NCBI RefSeq assembly: GCF_023630255.1
Contig: NZ_JALPRS010000001.1
Location: forward strand, 2,480,001 to 2,544,000
DNA: 64,000 nucleotides
Direction of reading: 5' to 3'
Origin: Pontibacter deserti
GTDB lineage: Bacteria > Bacteroidota > Bacteroidia > Cytophagales > Hymenobacteraceae
Positions within the stretch are counted from its first letter, which is position 1. The number at the start of each line of letters is the position of its first letter. Made by a program: the position numbers and the translations under genes. Below the pieces are notes generated by a model. It was given only the letters and a program-made list of their open reading frames with translations, did no database searches and was not told the origin of the DNA. This document shows, piece by piece, positions 1-64,000 of this stretch.

Positions 1-401
1 AATGTGATTCTCATATCAGCACCCCACTGGTTGTCGTTAGGTTCAGACTCAAAACCCAGTTGTTGTGTAATCAACACATTTCCCCAGTCAGTAGTAGCCA
101 GGTCATCGTCATCCCCGGTCCAGTTCTCAGAGTCAAAGATCATGGCCCTGTTATCATCTTCAACAAGAACATCATTTTCGTTTCTGGCTAAACCAGCCAG
201 GTTTACAGTAACTAATCCTCCCTCTGAGGTTACCTGATCTACATAACCTGAATAACCCTCAAATGTAATTACATCGCATTCCTCTGTTGTTCCTTGATTA
301 TCGGTTTTAGCACTATCCAGAAGATCATCTTCTTTTTCGCAACCATAAAATACCAGCGCTGCTGCGCACAGTGCCATTAACTTCCCATTAAATCTCTTCA
401 T
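1..401 (-). CDS. Partial lipoprotein, paralogue of the next gene (C-terminus beyond window)
   Basis: The reading frame starts with ATG at 401 on the minus strand and stays open to the window edge (about 133 codons), so the 3' part is missing. It begins MKRFNGKLMALCAAALVFYG followed by CEKEDD, a lipoprotein signal with Cys21 as lipidation site. The body (CDVITFEGYSGYVDQV, AMIFDSENWTGDDDDLAT, WGNVLITQQLG) matches the repeated domain of the 900-2093 protein, with clear divergence. The acidic GDDDDLAT stretch could bind calcium, but this is inference. The leader DNA before the ATG also resembles that of the neighbour, so the two genes look like products of a gene duplication. Function unknown. 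Confidence 0.85.
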   Translation of the reverse strand, partial: MKRFNGKLMALCAAALVFYGCEKEDDLLDSAKTDNQGTTEECDVITFEGYSGYVDQVTSEGGLVTVNLAGLARNENDVLVEDDNRAMIFDSENWTGDDDDLATTDWGNVLITQQLGFESEPNDNQWGADMRIT

Positions 402-899
402 AGTTATTATTGTTTAAGTTTATTGTGCATTAATATTTCAATCCACTGCTAAGGCAGCGTACGGCGAGGGCAAACATTACTTGTACATCAAATATCCAAG
501 GCCATATGACTTAATTAATTAAGTTAAAGAAGGGTGAGGTATGATCAGGTAGTTACTTAAAATAAGCAGCTTTACCCGTATTTTGGAGCGTTGCAAGTTG
601 TTGCACTATGTTAATACGTATACATCACTCCAACTTCAGCCTGTTTTTTAATAATTTAGGGAATATTGCTTTCAAGCAATTGAAAGGCTATTTTATTTTC
701 GTAAATAACTCTTTTTGAAATGTTAATAATTCAGGATACACCTTTTATAAACAGTTCTACCATCAATTGCAGGATTAGCATCTATACTGTGGAGTCAGCA
801 AAATTAAAGGGGAGCCGAAGCTCCCCTTTAAGCTTATAATAAGAACATAACATCAAATTTTAGACTTTTTAAATCTCTTATTTGAATCCCTCTTCCTGA
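402..899. other. 498-bp spacer between lipoprotein paralogues
   Basis: No convincing coding frame is seen. It holds the leader of the partial lipoprotein gene near 402-470, AT-rich DNA, and the terminator hairpin of the downstream gene at 804-831. Confidence 0.6.
804..831 (-). terminator. Rho-independent terminator of the duplicated lipoprotein gene
   Basis: A perfect 12-bp stem (TTAAAGGGGAGC / GCTCCCCTTTAA) with tetraloop CGAA lies about 70 bp beyond the stop codon at 900. Read on the minus strand it is followed by TTTTG. Confidence 0.8.
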
Positions 900-2093
900 T
901 TAAGTTCCCTGTGGAGTTAGGCAGAAGGAGATATCATCGATAGCTCCGGAACCAAAGGCACCGTCGCCGTCAAACCAGATCACCAGCTTCACTACATTTG
1001 CAGTGTTGAGCAAATCTACTGTAAAGCCTACGTTATCGCCGTGAGGCTCCAGGTAAATTCGTATCGGCTCTTCCTGGCCTGCTACATACAGGAAGGCCCA
1101 GGAGTCGTGCTCGAAATCATCAATGTCGAGTACGCGCATTGATTTCAGGGTCACCCGTTCAGGGAAAGTAAAGCGCAGCTCAGATCCCCATTGATTGTCG
1201 TTAGGTGCTCCTTCATCGCCCAATTGCTGGGTGATCAGCACATTACCCCAGTCAGCAGTAGCCAGGTCATCGTCATCGCCGGTTGGATTTTCAGAGTCGA
1301 AGATCATGGCACGGTTGTCGTCCACCGGCTCATCGTTGGCATCGCGGGCAATACCGGCCACGTTCAGCACCATACCGCCTTCAGAAACCACCTGATCCAG
1401 GTAGCCTGTCTGGCCTTCAAAGGTGATCATGTCACATACTTCTTCTACCTGTGGAGTTAGGCAGAAAGAGATATCATCGATAGCTCCGGAACCAAAGGCA
1501 CCGTCGCCGTCAAACCAGATCACCAGCTTCACTACATTTGCAGTGTTGAGCAAATCTACTGTAAAGCCTACGTTATCGCCGTGAGGCTCCAGGTAAATTC
1601 GTATCGGCTCTTCCTGGCCTGCTACATACAGGAAGGCCCAGGAGTCGTGCTCGAAATCATCAATGTCGAGTACGCGCATTGATTTCAGGGTCACCCGTTC
1701 AGGGAAAGTAAAGCGCAGCTCAGATCCCCATTGATTGTCGTTAGGTGCTCCTTCATCGCCCAATTGCTGGGTGATCAGCACATTACCCCAGTCAGCAGTA
1801 GCCAGGTCATCGTCATCGCCGGTTGGATTTTCAGAGTCGAAGATCATGGCACGGTTGTCGTCCACCGGCTCATCGTTGGCATCGCGGGCAATACCGGCCA
1901 CGTTCAGCACCATACCGCCTTCTGAAACCACCTGATCCAGGTAGCCTGTCTGGCCTTCAAAGGTGATCATGTCACAGGTTTCACCTGTCTGGTTTTTGTT
2001 TTGGTCTACTAAAAGATCATCTTCCTTTTCGCAGCCAAAGAAAAACAATGCCACCGCACAAATTGCGAGTAGTTTTCCGTTCATTTGTTTCAT
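900..2093 (-). CDS. Lipoprotein with two identical tandem domains
   Basis: 397 residues starting MKQMNGKLLAICAVALFFFG followed by CEKEDD, so a signal peptide with lipobox Cys21. After a short linker come two copies of a roughly 176-residue domain, each starting CDMITFEGQTGYLDQV and ending DDISFCLTPQ, with an internal AMIFDSENPTGDDDDLAT block and WGNVLITQQLG. The two protein copies are identical. The domain has the look of an extracellular beta-sandwich adhesion or ligand-binding module with an acidic, possibly Ca2+-binding loop; I do not recognise a named family with certainty. Each copy keeps one Cys at its start and one near its end, compatible with a disulphide. It follows the paralogous partial gene in the same orientation, separated by its own terminator. 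Confidence 0.9.
   Translation of the reverse strand: MKQMNGKLLAICAVALFFFGCEKEDDLLVDQNKNQTGETCDMITFEGQTGYLDQVVSEGGMVLNVAGIARDANDEPVDDNRAMIFDSENPTGDDDDLATADWGNVLITQQLGDEGAPNDNQWGSELRFTFPERVTLKSMRVLDIDDFEHDSWAFLYVAGQEEPIRIYLEPHGDNVGFTVDLLNTANVVKLVIWFDGDGAFGSGAIDDISFCLTPQVEEVCDMITFEGQTGYLDQVVSEGGMVLNVAGIARDANDEPVDDNRAMIFDSENPTGDDDDLATADWGNVLITQQLGDEGAPNDNQWGSELRFTFPERVTLKSMRVLDIDDFEHDSWAFLYVAGQEEPIRIYLEPHGDNVGFTVDLLNTANVVKLVIWFDGDGAFGSGAIDDISFCLTPQGT
908..1976. repeat. Tandem 540-bp intragenic duplication
   Basis: Blocks 908-1436 and 1448-1976 (529 bp each, period 540) differ by eye at only two positions, 927/1467 (g/a) and 1383/1923 (a/t). Both differences are synonymous Ser codons. A third, diverged relative of the unit lies in the partial gene at 1-401. 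Confidence 0.95.
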
Positions 2094-2342
2094 AGTTGTT
2101 TAAATTAAGTTTATTTATAGTTAAGGCATGTACAAACCACTGCAGCACAGTGTAACTTGGGAGGGTCAGATTTAAAGGCTGTAAAATGCATAACAATTCC
2201 AGCAACAAACACGCTTGCTTGTTATAACTTGCCTTTGTGCTAGTATAAAAATTCAGATATTAAATAATACGATTTTGAAATAATTAGATAACAGCAGTAA
2301 AGCTGTATTTAGCGAAGGATGAGATTAAATTAGCGAACCCAA

Positions 2343-3518
2343 TTAATATTTTCGAGGGGGCACTTTTACAAAAAATAACAGGTAAAAAAGAGAAATCATA
2401 ACAACAAATGCACTGGTCAGGAACACCAGACGGAAGTTATCAGGATTGTTATTATACAGCCATCCGGAACATAAAGCGCCTATCCCGATACCTGCCTCCA
2501 AGGCAATATACATGGTTGCCATAGCCCTGCCACGATGCGCCTCAAGACTCAGATCTATTGTCCAGGCAAATACGGTAGGAGAATTCATACCCTGGCCTAT
2601 TCCGAATAATACACCAGCCAGCATAAGTTCTGTTAATGAGGTAGAAAAACCAACTGCAAGCATAGCGAGCATCAGCACGAACGTACTGATCCTTAAAATA
2701 ATTACCCGCCCATATTTGTCAGAAATACGACCGGCAACAAACCTTATTGCCAGAGAAGATAGTGTGAAGCTTAGAAAGAAAAGACCCTTGTTCCGGATAC
2801 CCAGAAACTCACTGAAATCTGGAACAACGGTAAGTATAGTACCAAAAGAGAATACGGTAAAAAAGAGAACAAGAGAAGGAGCAATTACACGTGGCTCAAA
2901 CAATTCGCTTCTTGAAATACGCAGCAGCCCCATCCGGAAATGATGTTTATCCTGAACAGTTTCCTTCATACGTGCTATAACCGCCACCGACAAAAATGCA
3001 GCCAGCGATGAAGTATAGAACATAATATCCAGAGAGAATTGATTGGCAATGGCACCACCTAACGCCGGGCCTGCCGCCATACCCAAACTACCTGACAGAC
3101 CAAGCAGGCCGGTTGCTTCTCCCCTGCGCTGCACAGGGATGATATCGGCTACATAGGCCGCGGTGCCTGTAGGAGTAAACCCTGTAGAAAAACCATGTAT
3201 GAAACGAAGCAACAGAAACGCAGCAACAGACCCAGTAACCGGATATAGAAAACCGCAAAGTATACACACTGCGCCACCCACTACCATTACTGGTACCCGG
3301 CCAATCTTATCTGCAAGCTGCCCGCTAAAGGGTCTGGACAAACCTGCTGTAAGTGTAAAAAGAGAAATAATAAGTCCTTTATACTCTTCGCCACCCAAAC
3401 TGGTAAGGTAATCGGGAAGCTCAGGTATGATCATGTTAAAGCTGGCAAAGAATAGGAATGAGCTTAGGCACAGTAGCCCAAACTGAAGTCCGTATACCCG
3501 AGTTTCCTGCTTTTCCAT
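2343..3518 (-). CDS. MFS transporter
   Basis: 391 residues from ATG at 3518 (an upstream in-frame TTG at 3542 would add eight residues). The protein has the usual 12 hydrophobic segments and the loop 2-3 signature GQLADKIGRVPVMVVGG, with a second copy-like motif ISDKYGRVIIL after the central loop. It is a drug/metabolite-exporter type of the major facilitator superfamily; RGEATGLLGLSGSLGMAAGP in the fifth helix region resembles the drug:H+ antiporter motif C, which favours efflux. The substrate cannot be read from the sequence. It stands alone between the lipoprotein gene and a pair of small membrane proteins transcribed in the same direction. Confidence 0.9.
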   Translation of the reverse strand: MEKQETRVYGLQFGLLCLSSFLFFASFNMIIPELPDYLTSLGGEEYKGLIISLFTLTAGLSRPFSGQLADKIGRVPVMVVGGAVCILCGFLYPVTGSVAAFLLLRFIHGFSTGFTPTGTAAYVADIIPVQRRGEATGLLGLSGSLGMAAGPALGGAIANQFSLDIMFYTSSLAAFLSVAVIARMKETVQDKHHFRMGLLRISRSELFEPRVIAPSLVLFFTVFSFGTILTVVPDFSEFLGIRNKGLFFLSFTLSSLAIRFVAGRISDKYGRVIILRISTFVLMLAMLAVGFSTSLTELMLAGVLFGIGQGMNSPTVFAWTIDLSLEAHRGRAMATMYIALEAGIGIGALCSGWLYNNNPDNFRLVFLTSAFVVMISLFYLLFFVKVPPRKY

Positions 3519-3696
3519 TCGCTGCGTTAATAGCGCCCGCAAGTTGGCAAAGTATACCTTAGGAAACTATAGCTCTACAGGAAATCATCTTCTTGGAATA
3601 AACAGTAAAGAGAGTTTCCGGAGGTATAGTCAGAAAACCCCTTTAAACGATAATTAAGAAAAGGTTAAAGTATAGCGAAGTATAAAACAGCTATCA

Positions 3697-4197
3697 CTAA
3701 GAGGCTACATTTGCTGTTTGGGGATGTGCCAGTACGCCATTTACATAAATATTTTGCTCCAGAGCAGCCAAACCAATACTTGCTCTTATGTGGCGGGCGG
3801 CCTGTTCGTCAGGGATAGTACTTAACCGTAAAGTTACTTCCTGTGCATTTCGTAATTCAAAAACTATAGCGTTTTCGGAAATACGAATTGCAGCTACCTG
3901 GCTCCAGGGCAGCACATACTCTCTGCCAAACAATGTTAAGCGATAACTTACCCGCGAAGGATTCATTGAGAAATAGGCTTCCTTTAGCAACGGATAACCC
4001 TGGGCAACAGCAATACCCACTATACCGGTTACAAGAACAAGCGCAGCAGCCAGTAACCACTCAAAACGTAATGTAGCAACCAGAAACAGTTCGCGGGCCA
4101 AAGCAAAAGCAGCACCACCAGTAAGGAAAACACCAAGTATAAGTATGTTTCTCTTAAGCTGTTTAATCTGAGAATTAGTGTAAAGGGAAATAAACAT
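3697..4197 (-). CDS. Membrane protein with two TM segments and PH-like tail
   Basis: 166 residues. Two hydrophobic segments (about 18-40 and 46-68) precede a soluble tail that starts with SYRLTLFGREYVLPWSQVAAI. This order, a TM hairpin followed by a small beta-rich domain with a W in the turn, resembles bacterial PH (bPH/YdbS-like) domains, but the match is by eye only. The ATG at 4197 abuts the stop codon of the preceding gene (4198-4200), so the two are almost surely translationally coupled and may act as a pair. Function unknown. Confidence 0.75.
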   Translation of the reverse strand: MFISLYTNSQIKQLKRNILILGVFLTGGAAFALARELFLVATLRFEWLLAAALVLVTGIVGIAVAQGYPLLKEAYFSMNPSRVSYRLTLFGREYVLPWSQVAAIRISENAIVFELRNAQEVTLRLSTIPDEQAARHIRASIGLAALEQNIYVNGVLAHPQTANVAS

Positions 4198-4686
4198 TTA
4201 AATCTGACTATCGGTTAGAGGTATCGCTTTCTGCATTACAACAGACTTTAGCTCTTGCTTAGCCTGTCGGAGGGCAGTTTCATTATGCATCATATGAAGC
4301 AGCACACAATGTTGCTCTTCGTTCTTAAGGACAAATTTTACATTAAATAGTTCCAAAAACACCTCATCTACCTCCTCCCAATCAAATTGATGTTCTTTTT
4401 GAAGGAAACCGGTTCTATAGATCACACCTTGGCTTGTAATTGTCAGGTGCCTTTTATATTCCGGATGCCGGTTAAGCCATACTCTACCAATAAGGTAAAA
4501 GAACCCAAGCATATGTAATAAGTAAACTCCGAGGAACCCATAAGCAAAGCCATCTCCTATTGATAAAAATACCAGCAAGCCCAACTGCAATAACACCAGT
4601 ATGGTGGCCAGCCAGGTGGTACGCTGCTCCATTTTAAGGTCACTGGTATAAGCTCCTTCAAACAGCCTGATATGTAATTCCTGCAT
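4198..4686 (-). CDS. Membrane protein with PH-like domain, coupled to next gene
   Basis: 162 residues if started at ATG 4686 (MQELHIRLF); a longer frame begins at 4749. Two transmembrane helices (roughly residues 24-45 and 50-70) are followed by a soluble part HLTITSQGVIYRTGFLQKEH, then FDWEEVDEVFLELFNVKFVL. The layout copies that of the downstream gene, so the two are probably distant paralogues of the bPH type. The stop codon touches the start of the downstream gene without a gap. It diverges from the HEAT/cyclophilin gene across a spacer of about 130 bp. Confidence 0.7.
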   Translation of the reverse strand: MQELHIRLFEGAYTSDLKMEQRTTWLATILVLLQLGLLVFLSIGDGFAYGFLGVYLLHMLGFFYLIGRVWLNRHPEYKRHLTITSQGVIYRTGFLQKEHQFDWEEVDEVFLELFNVKFVLKNEEQHCVLLHMMHNETALRQAKQELKSVVMQKAIPLTDSQI

Positions 4687-4819
4687 AAAAGAGAAAATTG
4701 TTACTTCTAAATATAGCAATAATTTGGTGAAGTGCAAACCGAAACTCATAAGCCACCTCAGAAGAACTGAATGTTTCAGTTAATTTTATTAGTATATTCA
4801 GGCACCGAACAGACTTTAT

Positions 4820-6784
4820 ATGAAAAGAATACATACGTTTGGGTTTGGCCTGCTTTTGCTAAGCGCCTGCCAATACCTGCCTCAGAAAAGTGAGCAACTA
4901 CCATCCATAAACAAATTTTCTGACCCGCAACTGCAGCAGCTATATACGTTGCAGGACGAACGCAAAACAGCTGACCTTCTACCTTACCTGCAACATGGCA
5001 AACATACTTACCGCCAGGAGGCAGCATTGGCTTTTGCATCCGTACAGGACACCCTGGCTATTCCACAGTTGCTAAGTCTGCTAACGGATACATCTACAGC
5101 GGTACGTTCGGCTGCGGCTTATGCTATCGGCCAGACTGGTCATAAAAAGGCTGAAGACGCATTGGTACGCCATATACAACAGGAAACACGACCGCAGGTG
5201 CAGGCAGAAATGTTAGAAGCTCTTGGCAAGATTGCAACACCAGCAGGTGTTAACTTTCTGGCAACTTATAAGGCGCATGATTCAATTGCCTTGGCCGGTC
5301 AGGCCTGGGGGCTGTATCGGGCCGGGTTGCGCCAACAGCACTCCAACCAAAGTATAGCGTTGGGCGCCCAATTGCTGGCAGTTAACAATCCGTTTGAAGC
5401 GCGGCTTGCGGCAGCTCATTTCCTGGCGCGCATTCCTAAAGTAGATTTAACCTCTTATCGCCAGCAACTGATCGCATCGGCTACCTCTGACCCTGAGGCG
5501 GAAGTACGCATGGCGGTGGCCCAGGCCCTGGCAAAAGTAAGAGCCATAGATAAAGCAACGTTCCTGACAGGAATAGCACAGAACGATCCTGATTACCGTG
5601 TACGTCTTAGCGCTATTCGATCTATGGCAGGCCTGGAGTACAATGAAATAAAGACAGCCATACTTGGCGGCTTACAGGACAAGAACATCAACACAGCTGT
5701 AGCAACCTCTGAGTTTTTACAGGCTAACCCGGCAGGCGTAAGTATAGCTGATATGCAGCAGGCGCTTAACAAGGTTCAGGATGCACGTGTTCGTGCTAAC
5801 ATGATCTGGGTAATGCTTAAAAACAGCCCGGCTCCAGAATTTATGAGCAACCGCTACAAAACATACTTCGAGAATGCTACTAACCCTTACGATAAAGCGC
5901 AGTTCCTGAAAGCTCTGTCTGGTGATGTTAGCAACTACAATTATATTGCGGATGCCATGTTTGCAGCACAACAGCCTGTAATTGCTACCACTGGCATGGA
6001 TGCACTGTTGCTGATGCGCACTCAACCTGATTTCCCGACAAGGCTGGAAGCTGATTTTGCAGAGATCTTTAAGAAGGCAGTTGGCTCCGGTGATGTTGCT
6101 CTGGTAGGTATGGCTGCCGGAGCTATTCGTGACCCAAAACTCAACCTGCGCAAATATTATAACAACGACTTCAGTTTTGTGGCACAGGCACAGCAAAAGC
6201 TACAACTGCCTCGTGACATGGAGACCAACATTGAACTGCAGCGCACCATCGACTACCTGAACAATAAGGAAAGTATAACCCCCGTGAACCCGTTTACACA
6301 CCCGATAGACTGGGCCTTGGTAAGCACAATCCCGGCAAATCAACAGGTGGAAATCCGAACAGAAAAAGGATTGGTTGTGCTGCAACTGTCCGTGGAAGAT
6401 GCTCCTGGCTCTGTTGCCAATTTTGTAGAGCTAACCAAGAAGAACTTTTTTGATGGTTTATACTTCCATAGGGTTGTACCAAACTTTGTGGCGCAGGGTG
6501 GCGATAAACGTGGCGATGGCTGGGGCAGCTCCGAATATTCTATCCGTTCTGAGTTTGCACCATTGCATTACCGCGAAGGGTTTGTAGGTATGGCATCAGC
6601 TGGCAAGGACACCGAAAGCAACCAATGGTTTATAACACATTCTCCTACCCCACACCTGGATGGCCGCTATACTATATTTGCAAAAGTAGTGGAAGGCATG
6701 GATGTGGTGCACCAGCTTGAGATCGGAGATAAGATACACTATGTAAAACTTAAAGAAACTCCTGCAGGCAGCGCTTCAAAATAA
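4820..6784 (+). CDS. HEAT-repeat lipoprotein fused to a cyclophilin-type peptidyl-prolyl isomerase
   Basis: 654 residues. The N-terminus MKRIHTFGFGLLLLSAC is a lipoprotein signal with Cys17. Residues about 40-480 form HEAT-like alpha-helical repeats (for example AVRSAAAYAIGQTGHKKAED and AEVRMAVAQALAKV). The C-terminal part from about residue 505 is a cyclophilin domain with FHRVVPNFVAQGGD (His550, Arg551, Gln559), GMASAGKDTESNQWFIT and LDGRYTIFAKV; these correspond to the catalytic Arg/Phe/Gln set of cyclophilins. The likely role is folding or prolyl isomerisation of envelope proteins in the periplasm, with the HEAT solenoid as client- or partner-binding scaffold. It ends at a strong bidirectional terminator. 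Confidence 0.92.
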   Translation: MKRIHTFGFGLLLLSACQYLPQKSEQLPSINKFSDPQLQQLYTLQDERKTADLLPYLQHGKHTYRQEAALAFASVQDTLAIPQLLSLLTDTSTAVRSAAAYAIGQTGHKKAEDALVRHIQQETRPQVQAEMLEALGKIATPAGVNFLATYKAHDSIALAGQAWGLYRAGLRQQHSNQSIALGAQLLAVNNPFEARLAAAHFLARIPKVDLTSYRQQLIASATSDPEAEVRMAVAQALAKVRAIDKATFLTGIAQNDPDYRVRLSAIRSMAGLEYNEIKTAILGGLQDKNINTAVATSEFLQANPAGVSIADMQQALNKVQDARVRANMIWVMLKNSPAPEFMSNRYKTYFENATNPYDKAQFLKALSGDVSNYNYIADAMFAAQQPVIATTGMDALLLMRTQPDFPTRLEADFAEIFKKAVGSGDVALVGMAAGAIRDPKLNLRKYYNNDFSFVAQAQQKLQLPRDMETNIELQRTIDYLNNKESITPVNPFTHPIDWALVSTIPANQQVEIRTEKGLVVLQLSVEDAPGSVANFVELTKKNFFDGLYFHRVVPNFVAQGGDKRGDGWGSSEYSIRSEFAPLHYREGFVGMASAGKDTESNQWFITHSPTPHLDGRYTIFAKVVEGMDVVHQLEIGDKIHYVKLKETPAGSASK

Positions 6785-6820
6785 AACCTGCTATTTTAGC
6801 TGACCTATAGCTACAGGTAC

Positions 6821-6862
6821 ACAACATAAAAGGCGACACCATGGTGTCGCCTTTTATGTTGT
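6821..6862. terminator. Bidirectional terminator between convergent genes
   Basis: A perfect inverted repeat with 20-nt arms (left arm ACAACATAAAAGGCGACACC) and an AT centre. T-rich and A-rich flanks on the two sides let it serve both the isomerase gene and the convergent thioredoxin gene. Confidence 0.9.
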
Positions 6863-6874
6863 AGTTGCGTTGCG

Positions 6875-7513
6875 TTATATGCTCTCAGTTATAGTTTCGT
6901 CCACGTTTGCCCACTCTCTAATTAAAGGAACAAACTCCTGTTGCAGCGTACGGCTTCTGTCTTTGCCATACCAGCCATGCAGCTTTTCGGCCATTTCTTT
7001 AAAGTCCATTTTTTGCGCTTTGGCATCCAGCACCAGTTGTTGTGCCGGCTCCGGGCGTGGTCCCCAGGTTCCTAATTCTTCCAGGGTCTCAGCATCCAGG
7101 GCGATTAATTTTGGTATCGAACGGCCTCCGTTTGTCAGGTAAGCATCCATCACATCCAGGTGCTCGTCGCGCATCAAAAATTTCACGTCAATAAGCGGAC
7201 TGGCTTCTGCTATTTTAACTATACCCGGCAGGTTTTGAGCTGCATCGCCACACCATGCTTCAGTTATCACCACCCACACCATCTCTCTATCTATACTTTG
7301 CAGTGTGTCCAGCAGTTCGCTTGTAAGCACACATGATTTCTCGCCACGGCGCATACGGTGCAGGTTCATGCGGGTGTATTCTACCAGGTCAGCAGAATGG
7401 TTAGTGCCTGTTGTTTTATTTTCGGATAACAGTTGCTCTGTGAATGTAACGTATTGGGTGTAATCCATCGCCTGCTCCAGGTGGGCTGGCGTAATAGTCT
7501 GTTGTTTTTGCAT
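6875..7513 (-). CDS. Thioredoxin-fold protein (Thioredoxin_9-like), monothiol
   Basis: 212 residues, no signal peptide. The active-site region VVITEAWCGDAAQNLPGI has the Trp-Cys of thioredoxins, but the second Cys of CxxC is replaced (WCGDA), so it cannot do ordinary dithiol exchange by that motif. RSIPKLIALD supplies the cis-Pro loop. The overall pattern fits the Pfam Thioredoxin_9 family. The only other Cys is in GEKSCVLTSELL upstream. A role in cytoplasmic redox chemistry, or as a thiol-dependent reductase with an external resolving thiol, is inference. Monocistronic; it shares a terminator with the convergent isomerase gene. Confidence 0.85.
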   Translation of the reverse strand: MQKQQTITPAHLEQAMDYTQYVTFTEQLLSENKTTGTNHSADLVEYTRMNLHRMRRGEKSCVLTSELLDTLQSIDREMVWVVITEAWCGDAAQNLPGIVKIAEASPLIDVKFLMRDEHLDVMDAYLTNGGRSIPKLIALDAETLEELGTWGPRPEPAQQLVLDAKAQKMDFKEMAEKLHGWYGKDRSRTLQQEFVPLIREWANVDETITESI

Positions 7514-7662
7514 TACTTTTGTACTTCTATCTCCTAAAATTAAAGCTATACTATATCCGTATGCTGGTATAGGTATATGCTCTGTTATAGAACACCCAAC
7601 AGCCTGAATTGTTCCGGATCTTAAGTATAAAATTCATTTATTACTAATACAGTGATTTCTTA

Positions 7663-8586
7663 TTAATAACCTCCTTCAAAAGCTTTCTCGCCGACAGGCA
7701 CAGGTATTGGTAAAAAGTTCTGCTTTGGCGGCAGCGGACAGGTGGCATAGGTTACAAAGGCACAGGGCGGGTTATATGCTTTGTTAAAATCGATGGTGAC
7801 ATTGCCGTTTGCATCCGGCAGATCGGTGTACAGGTAGCGGCCGGCGCCATAGGTTTCGTGCCCGTTGGTCTTATCAGCAAAAATCACGAACAGCTGGTTT
7901 CCTTCCTTTAGAGCATCCAGTTTATATTCTTTGCCACCAACGGTAAACACCAGTGCTCCCGGCGTTTCTTCCCCGCTTGTCTGGCCCAGCACATTGTTAA
8001 TAGAAATCTTCCGGCCTGAAACGTTTGGCTCTAAGCGGGCTGTCAGTTTCCAGTCAGGGTTTACTTCGTATCGATCTATACCTTTAAAAGTGGTTCTTAC
8101 TTCGCTTTCTGTATCGAGCAAACGTACGCCATACTTATCGCCACGCTTAATTACGAACCAGGTTAGCGGACCATGCTTTAACCGTGGAGCCTCCACCGAA
8201 TCTGAAGTATAAACCAGTGCCTCCTGTACGGGCTTACTATCCAGTTGCACCTCAACACCATCATTCAGCTTTACTTTTACCTGATTATCTGCAAGTATAA
8301 ATGTTCCGGCCTTAGCTGCTATCTTACCTTCCGGAAAAACAAGGTCATTATCCGGGGCACTGCCGAAGGTGTTTTCACCGGGCTCCAGCCAGAACAAACC
8401 AGCCAATGCCAGCCAGCCGTCTTCCTTTTTAAGATTATTGATACGCTCTTTGTGCCATTCTTCTATACTTGCTTTATAGGCGGCATTATCAGTCTGTGAG
8501 GTTTTAACTGTATCGGGAGCGCTGGTGCAGGCTGCAAACAAGGTAGTTACGGCAAGTACAATCGCATAAACCAGGTTCTTTTTCAT
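7663..8586 (-). CDS. DUF1684 lipoprotein
   Basis: 307 residues from ATG 8586 (another ATG at 8595 adds three). MKKNLVYAIVLAVTTLFAAC is a lipoprotein signal. The mature protein has the two halves typical of DUF1684: DGWLALAGLFWLEPGENTFG near the N-terminus, a compact beta domain resembling FHA, and the C-terminal signature KTNGHETYGAGRYLY followed by DFNKAYNPPCAF and CPLPPKQNFLPIPVPVGEK. The biochemical function of the family is unknown; the C-terminal Cys/His pattern suggests a metal or ligand site. A second, shorter DUF1684 protein lies at 62498-63118. Confidence 0.92.
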   Translation of the reverse strand: MKKNLVYAIVLAVTTLFAACTSAPDTVKTSQTDNAAYKASIEEWHKERINNLKKEDGWLALAGLFWLEPGENTFGSAPDNDLVFPEGKIAAKAGTFILADNQVKVKLNDGVEVQLDSKPVQEALVYTSDSVEAPRLKHGPLTWFVIKRGDKYGVRLLDTESEVRTTFKGIDRYEVNPDWKLTARLEPNVSGRKISINNVLGQTSGEETPGALVFTVGGKEYKLDALKEGNQLFVIFADKTNGHETYGAGRYLYTDLPDANGNVTIDFNKAYNPPCAFVTYATCPLPPKQNFLPIPVPVGEKAFEGGY

Positions 8587-8696
8587 AAGTAACATTTACG
8601 GAACATGCAATTTAAACAAAGGGCATCAGCAAAGCATCATTCAAAGATTATACTTAATCAAAATTTACTACCTTAGCTACACAACCACTTATAACT

Positions 8697-10106
8697 ATGA
8701 AAAAACACCTGCTCTTTTTTCTGGCAACTTTACTAGCTGCCTTTTCAGGCTATGCACAGCAGCCAGCACGAACTATAACCGGCAGTTGGAACGGCGCCCT
8801 GAATATAAGCGGCACCAAACTCAGGCTGGTGTTTAATATAGAGAGCACCAACGGCACCTTTACCGCAACCATGGACAGCCCCGACCAGGGTGCTAAAGGC
8901 ATTCCGGTAACTTCAGTAAAGCTGGTGCAGGATAGTATATACTTAGACATTCAGGCTATACGCGGATCTTATGCAGGTAAAATAACCAGACCCGAAACAA
9001 TAGACGGTTACCTGAAGCAGGCTGGCCAGACCATGCACATACCCTTAACTAAAGGCGAGCCAGCAGTAGCCAAACGACCACAAGAGCCTGTAAAACCTTA
9101 CCCATATCAGGAAACTGAAGTAACCATAGATAACAAAGCGGCAGGTATAAAGCTTATTGGCACACTCACCTTACCTAAAACCAAAGCACCTTACCCGGCA
9201 GTAGTGCTTATTACCGGCTCCGGCCCCCAGGATCGCGACCAGACCATAATGGGGCATAAACCCTTCCTGGTGCTGGCCGACCACCTTACCCGCCAGGGCT
9301 TTGCCGTACTGCGCCTCGACGACCGTGGTGTAGGAAAATCAGAAGGAAACTTTGCGACAGCCACTACCGAAGACTTTGCCTCTGACGCCGAAGCAGCATA
9401 TACTTACCTGAGGAGCTTTACTGGTGTGAACTCTAAAAGAGTGGGTTTGCTGGGCCACTCGGAGGGTGCCCTGGTAGCAGCACAAGTAGCAGCTAAACAC
9501 CCCGAAACAGCTTTTGTAGTACTGATGGCCGGAAGCGCCGTGCCTGGCACCGAACTGCTGGTAGCCCAGAACGAAGCGCTTTTAAAAGCAGGCGGTGTGC
9601 CACAGGAGCCGCTACAAAAATACCTGCAGTTTCGGAAAGCTCAGTTTGAAGTAGCCGCTACAGAAGCCGATGTATTTAAAGCGGCTGAAAAAATAAAGCA
9701 GCTGGAACAGGAAGCAAAGGCAAAACTTACCGATCAGGAACAAAAGCAACTTGGCCTTACCCCGCAAAGCGAACAAACTATAGTTGCCCAGCTCAGTTCG
9801 CCTTGGATGCGTTATTTCCTAGCCTATAATCCCGCCTTAATTTTGCAGAAGTTGACAATGCCTGTGCTTGCCATTAACGGAACAAGAGACCTGCAGGTAC
9901 CTTACAAGCAAAACCTACCAGCAACCGAAAAAGCGCTTAAAGTTGCCAGCAACAAGAAGTATATTATACAAGAACTTCCGGACCTGAACCACCTGTTCCA
10001 GACTGCCACTACCGGCATGGTAAACGAGTATGGCCAGTTGGAAGAAACTATAGCCCCCACGTCCCTGGAAATTATAAGCAATTGGATAAAAGGTGTTGCG
10101 AAGTGA
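8697..10106 (+). CDS. Exported alpha/beta hydrolase (S9/S33-like)
   Basis: 469 residues. MKKHLLFFLATLLAAFSGYA-QQ is a Sec signal peptide. Residues about 25-120 form a small beta-rich N-terminal domain (TGSWNGALNISGTKLRLVFN) common in Bacteroidota hydrolases. The hydrolase domain has the oxyanion region VVLITGSGPQDRDQ, the nucleophile elbow GLLGHSEGALVAA (Ser within GHSEG), the acid in LAINGTRDLQVPY and the His in LPDLNHLFQ. These residues make a complete Ser-Asp-His triad. The substrate is unknown; esterase or aminopeptidase activity is likely. Monocistronic, divergent from the DUF1684 gene across about 110 bp. Confidence 0.92.
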   Translation: MKKHLLFFLATLLAAFSGYAQQPARTITGSWNGALNISGTKLRLVFNIESTNGTFTATMDSPDQGAKGIPVTSVKLVQDSIYLDIQAIRGSYAGKITRPETIDGYLKQAGQTMHIPLTKGEPAVAKRPQEPVKPYPYQETEVTIDNKAAGIKLIGTLTLPKTKAPYPAVVLITGSGPQDRDQTIMGHKPFLVLADHLTRQGFAVLRLDDRGVGKSEGNFATATTEDFASDAEAAYTYLRSFTGVNSKRVGLLGHSEGALVAAQVAAKHPETAFVVLMAGSAVPGTELLVAQNEALLKAGGVPQEPLQKYLQFRKAQFEVAATEADVFKAAEKIKQLEQEAKAKLTDQEQKQLGLTPQSEQTIVAQLSSPWMRYFLAYNPALILQKLTMPVLAINGTRDLQVPYKQNLPATEKALKVASNKKYIIQELPDLNHLFQTATTGMVNEYGQLEETIAPTSLEIISNWIKGVAK

Positions 10107-10213
10107 CTATGAGTGTATTCGTTTTACCTATAACGGCAATCTGTTGATTTCGACAATAAACTGTATATCTATGTTATATACAGCAGTGAGTCGCTATTTT
10201 ATTTACACATAAG

Positions 10214-10903
10214 ATGAAAACCGTCCTGATCATATTGACTTGCCTCTTTTACCAATCCGCTTTTGCACAATTTGCTATTATCTCAGACAAAGACGGATTT
10301 GTAAATATTAGAAGTTCGCCAAAAGATGGCAATAACATCTCCGGCAAACTTTTAAATGGGGAGGTCGTGTTTTGTTTTAAGGGTGGAAATACTTGGCTTC
10401 CAATTGACTATGATCTGAGCCGTGAAAACAAAAGCGGCTATATCCATAAAACGCGACTAAGATTTATACAGAACTTCACAAAAGTACCTTGCCAAGTTTT
10501 AACGGATTCTAATGCGATCTTTAAAACAGACTCCTTAACAATTAGAATTACTAAGGTTCCATTCAACCCCAAGAACAATAAATTACAATTTCATAAAGGT
10601 GATTCTTCCAATAATGAAACGAGTTACTTGGAGAAGGTAAATGGAAAAGAGATTTGGGGGACAGACGGCAATATACCTAAAAAGCAGTATGGACAAATCC
10701 TACTACAATTAGGTAAGGACAAAATTTACCTGCCAGTCGAAAATTTGTATGAGCCGAACTTAGACTATACTTCAGTTACAATTGACAGCAATAAGACAAT
10801 TTACCTATCCGCATTAAATAGTGACGGAGCTGGAGGGTATGCTGTTCTATGGATAATAGAAAAAGGAAGATTTAAAAAAAGAATCACAACTATACCATTT
10901 TGA
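10214..10903 (+). CDS. Exported SH3b-like domain protein
   Basis: 229 residues with signal peptide MKTVLIILTCLFYQSAFA. Residues 24-75 look like a bacterial SH3 (SH3b) domain: FAIISDKDGFVNIRSSPKDG, then GKLLNGEVVFCF and a Trp-containing strand. The remainder (about 90-229) has no domain I recognise. The gene is visibly more AT-rich than its neighbours and uses codons such as AAA, AAT and TTA more often, suggesting recent acquisition. A periplasmic or cell-wall-binding role is inferred from the signal peptide and the SH3b domain. Confidence 0.8.
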   Translation: MKTVLIILTCLFYQSAFAQFAIISDKDGFVNIRSSPKDGNNISGKLLNGEVVFCFKGGNTWLPIDYDLSRENKSGYIHKTRLRFIQNFTKVPCQVLTDSNAIFKTDSLTIRITKVPFNPKNNKLQFHKGDSSNNETSYLEKVNGKEIWGTDGNIPKKQYGQILLQLGKDKIYLPVENLYEPNLDYTSVTIDSNKTIYLSALNSDGAGGYAVLWIIEKGRFKKRITTIPF

Positions 10904-11050
10904 TAAAAAACAGCCAATAACACCCCTTGCTTTAATGCGGACTGAGGTGGTGTTAGGAACTTAAGTGCTATTGCAAAATTTATTTATATACCAAACTTTG
11001 GTGCTCTTGACCCCGAACCGTAGTAAGCCTAAATGCTATAACCAACCACT

Positions 11051-11497
11051 ATGATACGCCCCTACACCCCCACCGACAAACCTTCACTTATTGCCCTGCT
11101 AAAACTGAACATACCGCTATACTTTGCCGAAGCCGAAGAAGCCGACTTTATCGAGTACCTGGAGCAGCACCTGGAAGATTATTTTGTGGTGGAAGAAGAT
11201 AACATTATAGTTGGGGCAGGCGGCATTAACTATTTCCCTGACGAGAAGCTGGTCCGCATCTCCTGGGATATCGTTCATCCTGCGTATCAGGGTAAAGGTA
11301 TAGGCTCAAGCCTTATGCAGCACCGCATTAATTATATCCGAAAACAACCGGGTGTAAACCTTATTGTCGTACGCACAACGCAACTGGTTTACCCGTTTTA
11401 TCAGAAAATGGGTTTTAAGCTGGTAAAAACTGAAAGAGACTACTGGGCTGAAGGCTTCGACCTTTACGAGATGCACATGCCGCTACCAGAACTATAA
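11051..11497 (+). CDS. GNAT family N-acetyltransferase
   Basis: 148 residues covering one GNAT domain. The acetyl-CoA pyrophosphate-binding motif A is seen at VHPAYQGKGIGSSLMQHRI, preceded by the beta4 strand LVRISWDIVHP and followed by the beta5/alpha4 segment NLIVVRTTQLVYPFYQKMGF. The full fold is present, so the enzyme is probably active. The acceptor substrate cannot be inferred. It stands alone between the SH3b gene and a convergent small gene. Confidence 0.9.
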   Translation: MIRPYTPTDKPSLIALLKLNIPLYFAEAEEADFIEYLEQHLEDYFVVEEDNIIVGAGGINYFPDEKLVRISWDIVHPAYQGKGIGSSLMQHRINYIRKQPGVNLIVVRTTQLVYPFYQKMGFKLVKTERDYWAEGFDLYEMHMPLPEL

Positions 11498-11554
11498 CCG
11501 GTAAAGAATAAACCCCAGGAGGCCAAAAACAACATTCGATTTTTAAGCCAGAAG

Positions 11555-11830
11555 TTAACTTTTCATGGGCTCCAGTTCCAGCACTACACTTTTTACTGAT
11601 TTTTTCTTTAACAGGTCAGTGATAGTCTGTAAAGCAAACAGCATGTCCTTTTTATGGCGATAGCTGTATAACGAAAACGACTCTTCGCCTTTTCGCGCTT
11701 TCTCTATAATATATAAGTTATGGGCACTCGTATTAAAAAATGTTAACGAGCAGTTTTCTACGCGTACAATATCTACCAATGGTACACTATAACTTCTACA
11801 ACCCTTGGGTACAGGAATTTTAATATTCAT
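11555..11830 (-). CDS. Small conserved-looking cytosolic protein, LytTR-like
   Basis: 91 residues starting MNIKIPVPKGCRSYSVPLVDIVRVENCSLTFFN in register, with no signal peptide. The segment VPLVDIVRVENCSLTFFNTS resembles the start of LytTR DNA-binding domains (Ile-x-x-Ile-Glu strand), but the rest is too short and poorly matched to be certain. The last residues ALQTITDLLKKKSVKSVVLE form an amphipathic helix and a strand. Function unknown; a free-standing LytTR-type or regulatory protein is the best guess. Confidence 0.6.
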   Translation of the reverse strand: MNIKIPVPKGCRSYSVPLVDIVRVENCSLTFFNTSAHNLYIIEKARKGEESFSLYSYRHKKDMLFALQTITDLLKKKSVKSVVLELEPMKS

Positions 11831-11964
11831 TTTGCCTACGTTAGACTCAAGAAAAACTTAGGCGCAAGCCGTTACTCCGGCTAAAGCAAGTGCAGTATAC
11901 ATATTTTTGTTGAATCAGCCGAACATTACTGCATCTTATACTTTTCTCTTGTTTTAGTCAGGCT

Positions 11965-12186
11965 TCAGGGTACAGGATCGTAACCGCTACTACCCCAGGG
12001 GTGACAACGACCTATACGCTTGATTGCCAGCCAACTACCTTTGAACGGGCCATACTTGTTTACAGCCTGCAACGCATACGTAGAGCAGGTAGGCGTATAA
12101 CGGCAGGTAGCTGGTTTTAAAGGTGAGATCATGTGCCGGTATACCCAGATCAGGCCAAGCAGCAGTTTTTTAAATACCCAAATCAT
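11965..12186 (-). CDS. yidD: Membrane protein insertion efficiency factor YidD
   Basis: 73 residues, the usual length. The diagnostic core [19 protein letters not shown] is present with its Cys residues, along with the C-terminal [15 protein letters not shown]. The N-terminal amphipathic helix [14 protein letters not shown] associates with the inner membrane. YidD assists YidC-dependent insertion of membrane proteins. In many bacteria it sits next to rnpA and yidC; here it is alone, as is common in Bacteroidota. Confidence 0.97.
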
Positions 12187-12348
12187 TGTATCGTATTTCG
12201 GTTTTCGTGTTTTGTATTTCGTGATTCAGATATATCAACTATAGTTCGTCATCGAAACACAAAACACACTTTAAACAAGCCCTAACATCCGTTAGGAGAG
12301 CAAATTTTTATTAAATTGCAGCAGTTTAACTAATCTAAACAAATTTCC

Positions 12349-14670
12349 ATGTTAAAAAGAATCCTTTCACTCCTGCTTTTAGTTGGTTTGAGCATGCCGT
12401 TTGCTGCCAAAGCCGACGAAGGTATGTGGTTACCGATGCTGATAAAGCGTTTGAACCACGCTGATATGCAAAAAAAAGGACTTCAGCTTACCGCTGAAGA
12501 AATCTATTCTGTAAACAACTCCAGCCTTAAAGATGCCATCGTGCAATTTGGTGGTTTCTGTACAGGTGAGTTCATCTCGAAAGAAGGTTTATTACTTACC
12601 AACCACCACTGCGGTTACGGCCAGATACAGTCTCACTCTACACCGGAGCACGATTATTTAACAGATGGTTTCTGGGCAAAGAGCCACGCTGAAGAACTTC
12701 CGAATGAAGGTCTTTTTGTTGATATTTTAGTGCGCATGGATGATGTGACAGGCAAAGTACTGGAAGGCATCGACAACAACACACCAGAAGCAGATCGTGC
12801 AAAAAAAGTAGCTGAGCGTGTGCAGGCCCTTGCCAAAGAAGCCAGCAACAACGGCGAATACGTAACGTATGTGCGCGATTTCTTTAACGGCAACGAATAT
12901 TACCTGTTCGTTTACAATCGCTTCACCGACGTTCGTCTGGTAGGTACGCCTCCATCATCGATCGGTAAATACGGCGGCGATACGGATAACTGGATGTGGC
13001 CACGCCATACTGGTGACTTCTCTATGTTCCGTGTATACATGGGCAAAGATGGCAAGCCGGCAAAGTATAGCAAAGACAATGTTCCTTACAAGCCTAAGCA
13101 CCACCTGCCAATCAACATCGGCGATAAAGAGCCAGGCGACTTCTCTATGGTATTCGGTTTCCCGGGCCGTACAAAGCGTTTCATGACGTCTCAGGGCTTA
13201 CAGCTGGAAGTTGATCACCTGAACAAAACCCGTATTAAACTACGTGACACAAAGCTTAACCTTTGGAAAGCTGACATGGACAAAGATGCGGCTACACGTA
13301 TCAAGTATGCGTCTAAATATGCGTCTCAGTCTAACTACTACAAATATTCTATCGGTCAGAACGAAGGCATTAAGCGCATGAAGACCATAGAAGGCAAAAA
13401 AGCTGATGAAGCGAAATACCAGGCATGGGCTAACGCCGATGCAACCCGCAAAGCAACTTACGGCAACGTATTACCGGAAATTGAAGCTGCTTACGCCGAG
13501 ATTGAAAAGTATAACCTAGGTTCTATTTACCTGAGCGAAGCTGTTTTAGGTACAGAATCGTTGATGATGGCTTACCGCCTGTCTGCGCTGAACGCTGCTC
13601 TTAAAGCCGGTGACGCTGCTGCCACACAAAAAGCTGTAGAAGATTTGAATCCACGGGTAGATGCGTTCTTCAAGGACTATAACATGGCAACAGACAAGAA
13701 AGTGTTTGCTGCTATGATGAAGTATTATTCTGAAGACATCAACAAAGACCAGCAGCCGGCCGCTTTCAAAAACCTGGTTGCCAAGTATAAAGGCGATTTC
13801 GACAAACTGGCTGACCACGTTTACAGCAACTCGTTTGTTGTATCAGAGCAGAAGCTGAAAGACTTCCTGAAAAACCCGACTTCCAAGAAACTGGAAGCAG
13901 ATCCTGCCTTTGCAATTGTGCAGCCGATCATGGAGAATTATACTACTAACATTGCTCCTAAACTGACAGCAGCAAACGCGAAACTGGCAACTGCTAACCG
14001 TTTATATGTAGCTGGCCTGCGCCAGATGAACCCTGATTTTGTATACTACCCTGATGCTAACTCAACTATACGTTTAAGCTACGGTGGTGTGAAAGATTAC
14101 AGCCCGCAGGATGGTGTGGTTTACAACTACTACACTACCATGGAAGGTTTGATGGCAAAAGAAGACCCAACCAACGAAGAGTTTATAGTTCCTGCTAAAC
14201 TGAAGCAACTGTACCAGGCAAAGGATTACGGTCGCTATGCTAACGATAAAGGCGAACTGGTAGTAAACTTCATCACTGATAACGACATTACTGGTGGTAA
14301 CTCAGGTTCTCCGGTAATTAACGGTAAAGGTGAACTAATCGGTCTGGCATTTGATGGTAACTGGGAAGCAATGACCGGTGACCTTGTATACGATGCAGAC
14401 TACAAGCGTTGCATTAACATGGACTCTCGTTACCTGTTGTTCATCATCGATAAATATGCAGGTGCCAGCAACCTGGTTAACGAGATGACTATTGTTAACA
14501 CAGACAGCCCGGGTGCAGGCGCAACTACAGCTGCAACTGCAACGCCACAGTCTGAGTTACTGGATGCAACGATCACTGAAGCTCAGGAGAAACTGCGTTC
14601 AGGTAAAACTGAGTTTAAGATCGAGAAGAAAAAAGGTGACGCAAGAGTTAAACTACAAGTAAAAGACTAA
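12349..14670 (+). CDS. S46 family dipeptidyl-peptidase, DPP7-like
   Basis: 773 residues with signal peptide MLKRILSLLLLVGLSMPFAAKA. This is a chymotrypsin-fold exopeptidase that removes dipeptides in the periplasm. The catalytic His is in LLTNHHCGYG (His87), the Asp in the block GGDTDNWMWPRHTGDF (residues 209-223) and Ser652 in TGGNSGSPVINGKGEL. The residue 18 positions after the catalytic Ser is Gly670 (AFDGNW). In the characterised family members this position is Gly in DPP7 (hydrophobic P1) and Arg in DPP11 (acidic P1), so DPP7-like specificity is predicted. Monocistronic with a strong terminator. Likely part of peptide nutrition, fitting the GH20 gene that follows. Confidence 0.96.
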   Translation: MLKRILSLLLLVGLSMPFAAKADEGMWLPMLIKRLNHADMQKKGLQLTAEEIYSVNNSSLKDAIVQFGGFCTGEFISKEGLLLTNHHCGYGQIQSHSTPEHDYLTDGFWAKSHAEELPNEGLFVDILVRMDDVTGKVLEGIDNNTPEADRAKKVAERVQALAKEASNNGEYVTYVRDFFNGNEYYLFVYNRFTDVRLVGTPPSSIGKYGGDTDNWMWPRHTGDFSMFRVYMGKDGKPAKYSKDNVPYKPKHHLPINIGDKEPGDFSMVFGFPGRTKRFMTSQGLQLEVDHLNKTRIKLRDTKLNLWKADMDKDAATRIKYASKYASQSNYYKYSIGQNEGIKRMKTIEGKKADEAKYQAWANADATRKATYGNVLPEIEAAYAEIEKYNLGSIYLSEAVLGTESLMMAYRLSALNAALKAGDAAATQKAVEDLNPRVDAFFKDYNMATDKKVFAAMMKYYSEDINKDQQPAAFKNLVAKYKGDFDKLADHVYSNSFVVSEQKLKDFLKNPTSKKLEADPAFAIVQPIMENYTTNIAPKLTAANAKLATANRLYVAGLRQMNPDFVYYPDANSTIRLSYGGVKDYSPQDGVVYNYYTTMEGLMAKEDPTNEEFIVPAKLKQLYQAKDYGRYANDKGELVVNFITDNDITGGNSGSPVINGKGELIGLAFDGNWEAMTGDLVYDADYKRCINMDSRYLLFIIDKYAGASNLVNEMTIVNTDSPGAGATTAATATPQSELLDATITEAQEKLRSGKTEFKIEKKKGDARVKLQVKD

Positions 14671-14690
14671 GCACCTTTTAACATAAACAG

Positions 14691-14720
14691 AAAAGCGCTG
14701 AGACTCATCTCAGCGCTTTT
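14691..14720 (+). terminator. Rho-independent terminator of the S46 peptidase gene
   Basis: A perfect 13-bp stem (AAAAGCGCTGAGA / TCTCAGCGCTTTT) with loop CTCA, followed by a T-rich run, 20 bp after the stop codon. Confidence 0.92.
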
Positions 14721-14819
14721 TTTATTTATATAGAACTCATGATTAAGATTCTTTCATGGCGCGAGCGTCCTAATATCATTCCAGCCTGACCAGAAAAATC
14801 ATATTAATCACTGATCCTG

Positions 14820-14851
14820 TTGGCATTTTACAGTAATCCTGCTTATTCTTG
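14820..14851 (+). promoter_or_regulatory. Candidate Bacteroidota-type promoter for the GH20 gene
   Basis: TTG at 14820-14822 and TATTCTTG at 14844-14851, spaced by 21 nt, approximate the TTTG / TAnnTTTG consensus with one mismatch. It lies 19 nt upstream of the ATG at 14871. Weak prediction. Confidence 0.35.
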
Positions 14852-14870
14852 ATGATCAAAACGTTACCCA

Positions 14871-17204
14871 ATGCTGAGACCTGTTTTACTTATACTTTTT
14901 ATACTTTCCATACTTATACTTCCGGCATCAGCTCAGTATAAAACTTTCTCATCCGTCTCAATTATTCCACAGCCACAGCAGATAAAAGAGCAGGAAGGTA
15001 ACTTTATACTTAACGCCAATACCAGAATTTACCTAAACCCTGACCAGCAGTTCCTGGAATTTACAGCACAGCAATTGGCGCAGGACATTAAAAAAGTAAC
15101 CGGTCAGCAACCACAGGTGCTATTCAAAAATCCTAAGAAAAGAGCAGCTAACTATATCTTAATTACATTAACCAACACCCCCGACACGCTCGGCCCGGAA
15201 GGTTATACTTTAAACGTTGAGCCTACCAAAATTATACTTGCCGCCAACCAGCCGGCAGGTATAGCCATGGGTATACAAACTATAAACCAACTGCTGCCCA
15301 TCAAGCAGAGCTTAGCGCCTGTTACCATTCCAGCTGTAGTGATTACGGATAAACCCCGCTATAACTGGCGCGGCCTGCACCTGGATGTGGCACGTCATTT
15401 TTTCCCGGTTTCGGATATCAAGAAGTATATTGATTACATGGCGATGCACAAGCTGAACACTTTCCATTGGCACTTAACCGATGATCAGGGCTGGCGCATC
15501 GAGATCAAAAAATACCCGAAGCTAACACAGGTTGGCGCCTGGCGCGAAGGCACGTTGGTTGGTCATGCACTGGAAAGGCCGCAGCAGTTTGATAACAAGA
15601 AGTATGGTGGCTACTATACTCAGGACGAGATTCGGGAAGTGGTGCAGTACGCAAAAGAAAGACATATAACTGTAGTACCTGAAATAGAAATGCCCGGGCA
15701 CGCGCTCGCTGCACTGGCTGCTTACCCCGAACTGAGCTGCACCGGCGGACCTTTTAAAACAGAGCGAGCCTGGGGAATTTTTGAAGATGTATTCTGTGCC
15801 GGGAATGAGCAAACCTATACTTTCCTGCAGGATGTGCTCTCTGAAGTAACCGAACTTTTCCCGGGGCAGGTCATGCATATTGGCGGCGACGAAGTACCTA
15901 AAACCCGCTGGAAAGCCTGCCCAAAATGCCAGGCCCGGATGGAAACCGAGAACTTAAAAAACGAAAATGAGCTACAGAGCTACTTTATTGAGCGGATCAG
16001 GAAATTCATGAAAGCAAAAGGTAAACGCATTATGGGTTGGGACGAGATCCTGGATGGCGGTATACCTGCAAATGCGCTGATCATGTCGTGGCGCGGAACA
16101 GCGGGTGGTATAAAAGCAGCCGAGCAACAGCACGGCGTAGTTATGACGCCTACTTCGCACTTATACTTCGACTATTACCAGGGCGATCAGAATCTGGAAC
16201 CACTGGCTTTTGGTGGCTATACACCGCTCAGCAAAGTATACAGCTTCAACCCTACTCCTGAAAAACTTACCCTATCTGAACAGCGGTTTATACTTGGGGC
16301 ACAAGCCAACCTCTGGACAGAGTATATCCCGACATTTAAGCAGGTAGAGTACATGTTGTTTCCGCGAATAGCAGCCGCAGCCGAAGTATTCTGGACCAAC
16401 CCTGAAAACAAGAACTGGGAAGACTTTAAACAGCGCATGCAGCCCCAATACCAGCGTTACGATGTACAAGGTATAAACTACGCCACCAGTGCTTTCCAGG
16501 TAAAACAACAGGTAACTACAGATACCACAAAGCGCCACGCAACTATAACCTTTACTACTGATGCAGCTGGCACGCAGGTGTTTTATACTTTGGATGGCTC
16601 TACTCCTACCACAGCAGCGCAACTATATACTGAACCTTTTATAGTTAATAAATCAGCAACTATAAAAGCAGCTTCGTTTGCAGATGGTAAAATGACAGAT
16701 GAACCAACCGCTACAAAGCTAACCATACATAAAGCCTTTGCACGTCCTGTAAAACTACAAAAGCAACCGAGCCGCTACTTTAAAGCAATGGGCGGAGCTA
16801 CACTTGTAAATGGCCTAACCGGCTCCGAAAACCAAAACGACGGACAGTGGCTTGGTTTCGCAACTGATGATTTTGAAGCTGTAGTAGACCTGGAGCAAGC
16901 AACAACTATAAGCCATATCAGCAGCTCGCAGTTACAGAATATGCTGGCCAATATTTTTCTGCCAACAAAGGTAGAATTTGCTGTTTCGGAAGATGGAAAG
17001 AACTATAAATCTGTAAAGAACATAACCAATACCACCGACCCTTTAAAAGGCGGCATCTTTACCCAAAATTTTTCAGCCGGGTTTGATCCGCTAAAAGCCC
17101 GCTATATAAAAGTAACAGCTCGCAACATCAAAGTCTGCCCGCCAAAGCACCGCTCTGCCGGCAAAACCGCTTGGTTATTTGTAAGTGAAGTAGTGGTGGA
17201 GTAA
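14871..17204 (+). CDS. Beta-N-acetylhexosaminidase, GH20
   Basis: 777 residues with signal peptide MLRPVLLILFILSILILPASA. Order of domains: an N-terminal GH20b-type domain (about 30-155), the GH20 (beta/alpha)8 catalytic barrel starting YNWRGLHLDVARHFFPV, a chitobiase C-terminal Ig-like domain (VFYTLDGSTPTTAAQLYTEP) and a C-terminal F5/8-type-C-like beta-sandwich. The catalytic Asp340-Glu341 pair is in MHIGGDEVPKTRW, as expected for substrate-assisted hydrolysis. It releases terminal GlcNAc or GalNAc from chitin oligomers, glycans or peptidoglycan fragments in the periplasm or at the surface. It follows the peptidase gene but is separated from it by a terminator. Confidence 0.96.
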   Translation: MLRPVLLILFILSILILPASAQYKTFSSVSIIPQPQQIKEQEGNFILNANTRIYLNPDQQFLEFTAQQLAQDIKKVTGQQPQVLFKNPKKRAANYILITLTNTPDTLGPEGYTLNVEPTKIILAANQPAGIAMGIQTINQLLPIKQSLAPVTIPAVVITDKPRYNWRGLHLDVARHFFPVSDIKKYIDYMAMHKLNTFHWHLTDDQGWRIEIKKYPKLTQVGAWREGTLVGHALERPQQFDNKKYGGYYTQDEIREVVQYAKERHITVVPEIEMPGHALAALAAYPELSCTGGPFKTERAWGIFEDVFCAGNEQTYTFLQDVLSEVTELFPGQVMHIGGDEVPKTRWKACPKCQARMETENLKNENELQSYFIERIRKFMKAKGKRIMGWDEILDGGIPANALIMSWRGTAGGIKAAEQQHGVVMTPTSHLYFDYYQGDQNLEPLAFGGYTPLSKVYSFNPTPEKLTLSEQRFILGAQANLWTEYIPTFKQVEYMLFPRIAAAAEVFWTNPENKNWEDFKQRMQPQYQRYDVQGINYATSAFQVKQQVTTDTTKRHATITFTTDAAGTQVFYTLDGSTPTTAAQLYTEPFIVNKSATIKAASFADGKMTDEPTATKLTIHKAFARPVKLQKQPSRYFKAMGGATLVNGLTGSENQNDGQWLGFATDDFEAVVDLEQATTISHISSSQLQNMLANIFLPTKVEFAVSEDGKNYKSVKNITNTTDPLKGGIFTQNFSAGFDPLKARYIKVTARNIKVCPPKHRSAGKTAWLFVSEVVVE

Positions 17205-17262
17205 AGAACCAAACATCTTCTTGCCCGTAAAGCTTACTTCATAAAGTACAAAAACTACGCGC

Positions 17263-18137
17263 ATGGGATAAGGTTACTCGGCTTTCTGTATTTCTGTTTT
17301 CTACTGACTCCTTTCCTGGCAAAGGCGCAATCCGATGTGCCGATGGGTGCACGTGCGGCGGCACTGGGCAATGCATCTGTAATTATACCGGATGTATGGG
17401 CACTGCACAACAACGTAGCAGGTATAGCCGGGCAAACTAACATACAAGTTGGCGCCTATGCAGACAACAGGTTTGGCATACGGGCCTTTACTACGGTAGC
17501 ACTTTTAGGCATCTATCCTACCGCGAAGCATGGTGTTTATGGCATCAGCATGAGCAGGTTTGGAGATAAATTATACAACCAACAGCATATTGGGCTAGGC
17601 GCAGCACATAAACTGGGTCAATTCAGTATAGGTGCAAAAGCAGATGTGTGGCAGGTAGCGGTGCAGGGTTATGGCAGCCGGAAAGCAGTAACGTTAGCTA
17701 TTGGCGGGCAAGCCGAGATTATACCGGGGCTATACTTTGGTGCACATGCCTATAACCTGAACCAAGCCAAATTAGCCGACTTTGAAGACGAGCGTTTGCC
17801 TACCACCATGAAAGCAGGCATTGGATATGTACCTTACAAAAAGCTCCTGTTACTAGCCGAAACAGAAAAGAACATAGACCATAATGCCACTTTCAAGGCA
17901 GGTATCGAGTATCAGGTGCTTCCCGGCAAATTTATACTTCGCAGCGGTTTTCAGTCCCTTGCAAACACGCTTAATTTCGGAGCAGGTTTTTTAGCACGGC
18001 AGTTTGTTATAGATTATGCGTTTGGCTCTACCACGCAACTCGGCAACAGCCATCACTTTTCTGTTTCTTATAGTTTCAGCCGCAACACTAAAGTACCTAC
18101 CACAGGCACACCCCCTGCAAGTATAAATCAGCTATAG
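17263..18137 (+). CDS. PorV/PorQ-like outer-membrane protein, apparent frameshift at start
   Basis: The open frame encodes SDVPMGARAAALGNASVIIP and goes on to a beta-barrel-like sequence of about 270 residues, ending TQLGNSHHFSVSYSFS. The RAAALGNA...D...NNVAGIA opening is typical of PorV/PorQ family barrels linked to type IX secretion and surface export. No start codon with a signal peptide exists in this frame: the only ATG (17263) reads ATG GGA TAA. If one G were added to the GGG run at 17265-17267, the frame would read MGIRLLGFLYFCFLLTPFLA-KAQ, a perfect signal peptide. So either this is a one-base deletion, real or a sequencing error, or the gene uses a non-standard start. A GTG at 17337 would give a protein without a signal. 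It ends 2 bp before the HhH-barrel gene, probably one operon. Confidence 0.8.
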
Positions 18138-18139
18138 TC

Positions 18140-20218
18140 ATGTTTCGAGTCTTATACATTCTGGTGCTGATCTTATACTTTTACCTGCCTGTGCAGGCAC
18201 AGGATTACCCGAGGCAGACGGTTGATTTTGATCTTTTTGTGCAGGAACTGTTTGCGCAGCAGGAAGATGAGAACATCTTTTACGAAGACCTGTACGAAAC
18301 GCTTTTCCAGTATTACCAGCAGCCTATAGACCTGAACAATACAACCCCTGAAGAACTGGCTTCGCTGTTTATACTTTCGCGTCCGCAGATCGTTTCTTTT
18401 TTCCAACATATACAGGACAATGGCAAACTACTCAGCATCTATGAATTACAAGCTATACCAGACTTCGACCTGAAAACCATTTACCAACTGCTCCCTTTTG
18501 TGCGCGTAGATAATGCCGGAATGTATGCTGATTCCCGTCCGCTCTGGCAACGCATGATCGGGGAAGACAACAATGCACTTATACTTCGGTACGAACGGAC
18601 CTTGCAGGAAAGGCGGGGCTATACTTCCACGGATATCAGCAGTTCTCAAAGCCGTTACCTGGGTTCACCAGACAAATTATACCTTCGTTACCGGAGCAGC
18701 GTGGCCCAGGATTATAGTTTTGGTATTACTGCCGAAAAAGATGCCGGCGAAGCTTTTACTTTTGACCGCAACACCCGCCGCTATGGTTTTGATTTTTACA
18801 CAGCACACTTCCAGATCTATAACAAAGGTAGATTTAGAACCATAGCCCTCGGCGATTACCAGCTACAGATCGGGCAGGGTTTACAGCTGTCGTCGGGGTA
18901 CAATGTGGGTAAAGGCAGCGAAACGATAACTACGTTGAGCCGTGCTAACTTAGGTATAAGGCCTTATAGCTCTGTATTGGAATATGCTTTCTTCAGAGGT
19001 GCAGCGGTAACATATAGTTTAAAAGATAATCTGAACCTTACAGGTTTCTATTCTAGTAAACGTGCTGATGCCAACCTGCAAGGCGACACTATCTCCGATT
19101 TTTCCGAAACTTTTACCGGCATCCAAACATCTGGTTTTCATAGAACGGCTACTGAACTGGCCAACAAAGGCCGTGTGCGGGAGCAGGTTTATGGTACTAG
19201 TCTGCAATATCAGAAACAGGCCTTTACACTTGGCTTTACTGCAGTTGGCACAAACTATAGCTCTCCCATCAAAAAAGCAAATGCTCTGTACCAGCGTTTC
19301 GAGTTTAGCGGCACCAGCAACTATACTTTCGGCAGCAACTATAGTTATACCTGGCAGAATGTGTACCTGTTCGGCGAGACGGCTATAAGTAAAAGCGGTG
19401 GTGTTGGCAGCGTAAATGGCCTGATCGCAAACCTATCTAACAAAGCAGAACTGGCGATGCTCTACCGCTATTATAGCCGCGAGTTCCATAGTTTGTATAG
19501 TGGGGCTTTTGGCGAAGGCAGCCGGAACATTAACGAGCGCGGCTTTTATACCGGCATCAAACTAAAACCCATTGCCCGCTGGGAAATAACTGCCTACTAC
19601 GATCGCTTTTCGTTTCCGTGGCTGCGTTACCGCGTTGATGCCCCCTCTTACGGAGACGAATACCTGGTGCGGCTATATTTTAAACCCAACCGACAGAGCG
19701 CCTTGTACGGCCAGTTCCGGACTGAAAGCAAAGGGTTAAATGCACCTAACAACACCACTTCTGTAGATTACGTGGCACAGGCCCTGCGCAGGAGTTACCT
19801 TTTATACTATGAATTTGCTCCATCAACAGCGCTCAGTTTAAAAAGCCGTGTACAGTTCAGCAGTTACGAGCACGAGGCACCACAGCAAACCGGTTACCTG
19901 ATAGCCCAGGACATAAACTATACATTCAAAAATATACGCCTTAGTACCCGCTACGCCCTCTTCGATACTGACAGTTACGATACCCGCCAATATGTGTATG
20001 AGCGTGATGTGTTATATGCTTTCTCTGTTCCGGCACTAAGTGGCAAAGGCACGCGGATTTATACTTTGCTGCAGTTTCAATTGGTAAGGGATCTGGATGT
20101 ATGGGTGAAGTATGGAATTACCAACTATAGAAATGTAGATACCATCGGTTCAGGCCTGGAAACTATAGAAGGAACTATAAGATCGGATGTAAAAGCGCAG
20201 GTAAGGTATAGGTTTTAG
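18140..20218 (+). CDS. HhH-motif outer-membrane beta-barrel protein
   Basis: 692 residues with signal peptide MFRVLYILVLILYFYLPVQA. After it comes a helical region containing PIDLNNTTPEELASLFILSR and SIYELQAIPDFDLKTIYQLL, which are helix-hairpin-helix (ComEA-type) motifs. From about residue 150 the protein alternates short amphipathic strands and ends in an aromatic/basic residue pattern (KAQVRYRF), as expected of an outer-membrane beta-barrel. The HhH-plus-barrel architecture is a conserved Bacteroidota protein of unknown function. It abuts the PorV-like gene with a 2-bp gap and overlaps the convergent lipoprotein gene by 4 bp. A joint role in surface export or DNA uptake is speculative. Confidence 0.88.
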   Translation: MFRVLYILVLILYFYLPVQAQDYPRQTVDFDLFVQELFAQQEDENIFYEDLYETLFQYYQQPIDLNNTTPEELASLFILSRPQIVSFFQHIQDNGKLLSIYELQAIPDFDLKTIYQLLPFVRVDNAGMYADSRPLWQRMIGEDNNALILRYERTLQERRGYTSTDISSSQSRYLGSPDKLYLRYRSSVAQDYSFGITAEKDAGEAFTFDRNTRRYGFDFYTAHFQIYNKGRFRTIALGDYQLQIGQGLQLSSGYNVGKGSETITTLSRANLGIRPYSSVLEYAFFRGAAVTYSLKDNLNLTGFYSSKRADANLQGDTISDFSETFTGIQTSGFHRTATELANKGRVREQVYGTSLQYQKQAFTLGFTAVGTNYSSPIKKANALYQRFEFSGTSNYTFGSNYSYTWQNVYLFGETAISKSGGVGSVNGLIANLSNKAELAMLYRYYSREFHSLYSGAFGEGSRNINERGFYTGIKLKPIARWEITAYYDRFSFPWLRYRVDAPSYGDEYLVRLYFKPNRQSALYGQFRTESKGLNAPNNTTSVDYVAQALRRSYLLYYEFAPSTALSLKSRVQFSSYEHEAPQQTGYLIAQDINYTFKNIRLSTRYALFDTDSYDTRQYVYERDVLYAFSVPALSGKGTRIYTLLQFQLVRDLDVWVKYGITNYRNVDTIGSGLETIEGTIRSDVKAQVRYRF

Positions 20219-20637
20219 TTAAAAGCTCCTTCACAATTTATTAAAGGCTTCTCATCTTGGGCCATATAAAAATCAATAATTAATGAATCTCCTGCCTGAA
20301 ATTTCATCGGTTTTGACTCCACATCTAAATAGCCAACATACCTGGATATCAATTGATTAAGTTCTGTACCCGGAGTTGTTTTAAAATTATAATTTCCATA
20401 GTCATCTCCTGAAAAGTAGCAACCAAGTTTAACAGCCACTCCAGGCATTGGCTGCTTCGTGTGCGCTTCAATTATTCTTCCGCCGACATAAAACTCACCT
20501 TGAGCAGCCAAAGCTTTGCTCTTGTATTCTTCAAGTGTATAGCCTCCTTTGTTGTAAGTTGGAGTCAGAACCAGTTGTTCCGTTTTGCAGCTGATAAATA
20601 GAATGGCAAACACAAGGCAAAAGAGAAAGTTTTTCAT
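20215..20637 (-). CDS. Lipoprotein with carboxypeptidase-regulatory-like domain
   Basis: 140 residues. MKNFLFCLVFAILFISC is a lipoprotein signal with Cys17. EFYVGGRIIEAHTKQPMPGVAVKLGCYFSG has the VxGxVxDxxTxxPLxGAxV pattern of CarboxypepD_reg-like beta-sandwich domains, followed by YGNYNFKT and RYVGYLDVESK. Such domains occur on surface lipoproteins and TonB receptors. It starts only 9 bp after the sigma-factor gene and may be the last gene of that operon. Its 3' end overlaps the convergent HhH-barrel gene by 4 bp. Confidence 0.8.
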   Translation of the reverse strand: MKNFLFCLVFAILFISCKTEQLVLTPTYNKGGYTLEEYKSKALAAQGEFYVGGRIIEAHTKQPMPGVAVKLGCYFSGDDYGNYNFKTTPGTELNQLISRYVGYLDVESKPMKFQAGDSLIIDFYMAQDEKPLINCEGAFN

Positions 20638-20646
20638 AGGTATAGT

Positions 20647-21249
20647 TTAGGGTTTATATTGCTGCAACGGCTTACAACTGTCTTTTATACTTGCAGAAAC
20701 TATACTTCCGTCGTGGCTGAATTCCAGATGGCAGCATTCCATAAAAAGAGCTTTTAGTTTCTCGCGGCCACGCTGCACCCTTGATTTTGCACCGGAGTAA
20801 GATATACCCAACCGCTCCGCAATTTCTTTCTGGCTTACGCCTTCCAGTTCGCTCAGGCGCAGGGCTTCGGCGTATTCTTCAGGCAACAAACTGATCAGCG
20901 GCTCAACTAAGGCTTCTACATCATGCCGGGTATCATCCGGGAGCTCTTCTAACTCAAGTTCGGTTATAGTTTGGTAGCGGCTGCTCTCCCTGAAAAAATC
21001 ATACACAGCATTTCTGGTGATCTGGTACAGCCAGGCTTTCATGTTTTTAACCTCGGGCAGCTGTTCGCAGTGCTTGTAAACTTTCAGGTATAGTTGCTGT
21101 AATATGTCGTTAGCTTCGTCTTTATCCAGGATGCGCTTCTGTACAAAGCCCTTTAGCTGCGCTTCGTAAGCCAGGAAAACAGGAGCTACCGCCGAACAGG
21201 TATCTGCAGTTAGCTTATTTGGTTCAGGTGTATGGCAGCAGTTATCCAT
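20647..21249 (-). CDS. sigZ: ECF-type RNA polymerase sigma factor, SigZ-like
   Basis: 200 residues. Region 2 is seen at DEANDILQQLYLKVYKH with the core-binding/-10 recognition block NMKAWLYQITRNAVYDFFR; region 4 at LLPEEYAEALRLSELEGVSQ and a helix-turn-helix EIAERLGISYSGAKSRVQRG. The length and the C-terminal extension with ECCH fit SigZ. Unusual is the Cys content: MDNCCH at the start, Cys18, ECCHLEF after region 4 and DSC near the end. These pairs could bind metal or metalloid. It lies 11 bp downstream of a small membrane protein gene and in the same direction as a GNAT and an ArsI/CadI enzyme, so a stress- or metalloid-responsive role is plausible but unproven. Confidence 0.9.
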   Translation of the reverse strand: MDNCCHTPEPNKLTADTCSAVAPVFLAYEAQLKGFVQKRILDKDEANDILQQLYLKVYKHCEQLPEVKNMKAWLYQITRNAVYDFFRESSRYQTITELELEELPDDTRHDVEALVEPLISLLPEEYAEALRLSELEGVSQKEIAERLGISYSGAKSRVQRGREKLKALFMECCHLEFSHDGSIVSASIKDSCKPLQQYKP

Positions 21250-21260
21250 CAGAAATCAAG

Positions 21261-21482
21261 TTAAAGTAGTTGACTAAGTATGGCAGCACTGAAGAGTACC
21301 GTTAATACAATTATACCTCTTTTTACGGAATTTCCATTTCTACTTACCCATAGTTCGTACAGGTGCTTTTTATCATCCCTGATGTGCACTTTACCAGTCG
21401 CAAACCTGTAAACGTAAAATGCCAACAGGTAAACCAATCCTAACTCAGACATTGCAAAAGCGATCTTCAAGTCGAGGCTCAT
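21261..21482 (-). CDS. Small two-TM membrane protein
   Basis: 73 residues with two hydrophobic segments, LGLVYLLAFYVYRFA (about 14-28) and RGIIVLTVLFSAAILSQLL at the C-terminus, joined by a charged loop HIRDDKKHLYELWVSRNGNS. Its start ATG overlaps the stop of the upstream GNAT gene (ATGA, 21479-21482), and its stop is 11 bp before sigZ. This placement directly before an ECF sigma gene makes it a candidate anti-sigma or membrane sensor partner, though it has no recognisable zinc anti-sigma motif. Confidence 0.75.
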   Translation of the reverse strand: MSLDLKIAFAMSELGLVYLLAFYVYRFATGKVHIRDDKKHLYELWVSRNGNSVKRGIIVLTVLFSAAILSQLL

Positions 21483-21991
21483 ACGCCAACAACCTTACTG
21501 CGTCTTTCCATCAGGCAGATGTCGCGCCACTGCCCATGTAATTGTCCCAACTTTTCACGCACACCTATTACCCTGAAGCCGCATTGTTCGTGTAGTTTTA
21601 TACTTGCAACATTTTCCTTCAGGATACCTGCCTGTAGGGTCCATATACCTTCCTGTTCCGATGCTGCCACCAATCTGTTAAGCAGAAGCCTGCCTATTCC
21701 CTGCCGTTTAAACTCCGGATGAATGTATACGCTTACTTCTGCTACGCCGGCATACACACATCTACCCGATACAGCTGTAAGTGCAGCCCAGCCGGTAACT
21801 CTTCCGTCCTGCAGTGCCACCAGTCTGCAACTTTTCATATACTTAGCGTCCCACTCTTCCCATTCAGGTGCTTTGGTTTCCAGGGTTGCGTTGTTGGTAG
21901 CTATGCCTAATTCGTAAATCTCTTTCACCTCCGGGTAATGGGTTGCCAGCAGTTCTGTAACTATAGTTGTAATTGAGGTTGATGCTTCCAT
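21479..21991 (-). CDS. GNAT acetyltransferase, phosphinothricin/ArsN1-like
   Basis: 170 residues. The N-terminal part EIYELGIATNNATLETKAPE and motif A VSVYIHPEFKRQGIGRLLLN, followed by NVASIKLHEQCGFRVIGVRE, place it in the GNAT subfamily of phosphinothricin (PAT/bar) acetyltransferases, which also contains ArsN1, the arsinothricin acetyltransferase often found in ars operons. The next gene upstream is an ArsI/CadI dioxygenase, which supports the ArsN1 reading but does not prove it. It is coupled by a 4-bp overlap to the small membrane protein gene and so belongs to the sigZ operon. Confidence 0.88.
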   Translation of the reverse strand: MEASTSITTIVTELLATHYPEVKEIYELGIATNNATLETKAPEWEEWDAKYMKSCRLVALQDGRVTGWAALTAVSGRCVYAGVAEVSVYIHPEFKRQGIGRLLLNRLVAASEQEGIWTLQAGILKENVASIKLHEQCGFRVIGVREKLGQLHGQWRDICLMERRSKVVGV

Positions 21992-22017
21992 TGTGCTATG
22001 AATTTAAAGTAAAACAG

Positions 22018-22054
22018 CAACAGCGACAAGTATAAAATGTACCTGTCGCTGTTG
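22018..22054 (-). terminator. Hairpin terminator after the ArsI/CadI gene
   Basis: Inverted repeat CAACAGCGACA / TGTCGCTGTTG with a 15-nt loop, immediately 3' of the stop codon at 22075 on the minus strand and followed by a T-rich stretch. It may partly insulate the GNAT-sigZ genes from the upstream gene. Confidence 0.65.
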
Positions 22055-22074
22055 ATTTATAGTTTTAAGTTGTA

Positions 22075-22485
22075 TTAAACGGTTGCTTCAGATTTGCGTG
22101 CGTTGGCGCCTTCGCCATAAACAGTTGCCTCCCCGAAAGTATAAAAAGCCTCCCAGTCTACGCCTTGTGGGTCTGTTATCCACGACTTCTCTGACTTGGC
22201 ATAGCAGCAGGTGCATTTTCCTTCTTCGCGGATGGCGCCTTTTGCCTTTTTCAGGTTGCCGTATACTTCTGCCAGTTCTTCTTCGCTCTCAGCCTGTATA
22301 CCCAAATGCTCTATACCTGCATTCTCAGGGTGCAGCGAAATGGCAAAGTTTATACGTGGGTCTTCCAGCATCCATTTTGCATAATCTTCTTTCAGCACGG
22401 TTGGCTCAGTGGCAAATAAGGCAGTATAAAAACCTACTGATTCTTCCAGGTTCTTTACTCTTACATTAACGTGAAATCTTTTCAT
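22075..22485 (-). CDS. ArsI/CadI-family non-haem dioxygenase
   Basis: 136 residues, a single vicinal-oxygen-chelate (VOC) domain. The signature KCTCCYAKSEKSWITDPQG includes the vicinal Cys93-Cys94 pair that binds trivalent organoarsenicals in ArsI, plus Cys91. His5 (MKRFHVNV), His60 (GIEHLGIQ) and Glu112 (DWEAFYT) form the expected Fe(II) site. ArsI cleaves the carbon-arsenic bond of organoarsenicals; CadI homologues are cadmium-induced. No ArsR, ACR3 pump or ArsC was seen nearby, so this is an incomplete ars set at most. Confidence 0.93.
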   Translation of the reverse strand: MKRFHVNVRVKNLEESVGFYTALFATEPTVLKEDYAKWMLEDPRINFAISLHPENAGIEHLGIQAESEEELAEVYGNLKKAKGAIREEGKCTCCYAKSEKSWITDPQGVDWEAFYTFGEATVYGEGANARKSEATV

Positions 22486-22548
22486 GGCTTATCTATTTAG
22501 GTGTTCTGTTTCATTTACACCCTGATGACGGAGCCTCTCTTAAAAAGA

Positions 22549-22582
22549 CGCAGCCCACAGAAAAAATTTTCTGTGGGCTGCG
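22549..22582. terminator. Strong inverted repeat upstream of the ArsI/CadI gene
   Basis: Perfect 16-bp arms CGCAGCCCACAGAAAA / TTTTCTGTGGGCTGCG around AA. Because it sits about 160 bp beyond the end of the HEPN-like gene and 60 bp before the ArsI/CadI start, it could terminate the former or act as an operator. A second weaker repeat (GTATAAAAG / CTTTTATAC) lies near 22615-22660. Confidence 0.5.
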
Positions 22583-22743
22583 GGTTATTTTGTAGGGAGA
22601 GAGGTAACGGTTTGTATAAAAGGCGAAAAAGGCGTAGCCGAATAATGGCTTTTATACCTTGTTATGCTTAGGCGTTTCTATTTCTTTGCTAGTTTATTAC
22701 AAAATCTTACAATGCTTTATAATGTAAAACAATATTTGAGTAT

Positions 22744-23202
22744 TTAGAATCCAGCATGTTTTGAAAGTCTTGCAATGTCAAAAATTAACTTCTCAAATGA
22801 TTCCTGATCCCAAAATCTAGGATGCATATATCCATGAGCTACGCTATTTCGATTATCTCCAATATCGGTGGGTCCAGATTGAGAGAAATAGGACTTGATT
22901 TCAGGTAAAATTTTCACAAATTCAGGCTTTCTATCTTTATTTTCAGCGATTGCTAAATCAATCAATTTAATGCCAACCTTTCGGTATTTCTTAGGGGTTC
23001 CATCTGTATTGAACAAATCTATACCATATTCACTTGTTGTCGATCTAATCATTTCTTCCAGATAAGAATATGCAAAAGGTGTCAATACAGAATAAGAGTT
23101 TGGAAAGGCTAAATACACTCTTCTAAGCACTTCCCAATCAGGCCCCCAATTCCACATATGAGTATAGTTATAAATTTCGTCAAATGCTTCATTCAGATCC
23201 AT
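22744..23202 (-). CDS. HEPN-like protein of unknown function
   Basis: 152 residues from ATG 23202. The C-terminal part contains RNSVAHGYMHP: Arg118-x4-His123 is the Rx4-6H motif of HEPN ribonucleases and is flanked by predicted helices (KVGIKLIDLAIAE, EKLIFDIARLSKHA), as in HEPN folds. The N-terminal segment is rich in Trp and Tyr (NYTHMWNWGPDW). The gene is AT-rich relative to its neighbours and sits alone, with no partner nucleotidyltransferase beside it. Many HEPN proteins are toxins or RNases in defence systems; some lack activity. The assignment rests on the motif only. Confidence 0.65.
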   Translation of the reverse strand: MDLNEAFDEIYNYTHMWNWGPDWEVLRRVYLAFPNSYSVLTPFAYSYLEEMIRSTTSEYGIDLFNTDGTPKKYRKVGIKLIDLAIAENKDRKPEFVKILPEIKSYFSQSGPTDIGDNRNSVAHGYMHPRFWDQESFEKLIFDIARLSKHAGF

Positions 23203-23325
23203 CACCTTATTCTTTAGTGTTTGGGTAAAAGTGAACTTTTGATTTTTTACGCTTAAGCATAACTACTGCATAAACGAAAACATACGCTTATCTGCATTAT
23301 ATATGGTGCAATGTTGAAACTTAGC

Positions 23326-25227
23326 TTATGGTATGTTCTTCACAAACACCAGCTGCTGGCCATCGGCTTTTACTACGTTGTTCATAAACTCCAGCATTTT
23401 AGTATAAGCTTCAGGCTTGTAGCGGCCTTTGTTCATTTCCAGCGTGCGTACATACATCACTTTTTGCCCATCAACTTTAGTGGTTGTTTTAAAGGAGCCA
23501 AACTCTGTGCTATAGTTGGCGTCGTTAGGTTTATACTCCAAAGTATAGCCTGCCGGCATTTCGTAAGTTATAGTATCTGTGTTGGTATAAGCTGAGGTAC
23601 GCTCAACATCCCATTTGCGGTTCTCTACAGTATTTGGCGTGCTGTCCCACTTATTCATCAGGTTTGGTGTCAGGAACATGCGTTTGCCACTCAACGTAGC
23701 TGTCTGCCGCAGGCTTAGCTCCAACTTCTCTGTTACTTCGGGCTTTCTGCCTTTTTTCAGGTCAAACGAGAACTTATTTACCTCAAATGCCGGGATATCA
23801 ATGTTTTTGTAGAGCCACTTGCGCTGGTCTTCAGGCGATGCCGTGAGCATGAGGCTTCGGTGGTCTTCATGATTCTGGCCGGTATATCGTGTTATCACGT
23901 TAGCGACACCATTCCCTTTCTCATCAATCTTTACTGTCACAGACCTGTGCTGTGCATTATCAGCTGCTGTATATACTGGCGTATTAACAACTTTCCCTCC
24001 TTCCGGGGTTATAAGTAATGCTTTTCTGTTCCCCGTAAAGCTACCCAGGTACCCCGCTGACTCGATCTGGCTGGTACACTCTAACCATAAAGTGTCTGCT
24101 TTTAGTGGCACAGAAAGTATAACGTGGTTAAACTGGCTACTCGGAAATTCAGACATCATTGCTGGTGCATTATCTCCTGCCCGGATCAGGGCATGGTAAG
24201 AATCTATACCTATTGTTTTAAGCATAGCCTGGGTATAGTTTGTAAGCGCTTTGCAGTCGCCGTAGCCTTTGCTGTCTACAAAGCTGGCTTCAAAAGGCTG
24301 CCAACCACCAATACCTAATTGTATAGAAATGTAACGGGTGTTATTCTGCAGATACTCATACACACGTTTAATTTTTTCTTCCGGAGTTTTGGCATCGGCT
24401 ACCAGGGCTGTTATTTTGGCTTTGGTTGCCTCCGGCAATACATCACGGCCGGCATTCAGCTTGTTTATCCACTGGCCATAGTTCAGCCAGTTGTTCATGC
24501 TGCCGGCATAACCTTCTACTTCAAAATCGGTAGGAGCAGTACGAACTACAGGCACCAGCTCAGCCATCGAAGGCATATAAGGTTCTGTTTTAAAAGGTGC
24601 CAGGTTACTCAGCTGCCAGGTATAAATTTCCTTCCCTTCTTCGGTTCTTGTAGTACCCTTTTCCGGGAGGTTTGCTTCCTTGTAACGCAGCTTCATACCA
24701 GCTGGCATAACTACTGTAAAAGTAGCTTTTACAACCGCCATACTTACCTCATCGAGCGGGGCCCACATAGGATAAAACATTGTATTTGATGACGTAGTCT
24801 GGTATTCAAACTCCACGGTAAAAGGATATACCGTGTGCTCCAGGTTGGCAATCTTAACCCGGTTATCTTCCGCTAAAGAGATATCAGAAAAAGAACTCAC
24901 ATCCAGAATATCGCTGTTCTTCAGCGTCTTTATTTTCTTGCCGGTACGGTCAAAAGATGTGCCTTTAATATAGTTTACTTTAGAGAGCTTATCATAAGGC
25001 ACTGTTACCTTTGCACGGTGCAGGCCATTCTCGTTAAGTATAGTTATACTTGTTTTGAAATATGCAGTAGCACTGCCCGGCGAATGAACAGTAAATACAG
25101 TTTCTTCTGAGTTAACAATTACGTTAGCACCTTTATTAAGCGCTGCAGGTATTGTATGCTGTTGTGCTATAGTTGCAAAAGGGATGGCGGCCAGCCAAAA
25201 TATCAGGAAAGCTAGTTTCTGTCTCAT
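23326..25227 (-). CDS. DUF3857 / transglutaminase-like exported protein, catalytic residues intact
   Basis: 633 residues from ATG 25227 (a longer frame starts at 25275). MRQKLAFLIFWLAAIPFATIA is a Sec signal. DUF3857 occupies about residues 50-220, followed by a transglutaminase-like core and a C-terminal DUF3858-like beta domain. The core has YGDCKALTNYTQAML with Cys325, SQFNHVILSV with His368 and LWLECTSQ with Glu in the position of the usual Asp. It could therefore act as a Cys protease, amidase or transglutaminase in the periplasm; the substrate is not known for this family. A paralogue lies 94 bp upstream in the same direction. Confidence 0.9.
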   Translation of the reverse strand: MRQKLAFLIFWLAAIPFATIAQQHTIPAALNKGANVIVNSEETVFTVHSPGSATAYFKTSITILNENGLHRAKVTVPYDKLSKVNYIKGTSFDRTGKKIKTLKNSDILDVSSFSDISLAEDNRVKIANLEHTVYPFTVEFEYQTTSSNTMFYPMWAPLDEVSMAVVKATFTVVMPAGMKLRYKEANLPEKGTTRTEEGKEIYTWQLSNLAPFKTEPYMPSMAELVPVVRTAPTDFEVEGYAGSMNNWLNYGQWINKLNAGRDVLPEATKAKITALVADAKTPEEKIKRVYEYLQNNTRYISIQLGIGGWQPFEASFVDSKGYGDCKALTNYTQAMLKTIGIDSYHALIRAGDNAPAMMSEFPSSQFNHVILSVPLKADTLWLECTSQIESAGYLGSFTGNRKALLITPEGGKVVNTPVYTAADNAQHRSVTVKIDEKGNGVANVITRYTGQNHEDHRSLMLTASPEDQRKWLYKNIDIPAFEVNKFSFDLKKGRKPEVTEKLELSLRQTATLSGKRMFLTPNLMNKWDSTPNTVENRKWDVERTSAYTNTDTITYEMPAGYTLEYKPNDANYSTEFGSFKTTTKVDGQKVMYVRTLEMNKGRYKPEAYTKMLEFMNNVVKADGQQLVFVKNIP

Positions 25228-25321
25228 TACTTTAATGTGCTTGCTAAGAGCAAAAACAGGTAAAAAGAATTCCAAATGAATTGGTGTATCTTTTTACCTG
25301 CCTGCTGTTGTACTCTTTTAA

Positions 25322-27286
25322 TTAATTTGAAGTGCTTTTCTTTAACACGATCTGCTCTGCGTGCTTCGCAATGATCTGGTTGTAGAATTCTTTCAAGTAA
25401 GGATATTCCTGGGCAAAGAAAACAGACTTGTTGATATTGATCCTGCTCATCACCTGTATGGTGTTGCCATCCTGTTGTACCATATACATAAATTTACCAC
25501 CATTTTCAGGAAGCGATACAGATACATTTTTAGGAGCCTCATCCATTACATAACCTGCCGGTATAGTATACTTCGTGATGATTGTCTCATCCTGAGGAGA
25601 TGCGAAGTCTACAGGGTAAAGACGCTCGTTTAGTTTGAAAGGATTTTCTTTCTCGCCATGGCCCATCAGCGGGTTCAGGTAAATAACCTCATTTGACTGC
25701 CCGTTGCCGTTAGCTGTAATGCTATACTTAATATTTAAAGCTTCTCCGACCTTATCCCTGTTCTCGAACACAGGCTTACTTAATTTATAGTTACCTACCT
25801 CACGCGATAGCCTCTCTGCAAACTTTTCCTCGCCTTCATCAGCCAGTGTTTTACGCAGGCTAAGGGCATAGTAACCACCAGCAGATTCAGTAGCCTGACC
25901 TGCCATATCACCGTTCTCTTTAAGCGTTACATCTGTTGTTATAAACTGTGAGTAAATGGTAGGCTTTAGCTCCACCCAGCGGTGCGCTTTTTTCTTGATC
26001 AGGTAGCCTTCGCCGTTCAGTGCCCTTACAGGCAGCATACCAAATGATAGTAGAGGGTCTGTAGCATCCAGTAAATACTCTTTACCATCAATTACAACGT
26101 GAGCCACAACATAGTTAAACTTGTTTACCAGCGGTGATCCTTTGGGCGGACGACCATTGGCACGTGTACTAACCAGTACCGGAGTAGCCTCAAGGGCTGC
26201 CTCCTGCAGCATGGCTGTCAGCATCAGGTTAATATCAGCAACGTTACCAGTGCGGGCATCATATGCTTTGCGGGTCGAAGAAGTTGTTAGGTATGTATTC
26301 TTTTCATTCCATTTCATCCTCCCCTTTACATGATTATAAATTGCCAGTGCCAGTTGCTCTGCTGTCTTGTTTTGCGCTGCAAGTGCAGCTAGCTCTTCTT
26401 TAAAGAAACCACTACGGTTAAGCTGCATACCAAAACGCTCGTGAGTCATCAGGTCGCTGGTTACATCGTCCCAGTTACCAGTCATCTGCCGTGCCGCTTC
26501 GCCCGGGTATCTTACCTGCTGCAATTCAAACTCAATTTTAGACTGATAATCTCTCATGGTTGTCACAAAGCGTTCTTCCTTCAGAGCAGGAACATCTTTC
26601 ATCGTCCACACATAGGCATTATTCACTAAATCAGGTGTGCCGGTAGCTATACTATTCTGACTGCGATTGTGAAGCGGATGATACCCCTGCATCAGGAACT
26701 TATAGTCGTAATAAGACGGAATCTCAGCGCGGTACTCACTCCAGAGGGTAGGTATAGTTGTCTGAAATTCCCACTCGCGCAGGTTGTATACAAAGTCTGA
26801 AGTAATAGAATATTCCACATCGATTACAGAGCCAACTTTAACATTAGGCATTGTAAACTTCTTAGAGTACCAGTTTTCGTTGTGCTGCTCTTCGAAAACA
26901 CCTTTGTTATCGAACTTGTGCTTTACTACTTCACCATTTTCAAGCGTATAAGTTATACCTTTTATATTACTTACACGCTCTTTCTTACCGCCATTCACAT
27001 AAAATGGCACTTCAAAATTTGCCCAGTCATACCCTGACTTTTTCAGTATTTTGATTCTGGTATGGCGGTAGGTGACAACCTGTATCTCGTGATTGAACAG
27101 GAACTTAGTGTATCCATAGTCTGATAGAACTACAGCTTCAGCGGAAGTATCCTGCTCAAACTTCGATAACTTAAGTTCAGTAAGATCGACTTTGCCATAT
27201 TTGGCGGCCTGTGCATTAGCACCTGAAGCAACAAAGGCAAGCAGTAAGGTTAGTAAAATCGGTAGGGTAAATGTATTTGCTCTCAT
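25322..27286 (-). CDS. DUF3857 / transglutaminase-fold protein, active-site residues replaced
   Basis: 654 residues with signal peptide MRANTFTLPILLTLLLAFVASGANA. The domain order matches the downstream paralogue: DUF3857 (about 55-230), transglutaminase fold (about 290-420), C-terminal beta domain. In the core, GNVADINLMLTAML aligns with the paralogue's GDCKALTNYTQAML, putting Val349 where Cys should be, and KFNYVVAHV puts Tyr392 where His should be; only the Asp407 of YLLDATDP remains. It is therefore likely a non-catalytic member, perhaps a binding or regulatory partner of the neighbouring active paralogue. Confidence 0.9.
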   Translation of the reverse strand: MRANTFTLPILLTLLLAFVASGANAQAAKYGKVDLTELKLSKFEQDTSAEAVVLSDYGYTKFLFNHEIQVVTYRHTRIKILKKSGYDWANFEVPFYVNGGKKERVSNIKGITYTLENGEVVKHKFDNKGVFEEQHNENWYSKKFTMPNVKVGSVIDVEYSITSDFVYNLREWEFQTTIPTLWSEYRAEIPSYYDYKFLMQGYHPLHNRSQNSIATGTPDLVNNAYVWTMKDVPALKEERFVTTMRDYQSKIEFELQQVRYPGEAARQMTGNWDDVTSDLMTHERFGMQLNRSGFFKEELAALAAQNKTAEQLALAIYNHVKGRMKWNEKNTYLTTSSTRKAYDARTGNVADINLMLTAMLQEAALEATPVLVSTRANGRPPKGSPLVNKFNYVVAHVVIDGKEYLLDATDPLLSFGMLPVRALNGEGYLIKKKAHRWVELKPTIYSQFITTDVTLKENGDMAGQATESAGGYYALSLRKTLADEGEEKFAERLSREVGNYKLSKPVFENRDKVGEALNIKYSITANGNGQSNEVIYLNPLMGHGEKENPFKLNERLYPVDFASPQDETIITKYTIPAGYVMDEAPKNVSVSLPENGGKFMYMVQQDGNTIQVMSRININKSVFFAQEYPYLKEFYNQIIAKHAEQIVLKKSTSN

Positions 27287-27710
27287 AGGCTGTAAAAAAA
27301 TTAGTTTATATGCTACTTAAACTATAGACCTGCCAAAGCTACCACGCGATAGCAGACTAAGATTTGTATATACAAATTAAACTATATTTTTTACATCAAA
27401 TACTTATACCCTATTAAAAATCTTAAAATTTTTCTACTTAAAAGTAGATAATAAATATCGAAATTGTATTTAAGAAAGCCTATATCAAGTCAAGCACAAG
27501 CAATGTGTACAGCCATTGTTATTTTTTGAAAAACTACTGTAATGAGTTTATAAGCGGGTATGCCTAAAGTATTCCTTATGCTTTCATAAAGGAAATATTA
27601 CAGGCCTCTTTACGGCAGGCAGTAGCAGGTAATCAGGAGGGATTGAAGGAAAAGGAAAGAACAGAGCGGCAGCCAAGGGTGAGATTGGGGCCTGCAGCTC
27701 TGTAGTTGTA
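27287..27710. other. 424-bp AT-rich spacer
   Basis: No open reading frame of note. The part next to the DUF3857 gene holds a possible -7 element (see 27334-27341). The rest is AT-rich with no terminator-like hairpin that I can support. Confidence 0.5.
27334..27341 (-). promoter_or_regulatory. Candidate -7 element for the DUF3857 genes
   Basis: CAAAGCTA on the plus strand reads TAGCTTTG on the minus strand, an exact TAnnTTTG match, 47 bp before the ATG at 27286. No clear TTG -33 element at the right distance was found. Confidence 0.35.
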
Positions 27711-28079
27711 CTATAGGTAGGTAGAAAAATTATCTGTGTTTAGCCAGAACTCCCGGCATGCTTTGCGTTGCTGTTCTAAAAATTCAGAATCTTTTTTGAG
27801 CTCTCTCCAGTTGCCATAACCTAATCGCTCACAAAGCCTGAAGAAGTTATCGCCCTGGTTTTTCATGCCTTTTGTGCTAACCAAAGCACTCAGCAAAGGC
27901 CTTCCTTCTGAATGCTCCTCTTCTGAAATTTCATCTATAACTTCCGTTAATCTTGATTTTTCATAAGTGTTATCAAGATTCAGCCCCAGTTCGGCTTCAT
28001 AAATCAGGTTCTGAAAGGTCATTTGATTGGCTCTGCCGCGAGCCACCTGAATAAGTTTTTTACGTACGCGTGTATTCAT
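27711..28079 (-). CDS. Hypothetical protein
   Basis: 122 residues from ATG 28079 (a longer frame starts at 28133). It begins MNTRVRKKLIQVARGRANQM, a basic helix, and ends with RLCERLGYGNWRELKKDSEFLEQQRKACREFW in register, a charged helical region rich in Trp. No signal peptide or membrane segment. I do not recognise the family. The basic N-terminus and SALVSTKGMKNQGDNFFRLC suggest a small cytosolic protein that may bind nucleic acid, which is a guess. It stands alone. Confidence 0.7.
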   Translation of the reverse strand: MNTRVRKKLIQVARGRANQMTFQNLIYEAELGLNLDNTYEKSRLTEVIDEISEEEHSEGRPLLSALVSTKGMKNQGDNFFRLCERLGYGNWRELKKDSEFLEQQRKACREFWLNTDNFSTYL

Positions 28080-28262
28080 ATGTGCAAAAACTATAGCTAA
28101 AGCCGCATGCCATGATAAAGCCACTTTATGCATTAGCAGGTCCTCTGCCGCTTGTTTTAAAATAAATATATAGTAATGCTTACGAGTAGCGTACGGGGTA
28201 TGTTACAGGCTGGTGCAATTTTTTATCTGTTGTTACAGATAAGATAATGTTAGCAGGTTAGT

Positions 28263-29042
28263 TTATGCCTGTAGTCTGGGTTGCTTTTCAGAGAGGTACT
28301 TCCAGTATCGTTTGGGTATATGACGAAGGTGCAACTTAGGATTCTTGCGCTCAGGTATGTTTACATGATCAAAGTATACCTGCCATAGTTGCTGATAGCT
28401 GTGCTCCTCTGATGTTATAGCTGACTCAGGCAATACTCCCATTCTTTTGCGGGGCGCTGCTGTATCCAGTGTTATAAAAGCAGTTGTTTGCAGATCATAA
28501 TAAGCTCCGTAGCGGCGGCGGGTGTCGTAAATTGCCCAGCGCTGGTCAGCGTAACGTTTAGTAAAATGAGTAACAATGAGCGGCAGCACGTTAAAGTCTG
28601 GCTCTATGTGCGCGTAGTAAAGGTCATCATTAGTTTTCTGAAAGCGCACAAAGGCTTCCATACGGTGCTTTTCGCGGTGCACCTGTTTGGCTGCTTGCTG
28701 CACCTGCAACACACAAGGCGCGGTATAGTTGCCTTCTATACTCTCTGCTGTATCAAAAGTGAGCTTTATATAGTTAAATATAACCAGCTCAAAATTGGGT
28801 TGCTCCCACAGGTACGTATGGTATAGTTCTTTTTGCGCCGTAACAGATAAACGTTTTTGCAATCCCTTCCATACCCGCTGTGCTTTTTCGTCATCGGTTA
28901 CTACAGTTATAGTTTCCCCGAAGATGGCTGGCTGCGCTACCTGCTCCTGTTCTATGGCAGTAGGCCAGGCTTTTCGCTCATAGGCTTCAAACACCACTGT
29001 GAGCAGTCCTTCAAAAGAGCCGTCGTAGGTATAAAGGTGCAT
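28263..29042 (-). CDS. TIGR03915 family putative DNA repair protein (DUF4130)
   Basis: 259 residues. It opens MHLYTYDGSFEGLLTVVFEA and carries FVRFQKTNDDLYYAHIEPDF and FTKRYADQRWAIYDTRRRYG, which are hallmarks of the TIGR03915/DUF4130 family. The biochemical role is unknown; it is named a DNA repair protein because it co-occurs with the radical SAM protein that is encoded just upstream here. C-terminal HLRHIPKRYWKYLSEK is basic. It is the last gene of a three-gene unit, starting 8 bp after the small basic protein gene. Confidence 0.93.
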   Translation of the reverse strand: MHLYTYDGSFEGLLTVVFEAYERKAWPTAIEQEQVAQPAIFGETITVVTDDEKAQRVWKGLQKRLSVTAQKELYHTYLWEQPNFELVIFNYIKLTFDTAESIEGNYTAPCVLQVQQAAKQVHREKHRMEAFVRFQKTNDDLYYAHIEPDFNVLPLIVTHFTKRYADQRWAIYDTRRRYGAYYDLQTTAFITLDTAAPRKRMGVLPESAITSEEHSYQQLWQVYFDHVNIPERKNPKLHLRHIPKRYWKYLSEKQPRLQA

Positions 29043-29050
29043 TTTATACT

Positions 29051-29251
29051 TTACTGATTGTTGTTGCGGGCTTTCTCCTGCTTGCCTTCCGCCTGCATTC
29101 TTTGCAGGTGCGGCACCAGCATGTTCAGTTTGCAGTAGCAGGATACGCGGGCAACTTTGTTATTCTTTCTCATTACTTTTACTTTGATCGTTTTTATCTT
29201 TTTTATTTCTGATTCTGAAGTTGCAACAGGGCTTTTATACTTCTGTGCCAT
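29051..29251 (-). CDS. Small basic protein between the two DNA-repair genes
   Basis: 66 residues, MAQKYKSPVATSESEIKKI followed by a strongly basic stretch KTIKVKVMRKNNKVARVS, a CYCKLNMLVPHLQRM segment with two Cys, and a charged tail. It lies between the radical SAM gene (16 bp away) and the TIGR03915 gene (8 bp away) in the same direction. Tight spacing and good composition favour a real gene. It could bind nucleic acid, but no family is recognised and a spurious frame cannot be ruled out. Confidence 0.55.
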   Translation of the reverse strand: MAQKYKSPVATSESEIKKIKTIKVKVMRKNNKVARVSCYCKLNMLVPHLQRMQAEGKQEKARNNNQ

Positions 29252-29267
29252 AGTTATACTTGCTTTA

Positions 29268-30533
29268 TTATCCCACTTGCCTGAACAGGTCCAGCTGCTG
29301 GGTTAGCAACGGGCTGCGCAAGGCTCCATCTCCAAACAAAATTTTATTCCGGATACGCTGCGAGTCGAAGTCGTATGGTTGCAGGCTTTTTTGGTTGCAG
29401 GTGATAAAGTACTTTGCCCGCTTCAGCACCACTCCCATTTGCCGCAGATGCTCAAAATTTAAAGAAGCAAACCTACGCGCAGATACGATCTTCTTCGCCG
29501 ACTTTACACCGATTCCGGGTACTCTTAATATCATTTCATAGTCTGCCGTGTTCAGTTCCACAGGAAATACATGGCGGTTGCGCAGTGCCCAGCTTAGCTT
29601 CGGGTCAATGTCCAGGTCCAGGTGCGGGTTCTGGTCATCGAGTATCTCTTTCACATCAAAGCCATAAAAGCGCATCAGCCAGTCGGCCTGGTAAATCCTG
29701 TTTTCTCTGATAATTGGAGGTTCCGTAATAATTGGCAGGCGGTTATCAGCACTTACCGGCACGTAGCCAGAATAATACACGCGCTTTAAACTATAGTCTT
29801 TGTATAGCTGGCTCGATAGCTGCAGTATCTGCTGGTCGTTTTCGGCGGATGCGCCAACTATAAGCTGTGTACTCTGACCAGCTGGTGCAAATGCAGGTGT
29901 AGATTTAAATAGTTTTTGTTCCTCTTTGGTCTGTATCAACTGCTGCTTAATATTATCCATCGGCAACAGGATGTCAGTATAGTTCTTTTCCGGAGCCAGT
30001 TTTTTCAGGCTGCTTTCAGATGGTAACTCAATATTAACGCTTAACCTATCGGCATATAAACCGGCTTCTTTTATCAGCTCTTCGCTGGCGCCTGGTATCG
30101 TTTTAAGATGTATGTACCCGTTAAACTTTTCTTCCTGACGCAGCTTCTTAGCAATGCGCACCAGGCGCTCCATGGTATAATCTGCATTAGAGAAAATACC
30201 CGAGCTCAGGAACAACCCCTCGATGTAATTGCGGCGATAGAAATTTATAGTCAGGTCCACCACTTCCTGTACCGTAAAGGCAGCACGTTTTATGTCGTTG
30301 CTCTTGCGGGTAACACAGTAGGCACAGTCAAAAATGCAGTGGTTTGTAAGCAGTATCTTAAGCAACGACACACAACGGCCATCTTCAGTATAGCTGTGGC
30401 AAATGCCCATACCTTCAGCGTTACCTAAGCCTTTGTTCTCATTTTTGCGTTTGCCACCACTGGATGAGCACGAAACATCATACTTGGCAGCATCTGCTAA
30501 TATCTTTAGTTTCTCAGTTATCCTGCTATCCAT
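29268..30533 (-). CDS. Putative DNA modification/repair radical SAM protein (TIGR03916-like)
   Basis: 421 residues. The [4Fe-4S] motif is CIFDCAYC (Cys66, Cys70, Cys73), the CxxxCxxC of radical SAM enzymes, preceded by a Cys-containing segment GMGICHSYTEDGRC. The C-terminal third contains LNTADYEMILRVPGIGVKSA followed by KKIVSARRF, a helix-hairpin-helix motif that contacts DNA. The combination of a radical SAM core with HhH and the adjacent TIGR03915 gene is diagnostic of this conserved but uncharacterised pair. Its substrate, presumably a damaged or modified base, is unknown. Confidence 0.94.
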   Translation of the reverse strand: MDSRITEKLKILADAAKYDVSCSSSGGKRKNENKGLGNAEGMGICHSYTEDGRCVSLLKILLTNHCIFDCAYCVTRKSNDIKRAAFTVQEVVDLTINFYRRNYIEGLFLSSGIFSNADYTMERLVRIAKKLRQEEKFNGYIHLKTIPGASEELIKEAGLYADRLSVNIELPSESSLKKLAPEKNYTDILLPMDNIKQQLIQTKEEQKLFKSTPAFAPAGQSTQLIVGASAENDQQILQLSSQLYKDYSLKRVYYSGYVPVSADNRLPIITEPPIIRENRIYQADWLMRFYGFDVKEILDDQNPHLDLDIDPKLSWALRNRHVFPVELNTADYEMILRVPGIGVKSAKKIVSARRFASLNFEHLRQMGVVLKRAKYFITCNQKSLQPYDFDSQRIRNKILFGDGALRSPLLTQQLDLFRQVG

Positions 30534-30775
30534 TTAGTTATACTTGCCTGGTTTTGTGCTTTAAAGGTAACACATCATTAGCAATACACCTAACTATTTT
30601 AGCAAAAACTTATAAACAGGCTTATCAACACCTAACCATTTACTAATTTAATTAGCATATAAATCTTTGCCACTTCTTCTGATATCAATTTTAACATTGC
30701 TTCGTAAGTATTCTGCTCTTAAAAAGCGTTATCTTTAAAAGCCTATACTTGCTCCTGTCGCTACCAGAATATATT

Positions 30776-32677
30776 ATGTGTTACCTTTCAATGCACCTTA
30801 GTTTGCCGCTGCGTCCGCTTCTGCTGGGCCTGCTGCTACTTTGCGCTTTGACTGCAACCGCACAAAAAAAGCCGGTAACCAAACCCATTACCCCTCCCGA
30901 TACAACTATAGCTACAGACACTACCCGCCGCTTTGAAGATCGCGTGATGAAGAACCTGCGTGAGCTTTCGGAACAAAATACAATGATGGGCAGGCTGCTG
31001 AAATCTATCGTGGATTTTAACCCTGAAGAAGACGATCCACTTAACCTAGATGCCGAACTTATAGAGCGGGAATATGAGCGGCATAATTACAAGGTAGTAC
31101 GCAACATACAGATTGTGGCTTTAGATGCCATTGGTTATTCTATACATGATACTACCAGCATGCCCGGAACCTGGCTTGAGAGAACCGGCAATCTCTTTCA
31201 TGCAAAAACAAAGCGTGGCCTGATCAGAAACAAGTTGCTGTTTAAAAAGAATGAACCCCTTGAGCCGCTGGCGCTGGTAGAATCAGAACGTTTGCTTCGC
31301 CAGACAGATTTTATACTGGATGCCCGCATACTGGTTGATGAACGCACTACCACCGACGATAGCCTGGATGTAGTGGTTATTACCAAAGACGTATTCAGTT
31401 TAGGCGGATCGGGTTCTTTTTCACCATCGTCCGGGGCTGGAAGGATAACAGTTCGTGAACTCAATTTTTTAGGTCTAGGCCACCAGCCTGAAGTAACCTA
31501 TCGCTTTAACCAGAATGCTCCGCGTCCGTGGGAGTTTGCAGGCCGTTATAGTATAGAGAACATTGGCAGGTCCTATATTACAGCCGACGTTGCTTACATT
31601 AACCAGAACTATTACAAGGAAAAGAGCGCCTTTCTGCACCGCGATTTTTATGCTACCAATACCCGCTATGCCGGTGCCGTAGGTATAAGTGAAGTAGAAG
31701 AACGCATTTTGTTACCACCCACCAGTTCCGACACCATTCCTGTATTTGGCAACCTGGGTTACACCCGCCGCGATGCCTGGTTTGGCCGTGCCTTTCACTT
31801 TAAGTCTTATAACCTGGGATACGAACCCCGTACCCCCCTGATAGTAGGAGTAAGAGTGATCGACACAAACTATAAAACTATACCCACCGAGAACTTCCAG
31901 AGCAACCAATTATACCTAGGCAGTATTGGTATTAGCGTGCGTAAATATTACAAAGACCGTTACTTATTTGGCTTTGGACGAACTGAAGATATTCCGGCCG
32001 GAAGTATAGTTTCAGTTACGGCCGGGTTTGAAGATGGCGCTATAACTAACCGCCGCTACCTGGGGGCTTCCTTCTCTTTTGCCAGGTACAGGCAAAACGC
32101 TGGCTACCTGTTTGGTAGTGCATCTTTTGGTTCTTTTATTGACGATGATAGCTGGCAGCAGGGTACATTGCAGGTGCAGTCGTTATACTTTACCAGACTA
32201 TACGAAAGCGGCAACTGGAAACTGCGCCACTACATTCAGGGTCGTACAACTTTTGGCCTTAACCGCAACCCCGAAGAGCTTCTAACCATAAACAACAACG
32301 AGGGACTACGTGGCTTTAACTCGGCACTGCTGCGCGGGAGCAAACGTGTAACACTTAATTACGAAGCTAATATTTACACCCCTTTCTCCTTTTTAGGCTT
32401 TAAGCTGGCAACGGTAGCTATTGCAGACGTGGCCTGGCTTTCGGCTGGCAATAAAACAAGCCCTTTTAAAAACAAGCCTTATACCGGCTATGGCATTGGC
32501 TTCCGATTCCATAACGAATACCTGTCCTTTAGTACGCTACAGATCCTGTTTAGCTACTATCCACGAACACCTGGCAACGAAGACATCAGCCGTTTTAAAG
32601 TTTACGAATCATCCCGACCTTATTACGAATTCACCGATTTTCGTTTCTCGCGTCCCGGTGTAGCGGAGTTCAGGTAA
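30776..32677 (+). CDS. BamA/TamA-like outer-membrane beta-barrel protein
   Basis: 633 residues from ATG 30776; an ATG at 30791 would give the neat signal MHLSLPLRPLLLGLLLLCALTATA. The region 100-230 has the alpha/beta pattern of POTRA domains (YKVVRNIQIVALDAIGYS, LLFKKNEPLEPLALVESERL). From about 240 the sequence is a membrane barrel of alternating strands, with GLRGFNSALLRGSKRVTLNY resembling the L6/VRGF motif of Omp85 proteins. It is probably an Omp85-superfamily member involved in export or lipid handling at the outer membrane; too short to be BamA itself, which is usually above 750 residues. Confidence 0.85.
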   Translation: MCYLSMHLSLPLRPLLLGLLLLCALTATAQKKPVTKPITPPDTTIATDTTRRFEDRVMKNLRELSEQNTMMGRLLKSIVDFNPEEDDPLNLDAELIEREYERHNYKVVRNIQIVALDAIGYSIHDTTSMPGTWLERTGNLFHAKTKRGLIRNKLLFKKNEPLEPLALVESERLLRQTDFILDARILVDERTTTDDSLDVVVITKDVFSLGGSGSFSPSSGAGRITVRELNFLGLGHQPEVTYRFNQNAPRPWEFAGRYSIENIGRSYITADVAYINQNYYKEKSAFLHRDFYATNTRYAGAVGISEVEERILLPPTSSDTIPVFGNLGYTRRDAWFGRAFHFKSYNLGYEPRTPLIVGVRVIDTNYKTIPTENFQSNQLYLGSIGISVRKYYKDRYLFGFGRTEDIPAGSIVSVTAGFEDGAITNRRYLGASFSFARYRQNAGYLFGSASFGSFIDDDSWQQGTLQVQSLYFTRLYESGNWKLRHYIQGRTTFGLNRNPEELLTINNNEGLRGFNSALLRGSKRVTLNYEANIYTPFSFLGFKLATVAIADVAWLSAGNKTSPFKNKPYTGYGIGFRFHNEYLSFSTLQILFSYYPRTPGNEDISRFKVYESSRPYYEFTDFRFSRPGVAEFR

Positions 32678-32740
32678 TGTCTGTATATCCTTTTTAGTGA
32701 TTTCACGGTAAGTATAGCTGTTGAATTACAAACTATATCT

Positions 32741-33370
32741 ATGGAAAAGCTAAGAGAGAAATCAGAATATGAAGGAAACCCGGTCGGGTTATCAGATAAT
32801 ACCGCAAAAGTAATGGCTGCTGAACTAGACCGCCATTTATCATCTTTTATTACCCTTTTTAACCAGTACCACAAACACCACTGGATGGTAGAAGGGCCTC
32901 AGTTCCGCGACCTGCACCTGTTCTTCGAAGATCATTATACCCAACTGCACGAGCAGTACGATGCCATTGCCGAGCGCCTGACGGTGATGGGTTACTGCCC
33001 AACCTGTCACCCTAAAAAGCAACTGGAGCTATCGTACATCGAGCACGAAGAAGAAGGTGTTTACCGGATAAGAGAAATGCTGGCAAAGGATATGGACGAT
33101 GAGAAAACGATAGCTATAGAGCTGCGCAAAACTATAAAACTGGCCATGCAACACGAAGACTTCGCCACTAAAGCCCTGCTGGAAGGCATCCTAATCAAAA
33201 CAGAAGACCGCTGTCATCATATTGAGCACTTCTTAGGCGAGGACGGTTTATCTATTGGCTTGATCGCCCGCCCGGAAGACATTATGGAAGAAGACGATAA
33301 GAAAAGCCGCAGCAGCAAAGCTGGCTTAAGAACAACAGCCAAGAAGCCTGCAAAAGCAAAAACGAAGTAA
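32741..33370 (+). CDS. Dps family ferritin-like protein with basic tail
   Basis: 209 residues. The ferroxidase-site signature is HHWMVEGPQFRDLHLFFEDHY (read as ...H...D...E), followed by EQYDAIAERLTVMG, typical of Dps. The four-helix bundle ends at about residue 170. The C-terminal 40 residues are lysine-rich (KKSRSSKAGLRTTAKKPAKAK), a likely DNA-binding tail. It would store iron, quench hydrogen peroxide and compact DNA. A second, shorter Dps lies at 54561. Single gene with terminator. Confidence 0.93.
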   Translation: MEKLREKSEYEGNPVGLSDNTAKVMAAELDRHLSSFITLFNQYHKHHWMVEGPQFRDLHLFFEDHYTQLHEQYDAIAERLTVMGYCPTCHPKKQLELSYIEHEEEGVYRIREMLAKDMDDEKTIAIELRKTIKLAMQHEDFATKALLEGILIKTEDRCHHIEHFLGEDGLSIGLIARPEDIMEEDDKKSRSSKAGLRTTAKKPAKAKTK

Positions 33371-33388
33371 GTATAAAGTATAAATTAG

Positions 33389-33417
33389 AAAGGCAGCTCG
33401 TAACCGGGCTGCCTTTT
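33389..33417 (+). terminator. Terminator of the first dps gene
   Basis: Stem AAAGGCAGC / GCTGCCTTT with an 11-nt loop followed by TT-rich sequence, about 20 bp after the stop codon. Confidence 0.8.
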
Positions 33418-33510
33418 TATTTGAATTATATTTTACTGAATTCCTTGCCTCACAACTTATAAAGCTTCTGTGGCCATTTGGATCTTGTAGTTTTATAGTT
33501 TCAGGAGATT

Positions 33511-34033
33511 CAACCACCCCTAACCCCTCCTTGTCTAAGGCGGGGAGCTTTTCTGCTACAGTTATAGTAGATGTTATAGTTTTATAGTTTCTGTTTAAAC
33601 ACCCCTATAGTCCCCTCAAGGGGACACTTCTGCTACTGCTATAGTTAGAAGTATAGTTTTATAGTTACAGTCCCCGAGCAGACAGGTCGCGACCTGTCTC
33701 TAAGGAACTATAACCACGAAAAAGCTAAACGCATATGCTTCTCCATTATACTATAAAGTAAGCTATCGAAGTGTTTTCAGTCTTTGGGTTGAGCGCCTTT
33801 GATTTGTTGCGGTGGCGCAGCCAACACGAGGTAACGAGGGTAGCTTCAAATCAGCAGCGCGATGCCCGAAGACGAGGCCCCGCGGCCGTGAGCGCACCAA
33901 AGTAAGCTATGATAACTGTAGGCAGGTAGAGCTCCCAGGATTGGTAGTTATTATGGAAGAAAAGGCTTGGTACAGGTTGCAAGCAGCATCAACTAAAGGA
34001 CATATAAGATCCCTCGACTGCGCTTGGGAGGAC
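33511..34033 (+). repeat. Composite intergenic element, copy A
   Basis: Fills most of an 836-bp spacer. Parts in order: CAACCACCCCTAACCCCTCC with AGG partner; CACCCCTATAGTCCCCTCAAGGGG; perfect palindrome GACAGGTCGCGACCTGTC at 33681-33698; a conserved core starting TCTTTGGG at 33781; and an end segment GGACATATAAGATCCCTCG near 34007. Copies B (56406-56928) and C (61874-62317, minus strand) have the same order. The core can fold: TCTTTGGG (33781-33788) pairs with CCCGAAGA (33865-33872), GCGC with GCGC, and TGATTTG (33800-33806) with CAAATCA (33847-33853). A 75-codon frame over it is not conserved in copy C and is not annotated. Confidence 0.88.
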
Positions 34034-34163
34034 AAATAAATAAAAGAAGAAGATTCATCACCTCTTCTTTATACTTAACTCACTACTTATTAGACTTTAG
34101 GAGAAATATATAGCCATTTGCTATTTAACTGTGTTACAACTTTTAAAGCCACCTGCTTTTTGT

Positions 34164-34171
34164 TAGATTTG
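34164..34171 (+). promoter_or_regulatory. Candidate -7 element for the S1-domain gene
   Basis: TAGATTTG fits TAnnTTTG and ends 35 bp before the ATG at 34207. The -33 TTG is not obvious at the usual distance. Confidence 0.3.
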
Positions 34172-34206
34172 TAGAACGGCACTTTACAACATAAACAACA
34201 ACTAAC

Positions 34207-35046
34207 ATGGTAGATTTAGGCAATTATAACGAGCTGGAAATAGCCCGTGAAGTAGACTTTGGAGTTTACCTTACTTCTGAAGACGGTGATATTTTGCTAC
34301 CAAGAAAGTATATACCTGAAGGCGCTAAAGTAGGCGACTTTGTGCGTGTGTTTGTGTACCGCGACTCTGAAGACCGCGTAATTGCCACTAATCTTAAACC
34401 TTATGCAACGGTAGGCGAGTTTGCCGGGCTGCTGTGCAAAGACACATCTGGCTTCGGTGCGTTCATGGACTGGGGACTGGAGAAAGACCTGCTGGTGCCG
34501 CTCAATAACCAGAAAGATAAAATGGTACCCGGCCGCAGGTACTGCGTGTACATCTATCTAGATGATGCATCAGACCGCATTGTAGGTACATCCAAAATAA
34601 ACAAATTCCTCAACACCGATATATCCCAACTTAAAGAAGGCGAACAGGTTAATTTATTGATTGCAGATTATACCGACCTTGGTTACAACGTCATCATCAA
34701 CAACGAGTATAAAGGCCTGCTCTACCGCAACGAAGTTTTTAAAGACCTGGAAATAGGTGACAAAGTACCTGGCTATATTAAAACCATCCGCCCGGATGAT
34801 AAAGTAGATGTGACGTTGCGCAAACCGGATGCAGATACTTTTAGTGAGATGGATGAGACCGCAGCCAGAGTAATGCAACTACTGGAGGAGCAAGGCGGCA
34901 CCCTGAACCTGTCTGATAAAAGCGACCCGGAAGACATCTACACTATAGTTGGTGTGAGCAAGAAGATGTTCAAACGTGCCATCGGTAGCCTATATAAAGA
35001 AGGCAAAATCCAGCTATTCGACGATTACATTAAACTCAGGCGTTAG
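34207..35046 (+). CDS. CvfB-like S1-domain RNA-binding protein
   Basis: 279 residues. Three S1-like OB-fold segments follow one another: residues 1-65 (GVYLTSEDGDILLPRKYIPE), 66-140 (AGLLCKDTSGFGAFMDWGLE) and about 141-215 (NLLIADYTDLGYNVIINNEY). The C-terminal 60 residues contain a winged-helix (EEQGGTLNLSDKSDPEDIYT, SKKMFKRAIGSLYKEGKI). This is the architecture of the CvfB family, which binds RNA and affects virulence-factor expression in Staphylococcus; its job in Bacteroidota is unclear. Single gene, unlinked to its neighbours. Confidence 0.92.
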   Translation: MVDLGNYNELEIAREVDFGVYLTSEDGDILLPRKYIPEGAKVGDFVRVFVYRDSEDRVIATNLKPYATVGEFAGLLCKDTSGFGAFMDWGLEKDLLVPLNNQKDKMVPGRRYCVYIYLDDASDRIVGTSKINKFLNTDISQLKEGEQVNLLIADYTDLGYNVIINNEYKGLLYRNEVFKDLEIGDKVPGYIKTIRPDDKVDVTLRKPDADTFSEMDETAARVMQLLEEQGGTLNLSDKSDPEDIYTIVGVSKKMFKRAIGSLYKEGKIQLFDDYIKLRR

Positions 35047-35127
35047 GCAGGCCATACTTTCGAAACACTACTCTTTAACAGACCAACAACCTTTTATTGC
35101 CGCGCTCCCGTCAGGCGCAGTTAAAAC

Positions 35128-37656
35128 ATGCTATACAAGTACCTCACCCTTGCCATAACTTTTACCTTACTTACAGGCACAGCTTCAGCCACTAACACTG
35201 ACAAAAATAAAGAGCCCGAAGCTGCCGACCTTAAAATGAAAACCACAATGGCCATGCGCGCTACACAAGCGCCTGTGTTGGATGGTTATTTAGAACCCGA
35301 AGTATGGCAGCAAGTTCGCCCTGCCACCAACTTTGTACGCTACGACCCGCTCAACGGCAAGCCGTCGTCGCAGGAAACGGAAGTATACCTGCTCTACGAT
35401 AATGAAGCTGTTTACATCGGGGCAAAATTGCACGACACTGCACCTGATTCTATACTTACCCAACTTGGTGGCCGCGACTCCGGCGAGAATAACGCTGATA
35501 TGTTTGCCGTGTATTTAGATACTTACAACGACAAGCAGAATGCATTCTCGTTTATGGTTTCGGCGGCAGGTGTTCAAACGGATATTAAATTCTCTCAGGG
35601 TCGTGAAGACTGGAACTGGGATGCCGTGTGGGCCAGCAGCACCAAACTGACTGACGAAGGCTGGGTAGTAGAGATGAAGATTCCTTATGGCGCTATCCGC
35701 TTTCCGGAAACTGAGGTGCAGACCTGGGGCGTAAACTTTATGCGTGTTATCCGAAGAACCCGTGAGAAATCATACTGGAACCACGTAAACAATTTGGTAG
35801 AAGGTTTTGTGAGCCAGGAAGGTCGCGCCATAGGAATAGAAGGTATAAAATCTCCGGTACGTCTGCAGTTTACACCTTATGTATCGGGTTACTTAAACCA
35901 CTATTCGGGTGACACCAAAGGTAAAAGCAACTATAGCCGCTCGTTGAACGGAGGCATGGATGTGAAATATGGTATAAACGATGCCTTTACACTGGATGTA
36001 ACCCTGGTACCGGATTTTGGGCAGGCACAGTCAGATAACCAGGTACTGAACTTAAGCCCGTTTGAGGTGAAGTTCGGGGAGAACCGCCAGTTCTTTACCG
36101 AAGGCACGGAGCTATTTAATAAAGCAGGTTTATTTTACTCGCGCCGCATTGGAGGCACACCTATGTTTCGCGGCAGTGTAGGCGACTCGCTGCAGGAGAA
36201 CGAGGTTATACTTGAAAATCCAGGTATAAGCGGACTGCTGAATGCAGCAAAAGTATCTGGCAGAACTATAAAAGGATTGGGTATAGGTTTGTTTAATGCG
36301 TTTACGCGCAACATGTACGCGACTGTACAAAATACTGAAACCGGTGAAACCCGCGAAATATTAACCGACCCGTTTACCAACTATAGTGTATTTGTACTTG
36401 ACCAAACTTTGCCACGCAACTCATTCGTTACTTTTACTAACACCAATGTTAGCCGTACCAAAGGGGTTTACGATGCCAACGTATCGGGTTTACAGCTGCG
36501 TTTTGCCGATAAAACGAACAATTTTGCCATACGCGCCGGTGGCAACCTGAGCCAACTATACGGCAGCAATATTATACTTCGTGGCGATACACTACCTGAT
36601 AAGCTGCATTTAGGACACCAGTATAATGTAAACCTGAGCAAGATAAGTGGCAACCTGCGCTATGGCATTAACCACCACGTAGAGTCTGATACTTATGAGA
36701 TAAACGACCTTGGCTACCTGAGCAACAACAACGAGATCAGCAACAGTGCCAGCATCAGCTATAACTTTTTTCAGCCTATCTGGAAGTTCCTGAGCTGGGG
36801 AAGCAGCATGAGTGTGAGTCAAAGCATGCAGTATGCCCCGCGCGAGTTTGTAAGTACAAGTATGGGCGTGAGCACCAATGTGCGCTTCCGTAACTTTATG
36901 AGCTCATACTGGAGTTTTGGCATGCGTCCGGGTAATGCCTACGACTATTATGAGGCACGATCACGAGAGATTCTGAGAGTATTTATAAAGCCACCTGCTT
37001 TTGACACCAACATCGGTATCAGCTCTGATTATCGTAAGCGCCTGGCCTTTGATGCATCAACAGGTTTCTGGAGATCTAATCGCTACGACCAGTTCAGCTG
37101 GTGGGGTAACCTGAGCCCACGTTTCCGGGTCAACGATAAATTCTCGCTGGTACAGAGCAACAACTATCGCCAGGAGAAACGCAACATCGGGTACGCGGGC
37201 AAAGACGAAAACAGCCATATAATTTTTGCAGACCGTACGATCAAAACGTTTACTTCCACCCTGTCGGGGGCTTATATTTTTAACGAAAAAGCCGGTATCA
37301 CCTTAAACATGCGTCATTACTGGTCTAGTGCTGCTATCCTGGATCTTTATGAGCTAACTGAGACAGGATTTTTACAGTCACCTACTGCTGAGCGCAACGG
37401 AAACCTTAACGGCCGTTTCAACAACATAAACTACAATGTATTTAACGTTGATTTAGTATATAGCTGGCGTTTTGCACCAGGCAGCGAGCTGATGGTGGTT
37501 TGGAAAAACGAGATAAAGGATCAGCGTAAAGAAATCCAGAACAAGTATATCGAGAATGTTTCTAAAACACTGCAGTCTCCGCAGAACAATAATTTCTCGG
37601 TTAAATTATTATACTACATCGACTATATAGCTATTAAAAACGTACTCTCAGCATAA
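35128..37656 (+). CDS. DUF5916 exported protein with CBM9-like domain and barrel
   Basis: 842 residues with signal peptide MLYKYLTLAITFTLLTGTASA. The N-terminal domain, APVLDGYLEPEVWQQVRPAT through EVQTWGVNFMRVIRR, matches the carbohydrate-binding family 9-like module. The rest, from FTPYVSGYLNHYSG to the C-terminus, is a long beta-barrel-like region of DUF5916 with FGENRQFFTEGTELF. Such proteins are surface exposed in Bacteroidota and their function is not known. The gene precedes a short-spaced reductase gene (15 bp), so they may be cotranscribed. Confidence 0.92.
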   Translation: MLYKYLTLAITFTLLTGTASATNTDKNKEPEAADLKMKTTMAMRATQAPVLDGYLEPEVWQQVRPATNFVRYDPLNGKPSSQETEVYLLYDNEAVYIGAKLHDTAPDSILTQLGGRDSGENNADMFAVYLDTYNDKQNAFSFMVSAAGVQTDIKFSQGREDWNWDAVWASSTKLTDEGWVVEMKIPYGAIRFPETEVQTWGVNFMRVIRRTREKSYWNHVNNLVEGFVSQEGRAIGIEGIKSPVRLQFTPYVSGYLNHYSGDTKGKSNYSRSLNGGMDVKYGINDAFTLDVTLVPDFGQAQSDNQVLNLSPFEVKFGENRQFFTEGTELFNKAGLFYSRRIGGTPMFRGSVGDSLQENEVILENPGISGLLNAAKVSGRTIKGLGIGLFNAFTRNMYATVQNTETGETREILTDPFTNYSVFVLDQTLPRNSFVTFTNTNVSRTKGVYDANVSGLQLRFADKTNNFAIRAGGNLSQLYGSNIILRGDTLPDKLHLGHQYNVNLSKISGNLRYGINHHVESDTYEINDLGYLSNNNEISNSASISYNFFQPIWKFLSWGSSMSVSQSMQYAPREFVSTSMGVSTNVRFRNFMSSYWSFGMRPGNAYDYYEARSREILRVFIKPPAFDTNIGISSDYRKRLAFDASTGFWRSNRYDQFSWWGNLSPRFRVNDKFSLVQSNNYRQEKRNIGYAGKDENSHIIFADRTIKTFTSTLSGAYIFNEKAGITLNMRHYWSSAAILDLYELTETGFLQSPTAERNGNLNGRFNNINYNVFNVDLVYSWRFAPGSELMVVWKNEIKDQRKEIQNKYIENVSKTLQSPQNNNFSVKLLYYIDYIAIKNVLSA

Positions 37657-37671
37657 GCCGTAATTTGCCTT

Positions 37672-38343
37672 ATGCACAAAACCCGAAATGCGTTAATTGC
37701 TGGTGCCAGCGGTCTGGTAGGTGGCCATTGCCTGCGCCTGCTTCTGGCAAGCGAAAGGTATAGCCAGGTTATATCTGTTGGTCGACGCGAGCTGCCACTT
37801 ATACACCCCAAGCTAGACCAAAAGGTAATTGATTTTAATAACCTGAAAAAGTATAGCGCAGAACTTGCCGCTGACGACGTATATTGTTGCCTGGGCACCA
37901 CTATAAAAAAGGCCGGGTCTAAAGAGAACTTCTATAAAGTAGACCATACCTATGTGGCGGAGCTCGCCAGAGTTACGGCTGCCCGAAATGCTGCACAGTT
38001 TCTGGTGGTTTCAGCTATGGGGGCTAATGCCGATTCCCTGATCTTTTATAACAAAGTAAAAGGCGAGATGGAACGTGATGTGCAGCAACAAAACTTCAGG
38101 GCAGTACATATTTTCAGGCCGTCGTTGCTGTTGGGCGAGCGCGAAGAGCACCGCAGCGGCGAGGAACTGGCTTCTAAAATAATGCGGCCGCTGAGCGGAT
38201 TGATGTTTGGCCCGCTACGCAAGTATAAGCCAATACTGGGAGAAGATGTAGCCAAAGCCATGTTATATGCCGCCTCTCAACAGGCATCCGGTATCCATAT
38301 CTATCCATCAGATGAATTAGCTGAGATGGCTGCCAAACTATAG
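37672..38343 (+). CDS. NAD(P)-binding oxidoreductase, SDR-like
   Basis: 223 residues. The Rossmann glycine motif ALIAGASGLVGGHCLRLL is at the N-terminus, then AADDVYCCLGTTIKKAGSKE and VDHTYVAELARVTAARN, with VVSAMGANADSLIFYNKVKG supplying the Ser and Tyr-x3-Lys catalytic residues of an atypical SDR. The C-terminal RAVHIFRPSLLLGEREEHRS fits the YbjT/HTATIP2-type NAD(P)H-binding family. Substrate unknown. It starts 15 bp after the DUF5916 gene. Confidence 0.88.
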   Translation: MHKTRNALIAGASGLVGGHCLRLLLASERYSQVISVGRRELPLIHPKLDQKVIDFNNLKKYSAELAADDVYCCLGTTIKKAGSKENFYKVDHTYVAELARVTAARNAAQFLVVSAMGANADSLIFYNKVKGEMERDVQQQNFRAVHIFRPSLLLGEREEHRSGEELASKIMRPLSGLMFGPLRKYKPILGEDVAKAMLYAASQQASGIHIYPSDELAEMAAKL

Positions 38344-38388
38344 CTTATTACCTGCGTAAAGCCTTAGCATTTATAACAGCTATACTTT

Positions 38389-39177
38389 ATGCAGCATCGC
38401 CACTTACGGCACGTTTTCCCAAAAGCCACCCAATACGACCCGGAGTGGGTGCGCATGCACTCGATGGGCGAGAACGTACTCTTTAACCTCGAAAGCCTTA
38501 CCAAATCGCTGCACCTGAAGCCAGGCATGCGTGTGCTCGACCTGGGGTGCGGCAAAGCAATCAGTTCTATCTTTCTGGCTAAAGAATTTGGGGTTACAGT
38601 CTGGGCTGTAGATGAAGCCATCTCGGCAAGCGATAACTATGAGCGCATACTGGAAGAAGGCTGCGAAGACAAAGTTATACCTATTGAAGCCGATGCCCGC
38701 TCGCTGCCCTTTGCCGAAGAGTATTTTGATGCCGTAATTGTAGTAGATTCTTATACTTATTTTGGCACAGATGAAAAGTACCTGCCCTACATTGCCCGGT
38801 TCGTAAAACCCGATGGCTATATTGCCATTGTGGATGTTTGCTTCACAAAAGAGATTGAGTCGCTGAAGCAGGTACCCAAATTTTTGAAGCGGGATTATCA
38901 GAATTACTGGTACTTTATACATAGTGTAAACTGGTGGCGCAAGCTATGGGAGAAAACCGGTTTAGTACAAATTGAAGCTGCCGAAGAACTTTCCGAAGCT
39001 GAGGTAGTAAGAGAGCATTACATCAAAGATTTTGAGAAAGAAAAAAAACCGGATGCTTTTGCCAAGGCTCTTAAGCTTGATGATCAGCATTTTATCACTT
39101 TTTTTAAGCTAATTGGCCGCAGAACCCGCAGAACGGCCTACTTACAGAGCTATAAAATTGCACCAAAAAATAAGTAA
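38389..39177 (+). CDS. Class I SAM-dependent methyltransferase
   Basis: 262 residues. Motif I is MRVLDLGCGKAISSIFLAKE (Asp and Gly residues for SAM), motif II WAVDEAISAS, and ADARSLPFAEEYFDAVIVVD gives motifs III and IV. The C-terminal part FYLQ-like helices and WWRKLWEKTGLVQIE make a lid. The acceptor is not predictable. It lies 45 bp downstream of the SDR-like gene, so one transcript with it is possible. Confidence 0.92.
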   Translation: MQHRHLRHVFPKATQYDPEWVRMHSMGENVLFNLESLTKSLHLKPGMRVLDLGCGKAISSIFLAKEFGVTVWAVDEAISASDNYERILEEGCEDKVIPIEADARSLPFAEEYFDAVIVVDSYTYFGTDEKYLPYIARFVKPDGYIAIVDVCFTKEIESLKQVPKFLKRDYQNYWYFIHSVNWWRKLWEKTGLVQIEAAEELSEAEVVREHYIKDFEKEKKPDAFAKALKLDDQHFITFFKLIGRRTRRTAYLQSYKIAPKNK

Positions 39178-39273
39178 GGCGTACAATAATTGTTCAACTC
39201 TGCGTTAGTTGTTTTAATTTTACGCAATCTGGTAAAGCAATTACCAGTTGCACTTTTAACTTTTAACCTTTTC

Positions 39274-39768
39274 ATGAAAACGTTTATTCGAATTTCTTTT
39301 GCACTTGCCCTGATTTTGTCAGCAGCATTTAGTGCAAATGCCCAGAGTGGCTACAAAACAGGTATAGGCTTTAGAGGTGGTATTGCATCTGGTCTTACTG
39401 TAAAACATTTTATTAAGAGCGATGCCGCCATTGAAGGTATCCTGAGCACTAACTTCAGACACCGTGGTATGGTTATTACAGTGCTTTATGAGAAACATGC
39501 ACAGGCCTTTAACGCTCGTGGCCTGCAGTGGTACTATGGTTTAGGTGGCCACGTTGGCTTCCACGAAGGTCATTATTATTATCACAAAAATCATGAGCAT
39601 TACCACGACGACCGGGTAGTGGCATTAGGTATAGATGGCGTGCTTGGTTTGGAATATTATATTCGTGATATACCATTTACCATTGGTGCCGATATCAAGC
39701 CATACATCAACATTCCAAGCGGTGGTGGTTACTGGGATTCAGCCCTGCACGTGCGCTACGTATTTTAA
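39274..39768 (+). CDS. Small outer-membrane beta-barrel-like protein with His-rich loop
   Basis: 164 residues from ATG 39274 (a longer frame starts at 39190). MKTFIRISFALALILSAAFSANA is the signal peptide. The mature part has alternating strands (TGIGFRGGIASGLTVKHF, FTIGADIKPYINIPSG) and ends ALHVRYVF, a barrel C-terminus. Between strands lies FHEGHYYYHKNHEHYHDD, an extremely His/Tyr-rich stretch likely in an extracellular loop. It could bind divalent metal. Single gene with its own terminator. Confidence 0.82.
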   Translation: MKTFIRISFALALILSAAFSANAQSGYKTGIGFRGGIASGLTVKHFIKSDAAIEGILSTNFRHRGMVITVLYEKHAQAFNARGLQWYYGLGGHVGFHEGHYYYHKNHEHYHDDRVVALGIDGVLGLEYYIRDIPFTIGADIKPYINIPSGGGYWDSALHVRYVF

Positions 39769-39790
39769 TTGCTGATAAAGAACTGATTTA

Positions 39791-39823
39791 AAAAGGTCCT
39801 GCTACACATAAGCAGGACCTTTT
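39791..39823 (+). terminator. Terminator of the barrel gene
   Basis: Stem AAAAGGTCCTGCT / AGCAGGACCTTTT with a 7-nt loop and a following T-run. Confidence 0.92.
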
Positions 39824-39961
39824 TTATTTACATGCTTTGATAAAAGTATTATTATGCAGCTTGTTTAGTCTGATTCTAAATTTGCGGTAACTGCAAACAA
39901 CACGGGTATCAGTTAAGTATAATCAAAGTATAAATCTGAGTTTAACTAAAACCAACATACT

Positions 39962-40198
39962 ATGGAAGCAACATGCAATCACTGCACCCACTGGGAGCAG
40001 GACCCAAACAAAATGCAGATGCAAACTAACCAGTTTGGTGTTTGTGATGAACTTACCGGCCAGCACGCTATGGAGCCATCTTATGTATTGCCACTTGTAC
40101 ACGAAGCATCGGCAGATCTTAAACCAAAGCGCTTTGAGATGATAACAGGCGCTGAGTTTGGCTGCAACCACTTTAGCGAGCGCAAGCGTTGGGTATAA
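39962..40198 (+). CDS. Small Cys-rich protein
   Basis: 78 residues starting MEATCNHCTHWEQDP. Four Cys (5, 8, 28, 68) occur as CNHC, FGVCDE and FGCNHF, each with nearby His, suggesting a metal site, possibly zinc or iron-sulphur. No signal peptide or membrane segment. Family not recognised. It has its own strong terminator and good codon composition, so it is likely a real gene. Confidence 0.75.
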   Translation: MEATCNHCTHWEQDPNKMQMQTNQFGVCDELTGQHAMEPSYVLPLVHEASADLKPKRFEMITGAEFGCNHFSERKRWV

Positions 40199-40220
40199 AT
40201 CTAGAAGTATATATAAAAAC

Positions 40221-40252
40221 AAAGGCCCGGCTATAGTTGTAGCCGGGCCTTT
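40221..40252. terminator. Terminator of the small Cys-rich gene
   Basis: Stem AAAGGCCCGGCTA / TAGCCGGGCCTTT with loop TAGTTG and a T-rich tail. It may also serve the convergent membrane-protein gene. Confidence 0.9.
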
Positions 40253-40305
40253 GTTTATTAGCTCTAAAACTAACTTACACCTTTTATCGAAAAAAATTTA
40301 TCTCT

Positions 40306-40521
40306 TTAATCAAATACAGCTTTAAAAATAAGTATCAGTGAAAATATAAAAAGCATAAGTATAACTCCCCAATATTTGATAAACGAGTTTAAGTCCCCAG
40401 CATCAACTATTTTATCATATCCTGTTTTCTCACTTAATATTCTTCTCCATTTCTTATAAGATCGAAAAAATAAATAAGACAAAACGAGTGCAATTAAACC
40501 ATAAATTAATTCTTTGCTCAT
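40306..40521 (-). CDS. Small membrane protein
   Basis: 71 residues with two hydrophobic segments: LIYGLIALVLSYLFFRSY (5-22) and YWGVILMLFIFSLILIF (50-66), joined by the charged loop KKWRRILSEKTGYDKIVDAG. It follows the aspartoacylase-like gene with a 6-bp gap, so it may be the last gene of the RimK operon. Family not recognised; AT-rich. Confidence 0.65.
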   Translation of the reverse strand: MSKELIYGLIALVLSYLFFRSYKKWRRILSEKTGYDKIVDAGDLNSFIKYWGVILMLFIFSLILIFKAVFD

Positions 40522-40527
40522 AACTCC

Positions 40528-41469
40528 CTAAAACGCAATATGCAGCAAGGCATCCCCCTGATTTACTACAGGCATGTTATTTAAACCTACCACATAACCA
40601 GTAGCCGGTGCATTCATGCGTACTTCCATCTCGCCATAAGGGTCGGTTATACTTCCTATGTTCTGTCCTTTTTTAACATGGTCGCCCGGCTGTATAAGCG
40701 TGCGCCACAGTCCGGCATTTTTAGCACGCAGCCAGATATCTTTCATGCATACTACCGTTGGTTCCGTTACTTCGGTGCAGTTAGCAGTCATGCCCAGGTG
40801 GTGCAGCACGCGGCAGGTACCCTCCATACCTAATTTTATACCTTTCTCATCAAAGCGCAGGCTCTCGCCGGTCTCATATACAAGTATAGATTTGCCAAGT
40901 TTACCAGCTTCTTTACGCAGCGAGCCCTGGCGGTATGGCGCGTTAAGTATAAATGGCGCTGCAAAGGCTTTAGCTAACTCTTCGTTTATATGATCGCCGA
41001 GCACACAACGTATCTGGGGGTAATTGGCCCGACTGGACCCACCTGTATGGAAATCAAGGCCGTAATCTACGTACGGCAGCACTTCCTTCATAAAGCGGTA
41101 GGCTACGCGGCTGGCTAACGATCCTTCGCGGTTACCCGGGAAACTACGATTCACATCTTTGCCATCGGGCACATCTCTCGAAAAGTTCAGGAAACCATAA
41201 ATATTGAGAACAGGCACAGCAATTATGGTACCTTTCAGGGGGTACAGCATTTTTTTGGAAAGCATACGCCTGATGATCTCAGTGCCATTCACTTCGTCGC
41301 CATGCATACCCGCCATCAGTAATACCACCGGCCCATCGTGCACCGACCGGAAAACGTAAACGGGAATTTCTATTACAGTGCCGCTAGGCAGTTTACTGAT
41401 TACTAACTTAGTAAGTACTTTTTCACCACGGTCTATACTTCTACCGTTGATAACTATAGTTTCAGGCAT
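40528..41469 (-). CDS. Succinylglutamate desuccinylase/aspartoacylase-family metallopeptidase
   Basis: 313 residues. The zinc site is seen at LLMAGMHGDEVNGTEIIRR (His and Glu) and YGLDFHTGGSSRANYP (His). VYETGESLRFD supplies the catalytic Glu region. The last 70 residues, GDHVKKGQNIGSITDPYGEM and ATGYVVGLNNMPVVNQGDAL, form a biotinyl/lipoyl-like beta domain. The family removes N-acyl groups from amino acids or peptides. The ATG at 41469 directly abuts the stop of rimK, so the two are coupled and the enzyme probably acts on a RimK-type product. Confidence 0.92.
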   Translation of the reverse strand: MPETIVINGRSIDRGEKVLTKLVISKLPSGTVIEIPVYVFRSVHDGPVVLLMAGMHGDEVNGTEIIRRMLSKKMLYPLKGTIIAVPVLNIYGFLNFSRDVPDGKDVNRSFPGNREGSLASRVAYRFMKEVLPYVDYGLDFHTGGSSRANYPQIRCVLGDHINEELAKAFAAPFILNAPYRQGSLRKEAGKLGKSILVYETGESLRFDEKGIKLGMEGTCRVLHHLGMTANCTEVTEPTVVCMKDIWLRAKNAGLWRTLIQPGDHVKKGQNIGSITDPYGEMEVRMNAPATGYVVGLNNMPVVNQGDALLHIAF

Positions 41470-42372
41470 TTACTCTTTTATCCTCTTCTTTGGCTTTGTC
41501 TGGATCAGACTTTCTACATACTCTATTATTTTTCCGGCTATGTCTTTCTGCGTAGCTTTTTCTATACCTTCCAGACCCGGCGATGAATTTACTTCGAGTA
41601 TCAGTGGCCCACGTTTTGACTGCAGCATATCCACACCAGCTATACCTAACCCCAATGATTTGGCAGCCAGCAGGGCAGCAGCTTTCTCCTGGCGGGTAAG
41701 TTTAATAAGTGTTGCTTTGCCACCGCGGTGCAGGTTAGAGCGGAACTCGCCTTCCTTGCCCTGGCGCTTCATGGCTCCTACTACTTCGCCATTCACAATA
41801 AATGCCCTGATATCGGCGCCACCTGCTTCCGAAATAAATTCCTGCACTATAACGCGCGCTTTCAGGTTATGAAATGCTTCAATCACAGACTCTGATGCTT
41901 TTTTGGTCTCGGCTAATACAACTCCCAGACCTTGGGTACCCTCCAGCAACTTAATTACCAGCGGCGCGCCTCCTACTTCTTTTACCAACTCCGATGTTTC
42001 TTTGGAGTAGTTGGTAAAAGCCGTTTTAGGCATACCAAGTCCGGCGCGGGAAAGTATCTGTAATGAGCGCAGCTTATCTCTGGAGCGAACTATTGCCTGA
42101 GAATCCACGGCACTTTTTACTTTCATCATCTCGAACTGGCGTACCACGGCTGTACCGTAAAAGGTAACAGAAGCACCAATCCGCGGAATAACAGCATCAA
42201 TATCTGTCAGGCGTTCGCCTTTGTAAAGGATGTGCGGGTCGCCCTGCTCTATAATAAGGTCGCAACGCAGGTGGTCGAGTACAATGGCCTGGTGCCCCCG
42301 CTGCTCGATGGCCTCCACCAACCGGCGGGTAGAGTACAACTTAGGGTTGCGGGAGAGAATGGCTATCTTCAT
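41470..42372 (-). CDS. rimK: RimK family ATP-grasp alpha-L-glutamate ligase
   Basis: 300 residues. ATP-grasp features: [60 protein letters not shown] and [19 protein letters not shown], with the metal-binding Glu-Asn pair. E. coli RimK adds glutamate to ribosomal protein S6; relatives make poly-glutamate or amino-acid tags on other substrates. It overlaps the upstream retropepsin-like gene by 4 bp and touches the downstream aspartoacylase-like gene, so all three are one translationally coupled set. Confidence 0.95.
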
Positions 42373-42866
42373 AAGTTGGTGTGTTTCTGCTTTTGTTTGA
42401 TCTTATACTTCTGAGAGACATTTTTGCGGGAAACATCTACTATAAACCTGCCTTTTAAAAGCGTGCGCCCAATGAGTACCGGGTACTTCATATCGCTGCG
42501 GTCTGAAAGAGAGAACTCTGCCTCCATTACTTCACCGAAAAGCTCGATAGTTGTACGGATAACATAACGTTGCTGCACCTCGCCAAAAGAACTTTTTATT
42601 TCGCGCAGGTCGTACTCAGCAAAGCGTAGCTTTTTATGGTTGTATTGCGGATGCGATGGATCAAGCAGCTCTACACAAATAATTTTTTTCCCGTTTGGTG
42701 AGGTTTCTTCATGTATATCAGAGCAATGAATGGCCGATGTAAACGCACCTGTATCTATCTTGGCTTCGATCTCCGCTATGTCCAGTTCAGGCAAAGCTAC
42801 CATTTCTCGGCGGCCAATCACCTTTTTCTCTGGCTTGGGAGCAAGTTTCTTTTCCTCTTTCATCAA
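42369..42866 (-). CDS. Retropepsin-like RimB/ATP-dependent zinc protease family protein
   Basis: 165 residues. The pepsin-like motif is [19 protein letters not shown] (Asp-Thr-Gly) and the flap/C-terminal signature is [20 protein letters not shown]. This family, labelled ATP-dependent zinc protease or RimB, sits beside rimK in many bacteria; in Pseudomonas RimB is reported to work with RimK on ribosomal protein S6. The first 20 residues are Lys/Glu-rich. It is the first gene of the coupled trio and overlaps rimK by 4 bp. Confidence 0.92.
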
Positions 42867-42948
42867 AGCGAAGATAGGCTAATTTAATTATGAATTAAGA
42901 ATTACGAATTAACACAAGCTTAAACTATGGTTCTATCATTTATAATCT

Positions 42949-44133
42949 CTATGTATTACTATACGAAATTCTGTAAATGGCATTGTTGGTATCATCGGAT
43001 ACAAGTATAGCACCATCCGGCATCACAAGTACATCTACAGGTCGGCCCCAGGCTTTACCATTTTGCAGCCAGCCTTCAGCGAAGGGCTTATAAGAAGCAG
43101 CATTGCCCTTCTCATCCAACGTTACCTGCATCAATCGGTAGCCCAGCGGTTCGGAGCGGTTCCAGGAACCATGTTCTGCAATTAGAATCTGGTTCTTATA
43201 CTGCTCCGGAAACATATCTCCTGTATAAAACTTTAAGCCTAGCGACGCCACATGCGGCCCTAACTTCTGTACTGGTTTTACAAACTCATCGCATTTCCGG
43301 TCTTTGCCAAATTCAGGGTCAGCTATTTCGCCGGCATGGCAATACGGGAAACCAAAGTGCTGGCCTTTTTTTGTTGCACGGTTCAGCTCATCAGGTGGAG
43401 TGTTATCGCCTAGCATATCGCGGCCGTTATCTGTAAACCATAGCTCCTTTGTTTGTGGGTGCCATGTAAAGCCTACGGTGTTGCGTACGCCTTCTGCAAA
43501 AATCTCCATGCCTGTGCCATCTGCATTCAGGCGGGTTATAGTGGAGTAAACCTGGTTTTCTTCTTTACAAACGTTGCAGGGCGCACCAACCGGCACATAT
43601 AGTTTCCCATCCGGACCAAAAGCAATATACTTCCAGCCGTGGTGTTCGTCGCTTGGGTACTTGTCATAAACCACTTCGTACTTCGGCTTGTTGCGCATGT
43701 TCTGTTCTATATCCGGGAACTTGATAATGCGGCTGATCTCGGCAACATACAGGTCACCATCTTTAAGAGCTACACCATTCGGGGCCTTCAAGCCTGATGC
43801 TACCACTATAGTTTCGTCTGCTTTTCCGTCTTTGTCCTTATCAACTATAGCAAATACTTTATCGCTGCTGCGCGTGCCCACAAATAACACTCCTGAAGGA
43901 CTCATGGCCATAGAGCGGGCATTCTCTATATTTTTAGCGAAATAATCTATTTTAAAGCCATCAGGCAGTTTTATCTTTTGCAAGCTTTCATCTGCAGGCT
44001 CACTTGGTTCGTCGTTTTTAGCTGTTTCTTTTGCCTGTTCATTTTCGGTTTTGGTTTCTGTTTCAGAAGAACAGGCCGTACCTAAGGCTAGTACAGAGAG
44101 GCACAGGGCAAGCAGGCGGTTCTGGTATTTCAT
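42949..44133 (-). CDS. Sorbosone-dehydrogenase-like beta-propeller lipoprotein
   Basis: 394 residues. MKYQNRLLALCLSVLALGTAC is a lipoprotein signal followed by a Glu/Lys-rich linker. The propeller has IKLPDGFKIDYFAKNIENAR, GVLFVGTRSSDKVFAIVDKD, HHGWKYIAFGPDGKLYVPVG and VLVMPDGAILVSDDTNNAIY, typical of PQQ-dependent glucose/sorbosone dehydrogenases. The catalytic-type His (DEHHGWK) is kept. It is a periplasmic or outer-membrane-anchored sugar or alcohol oxidoreductase; cofactor and substrate are uncertain. Confidence 0.9.
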   Translation of the reverse strand: MKYQNRLLALCLSVLALGTACSSETETKTENEQAKETAKNDEPSEPADESLQKIKLPDGFKIDYFAKNIENARSMAMSPSGVLFVGTRSSDKVFAIVDKDKDGKADETIVVASGLKAPNGVALKDGDLYVAEISRIIKFPDIEQNMRNKPKYEVVYDKYPSDEHHGWKYIAFGPDGKLYVPVGAPCNVCKEENQVYSTITRLNADGTGMEIFAEGVRNTVGFTWHPQTKELWFTDNGRDMLGDNTPPDELNRATKKGQHFGFPYCHAGEIADPEFGKDRKCDEFVKPVQKLGPHVASLGLKFYTGDMFPEQYKNQILIAEHGSWNRSEPLGYRLMQVTLDEKGNAASYKPFAEGWLQNGKAWGRPVDVLVMPDGAILVSDDTNNAIYRISYSNT

Positions 44134-44228
44134 AGTGCTTAATGTTGGAGATGTTACAAGTATAAATCTAAGCTATAGTTCGAGATAAGTATACTTAGCA
44201 TCAAACACAATGTTTTCAGAACCTTTAT

Positions 44229-45038
44229 TTAATCAAGATTCAGGCTCTTACGCTTGTGCAGCAATTCAGCAACGTCCTGCAACAGGTTTGAGTGGCCTGT
44301 CTTTAAAATAACAAGTTCACCTTTATCAAGCGCGTCCATAAATACACTCACACGTCTTGGCGAGATTATCTCATCATATTCACCCAGGAACATAGTTACT
44401 GGTATTTTATACTTGTTGAGCAAACGCACGATCTGGCGGATGTCAAAATTCAACTCCCGGAAACCGATCCAACTACGGTACACGCGCAGGCGTTTGGCAG
44501 TGCTGTCCATCTGGTAATGCGCAAACCGGATCAGGCTTTTGTGTGCCAGGTTATACTTGTTGAGCACCTGCAGGAATTTAAAGAAAGGCTCCGGCTTAAT
44601 GACGGTGCGTTTAAAAAGCTGCTGCATCCAGCCGGGGTAAGTGGCAATGTTGTACCAGAAGCTTGTCTTGATACCGTCAGGAGCGATCAGGTATAGTTCT
44701 TCTACTCGCTCCGGCATCTGCTCTATCAGGGTCAGGGCAAACTTGCCGCCCATGCTAAAGCCCATCACCGAAAACCGCTCTATTTTATACTTTTCCAGAA
44801 AGTGCTCTATTATCTCCTTCAGGAATTCCTTTGTAAGCGGCATATCGTCTTTATGCAGCCTGCTGCCCCCATGAAAGAACAGGTCGAAGGCATAAATGGT
44901 ATAGTCGTGGCCAAGGGCATGCTCCATAGGGTGGTAATACAAGCTGCTCTGCCCATACCCATGAAAAGCCAGTAGCACTTTGTTCCCATCGCCTATTACG
45001 CGGTAATGTAACTTCGATTTATCCCTGATCAGGTACAA
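44229..45038 (-). CDS. Alpha/beta hydrolase, TTG start
   Basis: 269 residues. The start at 45038 is TTG, since the frame has no ATG before residue 37 and residues 1-36 (RVIGDGNKVLLAFHGYGQSS) are clearly part of the fold. The nucleophile is in RFSVMGFSMGGKFALTLIEQ (GFSMG), the oxyanion region is AFHGYGQSSLYYHPM, the acid is in TMFLGEYDEIISPRR and the His in LKTGHSNLLQDVAE. The triad is complete. Lipase/esterase-like; substrate unknown. Confidence 0.92.
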   Translation of the reverse strand: MYLIRDKSKLHYRVIGDGNKVLLAFHGYGQSSLYYHPMEHALGHDYTIYAFDLFFHGGSRLHKDDMPLTKEFLKEIIEHFLEKYKIERFSVMGFSMGGKFALTLIEQMPERVEELYLIAPDGIKTSFWYNIATYPGWMQQLFKRTVIKPEPFFKFLQVLNKYNLAHKSLIRFAHYQMDSTAKRLRVYRSWIGFRELNFDIRQIVRLLNKYKIPVTMFLGEYDEIISPRRVSVFMDALDKGELVILKTGHSNLLQDVAELLHKRKSLNLD

Positions 45039-45200
45039 CTTCTAATTATAAATGATGAATTAAAAATCATGAATGGTAACACTAAACTATAGTTTATTCG
45101 TCATGCATACAATTTGGTTGTCTTAACCACAGGTTCAGGAAGATCAAACGATTCATCTCACATCATAATCTGTTAGGACTATAATAATCTTCAGCTTGAA

Positions 45201-45743
45201 TTATAGTCTTGATACCCCACCCGAAACTATAAATTTCATAACATCGGAGCTTGGTAGGTTAAGGTAGGTAATGTTGCGATGAGGTACCAGAAAGAGCTCT
45301 CCGGAGAAGTTATAAGAGTGCGGGAAGTATACGGCCACTTTGTCATCAATATTTAGCTTTTCCAGCACATCCTGCGTCACAAAACCCAGTTTATAATTCT
45401 CGGAATCTTCGGTCATCTTCACCATCACAGGTTTGTTAAACTTCTGGTTATCACCCACAAAAGCATTAAACAGATCGCGTACACTGGAATAGACAATGCC
45501 AACTAACGGCACCTTATGAAAGATGCGCTCGGTAAGTATAATAAAAGGCTTAACGAGGAAAGAAGACCCGATAAAGCCAACCAGCGTCAGCAGGACCACC
45601 ATCAGCAGAATGCCTAACCCTGGTATGCCCAGGTCGAACATACCGTTCAGCCAGTCTATAATGGCTACCACTATCCAGACGGTAATGGTAAAGGGTGCTA
45701 TAATCAGAAGTCCGTTAAGGAAATAACTGAATAAACGTTTCAT
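45201..45743 (-). CDS. DUF502 membrane protein
   Basis: 180 residues from ATG 45743. Two transmembrane helices, FLNGLLIIAPFTITVWIVVA and GLGILLMVVLLTLVGFIGSS, precede a soluble domain with KVPLVGIVYSSVRDLFNAFV and VAVYFPHSYNFSGELFLVPH, the DUF502 signature. Members are inner-membrane proteins, widespread in bacteria and plants, without a firm function. It follows ispH and the terminator at 45763-45784. Confidence 0.93.
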   Translation of the reverse strand: MKRLFSYFLNGLLIIAPFTITVWIVVAIIDWLNGMFDLGIPGLGILLMVVLLTLVGFIGSSFLVKPFIILTERIFHKVPLVGIVYSSVRDLFNAFVGDNQKFNKPVMVKMTEDSENYKLGFVTQDVLEKLNIDDKVAVYFPHSYNFSGELFLVPHRNITYLNLPSSDVMKFIVSGGVSRL

Positions 45744-45762
45744 GTTGTAGGGTTCACAAAAA

Positions 45763-45784
45763 AGGCTTTGCCGAAGCAAAGCCT
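45763..45784 (-). terminator. Terminator of the cmk-ispH transcript
   Basis: On the minus strand: AGGCTTTGC, loop TTCG, GCAAAGCCT, then a run of six T. Ideal intrinsic terminator, 40 bp beyond the ispH stop and just before the DUF502 gene start. Confidence 0.95.
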
Positions 45785-45823
45785 AAATGTAGCAAAAATG
45801 CTTATATTTTATAGTTGCTATAC

Positions 45824-46714
45824 TTAGTAAACAGGCTCGGTTAGTGCGGCTATGCCATCGGCCACCTGCTGCATCAGCCACATCGGCGTAGAAGTTGCCC
45901 CACAAATACCTACACTGTTGGCGTTCACAAACCAGTCTTTCTCCAGTTCGGTCTCGTTCTCGATAAAGTAGCTGTTAGGGTTATGCTGCTTACATACGCT
46001 GTACAGAGCCTTACCGTTCGAGCTTTTTTTGCCGCTCACAAATATCAGCACATCGTGCTCAGTAGCAAACCTCGACAGTTGTGGCTCCCTGTTCGATACC
46101 TGGCGACAGATACTATCGTTGGCATCAAACTCAGGCTGTGTACTGTCTTCGTTGGCTTGTTTTATACGCTCTTCTATTAATGCTTTTATGTGGTAGAAGC
46201 CTTTGGTGCTCTTGGTAGTCTGGCTGAAGAGTGTTACCGGACGTTTGAAATCGATCTTATCCAGGTCTTCTTCGGTGGTAACTATAATGGCTTCGTCGCG
46301 GGTCTGGCCTGCCAAACCTATCACTTCAGCGTGCCCTACCTGGCCATAAATCACAATCTGACCGTTGTCTTCTTTAATAGAATCGAAAGCATGCTTTACA
46401 CGGTTCTGCAGTTTGAGCACTACAGGACAGCTTGCATCAATCAGTTCCAGGTTATTCTCCAGCGCTATCTGGTATGTTTCCGGTGGTTCACCGTGTGCAC
46501 GGATCAGCACTTTACAGTCGCGGAGGTTGCGCAGTTCCTCGCGGTCTATTACACGAAGGCCTTTGGCATAAAGGCGCTGCACTTCCATGCTGTTATGCAC
46601 TATGTCACCGAGGCAATATAGTTCTTCTACATGTTCCATTTCGTCCTCAGCCATTTGTATGGCAAATTCAACGCCGAAACAGTATCCAGAATTTTTATCT
46701 ATCGTGATGGTCAT
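45824..46714 (-). CDS. ispH: 4-hydroxy-3-methylbut-2-enyl diphosphate reductase
   Basis: 296 residues, the usual length. The [4Fe-4S] cluster Cys residues are Cys12 (SGYCFGV), Cys96 (DASCPVV) and Cys203 (NDSICRQVSN). ELYCLGDIVHNSMEVQRL and LIRAHGEPPET match the substrate site. It makes IPP and DMAPP in the last step of the MEP isoprenoid pathway. The gene follows cmk by 12 bp, so the two are cotranscribed. Confidence 0.97.
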   Translation of the reverse strand: MTITIDKNSGYCFGVEFAIQMAEDEMEHVEELYCLGDIVHNSMEVQRLYAKGLRVIDREELRNLRDCKVLIRAHGEPPETYQIALENNLELIDASCPVVLKLQNRVKHAFDSIKEDNGQIVIYGQVGHAEVIGLAGQTRDEAIIVTTEEDLDKIDFKRPVTLFSQTTKSTKGFYHIKALIEERIKQANEDSTQPEFDANDSICRQVSNREPQLSRFATEHDVLIFVSGKKSSNGKALYSVCKQHNPNSYFIENETELEKDWFVNANSVGICGATSTPMWLMQQVADGIAALTEPVY

Positions 46715-46726
46715 GGCTTACTCTTC

Positions 46727-47431
46727 TTAATTCTGCTCTACAGTATACTTTTGTTCAAGCAACTTAGATGCCACCTTATGCATTACAAATTCCACCTGCT
46801 CATCAATCGTCATGTGGGAAGTATCCAGCAGATCGGCATCATCAGCACGACGCAACGGGCTCTCAGCTCTTGTAGAGTCTATATGGTCGCGCTTTTTAAG
46901 ATTCTCTTTTATATCATTCAGGTTTACCAGCTGGTTTTTAACCAACAGCTCCTGCTGGCGGCGCTTCGCTCTGGTATCTACGTCAGCAGTCATAAATATC
47001 TTTACTTCGGCATCCGGGAAAACAGCGGTACCAATGTCACGGCCATCCATTACCACTCCACGGCGCTTGCCCATTTTCTGCTGCTGCGCCACCATGGCAC
47101 GTCGCACTTCCGGCACCACGCTTACTTCACTCACCTGGTTTGAGATATACATTTTGCGTATCTCATCTTCCACGTTCAGACCGTTCAGGTACGTTTCGTT
47201 GCGCTGTGTTTTAGGATTATAATGGAACGTGATGTCGATGTTGTTTAGTGCATCCTTTATTTCTTTCGGATTTGTAAGGGACACATGATGATCGAGGAAG
47301 TATAGCGTAACCGCCCGGTACATGGCACCGGTATCAATGTAGGCGTAGCCTAGTTCGGCTGCCACCTGCTTGGCCGTTGTGCTTTTGCCGCACGATGAAT
47401 GGCCATCTAACGCGATCACGATTTTCTTCAT
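46727..47431 (-). CDS. cmk: Cytidylate kinase
   Basis: 234 residues from ATG 47431 (a longer frame starts at 47461). The P-loop is IALDGHSSCGKSTTAKQVAA, followed by YIDTGAMYRAVTLYFLDHHV, and VMDGRDIGTAVFPDAEVKIF near the middle matches the CMP-binding Asp-Arg. RRADDADLLDTSHMTIDEQV is the C-terminal signature. It phosphorylates CMP and dCMP. Cotranscribed with ispH, which follows it. Confidence 0.97.
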   Translation of the reverse strand: MKKIVIALDGHSSCGKSTTAKQVAAELGYAYIDTGAMYRAVTLYFLDHHVSLTNPKEIKDALNNIDITFHYNPKTQRNETYLNGLNVEDEIRKMYISNQVSEVSVVPEVRRAMVAQQQKMGKRRGVVMDGRDIGTAVFPDAEVKIFMTADVDTRAKRRQQELLVKNQLVNLNDIKENLKKRDHIDSTRAESPLRRADDADLLDTSHMTIDEQVEFVMHKVASKLLEQKYTVEQN

Positions 47432-47447
47432 AAAAACAAGGTAAGTA

Positions 47448-47603
47448 TTAATTGGAATCACAAGGGCAGGGAGCTTTACCGCGCTTGCTCATTTTCTGGT
47501 ATTTAGCCGTTTTTTTCTGCTGTGCGGTCTTTTGGCTGCAACTACTCAAAGAGCCGGTTGCCAGAACGCACGCTATTACCAAATATGAAATTATCTTTCT
47601 CAA
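47448..47603 (-). CDS. Small Cys-rich lipoprotein, TTG start
   Basis: 51 residues if started at TTG 47603; the frame extends to an ATG at 47654, but the added residues do not look like protein N-terminus. RKIISYLVIACVLATGSLSSC is a lipoprotein signal, followed by SQKTAQQKKTAKYQKMSKRG and KAPCPCDSN, giving CPC at the end. Lys-rich. Family not recognised. It lies upstream of cmk with a 16-bp gap to the cmk start and divergent from ade. Confidence 0.6.
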   Translation of the reverse strand: MRKIISYLVIACVLATGSLSSCSQKTAQQKKTAKYQKMSKRGKAPCPCDSN

Positions 47604-47689
47604 AACGACTGTATTTAATGCAAATATAAAGTAATTTACGGGTTCGAGCCCCATTTGCAGGCAATTTATCTAAACTAACACCTAACACC

Positions 47690-49327
47690 ATGCAGGCAGC
47701 CTACACCGTTTCCGGACGTATTATAGATATACACAACAAAGAGATATTTGAAGGTACAGTTCATGTTGCAAACGGCCGCATTTCTAAAATAGTTCGTGAA
47801 GCTACCAATGCCACAAATTATATTTTACCCGGTTTTGTAGATGCCCACGTGCACGTAGAAAGCTCTATGCTGGTGCCTTGTGAGTTTGCCCGACTGGCTG
47901 TAGTACATGGCACTGTAGCTACCATTTCTGACCCGCACGAGATAGGCAATGTACTGGGCGTGAAAGGTGTGGAATACATGATAGAGAACGGTAAAAAAAC
48001 TCCTTTCAAATTTTACTTCGGAGCGCCATCGTGTGTACCAGCTACTCCTTTCGAGACGGCCGGTGCCGAGATAACGGCTGCCGACATAGAAGAATTGTTT
48101 AAGCGCGACGAAATTGTATACTTAGCCGAGATGATGAACTGGCCCGGCGTGCTGCACCGCGACCCGGTGGTGATGGAGAAGATAGAGCTGGCTAAAAAGT
48201 ATGGCAAAGCAGTTGATGGCCACGCTCCCGGTTTGATGGGCGAGCAAGCCAAACTATATGCATCTGCCGGCATCACTACCGACCACGAATGCTTTACCGC
48301 CGAAGAAGCGCTGGACAAACTGGCTGTAGATATGAAGATACTGATACGCGAAGGCAGCGCCGCCAAGAACTTCGAAGCACTAATACCTTTACTGCCGCAA
48401 CACTACCAGAATATCATGTTCTGCTCCGACGACAAGCACCCGGACAACTTAGTTGAAGGCCACATTAACCTGCTGGTAAAGCGCGCGCTGGCAAAAGGCA
48501 ACGACCTGTTTCATGTATTGCAGGCGGCAAGTATAAACCCTGTTGAGCACTATAAACTAAACGTAGGCCTGCTCCGCGAAAACGATCCTGCTGATTTTAT
48601 ACTTGTAGACGACCTGGATAACTTTAATGTGCTGGCCACTTACATTAATGGTGAAATGGTTGCTGAGAAGGGCAAGTCCAATATTGCATTTACTGAGAGT
48701 GAAACCATAAATAACTTTAATACGAGCCCTAAAACGCCGGAGCAATTTGCCGTACCTTCCGCAGATGCTCACAAAATAAGAGTAATTGAAGCTTTTGACG
48801 GGCAGCTGATAACCAAAGAAGGTATAGTTGAACCGAAGATCGAGAATGGATTTATAGTTTCGGATGTGGCCAACGATATACTGAAAATGACCGTGGTGAA
48901 TCGTTATGAAGAAGCTGAGCCTGCTGTAGCATTCATCAAAAATATAGGCATAAAGCAGGGTGCTATCGCTTCCTCGGTAGGGCACGATTCGCATAACATT
49001 ATAGCCGTTGGCGTGGATGATGAAAGTATAACCAGAGCTGTAAATCTTATCATTGAGGCTAAAGGTGGTGTATCGGCGGTTGACGGAGATCGGGAGCAAT
49101 TACTACCATTGCCGGTAGCCGGCATTATGTCTGCCGAAGATGGATATAAGGTAGCTGAGGCTTACTCAGGTATAGATAAGATGAGCAAAGAGATGGGCAG
49201 CAACCTGGCCTCCCCGTTCATGACGCTTTCGTTTATGGCTCTGCTGGTTATCCCTTCCCTTAAGTTAAGTGATAAAGGATTATTTAACGGCGATACCTTT
49301 TCGTTCGTACCACTTATTAAAGCATAA
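47690..49327 (+). CDS. ade: Adenine deaminase
   Basis: 545 residues. The amidohydrolase metal site is at [20 protein letters not shown] (His-x-His), [20 protein letters not shown] (Asp-His) and [20 protein letters not shown]. The C-terminal Ade domain has [20 protein letters not shown] and [20 protein letters not shown]. It converts adenine to hypoxanthine and ammonia in purine salvage. It is the first gene of a plus-strand pair with TauE/SafE 32 bp away. Confidence 0.96.
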
Positions 49328-49358
49328 CATTATTCCGGTGCCTGGAGCACGGCTGTAA

Positions 49359-50210
49359 ATGGAAGAATTACTTATATTCTTTATTGGTATACTTGTCAGC
49401 GGTTTCGGAACGGTTATCGGGTTTGGTGGTGGTGTTTTTATGGTGCCCATCCTGATCATCTTCTTCGGTTACAACATCGAGATCGCTATTGGCTCCACGA
49501 TGGCGGCACTGGTACCAGCCTCCTTTATTGCTTCCGTCTTTAACCTCCGCGACAGAACTATAGATTACCTGGTAGGCACATTAATTCAGCTGCCGGCAAT
49601 AGCAGGCACGGTACTGGGGGCTTTTATGGTGGCGTTTCTCCCGGTGCTTAAACTGCAGCTTATTTTTGCTCTTTTTGTGATAGCCGTCGGCTTTGCAATG
49701 GTTATACCTGCCAAACAGAAAGCTACTACCAACCATGCAGGTATGATGTACCGGATGCGTCGTGTGCCAACAACCTTTATCCGCAAAAACAGAGCGAAGC
49801 ACCTGGCTTACAGGTTAAATGGCGGCGTTGTTTCTACGCTGGGATTTGCCTCAGGTATAATGGCAGGTTTATTCGGGATAGGTGGTGGATTTGTACAAAC
49901 ACCCATGATGATAAAACTCTTTAAAATTCCTGCCCAGATCGCTACCTCCACTTCCTTATTCATACTTGTTATTACGAGCTTTACAGGTTTCATCACGCAC
50001 TTCCTGTTAGGCAATGTTCTTTGGAGTCGCTGCCTTCCTTTGATTGCAGCATTTGCCCTTGGCGCTTTGGGGGGCAACCTGTACAAACAAACACGCGGCA
50101 AACTAACCAACATGGAAACTATGATCGGGATCGGACTTTTTATGGCTGGCTTAGGAGTGCTGCTCAACCTGGCCGTTAAATCAAAAGTGGGTATAGGTTT
50201 CTCTTTTTAA
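49359..50210 (+). CDS. TauE/SafE family transporter
   Basis: 283 residues with about eight hydrophobic segments. The repeated family motif appears as IGFGGGVFMVPILIIFFGYN near the N-terminus and GLFGIGGGFVQTPMMIKLFK after the midpoint, which is the internal duplication of the family. It is a predicted sulfite, sulfonate or related anion exporter; substrate not known here. It follows ade closely in the same direction, so cotranscription is possible though the functions look unrelated. Confidence 0.93.
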   Translation: MEELLIFFIGILVSGFGTVIGFGGGVFMVPILIIFFGYNIEIAIGSTMAALVPASFIASVFNLRDRTIDYLVGTLIQLPAIAGTVLGAFMVAFLPVLKLQLIFALFVIAVGFAMVIPAKQKATTNHAGMMYRMRRVPTTFIRKNRAKHLAYRLNGGVVSTLGFASGIMAGLFGIGGGFVQTPMMIKLFKIPAQIATSTSLFILVITSFTGFITHFLLGNVLWSRCLPLIAAFALGALGGNLYKQTRGKLTNMETMIGIGLFMAGLGVLLNLAVKSKVGIGFSF

Positions 50211-50268
50211 AGAAACAAAAAAGGCCACTGCTGTTACAGGGCCCGCTTCTAATCAGAGTTCAGTTAAG

Positions 50269-50709
50269 CTATACTTTATCCGCTCTTTCGCTTGGGAAAT
50301 ACTTTTGTAGCAGCTTATCCATTTTATCGGCTGTAAGTGGTTTGGTAATATATTCCGCCGAGTATTTATTGACTATATCAGTATCCTGAGGGTGGGTAGA
50401 AGTAGTCAGCACTACCATTACAATCCCTTCTCTAAAGTCCTGGTTAAGGCGTTCGTAAAGGTCCAGCATTTCAAAACCATCCATCACCGGCATGTTGATA
50501 TCCAGGAATATCATTTCCGGTTTAAAATACTCTGAGCTGCCAGGGTCGTAGTTATTATTGCTGACATTATACAGGTAATCAAAAGCCTGCTTTCCATTTA
50601 TAAAAGTATGAACGTGCTCGGTTATCTGCATCCTGTCCAGCAGGCGCTCGTTTAGAAAGTTTGTTGTTTCATCATCATCGATGAGTAGTATACCGGAGAG
50701 TTTTTTCAT
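50269..50709 (-). CDS. Single-domain response regulator
   Basis: 146 residues from ATG 50709 (a longer frame starts at 50727). A CheY-like receiver domain: GILLIDDDETTNFLNERLLD (acidic pair), EMIFLDINMPVMDGFEMLDL (phosphoryl Asp), VVLTTSTHPQDTDIV (Thr/Ser switch) and YITKPLTADKM (Lys). No output domain. The cognate kinase is not nearby. It is probably a diffusible phospho-signal receiver, as is common in Cytophagales. Confidence 0.95.
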   Translation of the reverse strand: MKKLSGILLIDDDETTNFLNERLLDRMQITEHVHTFINGKQAFDYLYNVSNNNYDPGSSEYFKPEMIFLDINMPVMDGFEMLDLYERLNQDFREGIVMVVLTTSTHPQDTDIVNKYSAEYITKPLTADKMDKLLQKYFPSERADKV

Positions 50710-51035
50710 TCTTAAATAATCGCTCAAAACTTAATGCTATTCAGGCTAAAAACATGTATTAAACACTTTTTAGTGCCACAGAAAAGCATTTTACAGCTAG
50801 TTAATAGTTATTAACCTTTCAGCTTACCGTATTACTGGCCTGCAAAGCTTTACTCAGAAAGTTACGCAGACCAAGCTAAATACAAGCCTTAAAATACTAC
50901 GTCTGAAATAGCACGAGGTGCTTCAATTATAAAGAAATAAGAAGCAAATTCGAAATTATACTTTAGCTAAAGATACAAAAAAGAACAGCCCGACCAATAA
51001 GCCGGGCTGTTCTTTCTAAAATCTATACTTTATAC
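50710..51035. other. 326-bp spacer with cysK-type terminator
   Basis: No gene seen. It holds a small inverted repeat GTTAATA-GT-TATTAAC at 50800-50815 and the terminator at 50981-51014 that ends the cysteine-synthase gene. Confidence 0.5.
50981..51014 (-). terminator. Terminator of the cysteine/cystathionine synthase gene
   Basis: Inverted repeat AAGAACAGCCCG / CGGGCTGTTCTT, 10-nt loop, with TTTTTTG on the minus-strand 3' side. Confidence 0.9.
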
Positions 51036-52022
51036 TTAGTCGATATAACCTTGTGTGCGCATCCAGTCATCGTTGTAGATCTTACCAAGGTAACGTGTAC
51101 CATGGTCCGGAAGCAGCACTACGATCACATCATCTTCTGTTAAGTTATTTTCGCGGGCATATTCCAATGCACCATATACAGCCGTACCGCAAGACCAGCC
51201 CACAAACAGGCCTTCTTCTTTTGCCAGTCTTCTGGTCATCACAGCGCCATCCTTGTCTGTAACTTTAATAAACTGATCGATCAGGTCGAAGTCTACGTTC
51301 TTCGGCAGGATATCTTCACCTATACCTTCGGTAGCGTAAGAGTAGATCTCGTTCTCGTCGAAAATACCAGTCTCTTTATACTTTTTGAAAACAGAGCCAT
51401 ACGTGTCGATACCAATCGTTTTAACATTCGGGTTCTTCTCCTTCAGGTATTTAGAAATTCCTGTAACAGTTCCGCCTGTACCTACACCTGTAATAAAGTG
51501 GGTTACTTTACCTTCCGTCTGCTCCCATATTTCAGGGCCGGTGCTTTCGTAGTGGGCTGCCCAGTTCGACATGTTGTCGTACTGGTTCGGGTAAAATGAA
51601 TTTGGTATTTCTTGGTTAAGGCGCTTAGCTACTGAGTAATACGAATCCGGGTGCTCCGGTGCAACGTTGGTAGGGCAGACCACCACTTCGGCACCTACCG
51701 CACGCAGTATGTCCATTTTCTCTTTGCTCTGCTTATCAGCTAATGTAAAAATACATTTATAACCTTTGGCAATGGCGGCAAGCGCAAGGCCCATACCTGT
51801 ATTGCCTGATGTTCCTTCAATGATTGTTCCGCCCGGCTTCAGGATACCTGCTTTCTCGGCGTCTTCAATCATTTTAATTGCCATGCGGTCTTTTACAGAG
51901 TTACCTGGATTAAGATATTCTACTTTGGCAAGTATGGTAGCTTTTACGTCTTTGGTTACGTTATTAAGCTTTACCATCGGGGTGTTACCGATCGCTTCGG
52001 TAATATGGTTCAGATACTTCAT
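51036..52022 (-). CDS. PLP-dependent cysteine synthase / cystathionine beta-synthase-like enzyme
   Basis: 328 residues. The PLP-binding Lys is in EYLNPGNSVKDRMAIKMIED and the phosphate-binding loop in EGTSGNTGMGLALAAIAKG; GVGTGGTVTGISKYL is the second PLP loop. YATEGIGEDILPKNVDFDLI resembles cystathionine beta-synthase more than CysK. No CBS regulatory pair is present, as the protein is only 328 residues. It acts in cysteine or cystathionine synthesis; the precise reaction is not settled. The neighbouring sucD is divergent. Confidence 0.93.
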   Translation of the reverse strand: MKYLNHITEAIGNTPMVKLNNVTKDVKATILAKVEYLNPGNSVKDRMAIKMIEDAEKAGILKPGGTIIEGTSGNTGMGLALAAIAKGYKCIFTLADKQSKEKMDILRAVGAEVVVCPTNVAPEHPDSYYSVAKRLNQEIPNSFYPNQYDNMSNWAAHYESTGPEIWEQTEGKVTHFITGVGTGGTVTGISKYLKEKNPNVKTIGIDTYGSVFKKYKETGIFDENEIYSYATEGIGEDILPKNVDFDLIDQFIKVTDKDGAVMTRRLAKEEGLFVGWSCGTAVYGALEYARENNLTEDDVIVVLLPDHGTRYLGKIYNDDWMRTQGYID

Positions 52023-52045
52023 GTGAGGTATTTTTGAATTCGGTG

Positions 52046-52053
52046 CAAAGGTA
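52046..52053 (-). promoter_or_regulatory. Candidate -7 element for the cysteine synthase gene
   Basis: CAAAGGTA on the plus strand reads TACCTTTG on the minus strand, matching TAnnTTTG, 24 bp upstream of the ATG at 52022. No clear -33 TTG. Confidence 0.45.
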
Positions 52054-52185
52054 AGTAAATTAAATTATGTTTTAAGCTGGCTGCTTTATTGCCTATGCTA
52101 TCCTGCTTTTTATAAACAACGTAGTTACAGGCCAATCCCGTTCCGTTAGGCGCAACTGTATGGCATATATTAGGTATAACTATTT

Positions 52186-52216
52186 TTTGTGCAGGCCATA
52201 AAAAAGCCTATTTTTG
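52186..52216 (+). promoter_or_regulatory. Bacteroidota-type promoter of sucD
   Basis: TTTG at 52186-52189 and TATTTTTG at 52209-52216 with a 19-nt spacer match the Bacteroidota consensus (TTTG-N17-20-TAnnTTTG). Transcription would begin near 52222, about 40 bp before the ATG at 52264, which supports that start over an upstream one at 52189. Confidence 0.75.
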
Positions 52217-52263
52217 CACATCCTTATTATTTGACGGTCTATACACAACTAAATAAGATACAC

Positions 52264-53154
52264 ATGAGTGTTTTAGTAAATAAAGATTCGAAAGTGATCG
52301 TACAGGGCTTTACCGGCTCAGAAGGTTCTTTCCATGCATCTCAGATGATCGAGTACGGCACAAACGTAGTTGGTGGTGTTACTCCAGGCAAAGGTGGCCA
52401 GAACCACTTAGACCTTCCGGTTTTCAATACAGTGGCTGACGCAGTAAAGAAAACAGGTGCTGATGTATCTATCATTTTCGTACCACCGGCTTTTGCTGCT
52501 GACGCTATCATGGAAGCTGCTGACGCGGGTATTAAAGTTATTGTGGCTATTACAGAAGGTATACCTGTAAAAGACATGGTGGCTGCTAAAAACTACATCA
52601 AAAATAAAAATGTAACCCTGATCGGCCCTAACTGCCCGGGTGTTATCACGCCAGGCGAGGCTAAGGTTGGTATCATGCCAGGTTTCGTGTTCAAGCCAGG
52701 TCGTATCGGTATCGTTTCTAAATCTGGTACGCTTACTTACGAAGCTGCCGACCAGATCGTGAAAGCTGGTTTAGGTATCTCTACTGCTATCGGTATCGGT
52801 GGTGACCCGATTATTGGTACGCCTACAAAAGATGCAGTACAGTTATTGATGGAAGATCCTGAAACAGACGCTATCGTGATGATCGGTGAGATTGGTGGTA
52901 ACTACGAAGCCATGGCTGCGAAATACATCAGCGAAACTGGTAACAAGAAGCCAGTAGTTGGTTTTATCGCTGGCCAGACTGCTCCTGCTGGTCGTCGTAT
53001 GGGTCATGCGGGTGCTATAGTTGGTGGTGCTGATGATACAGCTGCTGCTAAAATGAAGATCATGCGTGAGAACGGTATCCATGTAGTGGAGTCTCCGGCT
53101 GAAATTGGTGAAGCTATGGTAGCTGCACTTCAGCAGGCTGGTATCAACGCATAG
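52264..53154 (+). CDS. sucD: Succinyl-CoA synthetase alpha subunit
   Basis: 296 residues from ATG 52264; a longer frame would start at 52189 but the promoter overlaps it. The CoA-binding fold has [20 protein letters not shown], the CoA region [16 protein letters not shown], and the active-site loop [20 protein letters not shown] with the phosphorylated His in GHAGA. The Cys-Pro-Gly motif is [16 protein letters not shown]. With SucC, not in this window, it makes succinate and ATP/GTP in the TCA cycle. Monocistronic with its own terminator. Confidence 0.97.
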
Positions 53155-53173
53155 TTAATAAAGCTTAAAGTAT

Positions 53174-53203
53174 AAAAGGCTGCTCTGTAAAGGGCAGCCT
53201 TTT
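53174..53203 (+). terminator. sucD terminator
   Basis: Stem AAAAGGCTGC / GCAGCCTTTT with a 10-nt loop and a T-tract after it, 20 bp beyond the stop codon. Confidence 0.93.
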
Positions 53204-53251
53204 TTGTTTTTTCTCTGACGCCAGCATCTATCTGTTGCCAACAGTGCGTGT

Positions 53252-53398
53252 GAGTCTCCAGACTCACTTGAGCAAGTATAACCAGCGAGTCTGGAGACTC
53301 GCATACACCCTACGTCACCGGTCAGATACCGGTGCCAGTGAGATTTATAGTTTAAATTACTAAGTCCAGACGCTAGCAGGAGCTGCGCACGCTGCTAG
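53252..53398. repeat. Cluster of three intergenic hairpins
   Basis: Inverted repeat GAGTCTCCAGACTC (53252-53265) with GAGTCTGGAGACTC (53287-53300); hairpin CACCGGT / ACCGGTG (53316-53334); hairpin CTAGCAG / CTGCTAG (53373-53398). No gene. They resemble the hairpin phrases beside repeat copy C. Confidence 0.75.
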
Positions 53399-53447
53399 GT
53401 CTTCTACTTCTTAACACTTTTAACTCCTATACTCTCTAATTCCCAAC

Positions 53448-54392
53448 CTAACTTATACCTATCACCTTTTGCTTCTGCCGCTTAACTATACTTTCTGGCA
53501 CTGAATCAATTATTTCTTTCTGCAGAACTTCTATCAATCTTTTCTTCAGGAAACTTTTGTGCACTACCAGGCTTACTTCGCGCATAGGTTGTGGCTCACT
53601 GAATGATCGTACCAGTTTCTTTTTATCATCCGGCATTTCCAGCACAGACAACTCCGGAAGTAGTGTAAGTCCGTGCTGAGTTTCTACAATACGTTTCAGT
53701 GTTTCCAGAGAGCCACTTCTGTAATCAAAGTTTGCGCCTTCAGAACCGCCAACTTTGCCTCCCCGGTTACAGATGTTAAGTACCTGGCTTCGGAAGCAAT
53801 GGCCTTCGTTCAGTACCCATAAGTCGTCTGGCAGTAACTCTGCAGGGTTTATCTCTTTTTGTTTTGCCAGCTGGTGATTTGGATTTACATACACCATAAA
53901 AGCTTCGTAAAACAGGGGTAGCTCTTTTATATTCCTGTTATCGAGTGGCGTTACCAGCAGGCCTACATCCAGCAATTCATGGTTTAGTTTTTCTATAATT
54001 TCATTTGTAAGTAGCTCCTGCACCACAACTCTCACATGTGGATACTTCTCTAAAAAACTGGTGATAAAAAGAGGCATCAGGTATGGTGCCAGTGTAGGTA
54101 TAACCCCAATGCGCAATTCGCCGCTCAGTTCCTGCTTCTGGTTCTGAACCAGTTCCTGTATCTTTTTAGCTTCTGCTATTACAATGCGTGCCTGCGCAAT
54201 AATTTCCTTTCCTACTTCTGTTGGTCTTACCGGTACCCGACTTCTATCAAATAGCTGTACACCCAGTTCTTCTTCCAATTTCTGCAACTGCATACTTAGT
54301 GTAGGCTGAGTCACAAAACAATGCTCTGCGGCTGTGGCAAAATGCCTGTGGGTATCCACAGCTATCAGGTATTCCAGTTGTACTAAGGTCAT
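53448..54392 (-). CDS. oxyR: OxyR-type LysR regulator of peroxide response
   Basis: 314 residues. N-terminal winged HTH: LEYLIAVDTHRHFATAAEHC, TQPTLSMQLQKLEEELGVQL. The peroxide-sensing pair is in NEGHCFRSQVLNICN, with Cys199 and Cys208, exactly the positions of E. coli OxyR. The effector domain includes RIGVIPTLAPYLMPLFITSF. It should sense hydrogen peroxide by a disulphide between the two Cys and activate the divergent dps-ahpC-ahpD genes. Its own start is 168 bp from the dps start. Confidence 0.96.
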   Translation of the reverse strand: MTLVQLEYLIAVDTHRHFATAAEHCFVTQPTLSMQLQKLEEELGVQLFDRSRVPVRPTEVGKEIIAQARIVIAEAKKIQELVQNQKQELSGELRIGVIPTLAPYLMPLFITSFLEKYPHVRVVVQELLTNEIIEKLNHELLDVGLLVTPLDNRNIKELPLFYEAFMVYVNPNHQLAKQKEINPAELLPDDLWVLNEGHCFRSQVLNICNRGGKVGGSEGANFDYRSGSLETLKRIVETQHGLTLLPELSVLEMPDDKKKLVRSFSEPQPMREVSLVVHKSFLKKRLIEVLQKEIIDSVPESIVKRQKQKVIGIS

Positions 54393-54416
54393 AGGCAGCG
54401 AATTTATTCTAAGTAA

Positions 54417-54523
54417 AAGTATAGCAAACCTCTATACTTAGTAATAAAGGTACATTATAGTTTTAAACTATAAAAGTATAAAAACAATCAATTTGATTTA
54501 TGAAGTATCAGAAGTGACCTTTG
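54417..54523 (+). promoter_or_regulatory. Control region between oxyR and dps
   Basis: Two inverted repeats: AAGTATAG-N7-CTATACTT (54417-54439) and TTATAGTTT-T-AAACTATAA (54455-54473). Downstream, TTTG (54492-54495) and GACCTTTG (54516-54523), 20 nt apart, form a near-consensus promoter 37 bp before the dps ATG. Either repeat could be the OxyR site, though both use the heptamer that is common across the window. Confidence 0.5.
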
Positions 54524-54560
54524 TGCTGTACAAAATACAACAACCAAATTATTTAAGACT

Positions 54561-55034
54561 ATGACTAAGCTAACAAACATCGGTTTACAGAAAGAAGATT
54601 CGCAACAGATAGCTGACAAATTAAACGAGCTATTAGCCAACTACCACCTGTACTACCAGAATCTGCGTGGCTTCCATTGGAATATAAAAGGGGTAAACTT
54701 CTTCCAGTTGCATTCCAAGTTCGAGGAACTATACAACACTGCTCTGGTGCGCATCGATGCTATTGCTGAGCGTATTCTAACTATAGGTCAGCAGCCGCTG
54801 CACACTTTCTCAGACTATGTGCGTGTTTCCTCTATACAAGAAGCCGCTAACCTGAGCACTGACAAGGAAACAGTTACTGCCACCCACCAGAACCTGACAG
54901 TTATACTTTCGCTGGAGCGCGAGATTATGAGCCTGGCTGCCGAAACCGGCGATGAAGGTACTGTTGGCCTGATAAGTGAAGACATCAACGAGATAGAGAA
55001 AACACTCTGGATGCTGAACGCCTTCCTGAGCTAA
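54561..55034 (+). CDS. dps: Dps ferritin-like DNA-protection protein
   Basis: 157 residues, normal Dps length. The ferroxidase residues lie in NLRGFHWNIKGVNFFQLHSK followed by FEELYNTALVRIDAIAERIL. The C-terminal ISEDINEIEKTLWMLNAFLS completes the bundle. No basic tail, unlike the Dps at 32741. It would sequester iron and detoxify peroxide. It is divergent from oxyR and 48 bp upstream of ahpC in the same direction, so it is probably under OxyR control. Confidence 0.96.
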   Translation: MTKLTNIGLQKEDSQQIADKLNELLANYHLYYQNLRGFHWNIKGVNFFQLHSKFEELYNTALVRIDAIAERILTIGQQPLHTFSDYVRVSSIQEAANLSTDKETVTATHQNLTVILSLEREIMSLAAETGDEGTVGLISEDINEIEKTLWMLNAFLS

Positions 55035-55082
55035 TCACACTATCAATCAAATCCAATACATTATAATTCACCCTTATATATC

Positions 55083-55640
55083 ATGACACAGAACAGAATA
55101 TTATCTGTAGGATCAACATTCCCGGCTTTTACCAAACAGGCTGTGGTATCATTAGAAAAAGGAAAAGAATTTGCTGACCTGACCAGCGAAGACCATAAAA
55201 TTAACGACCAGTGGATGGTGATGTTCTGGTGGCCAAAAGACTTCACGTTTGTTTGCCCTACCGAGATTGCTGAATTCAACAAAAACTATGATGAGTTCAG
55301 AGACCGCGATGCGATGCTGATCGGTGCCTCTACCGACTCTGAATTTGTACACCTGGCTTGGCGACTGAACCACGAAGACCTTAACAAACTACGCTTCCCG
55401 ATGTTGGCCGATACATCAAAATCACTGGCAGAAGAGCTGGGCATATTGGAAGCTAATGAGAAAGTGGCTTACCGAGTTACTTACATCGTGGATCCGCAGG
55501 GCATTATCCGTTGGGTAAGCCTAAACGACCTGAGCGTTGGCCGTAATGTAGCTGAAGTACTGCGCGTGCTGGATGCCCTGCAAACCGACGAACTATGCCC
55601 TTGCAACTGGAAAAAAGGCGAAGAAACGATCGCTGTTTAA
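55083..55640 (+). CDS. ahpC: Peroxiredoxin AhpC, mycobacterial type
   Basis: 185 residues. The peroxidatic Cys is in KDFTFVCPTEIAEFNKNYDE; the resolving Cys region is LQTDELCPCNWKKGEE, giving CPxC at the C-terminus. HLAWRLNHEDLNKLRFPMLA and VTYIVDPQGIIRWVSLNDLS are closer to Mycobacterium tuberculosis AhpC than to E. coli AhpC. It reduces hydrogen peroxide and organic peroxides. The next gene encodes AhpD, the expected reductant of this AhpC type, so no AhpF is needed. Confidence 0.95.
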   Translation: MTQNRILSVGSTFPAFTKQAVVSLEKGKEFADLTSEDHKINDQWMVMFWWPKDFTFVCPTEIAEFNKNYDEFRDRDAMLIGASTDSEFVHLAWRLNHEDLNKLRFPMLADTSKSLAEELGILEANEKVAYRVTYIVDPQGIIRWVSLNDLSVGRNVAEVLRVLDALQTDELCPCNWKKGEETIAV

Positions 55641-55734
55641 ATAAAAGAAAAGGTGTTAGTGAACAGAGGCAGAAGCGGCACAATTAGTGTGTGCTGCAAC
55701 TGCACCTGTTACCCTACAAACTATACATACTAAT

Positions 55735-56322
55735 ATGCTAACTGCAACTCAAGAAACAAAATTCGACTTACTCCGCGACCTGGGCCTTTCAGAAGAAAGT
55801 AAGTTCCTTCCACTGGAGAAACTGACAGAAATTGAATCAAGATACCTGCGCGACCTGCGCGTGAACCTCAAAACTGCTATTGCCGGCGAATCGCTTAATC
55901 CTAAAGAGGCTTACCTGGTTGCCCTCGCGGCAGCTACCAATGAAAAGAACGATGTGTTAAGCAAGGCTTTTGAAGAAAAGGCGTTGGAAAATGGCGCTGA
56001 GCAAGGTGAAATAGCAGAAGCTATTGCCTGCGCTTCATTACTGGCTACTAATAACATTTTATACCGCTTCCGCCACTTTGCCCATAAAGATATCTATGAG
56101 CAGCTGCCTGCCCGTGTGAAGATGAACATTATGGCTAACCCGGTTTTAGGTAAAGAATTCTTTGAACTGGTGAGCCTGGCAGTTTCTGCAATTAATGGCT
56201 GTGAGCGCTGTGTAAATGCCCACGAAGCGTCGGTTCTGAAGTTAGGTGCCACCGAAGGCCGTATTTTTGATGCTATTCGGGTAGCCGCTGTAGTGGCTGG
56301 CCTTGGCAAGATCATCAAGTAA
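55735..56322 (+). CDS. ahpD: AhpD-like carboxymuconolactone-decarboxylase family peroxidase partner
   Basis: 195 residues from ATG 55735 (a GTG start at 55687 would lengthen it). The redox site is INGCERCVNAHEASVLKLGA: Cys-x-x-Cys-x3-His, as in M. tuberculosis AhpD. The all-helical fold is of the CMD family. It reduces AhpC and feeds the dps-ahpC-ahpD peroxide module. Last gene of the operon, followed by a terminator. Confidence 0.95.
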   Translation: MLTATQETKFDLLRDLGLSEESKFLPLEKLTEIESRYLRDLRVNLKTAIAGESLNPKEAYLVALAAATNEKNDVLSKAFEEKALENGAEQGEIAEAIACASLLATNNILYRFRHFAHKDIYEQLPARVKMNIMANPVLGKEFFELVSLAVSAINGCERCVNAHEASVLKLGATEGRIFDAIRVAAVVAGLGKIIK

Positions 56323-56343
56323 TTAATACAGCTTAATCATAGT

Positions 56344-56372
56344 AAACCGCCTGCAGCCTCTGCAGGCGGTTT
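56344..56372 (+). terminator. Terminator of the dps-ahpC-ahpD operon
   Basis: Stem AAACCGCCTGCAG / CTGCAGGCGGTTT with a 3-nt loop and TTGTTTATT after it, 20 bp beyond the ahpD stop. Confidence 0.95.
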
Positions 56373-56405
56373 TGTTTATTGTAGTAGACTTACAGTTTCC
56401 GTAAT

Positions 56406-56928
56406 CCAACCACCCCTACCCCTCCTTATCCAAGGAGGGGAATTTTACTGTTACTGCTATAGTTGGAGTTATAGTTTTATAATTGCTGCAGTAAACACCC
56501 CTATAGTCCCTTCAAGGGGACAGTGCTGCCACTACTGTAGTGTCAATAATAGTTCTATAGTTACAGACCATGAGCGGACAGGTCGCGACCTGTCCCTACG
56601 GAAATACATTGCTGATAAAGCTATACAACTATTGCATCTCTAAGTGACCATAGAAGCTACTATCGAACTGATCTCAGTCTTTGGGTTGAGCGCCTTGTGA
56701 ATATCTGGTGCCGCAGGCATTGCGACGCAGGAGCAAAAGAGATTCGCGCAGCGCAATGCCCGAAGACGGGGCCCCGCGGCCGTGAGTGCACCAAAGGAAA
56801 CGATGACAACTGTAGGTGGGTAAAGCTCCCAGGATTAGAAGTGGCTATGAAAGAAAGGCTTGTTTCCAGTTGCAAAAGACTTCAACTATAGGACATATAA
56901 GATGTCTCGGCTGACGCTCGAAATGACG
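56406..56928 (+). repeat. Composite intergenic element, copy B
   Basis: Same order as copy A: CCACCCC block, CACCCCTATAGTCCC block, palindrome GACAGGTCGCGACCTGTC at 56577-56594, core with TCTTTGGG (56678-56685) pairing CCCGAAGA (56759-56766), end segment GGACATATAAGATGTCTCG. Inside the core, a helix-3 segment differs fully from copies A and C, but GTGAATATCT (56697-56706) still pairs with AGAGATTCGC (56738-56747), and the apical GCC-GCA-GGC replaces the GGC-GCA-GCC of A. No conserved protein frame. Confidence 0.88.
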
Positions 56929-56950
56929 ATAATGAAACGATAAAACAAAA

Positions 56951-56983
56951 AACCGCCTGCTATACTAAGTATAACAAGCGGTT
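56951..56983 (-). terminator. Terminator of rny
   Basis: Stem AACCGC/GCGGTT with inner pairing TATACT/AGTATA, followed on the minus strand by TTTTTTGTTTTA. Confidence 0.85.
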
Positions 56984-57014
56984 CTACACTTGGCTAAAAG
57001 TGAAATCTTAAATA

Positions 57015-58580
57015 TTACTTCGCGTAGCTGATCGCTCTCATCTCACGGATAACCGTGATCTTGATCTGACCAGGATATTGCATTTCCTTCTCGATCTTCT
57101 GCGAAATATCAAACGACAGCTGTGCAGCTTTTTCGTCTGTTACATTATCAGCATCCACCATAATGCGAAGCTCACGACCTGCCTGAATAGCGTAGCACTG
57201 GTTAACTCCTTCAAAAGAGATAGCAGCTTCTTCCAATTCTTTCAGACGCTTGATGTACGACTCCATGATCTCGCGACGTGCACCTGGTCTTGAACCGGAG
57301 ATAGCATCGCATGCCTGGATCAGCGGAGAGATCATCGCTGTCATTTCAATTTCGTCGTGGTGGGCACCAATGGCGTTACAGATATCTGGGTGCTCTTTGT
57401 ACTTCTTGGCTAGCTCCATACCGATGATCGCGTGTGGCAATTCCGGTTCGTCTGGGGTTACTTTACCAATATCGTGTAGTAAGCCGGCACGTTTCGCGTG
57501 TTTCACGTTCAGGCCAAGTTCAGCAGCCATGGTAGCGCAAAGGTTGGCTACCTCACGCGAGTGCTGCAGCAAATTCTGGCCATAAGACGAACGGAAGCGC
57601 ATACGGCCAACCATCTTGATCAGTTCAGGGTGCAGACCATGTATACCTAGATCAATGGCTGTACGCTCACCAATCTCAACAATCTCTTCTTCAATGTTTT
57701 TGCGGGTTTTGGCAACCACCTCCTCAATACGGGCCGGGTGAATACGACCATCTGCTACCAGGCGGTGCAACGACAGACGTGCAATTTCTCGGCGAACAGG
57801 GTCGAAACCAGAAATAATGATTGCCTCAGGGGTATCGTCAACTATAATTTCAACGCCGGTGGCAGCTTCAAGGGCACGGATGTTACGGCCTTCACGACCA
57901 ATGATCTTACCTTTAATATCGTCGCTCTCGATGTTGAATACTGAAACGCAGTTCTCAATGGCATGCTCAGCAGCCGTGCGCTGAATGGTTTCGATAACGA
58001 TCTTTTTGGCTTCTTTGGTAGCAGTTAATTTGGCTTGCGCTACAATGTCTTTGATGTGGGATGATGCCTGCGTGGTGGCTTCGCTTTTCAGAGCTTCTAC
58101 CAGCTGCTCGCGGGCTTCAGATGCGGTAAGGCCGGCAATTTTCTCTAGCTGCGCAACAACCTCTTTGTGCTGGTTCTCTACCTCTTCTTTGCGCTTGTGC
58201 AGGTGCTCCAGTTGCAGGTTAAGGGCTTCTTTTTCTTTGTGCAGCTCGTTCTCACGACGCTTGTTATCTTCCATCTGCTTGGTAACATGCTGCTCACGCT
58301 GCTTTACCTTGTTCTCATTCTGGATGATAATGTTCTTCTTCTTGTTTGACTCTTCTTCAAACTCCGACTTCAGCTTCAGGAATTTCTCCTTTGCTTCCAG
58401 CATGCGGTCTTTTTTGATGGCCTCAGCGTTTATCTCCGCTTCGCGAATAATAGCCTTAGCTTTCTGGCGTGCAGCTACCTCCTGCTGCTTGTACACTTTC
58501 TGCAGCAGCATACGCCCAATGTAAACGCCCACAGCGAGCGCCACAATGGCTGTGATTAAAATGGATAGAATATCGGGCAT
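57015..58580 (-). CDS. rny: Ribonuclease Y
   Basis: 521 residues. Single N-terminal TM helix [20 protein letters not shown], a long coiled coil (about 25-205, Glu/Lys rich), KH domain [20 protein letters not shown], and HD domain ending [19 protein letters not shown]. This is a membrane-anchored endoribonuclease that starts mRNA decay. It is the last gene of the pheT-coiled-zapA-rny series, with its terminator at 56951-56983. Confidence 0.97.
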
Positions 58581-58689
58581 GATAACATGTTTTAAGGTTT
58601 ATTAAAACACATTAGCAGACGCTGCAATAAGACGGGTTAAAAGCTGTTTTATAGCTACGAAGTATAAATAAAGGCTGTGCGGCAACAAA

Positions 58690-58974
58690 CTACTTTACCG
58701 ACGACAGAAGATCATCCAGCACGTTAAGCTGCTGGCCTACCTTTGAAAGATGCTTGTTCTTGTCCTCCTCCAGTTTTAGTTTCTCTACCATGGTCTCAAA
58801 TGCAACCATAGCCAGCAGATCCTGCTTATCCTGGATACCGAACTGGTCTTTAAAGAACTTTAGCCGCTCGTTCAGCAACTTGCCTACTAAGCGAAGTCTT
58901 TCTTCTTCTTCTTCCTTTACCCGCATCGGATACTCGCGTTCTGCGATGCGAATCTTAATTGATAATTCACTCAT
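58690..58974 (-). CDS. zapA: Cell division protein ZapA
   Basis: 94 residues. Begins SIKIRIAEREYPMRVKEEEE, the ZapA N-terminal globular part, then KLEEDKNKHLSKVGQQLNVL, a C-terminal coiled coil. It stabilises the FtsZ ring by bundling filaments. It lies between a small coiled-coil gene and rny. Confidence 0.93.
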   Translation of the reverse strand: MSELSIKIRIAEREYPMRVKEEEEERLRLVGKLLNERLKFFKDQFGIQDKQDLLAMVAFETMVEKLKLEEDKNKHLSKVGQQLNVLDDLLSSVK

Positions 58975-59029
58975 CCGTTGCGTTGTTTATAGTTACTGCT
59001 CACCTTTTCTGCGCTGTATATCATATACT

Positions 59030-59326
59030 TTAGTCGCGCAGGTAAGCAATACACTTATCAATTTCTCTGATATATTCGTTTAGCTTGAGCTTTAACTCAG
59101 TCGAATTTGCAGGGTTTCCTGCTATCGTGTCTACAATTTTAACAATATTCTCCTGATTTTGAAAATTTTTTATTTGCTGATCTTTCTCGTCCAGCTGTGT
59201 TTCCAGGAGTTTTATTTCTTCGCGGGCACTACTTAGCTGCTGCTGCACATCTGCGTAGCGACTAAGTAGTTTTCTCAGCTTATCTTCAATCTGCTGTAGA
59301 TGTTGCAGTTGCGATTCCTTTGGCAT
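59030..59326 (-). CDS. Small coiled-coil protein between pheT and zapA
   Basis: 98 residues, almost entirely helical: HLQQIEDKLRKLLSRYADVQ, REEIKLLETQLDEKDQQIKN, ending LNEYIREIDKCIAYLRD. It starts 3 bp after the pheT stop and precedes zapA by 55 bp. By context and shape it could be a partner of ZapA (a ZapB-like role), but there is no direct evidence. Confidence 0.8.
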   Translation of the reverse strand: MPKESQLQHLQQIEDKLRKLLSRYADVQQQLSSAREEIKLLETQLDEKDQQIKNFQNQENIVKIVDTIAGNPANSTELKLKLNEYIREIDKCIAYLRD

Positions 59327-59329
59327 GGT

Positions 59330-61750
59330 TTATTTCCGGATAAAAGCTCCTAACTGTTTCTCAAATTGCTGCATCAGGCGTGTCATCGTGGAGTCAATTA
59401 CTTTATCTGTCAGAGTCTGCTGCCTGTCGAGCAAGGTAAAGCTAATGGCATAGGCTTTTTTGCCCTGCTCAATTTTATCGCCTTCATACACATCAAACAC
59501 GTTCACATCCTGCAGCAGCTTGCGCTCTGTTCTGAAGGCAATGTGCTTCACCTGGTCAAAGGTAACAGCTTTATCCAACACTAAAGACAGGTCGCGGCGC
59601 ACTTCCGGGAACTTAGGCAGCTCTTCAGCTACAAGGTTGGTTTTATACTTCTTCAGCAGGTAATCCCAGTTCAGTTCAGCGTACCACACCTGCTCCTTCA
59701 CTTCCATAAACTTGGCTACACCGGCATCCAGTGGCCCTATCTCGGCTAGTACGGTCCCATTTTTCACGTAAGCTATACCTTGCTTCATGTACGGGTTCGG
59801 CTGCAGCGGCTGTATTTCATAATCCGAAGCATTCAGTTTGCGCAATACATTCTGCACCACACCAGCCAGGTCATGGAAAGCCATTTTCACACCCGGCTGT
59901 TTCCAGCTTTCGGCAGTCAGGTTACCAGCCATGTACAGCGCCAGGCGGCGGCTTTCTTTGGTTGTACCGTCCTCCAATTGCTGGTATATTTTGCCCAGTT
60001 CAAATAATTTCAGGTCGCGCTGGCGGCGGTTAATGTTGCGGCGCAGCACTTCCAGACCTGAGAACACCATGCTTTTACGCAGCACGTCCAGGTCTTCGGA
60101 GTTATAGTTTACTACGTTCACCAGGCCTGCCACTTCAGCGTCGCCGGCTGGCTTATAGTAGTTAGAGTTTGTAATAGAGTTGGTGATGATCTCCAGGAAA
60201 CCGTTGTCCGCGATGTAATCCATGATGGTATCGGTTACATCTTCGGGGTAAGGCTTCGAGAAGCTGGCCATGTAGGTAGTAGCCATGTGGCCGCTCATCT
60301 CAATGTTATTGAAACCATAGATGCGCAGCACTTCTTCCACCACATCGGCTTCACGGGTAACATCCACTTTAAATGGCGGCACAGAAAGCTCCAGGTGTGT
60401 TTCAGATTCACCTCTCACTTCGATGCCCAAATCAGTAAGTATAGTTTTGATGCGCTCTGCACCGATGTGCTGGCCAATAAGTTGGTGTGTGCGCTCTATA
60501 CTTAAGCTGATGTCTGTATTAGCTATAGGCTGCGGATAAACATCCACGATATCAGAAGAAATAACACCACCGGCAATTTCCTGCATCAGTAAAGCAGCAC
60601 GCTTTAAGGCGGTAATTACCATGTTCGGGTCTGTACCACGCTCGAAACGGAACGATGCATCGGTCTTTAAACCATGCGTAGTGCCTGTGCGGCGTACATA
60701 ATCCGGTGAGAAATAAGCGCTTTCTATAAATATAGTTGTAGTCGCTTCGGTTACTCCTGACTTCTTACCACCGAACACACCAGCAATCGCCATAGGTTCT
60801 TCAGTGTTGCAGATCATCAGGTCGTTGGCCTTCATTTTGCGCTCTACATCATCCAAAGTTACAAAAGGAGTACCTTCAGCTATAGTCTTAACTATAATTT
60901 TATCGCCTTTTATCTGATCAGCATCGAAAGCGTGCAACGGCTGGCCCAGCTCGTGCAGTACATAGTTGGTAACGTCTACTATGTTGTTGATCGGTGACAG
61001 GTCGATAGCACGCAGGCGTTTCTGCAGCCACTCCGGCGACGGGCCAACTTTTACACCAGTTATAGTTACACCAGCATAGCGCGGGCAGGCTTCGATATTC
61101 TCAACTTCAACAGCTATAGTTCGGGAGGTATTTTCTACCTTAAAAGCGGATACATCCGGCAGCGTAGCGGGTGTTTTAAGCAGTGCCTGCAGGTCGCGGG
61201 CCACGCCAAAATGCGAAGCAGCATCGGCACGGTTAGGTGTTAATCCTATCTCAAAAACTTCATCCGGGTTCAGCCCGAAATAATCAGCGGCAGGTGTTCC
61301 GTTTGGCAGGTCTGTGTTTAAAACTATAATTCCGGCATGTGATGTACCGATACCTATCTCATCTTCGGCACAGATCATCCCTTCCGACACTGCTCCACGA
61401 ATCTTAGATTTTTTGATCTTGAAAGCTTCGCCGCCCGTTGGGTAAAGTGTGCTGTTTACAGTTGCTACTACCACTTTTTGCCCCGCAGCCACATTCGGCG
61501 CACCGCACACGATCTGGCTCGGTTCACCAGTACCAATATCTACCGTAGTCAAGCTTAGTTTATCGGCATCCGGATGGCGCTCGCAGGTAAGTACTTCGCC
61601 TATCACAATACCTTCCAGACCGCCTTTTACAGCTTCCAGTTTGTGAATGGCTTCTACTTCCAGGCCTGCGCCCGTTAGTAAAGCCCCTACTTCTTCCGCA
61701 TTTTTATCTATATGAATCAGCTGTTTTAACCAGTCGAGTGAGATCAGCAT
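59330..61750 (-). CDS. pheT: Phenylalanine-tRNA ligase beta subunit
   Basis: 806 residues, normal size. Domains: N-terminal tRNA-binding OB fold (EVLTCERHPDADKLSLTTVD), B3/B4 editing domain (NIVDVTNYVLHELGQPLHAF), B5, the catalytic-like core, and the C-terminal FDX-ACB domain (RRDLSLVLDKAVTFDQVKHI). It charges tRNA-Phe with PheS, which is elsewhere. First gene of the operon that includes zapA and rny. Confidence 0.98.
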   Translation of the reverse strand: MLISLDWLKQLIHIDKNAEEVGALLTGAGLEVEAIHKLEAVKGGLEGIVIGEVLTCERHPDADKLSLTTVDIGTGEPSQIVCGAPNVAAGQKVVVATVNSTLYPTGGEAFKIKKSKIRGAVSEGMICAEDEIGIGTSHAGIIVLNTDLPNGTPAADYFGLNPDEVFEIGLTPNRADAASHFGVARDLQALLKTPATLPDVSAFKVENTSRTIAVEVENIEACPRYAGVTITGVKVGPSPEWLQKRLRAIDLSPINNIVDVTNYVLHELGQPLHAFDADQIKGDKIIVKTIAEGTPFVTLDDVERKMKANDLMICNTEEPMAIAGVFGGKKSGVTEATTTIFIESAYFSPDYVRRTGTTHGLKTDASFRFERGTDPNMVITALKRAALLMQEIAGGVISSDIVDVYPQPIANTDISLSIERTHQLIGQHIGAERIKTILTDLGIEVRGESETHLELSVPPFKVDVTREADVVEEVLRIYGFNNIEMSGHMATTYMASFSKPYPEDVTDTIMDYIADNGFLEIITNSITNSNYYKPAGDAEVAGLVNVVNYNSEDLDVLRKSMVFSGLEVLRRNINRRQRDLKLFELGKIYQQLEDGTTKESRRLALYMAGNLTAESWKQPGVKMAFHDLAGVVQNVLRKLNASDYEIQPLQPNPYMKQGIAYVKNGTVLAEIGPLDAGVAKFMEVKEQVWYAELNWDYLLKKYKTNLVAEELPKFPEVRRDLSLVLDKAVTFDQVKHIAFRTERKLLQDVNVFDVYEGDKIEQGKKAYAISFTLLDRQQTLTDKVIDSTMTRLMQQFEKQLGAFIRK

Positions 61751-61873
61751 GTCGTATTTTTTATTCTTTTAAAGTATAACCTGTAAACTACAGGCCTTCA
61801 ACTTCAAAATTAAACATTATTCTGTTTCCTGCTGCAAGTGATGTAAAATTGTCGGAGTTTATAGTTTCTATCT

Positions 61874-62317
61874 TCTCATTTCGAGCAGAGTAGAAAAATC
61901 TTATATGTCCTATGAGGTATATACTTGTTCAGATCTAGCCACACTTTCATAGTTACTATCAATCCTGGGAGCTTTACTTACCTATAGTTGCCATACCTGG
62001 CTTTGGTGCCCTCACGGCCGGGAGGCCTCGTCTTTGGGCCTAGCGCTGCTGATTTGAAGCTCCCCTCGTACCTCGGGTTGGCTGCGCCACCGCAATAAAT
62101 CAAAGGCGCTCCACCCAAAGACTGATATCAGTTCGATAGCTATAGGTCTTATAGTTTGAGAAGTAATAGTTTCATAGCTTTTCTCCTGGTTATAGTTTCG
62201 CAGGGACAGATAAACCTGTCCTTTCTCTTGGACTGTAACTATAAAGCTACAACCACAACTATAGCAAGGACGGTTAAAGCTCCCCGCCTTAGATAAGGAG
62301 GGGTTGGGGGTGGTTGG
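61874..62317 (-). repeat. Composite intergenic element, copy C
   Basis: Minus-strand copy inside a 747-bp spacer. Order preserved: CCACCCCCAACCCC block, hairpin GACAGGTTTATCTGTC (62205-62220, loop changed, arms kept), core from TCTTTGGG (62114-62121, minus) pairing CCCAAAGA (62031-62038) which here pairs perfectly where A and B have G-U, then GGACATATAAGATTTTT at the far end. Lacks the second CACCCC block seen in A and B. Confidence 0.86.
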
Positions 62318-62370
62318 ACCACTATAGAACTATAACCAAAGACACTGCCATGCCTGTCCCTGTCGGGCCA

Positions 62371-62421
62371 GTTGCATCAGGAGATGCAACATCATACTAA
62401 GACACGAGCGAGGATGCTCGC
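62371..62421. repeat. Two intergenic hairpins
   Basis: GTTGCATC-AGGA-GATGCAAC (62371-62390) and GCGAG-GATG-CTCGC (62408-62421), same style as the cluster at 53252-53398: short perfect stems with 4-nt loops, no gene. Confidence 0.65.
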
Positions 62422-62497
62422 GCCAGATAATAGAATCCTGGCCATCCATTAATCCTGAAAATCCTGACTCAGACGAAAAAGAACTAGGGTGAGGTAA

Positions 62498-63118
62498 TTA
62501 TTTCTGTACTTCGTACGTTTTCTCTCCTGCAGGTATAGCTATAGTCAGGCGGTTATCTTTTGGTGGTACCGGACACACGTATTCGGGGTTATAGGCGCAG
62601 AAAGGACTGTAGGCGCGGTTAAAATCAAGCACTACGGTTTTAGCATCTTCTTTAAATGGAATATCCATGTAGCGGCCTCCACCATATGTTTCGAAGCCGT
62701 TGGTTTTATCGGTAAACGGCACAAACAGCTGCTCTTTCTCTTCGGAAAGTTTCTTGTAAAGCGTCAGGCGCTGAGGTTTGCCTTCCAGTTCAAAAGTAGC
62801 GGCAGCATAACGTAAGTATGGCTCGTAACTGCCATTGGTAAGCGGCATCAGCAAGGTATCCTGTTTGGGAAGCTCTTCTACTTTTGCAGAAACCCTATAC
62901 TTTACATTTGGCTCATAATAAACCAGGTTCTTGAAAGTTTGGCGACCTTCTTCGGTAAATGGGCTGTTGGTGCGGCTCCTGAACGACAGGTCTTTGTCTT
63001 CACGCTCTTTCAGAAGCGGCTTCAGGTAATTTTCTTCACTCAGGAAGGTTTCTTTTACGAAATAGAACAGCACCAGCAGAATACCGGCATATATTACAAG
63101 CTTTACAGGGCGTTGCAT
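62498..63118 (-). CDS. Membrane-anchored short DUF1684 protein
   Basis: 206 residues from ATG 63118 (a longer frame starts at 63145). One N-terminal TM helix LVIYAGILLVLFYFV anchors the domain. The C-terminal signature KTNGFETYGGGRYMD, DFNRAYSPFCAYNPEYVCPV and PAGEKTYEVQK matches the protein at 7663-8586, but the N-terminal FHA-like half of that protein is replaced by a shorter segment. Unknown biochemical role. Confidence 0.9.
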   Translation of the reverse strand: MQRPVKLVIYAGILLVLFYFVKETFLSEENYLKPLLKEREDKDLSFRSRTNSPFTEEGRQTFKNLVYYEPNVKYRVSAKVEELPKQDTLLMPLTNGSYEPYLRYAAATFELEGKPQRLTLYKKLSEEKEQLFVPFTDKTNGFETYGGGRYMDIPFKEDAKTVVLDFNRAYSPFCAYNPEYVCPVPPKDNRLTIAIPAGEKTYEVQK

Positions 63119-63309
63119 AGTTTCAGTAGCTAAAGTTCCGGGCAAAGTTCGGAAATTTTGTGCTCATACTTACACTTTGTCAGATGCTATTACTTCTAAT
63201 CTTGCTATTTACGCTTTGGCTGGTTCTCATCCATCACACCTTCTTTACACGCAATCGTACAACTAATAACTCCCTCTCATTTCTTAATAGATTCTGATTA
63301 TCACAAACT

Positions 63310-63873
63310 ATGAAGTATCTAGCATTTGCTGTGGCTATAATGCTTGTAACAGCATGTACTGAGCAGGAAAGAGATGTAAATACGAATCATACTGAAAAAC
63401 ACGAACGTGCCGACAATAACACAACTAGTATGGAAACACAAATACCTACCTCGTTAAAGGCGGAGCACGAAGAGCTTCACAAAAAGTTAGAAAGCTATAC
63501 AAAATTGCCTGGTAAAACAGGTATTGCTGCTAAAGCTGTTGCCGATAAACTTCATCCACATTTTAACAAAGAAGAGGAGTATGCCCTACCCCCGCTTGGC
63601 TTGCTTCCTGACCTGGCTGAGGGTAAAACATCTGATGAAATGAGAGCTGTTATACCTCAAACAGATAAGTTAAAAGAGGAATTTCAGCAAATGCTGGCAG
63701 AACATCAGCAAATTGTAAAAACGTTAGATGAGCTCAGTGCAGCTGCAAAAGAAGAGAATCATCCGGAGGTAATGCAGTTTGTGGATGCTCTGAAACTCCA
63801 CGCCAAAACAGAAGAAGAAGTACTTTATCCTACGGCCATTCTCATCGGTGAATATCTGAAGCTGAAATTATAG
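63310..63873 (+). CDS. Hemerythrin-like lipoprotein
   Basis: 187 residues. MKYLAFAVAIMLVTAC is a lipoprotein signal. The hemerythrin four-helix domain has LKAEHEELHKKLESYTKLPG, DKLHPHFNKEEEYALPPLGL, MLAEHQQIVKTLDE and ALKLHAKTEEEVLYPTAILI, giving the His and Glu residues for a di-iron site. It may bind oxygen or store iron in the envelope. The start of a following gene may lie at the very end of the window but is too short to call. Confidence 0.9.
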   Translation: MKYLAFAVAIMLVTACTEQERDVNTNHTEKHERADNNTTSMETQIPTSLKAEHEELHKKLESYTKLPGKTGIAAKAVADKLHPHFNKEEEYALPPLGLLPDLAEGKTSDEMRAVIPQTDKLKEEFQQMLAEHQQIVKTLDELSAAAKEENHPEVMQFVDALKLHAKTEEEVLYPTAILIGEYLKLKL

Positions 63874-64000
63874 TTGTCAGATGTAGTATACCTTCGCTTG
63901 CGCCTTCTAAAACTTATGGCCGTCACTATTCTTTAAATTACTTTAGCCCTATATTTACAGGTATAATACTACAACGCGCCCTTATGTTAACATTAGCTGA

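Follow-up and report, generated by a model that had tools for sequence, protein, structure and literature searches.

A dispersed repeat of Pontibacter and related bacteria contains a covarying, pseudoknotted core that is likely to act as RNA

The window, by which we mean the whole 64,000-nt stretch of DNA analysed here, contains three copies of a dispersed repeat whose conserved part is a core of about 125 nt with covarying helices and a pseudoknot. The repeat forms a family whose covarying fold lies on one strand, no protein gene recurs beside it, it is present or absent at given sites among relatives, and in one genus its copy number correlates with Y1/RAYT genes. We propose that the core strand would be transcribed and act as a folded RNA, that a partner protein may recognise the core's fold, and that REP-associated tyrosine transposases (RAYTs), acting in trans either on the REP-like palindromes that surround the core or on the core directly, would copy it as a passenger into gaps between genes. 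This combined mechanism, a folded element acting most likely as RNA and carried as a RAYT-moved passenger, is favoured by the covariation, the one-strand bias, dispersal without a protein, the higher identity of the core than of its modules, and the correlation with Y1_Tnp. We judge the chances that it is right to be evenly balanced, and the RAYT step is a guess with support.

Composite repeats in the window

Composite repeat A (33511..34033, plus strand) comprises 5' palindromic modules, the structured core and a 3' arm. Its 5' part (33511..33777) contains a GC-rich palindrome at 33524-33545, a palindrome at 33681-33698 (GACAGGTCGCGACCTGTC) and AT-rich spacers, and its 3' arm (33903..34033) ends in the letters GGACATATAAGATCCCTCGACTGCGCTTGGGAGGACA. 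Composite repeat B (56406..56928) is on the same strand and is flanked by terminator-like sites at 56344-56372 (plus strand) and 56985-56949 (minus strand); composite repeat C (61874..62317) is on the minus strand and has one module fewer than A and B. The structured cores occupy 33778..33902 in A, 56675..56796 in B and, on the minus strand, 62001..62124 in C. A scan of the window with the final covariance model returns exactly these three, with matches at 33775-33905 (E = 8.7e-36), 56672-56799 (E = 6.7e-34) and 61998-62127 (E = 1.6e-35). Direct and inverted repeats of 39-135 nt with 72-95% identity connect the three composite sites, and the similarities among A, B and C are not chance.

The sequences and coordinates given for the three composites in the initial annotation check out, with C on the minus strand; C is shorter and lacks the CCCCTATAGTCCCCTCAAGGGGAC module. 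Its pairings are likewise present as given: TCTTTGGG with CCCGAAGA in A and B and with CCCAAAGA in C for the closing helix, GCGC with GCGC in all copies, two versions of helix 3 in A and B, and an apical hairpin that reads GGC-GCA-GCC or GCC-GCA-GGC. The CCAAAG said to lie 3' of the core is found in all three window copies. Elsewhere in the window, positions 1-1862 contain two identical direct repeats of 300 nt at 908-1207 and 1448-1747, offset by 540, as well as three 158-nt copies with 77-100% identity, partly within an ORF at 900-2093.

Fold and covariation of the core

A closing helix of 10 bp leads through two stacked helices to a three-way junction bearing two hairpins, and the fold also includes a pseudoknot that was absent from the initial annotation. 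In copy A (plus strand), closing helix P1 pairs 33780-33789 with 33864-33873, and in the family-wide alignment A4 nine of its ten pairs show two-sided change. P2 (33793-33796 with 33857-33860, 4 bp) encloses P3 (33799-33806 with 33847-33854, 8 bp) and is followed inwards by a 2-bp step (33809-33810 with 33843-33844); within this stack (33793..33860), 13 of 14 pairs change on both sides in A4. The three-way junction carries hairpin P4 (33813-33823) and hairpin P5 (33824-33841, with GA/GA mid-stem), which together (33813..33841) show two-sided change in 9/9 pairs in A4. Hairpin P6 (GGCC/GGCC) pairs 33876-33879 with 33884-33887, and its loop (33881-33883) forms the pseudoknot with the downstream GXG at 33892-33894; the pseudoknot is 96.6% paired, with two-sided change at two of three pairs, again in A4.

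The structure tested was drawn by hand from the sequences and also includes two invariant G-C pairs. Alignment A1 holds 39 of 40 loci of the window's own genome, with L032 omitted because of a 20-nt insert. Alignment A2 holds 49 cores (38 own, 11 from the genus) taken from loci L001-L055, and omits L031 and L054 (misfit to the search pattern), L032, L048 and L051 (inserts) and L041 (identical to L001). Alignment A4 holds 90 distinct family-wide cores, taken from 84 loci picked for diversity and tested with the two invariant pairs excluded, and A5 is based on 72 loci picked for diversity, with rows from low-copy genomes outside the family. As A4 was aligned with a model of the same fold, its counts are biased towards that fold; A2 is free of this bias.

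In A2, 94.1% of cells are paired, compared with 87.1% after shuffling and 37-41% in slid structures, and 17 pairs show two-sided changes, in 113 cells against 31 in shuffles. The corresponding values for A4 are 95.1%, 69.3% and 36-41%; two-sided change affects 35 of the 40 pairs, in 855 cells compared with 274 in shuffles, and the covariation score is 0.605, against 0.173 for shuffles and at most 0.132 for slid structures. In A5, 94.5% of cells are paired (65.2% shuffled) and 35 of 37 pairs have changed on both sides. In each of A2, A4 and A5, none of 500 shuffles and no slid structure reaches the observed covariation; common ancestry inflates such counts, yet no control comes near. Variants of P1 include GTCTTTGGGT, GTCCTGGGGG, GTTTGGCTGT and GTCTTTCGCT, each with a matching partner, and P2 occurs as GCGC, GGGC and GCAC. 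The proposition that pairing differences exceed what sequence conservation explains is thus upheld with many copies, a covariance model and covariation far above controls, and the predicted fold is supported as strongly as comparison alone permits. As for the initial description of the whole repeat as a candidate structured RNA, the fold stands and action as RNA is likely, but the constrained unit, on comparative grounds, is the core of about 125 nt and not the 523-nt composite.

Single-sequence folding of A, B and C is unremarkable (z of -2.6, -1.7 and -1.6), and the GTG/CAC hairpin that it chooses at the pseudoknot site was rejected, with zero two-sided change. The initial annotation also proposed two exclusive folds, in which the 5' CTTTGG would pair instead with the downstream CCAAAG; in the genus set (A2) none of the six alternative pairs changes on both sides. 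In A4 this alternative is 74.2% paired and scores 0.399, compared with 0.255 when shuffled and 0.24 when slid by one. Duplex energies with own and dealt-out tails are -5.59 and -5.03 kcal/mol overall (115 of 137 rows), and -5.91 and -5.47 kcal/mol in other genera, and within the genus own tails are no better (-6.70 and -6.72 kcal/mol). We therefore reject a conserved CTTTGG/CCAAAG switch, there being none within the genus and a weak tendency left in other genera.

Copy number and distribution

The window's own genome contains at least 40 scored core copies plus two short matches, and the 5' module occurs at further places in it among the matches listed. Among the 40 own copies, repetition is seen from about 250 nt upstream of the query start, fading some 300 nt downstream of that point. 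BLAST finds the core in 36 of 50 genomes of the genus, and a model derived from A2 finds it in 70 of the 204 genomes of the family. Counted more fully in 23 of those 70 that lie outside the genus, the matches number 3 to at least 148 in 22 genomes; the remaining genome (G166, genus g4) has one weak match (E = 7.9e-4). Within the order 37 of 390 genomes match, ten of them outside the family and spread across four other families, and a sample of the phylum has matches in 11 of 395 genomes. Beyond the order, the sequence of the G884 match, from one family of the class, makes a convincing case for a true match, and that of G757, from the same family, is probably true as well. A 23-letter core pattern, applied to named genomes, recovers at least 120 stretches, the best 80 of which are all in Pontibacter, Rufibacter or Sabulibacter. 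In low-copy genomes the flanks are unrelated from the core edges or near them, G412 and G884 sharing about 15-25 nt more on the 5' side, and the repeated unit in these genomes is therefore about 110-155 nt. A branched fold with a covarying pseudoknot has thus been kept over several families despite near-complete sequence change.

Phage and plasmid collections and searches with viral-contig patterns gave zero matches. None of the 4227 families of Rfam 15 matches the core at gathering or relaxed thresholds; there are only weak, sub-threshold hits, either elsewhere or to miRNA models, the latter on a palindrome of copy A and, in L097, spanning two cores that form an inverted pair. Bacteroidales-1, Flavo-1, 6S-flavo and other RNAs are, in PMC2864571, structured RNA candidates from the same phylum that likewise came from comparative genomics, and the core differs from Rfam's Bacteroidetes RNAs in matching no family of that release. 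A literature search found no paper naming the element in its title or at the start of its abstract. If transcribed, the core would constitute a class of RNA that Rfam 15 lacks, and culturable bacteria would carry dozens of its loci in each genome.

Hits of 60 nt to the model in G632, G610 and G691, and weak ones in G633 and G609, were not counted as members. In G632 (L364, L372, L374, L377, L379) and G610 (L366) these are short repeats in which a simple hairpin is followed by AGGCC-(C)CNGC-GGCC-ATGAGC; their similarity to the model is confined to its closing helix and pseudoknot portion, and five model matches in G632 fall within 8 kb. They are possibly a minimal relative.

Conservation of the core and its modules

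Across 37 of the 40 own loci, mean pairwise identity is 0.855 in the core, compared with 0.743 and 0.767 for two segments of the 5' side, 0.743 for the 3' arm and 0.642 for shuffled arms, and the core and arm identities are uncorrelated (-0.04). Either the core has been held by selection after insertion, or cores have been exchanged between copies. Cores in other families do not share the composite's remaining parts. On the proposed mechanism, the 523-nt composite would combine an ancient RNA core with REP-type palindromes particular to the genus. Among 38 own rows, private changes break intact pairs 15 times against 22.8 by chance (p = 0.0065) in a test whose copies were gathered by similarity, which favours intact ones; five more private changes hit pairs already broken (0.5 expected), and 20 of 27 private stem changes end unpaired.

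Association with RAYT transposases

No protein gene recurs beside cores across 119 loci (L001-L119); two large ORF clusters near cores are frames through the element itself, and the other clusters comprise at most four loci each. Among the 50 genus genomes, Y1_Tnp (PF01797) is found in 41 of 43 genomes with the element and in two of the seven others (Fisher p = 1.9e-4); the two element genomes without it, G037 and G046, have two and one model matches. The rank correlation of Y1_Tnp with model count (best 16 per genome) is 0.67 (p = 8.6e-8, ignoring phylogeny), and with BLAST candidates 0.63. For RVT_1 the association gives p = 0.7, with rho of -0.03 for model count and -0.13 for BLAST candidates; all of these correlations concern two protein families only, in one genus, with kinship ignored. 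We rejected a reverse transcriptase as the mover on this lack of correlation, RVT_1 having no match in the own genome and none in 23 of 43 carriers. G037 has 14 RVT_1 matches, many identical in score, alongside its two core matches, and these are probably recently amplified reverse-transcriptase elements.

We examined 20 of the listed Y1 loci and tested five of the proteins. Most frames are about 170-230 codons long and some are broken; one RAYT frame of the own genome (L384) is interrupted by a stop. NF047646 (REP-associated tyrosine transposase) is the best family for all five proteins, four of them above the cut-off, and perfect palindromes lie on at least one side of eight of ten RAYT genes examined. 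The sequence GGCAGTTGCAAACTGCC, which is a 5' module of copies in genus g5, probably Rufibacter, also adjoins three of the 20 RAYT genes (L389, L392 and L398). Movement by RAYTs is favoured by the NF047646 proteins and by this occurrence of GGCAGTTGCAAACTGCC both in copies and beside RAYT genes. Against it, no core lies within about 2 kb of the RAYT genes at any of the 20 loci, the own-copy palindrome GGACAGGTCGCGACCTGTCC is at none of them, and the correlation is uncorrected for phylogeny. The combined mechanism also has to accommodate low-copy families that have the core without REP-like modules, and private changes that still break pairs. At L385-L403 there are several RAYT lineages per Pontibacter genome, with differing palindromes alongside.

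In PMC2817692, rayt genes are described as flanked by REPs, with REP number tracking the presence of RAYTs. Compared with REPINs and BIMEs (PMC2817692, PMC3116915), the element is similarly non-coding, dispersed, extragenic, present in many copies and without a gene of its own, its copy number tracks RAYT genes (in one genus), and it has REP-like palindromes and compensatory changes. It differs in that the core is a branched fold closed by 10 bp, with a covarying pseudoknot, rather than two inverted REPs, in that the core exists without REP modules in other families, and in that no core flanks the 20 RAYT loci examined. If RAYTs move the element, REP palindromes are not their only cargo, and RAYT mobility, which is itself poorly understood, could be assayed naturally with this element.

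A bolder reading is that the core would be a protein-free mobile pseudoknotted RNA of about 125 nt, itself the selfish unit, hitching on RAYT-type transposases or an unknown RNP. We put this forward tentatively and with more doubt than belief. If true, there would be up to more than 100 folded-RNA loci per genome, spread over Cytophagales plus one or more additional families of the class, and the element would be a bacterial counterpart of a SINE in which the conserved part is an RNA fold. To our knowledge, protein-free bacterial repeats are mostly simple hairpins. Retrozymes and SINE-like elements (compare PMC4918200) are likewise non-autonomous mobile repeats with a structured RNA as the conserved part; this element differs in being bacterial, in a genome with zero RVT_1 matches, and in having a copy number independent of reverse transcriptases.

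The folding strand

In A4, cells with G-U outnumber those with A-C by 158 to 29 (316 to 200 when shuffled). Among own copies the ratio is 107 to 13 in the core and 14 to 10 in two palindromic modules (p = 0.0008), and U-G is the commonest pair type at two core positions. The covariation and the excess of G-U over A-C together indicate that one strand has been selected to fold, and that the folding strand is the strand drawn. Selection on one strand fits RNA and would be compatible with single-stranded DNA; we consider it likely that the folding strand acts as RNA.

Several observations weigh against the RNA part. The promoter motif TANNTTTG shows no enrichment 5' of own cores (38 against 30.6), no intrinsic terminator lies within 200 nt 3' of the core in any of 40 own copies, and no promoter or terminator was recognised on the element's own strand except the 5' palindrome, which in A and B itself scores as terminator-like. 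There is also no sense bias relative to neighbouring genes (see below), and terminator-like sites lie around A and B: in a scan that covered these two copies, B is between two such sites and A follows one. Motifs resembling TANNTTTG are enriched 3' of own cores (42 against 16.2 expected), with 12 of 40 own copies having one in the bin at +180 from the core start.

Since neighbouring genes have terminator-like sites ahead of A and B, the strongest competing explanation is that the repeat works as single-stranded DNA. The repeat would then be an elaborate REPIN-like element that functions only as folded DNA, its structure being recognised by a Y1-type transposase during replication. This is consistent with A and B being outside host transcripts, as judged by those sites, with the correlation of copy number with Y1/RAYT genes, and with the compensatory changes that REPINs, moved as DNA, also show according to PMC3116915. 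It does not account for G-U cells far above A-C cells or for U-G as the commonest type at two positions. Moreover, a covarying pseudoknot and three-way junction exceed a REP hairpin, the core is not made of two inverted REPs, and the replication-strand bias in G028 is not significant (24/39, p = 0.20, from 41 places sorted by hand with two by the skew switch left out). On this evidence we think a DNA-only element unlikely.

Insertion sites and neighbouring genes

We compared orthologous sites in 10 of 14 genomes searched. The site C core is present in six of these ten relatives (G009, G010, G017, G028, G038 and G043) and absent by model search from G014, G026, G045 and G049, and the site B core is present in three (G009, G014 and G038). 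G045 has kept the outer modules at site C with the core missing. Over the site C region, G043 and G010 each share 78% identity with the own genome, which suggests long retention of the core in both. The ends of the element are not defined by recent insertion pairs, the best pair among 99 elements having 92.5% identity over 228 nt, and the empty sites are too diverged to read ends, target site or duplications. As to features of DDE-type MITEs, there is no terminal inverted repeat at the core edges, and the ends are too eroded for target-site duplications.

Gene context was taken from long open frames rather than annotation. For the 38 own copies with both neighbours called, 18 are convergent, 14 tandem sense, five tandem antisense and one divergent; among 86 named loci, 31 are convergent, 25 and 19 tandem, and 11 divergent, compared with 60 convergent, 173 tandem and 79 divergent among 312 background gaps. 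Copies are thus enriched at convergent gene ends (31/86 against 60/312, p = 0.002) and avoid divergent gaps (p = 0.013). At tandem genes there is no significant sense bias, either for own copies (14 to 5, p = 0.064) or for named loci (25 to 19, p = 0.45).

The enrichment at convergent gene ends would suit a host small RNA or 3'-end element, acting in gene ends, mRNA stability or attenuation, that multiplies by duplication or exchange and is not selfish. Such a function is also compatible with one genus outside the family, in which four genomes each have a single copy, in the same gap between two same-strand genes; with the site C core in six of ten relatives, two of them about 22% diverged over the region; and with pair-breaking private changes being fewer than expected by chance. 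However, copy number ranges from 0 to at least 148 among related genomes, there is no common neighbour gene, presence varies at both sites tested, and sense bias is lacking. We regard a host function of this kind as quite improbable.

HEARO and omega RNAs are compact pseudoknotted RNAs linked with mobile DNA. The core has the same general character, and sequences of low-copy genomes diverge directly after its 3' end in a guide-like manner, so it might be an orphan guide-RNA scaffold (omega RNA or reRNA) serving a TnpB- or IscB-type nuclease in trans. Against this, the core matches neither HEARO, RAGATH-18 nor any other Rfam family, no nuclease gene recurs beside cores at the 119 loci, and own copies with both flanks conserved leave no room for a guide, which makes a scaffold of this sort very hard to credit. 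The IS607 TnpB reRNA with RAGATH-18, as described in PMC11061315, is likewise a compact pseudoknotted RNA tied to mobile DNA; the core differs from it in having no Rfam match, no adjacent nuclease gene and conserved own flanks on both sides.

Chimeric, paired and interrupted copies

Drift in an ordinary intergenic DNA repeat with no selected fold could produce chimeric or damaged copies, such as L035, L039 and L040 with their broken helix 3, and private stem changes that mostly end unpaired, but we give it next to no credence, since in three alignments the covariation surpasses every one of 500 shuffles and every slid structure, with several pair types at most positions.

Cores of genus g2 (L108, L100, L097, L103, L161, L163, L164, L173 and L175) often occur as head-to-head inverted pairs with 3' ends outward, about 150-450 nt apart, and L090, of genus g1 (that of the window), is alike. 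L032, L048, L051 and the site C copy of G010 (L197) have, in core loops or stems, some 20 nt of GC-rich inserted sequence resembling AGGGGCCCCTACCCCC, as though a further palindromic repeat had inserted itself there. Four of the six G412 cores (L214, L221, L226 and L233) have the palindrome GCCTGCCTGCCGGTAGGCAGG in their hairpin region.
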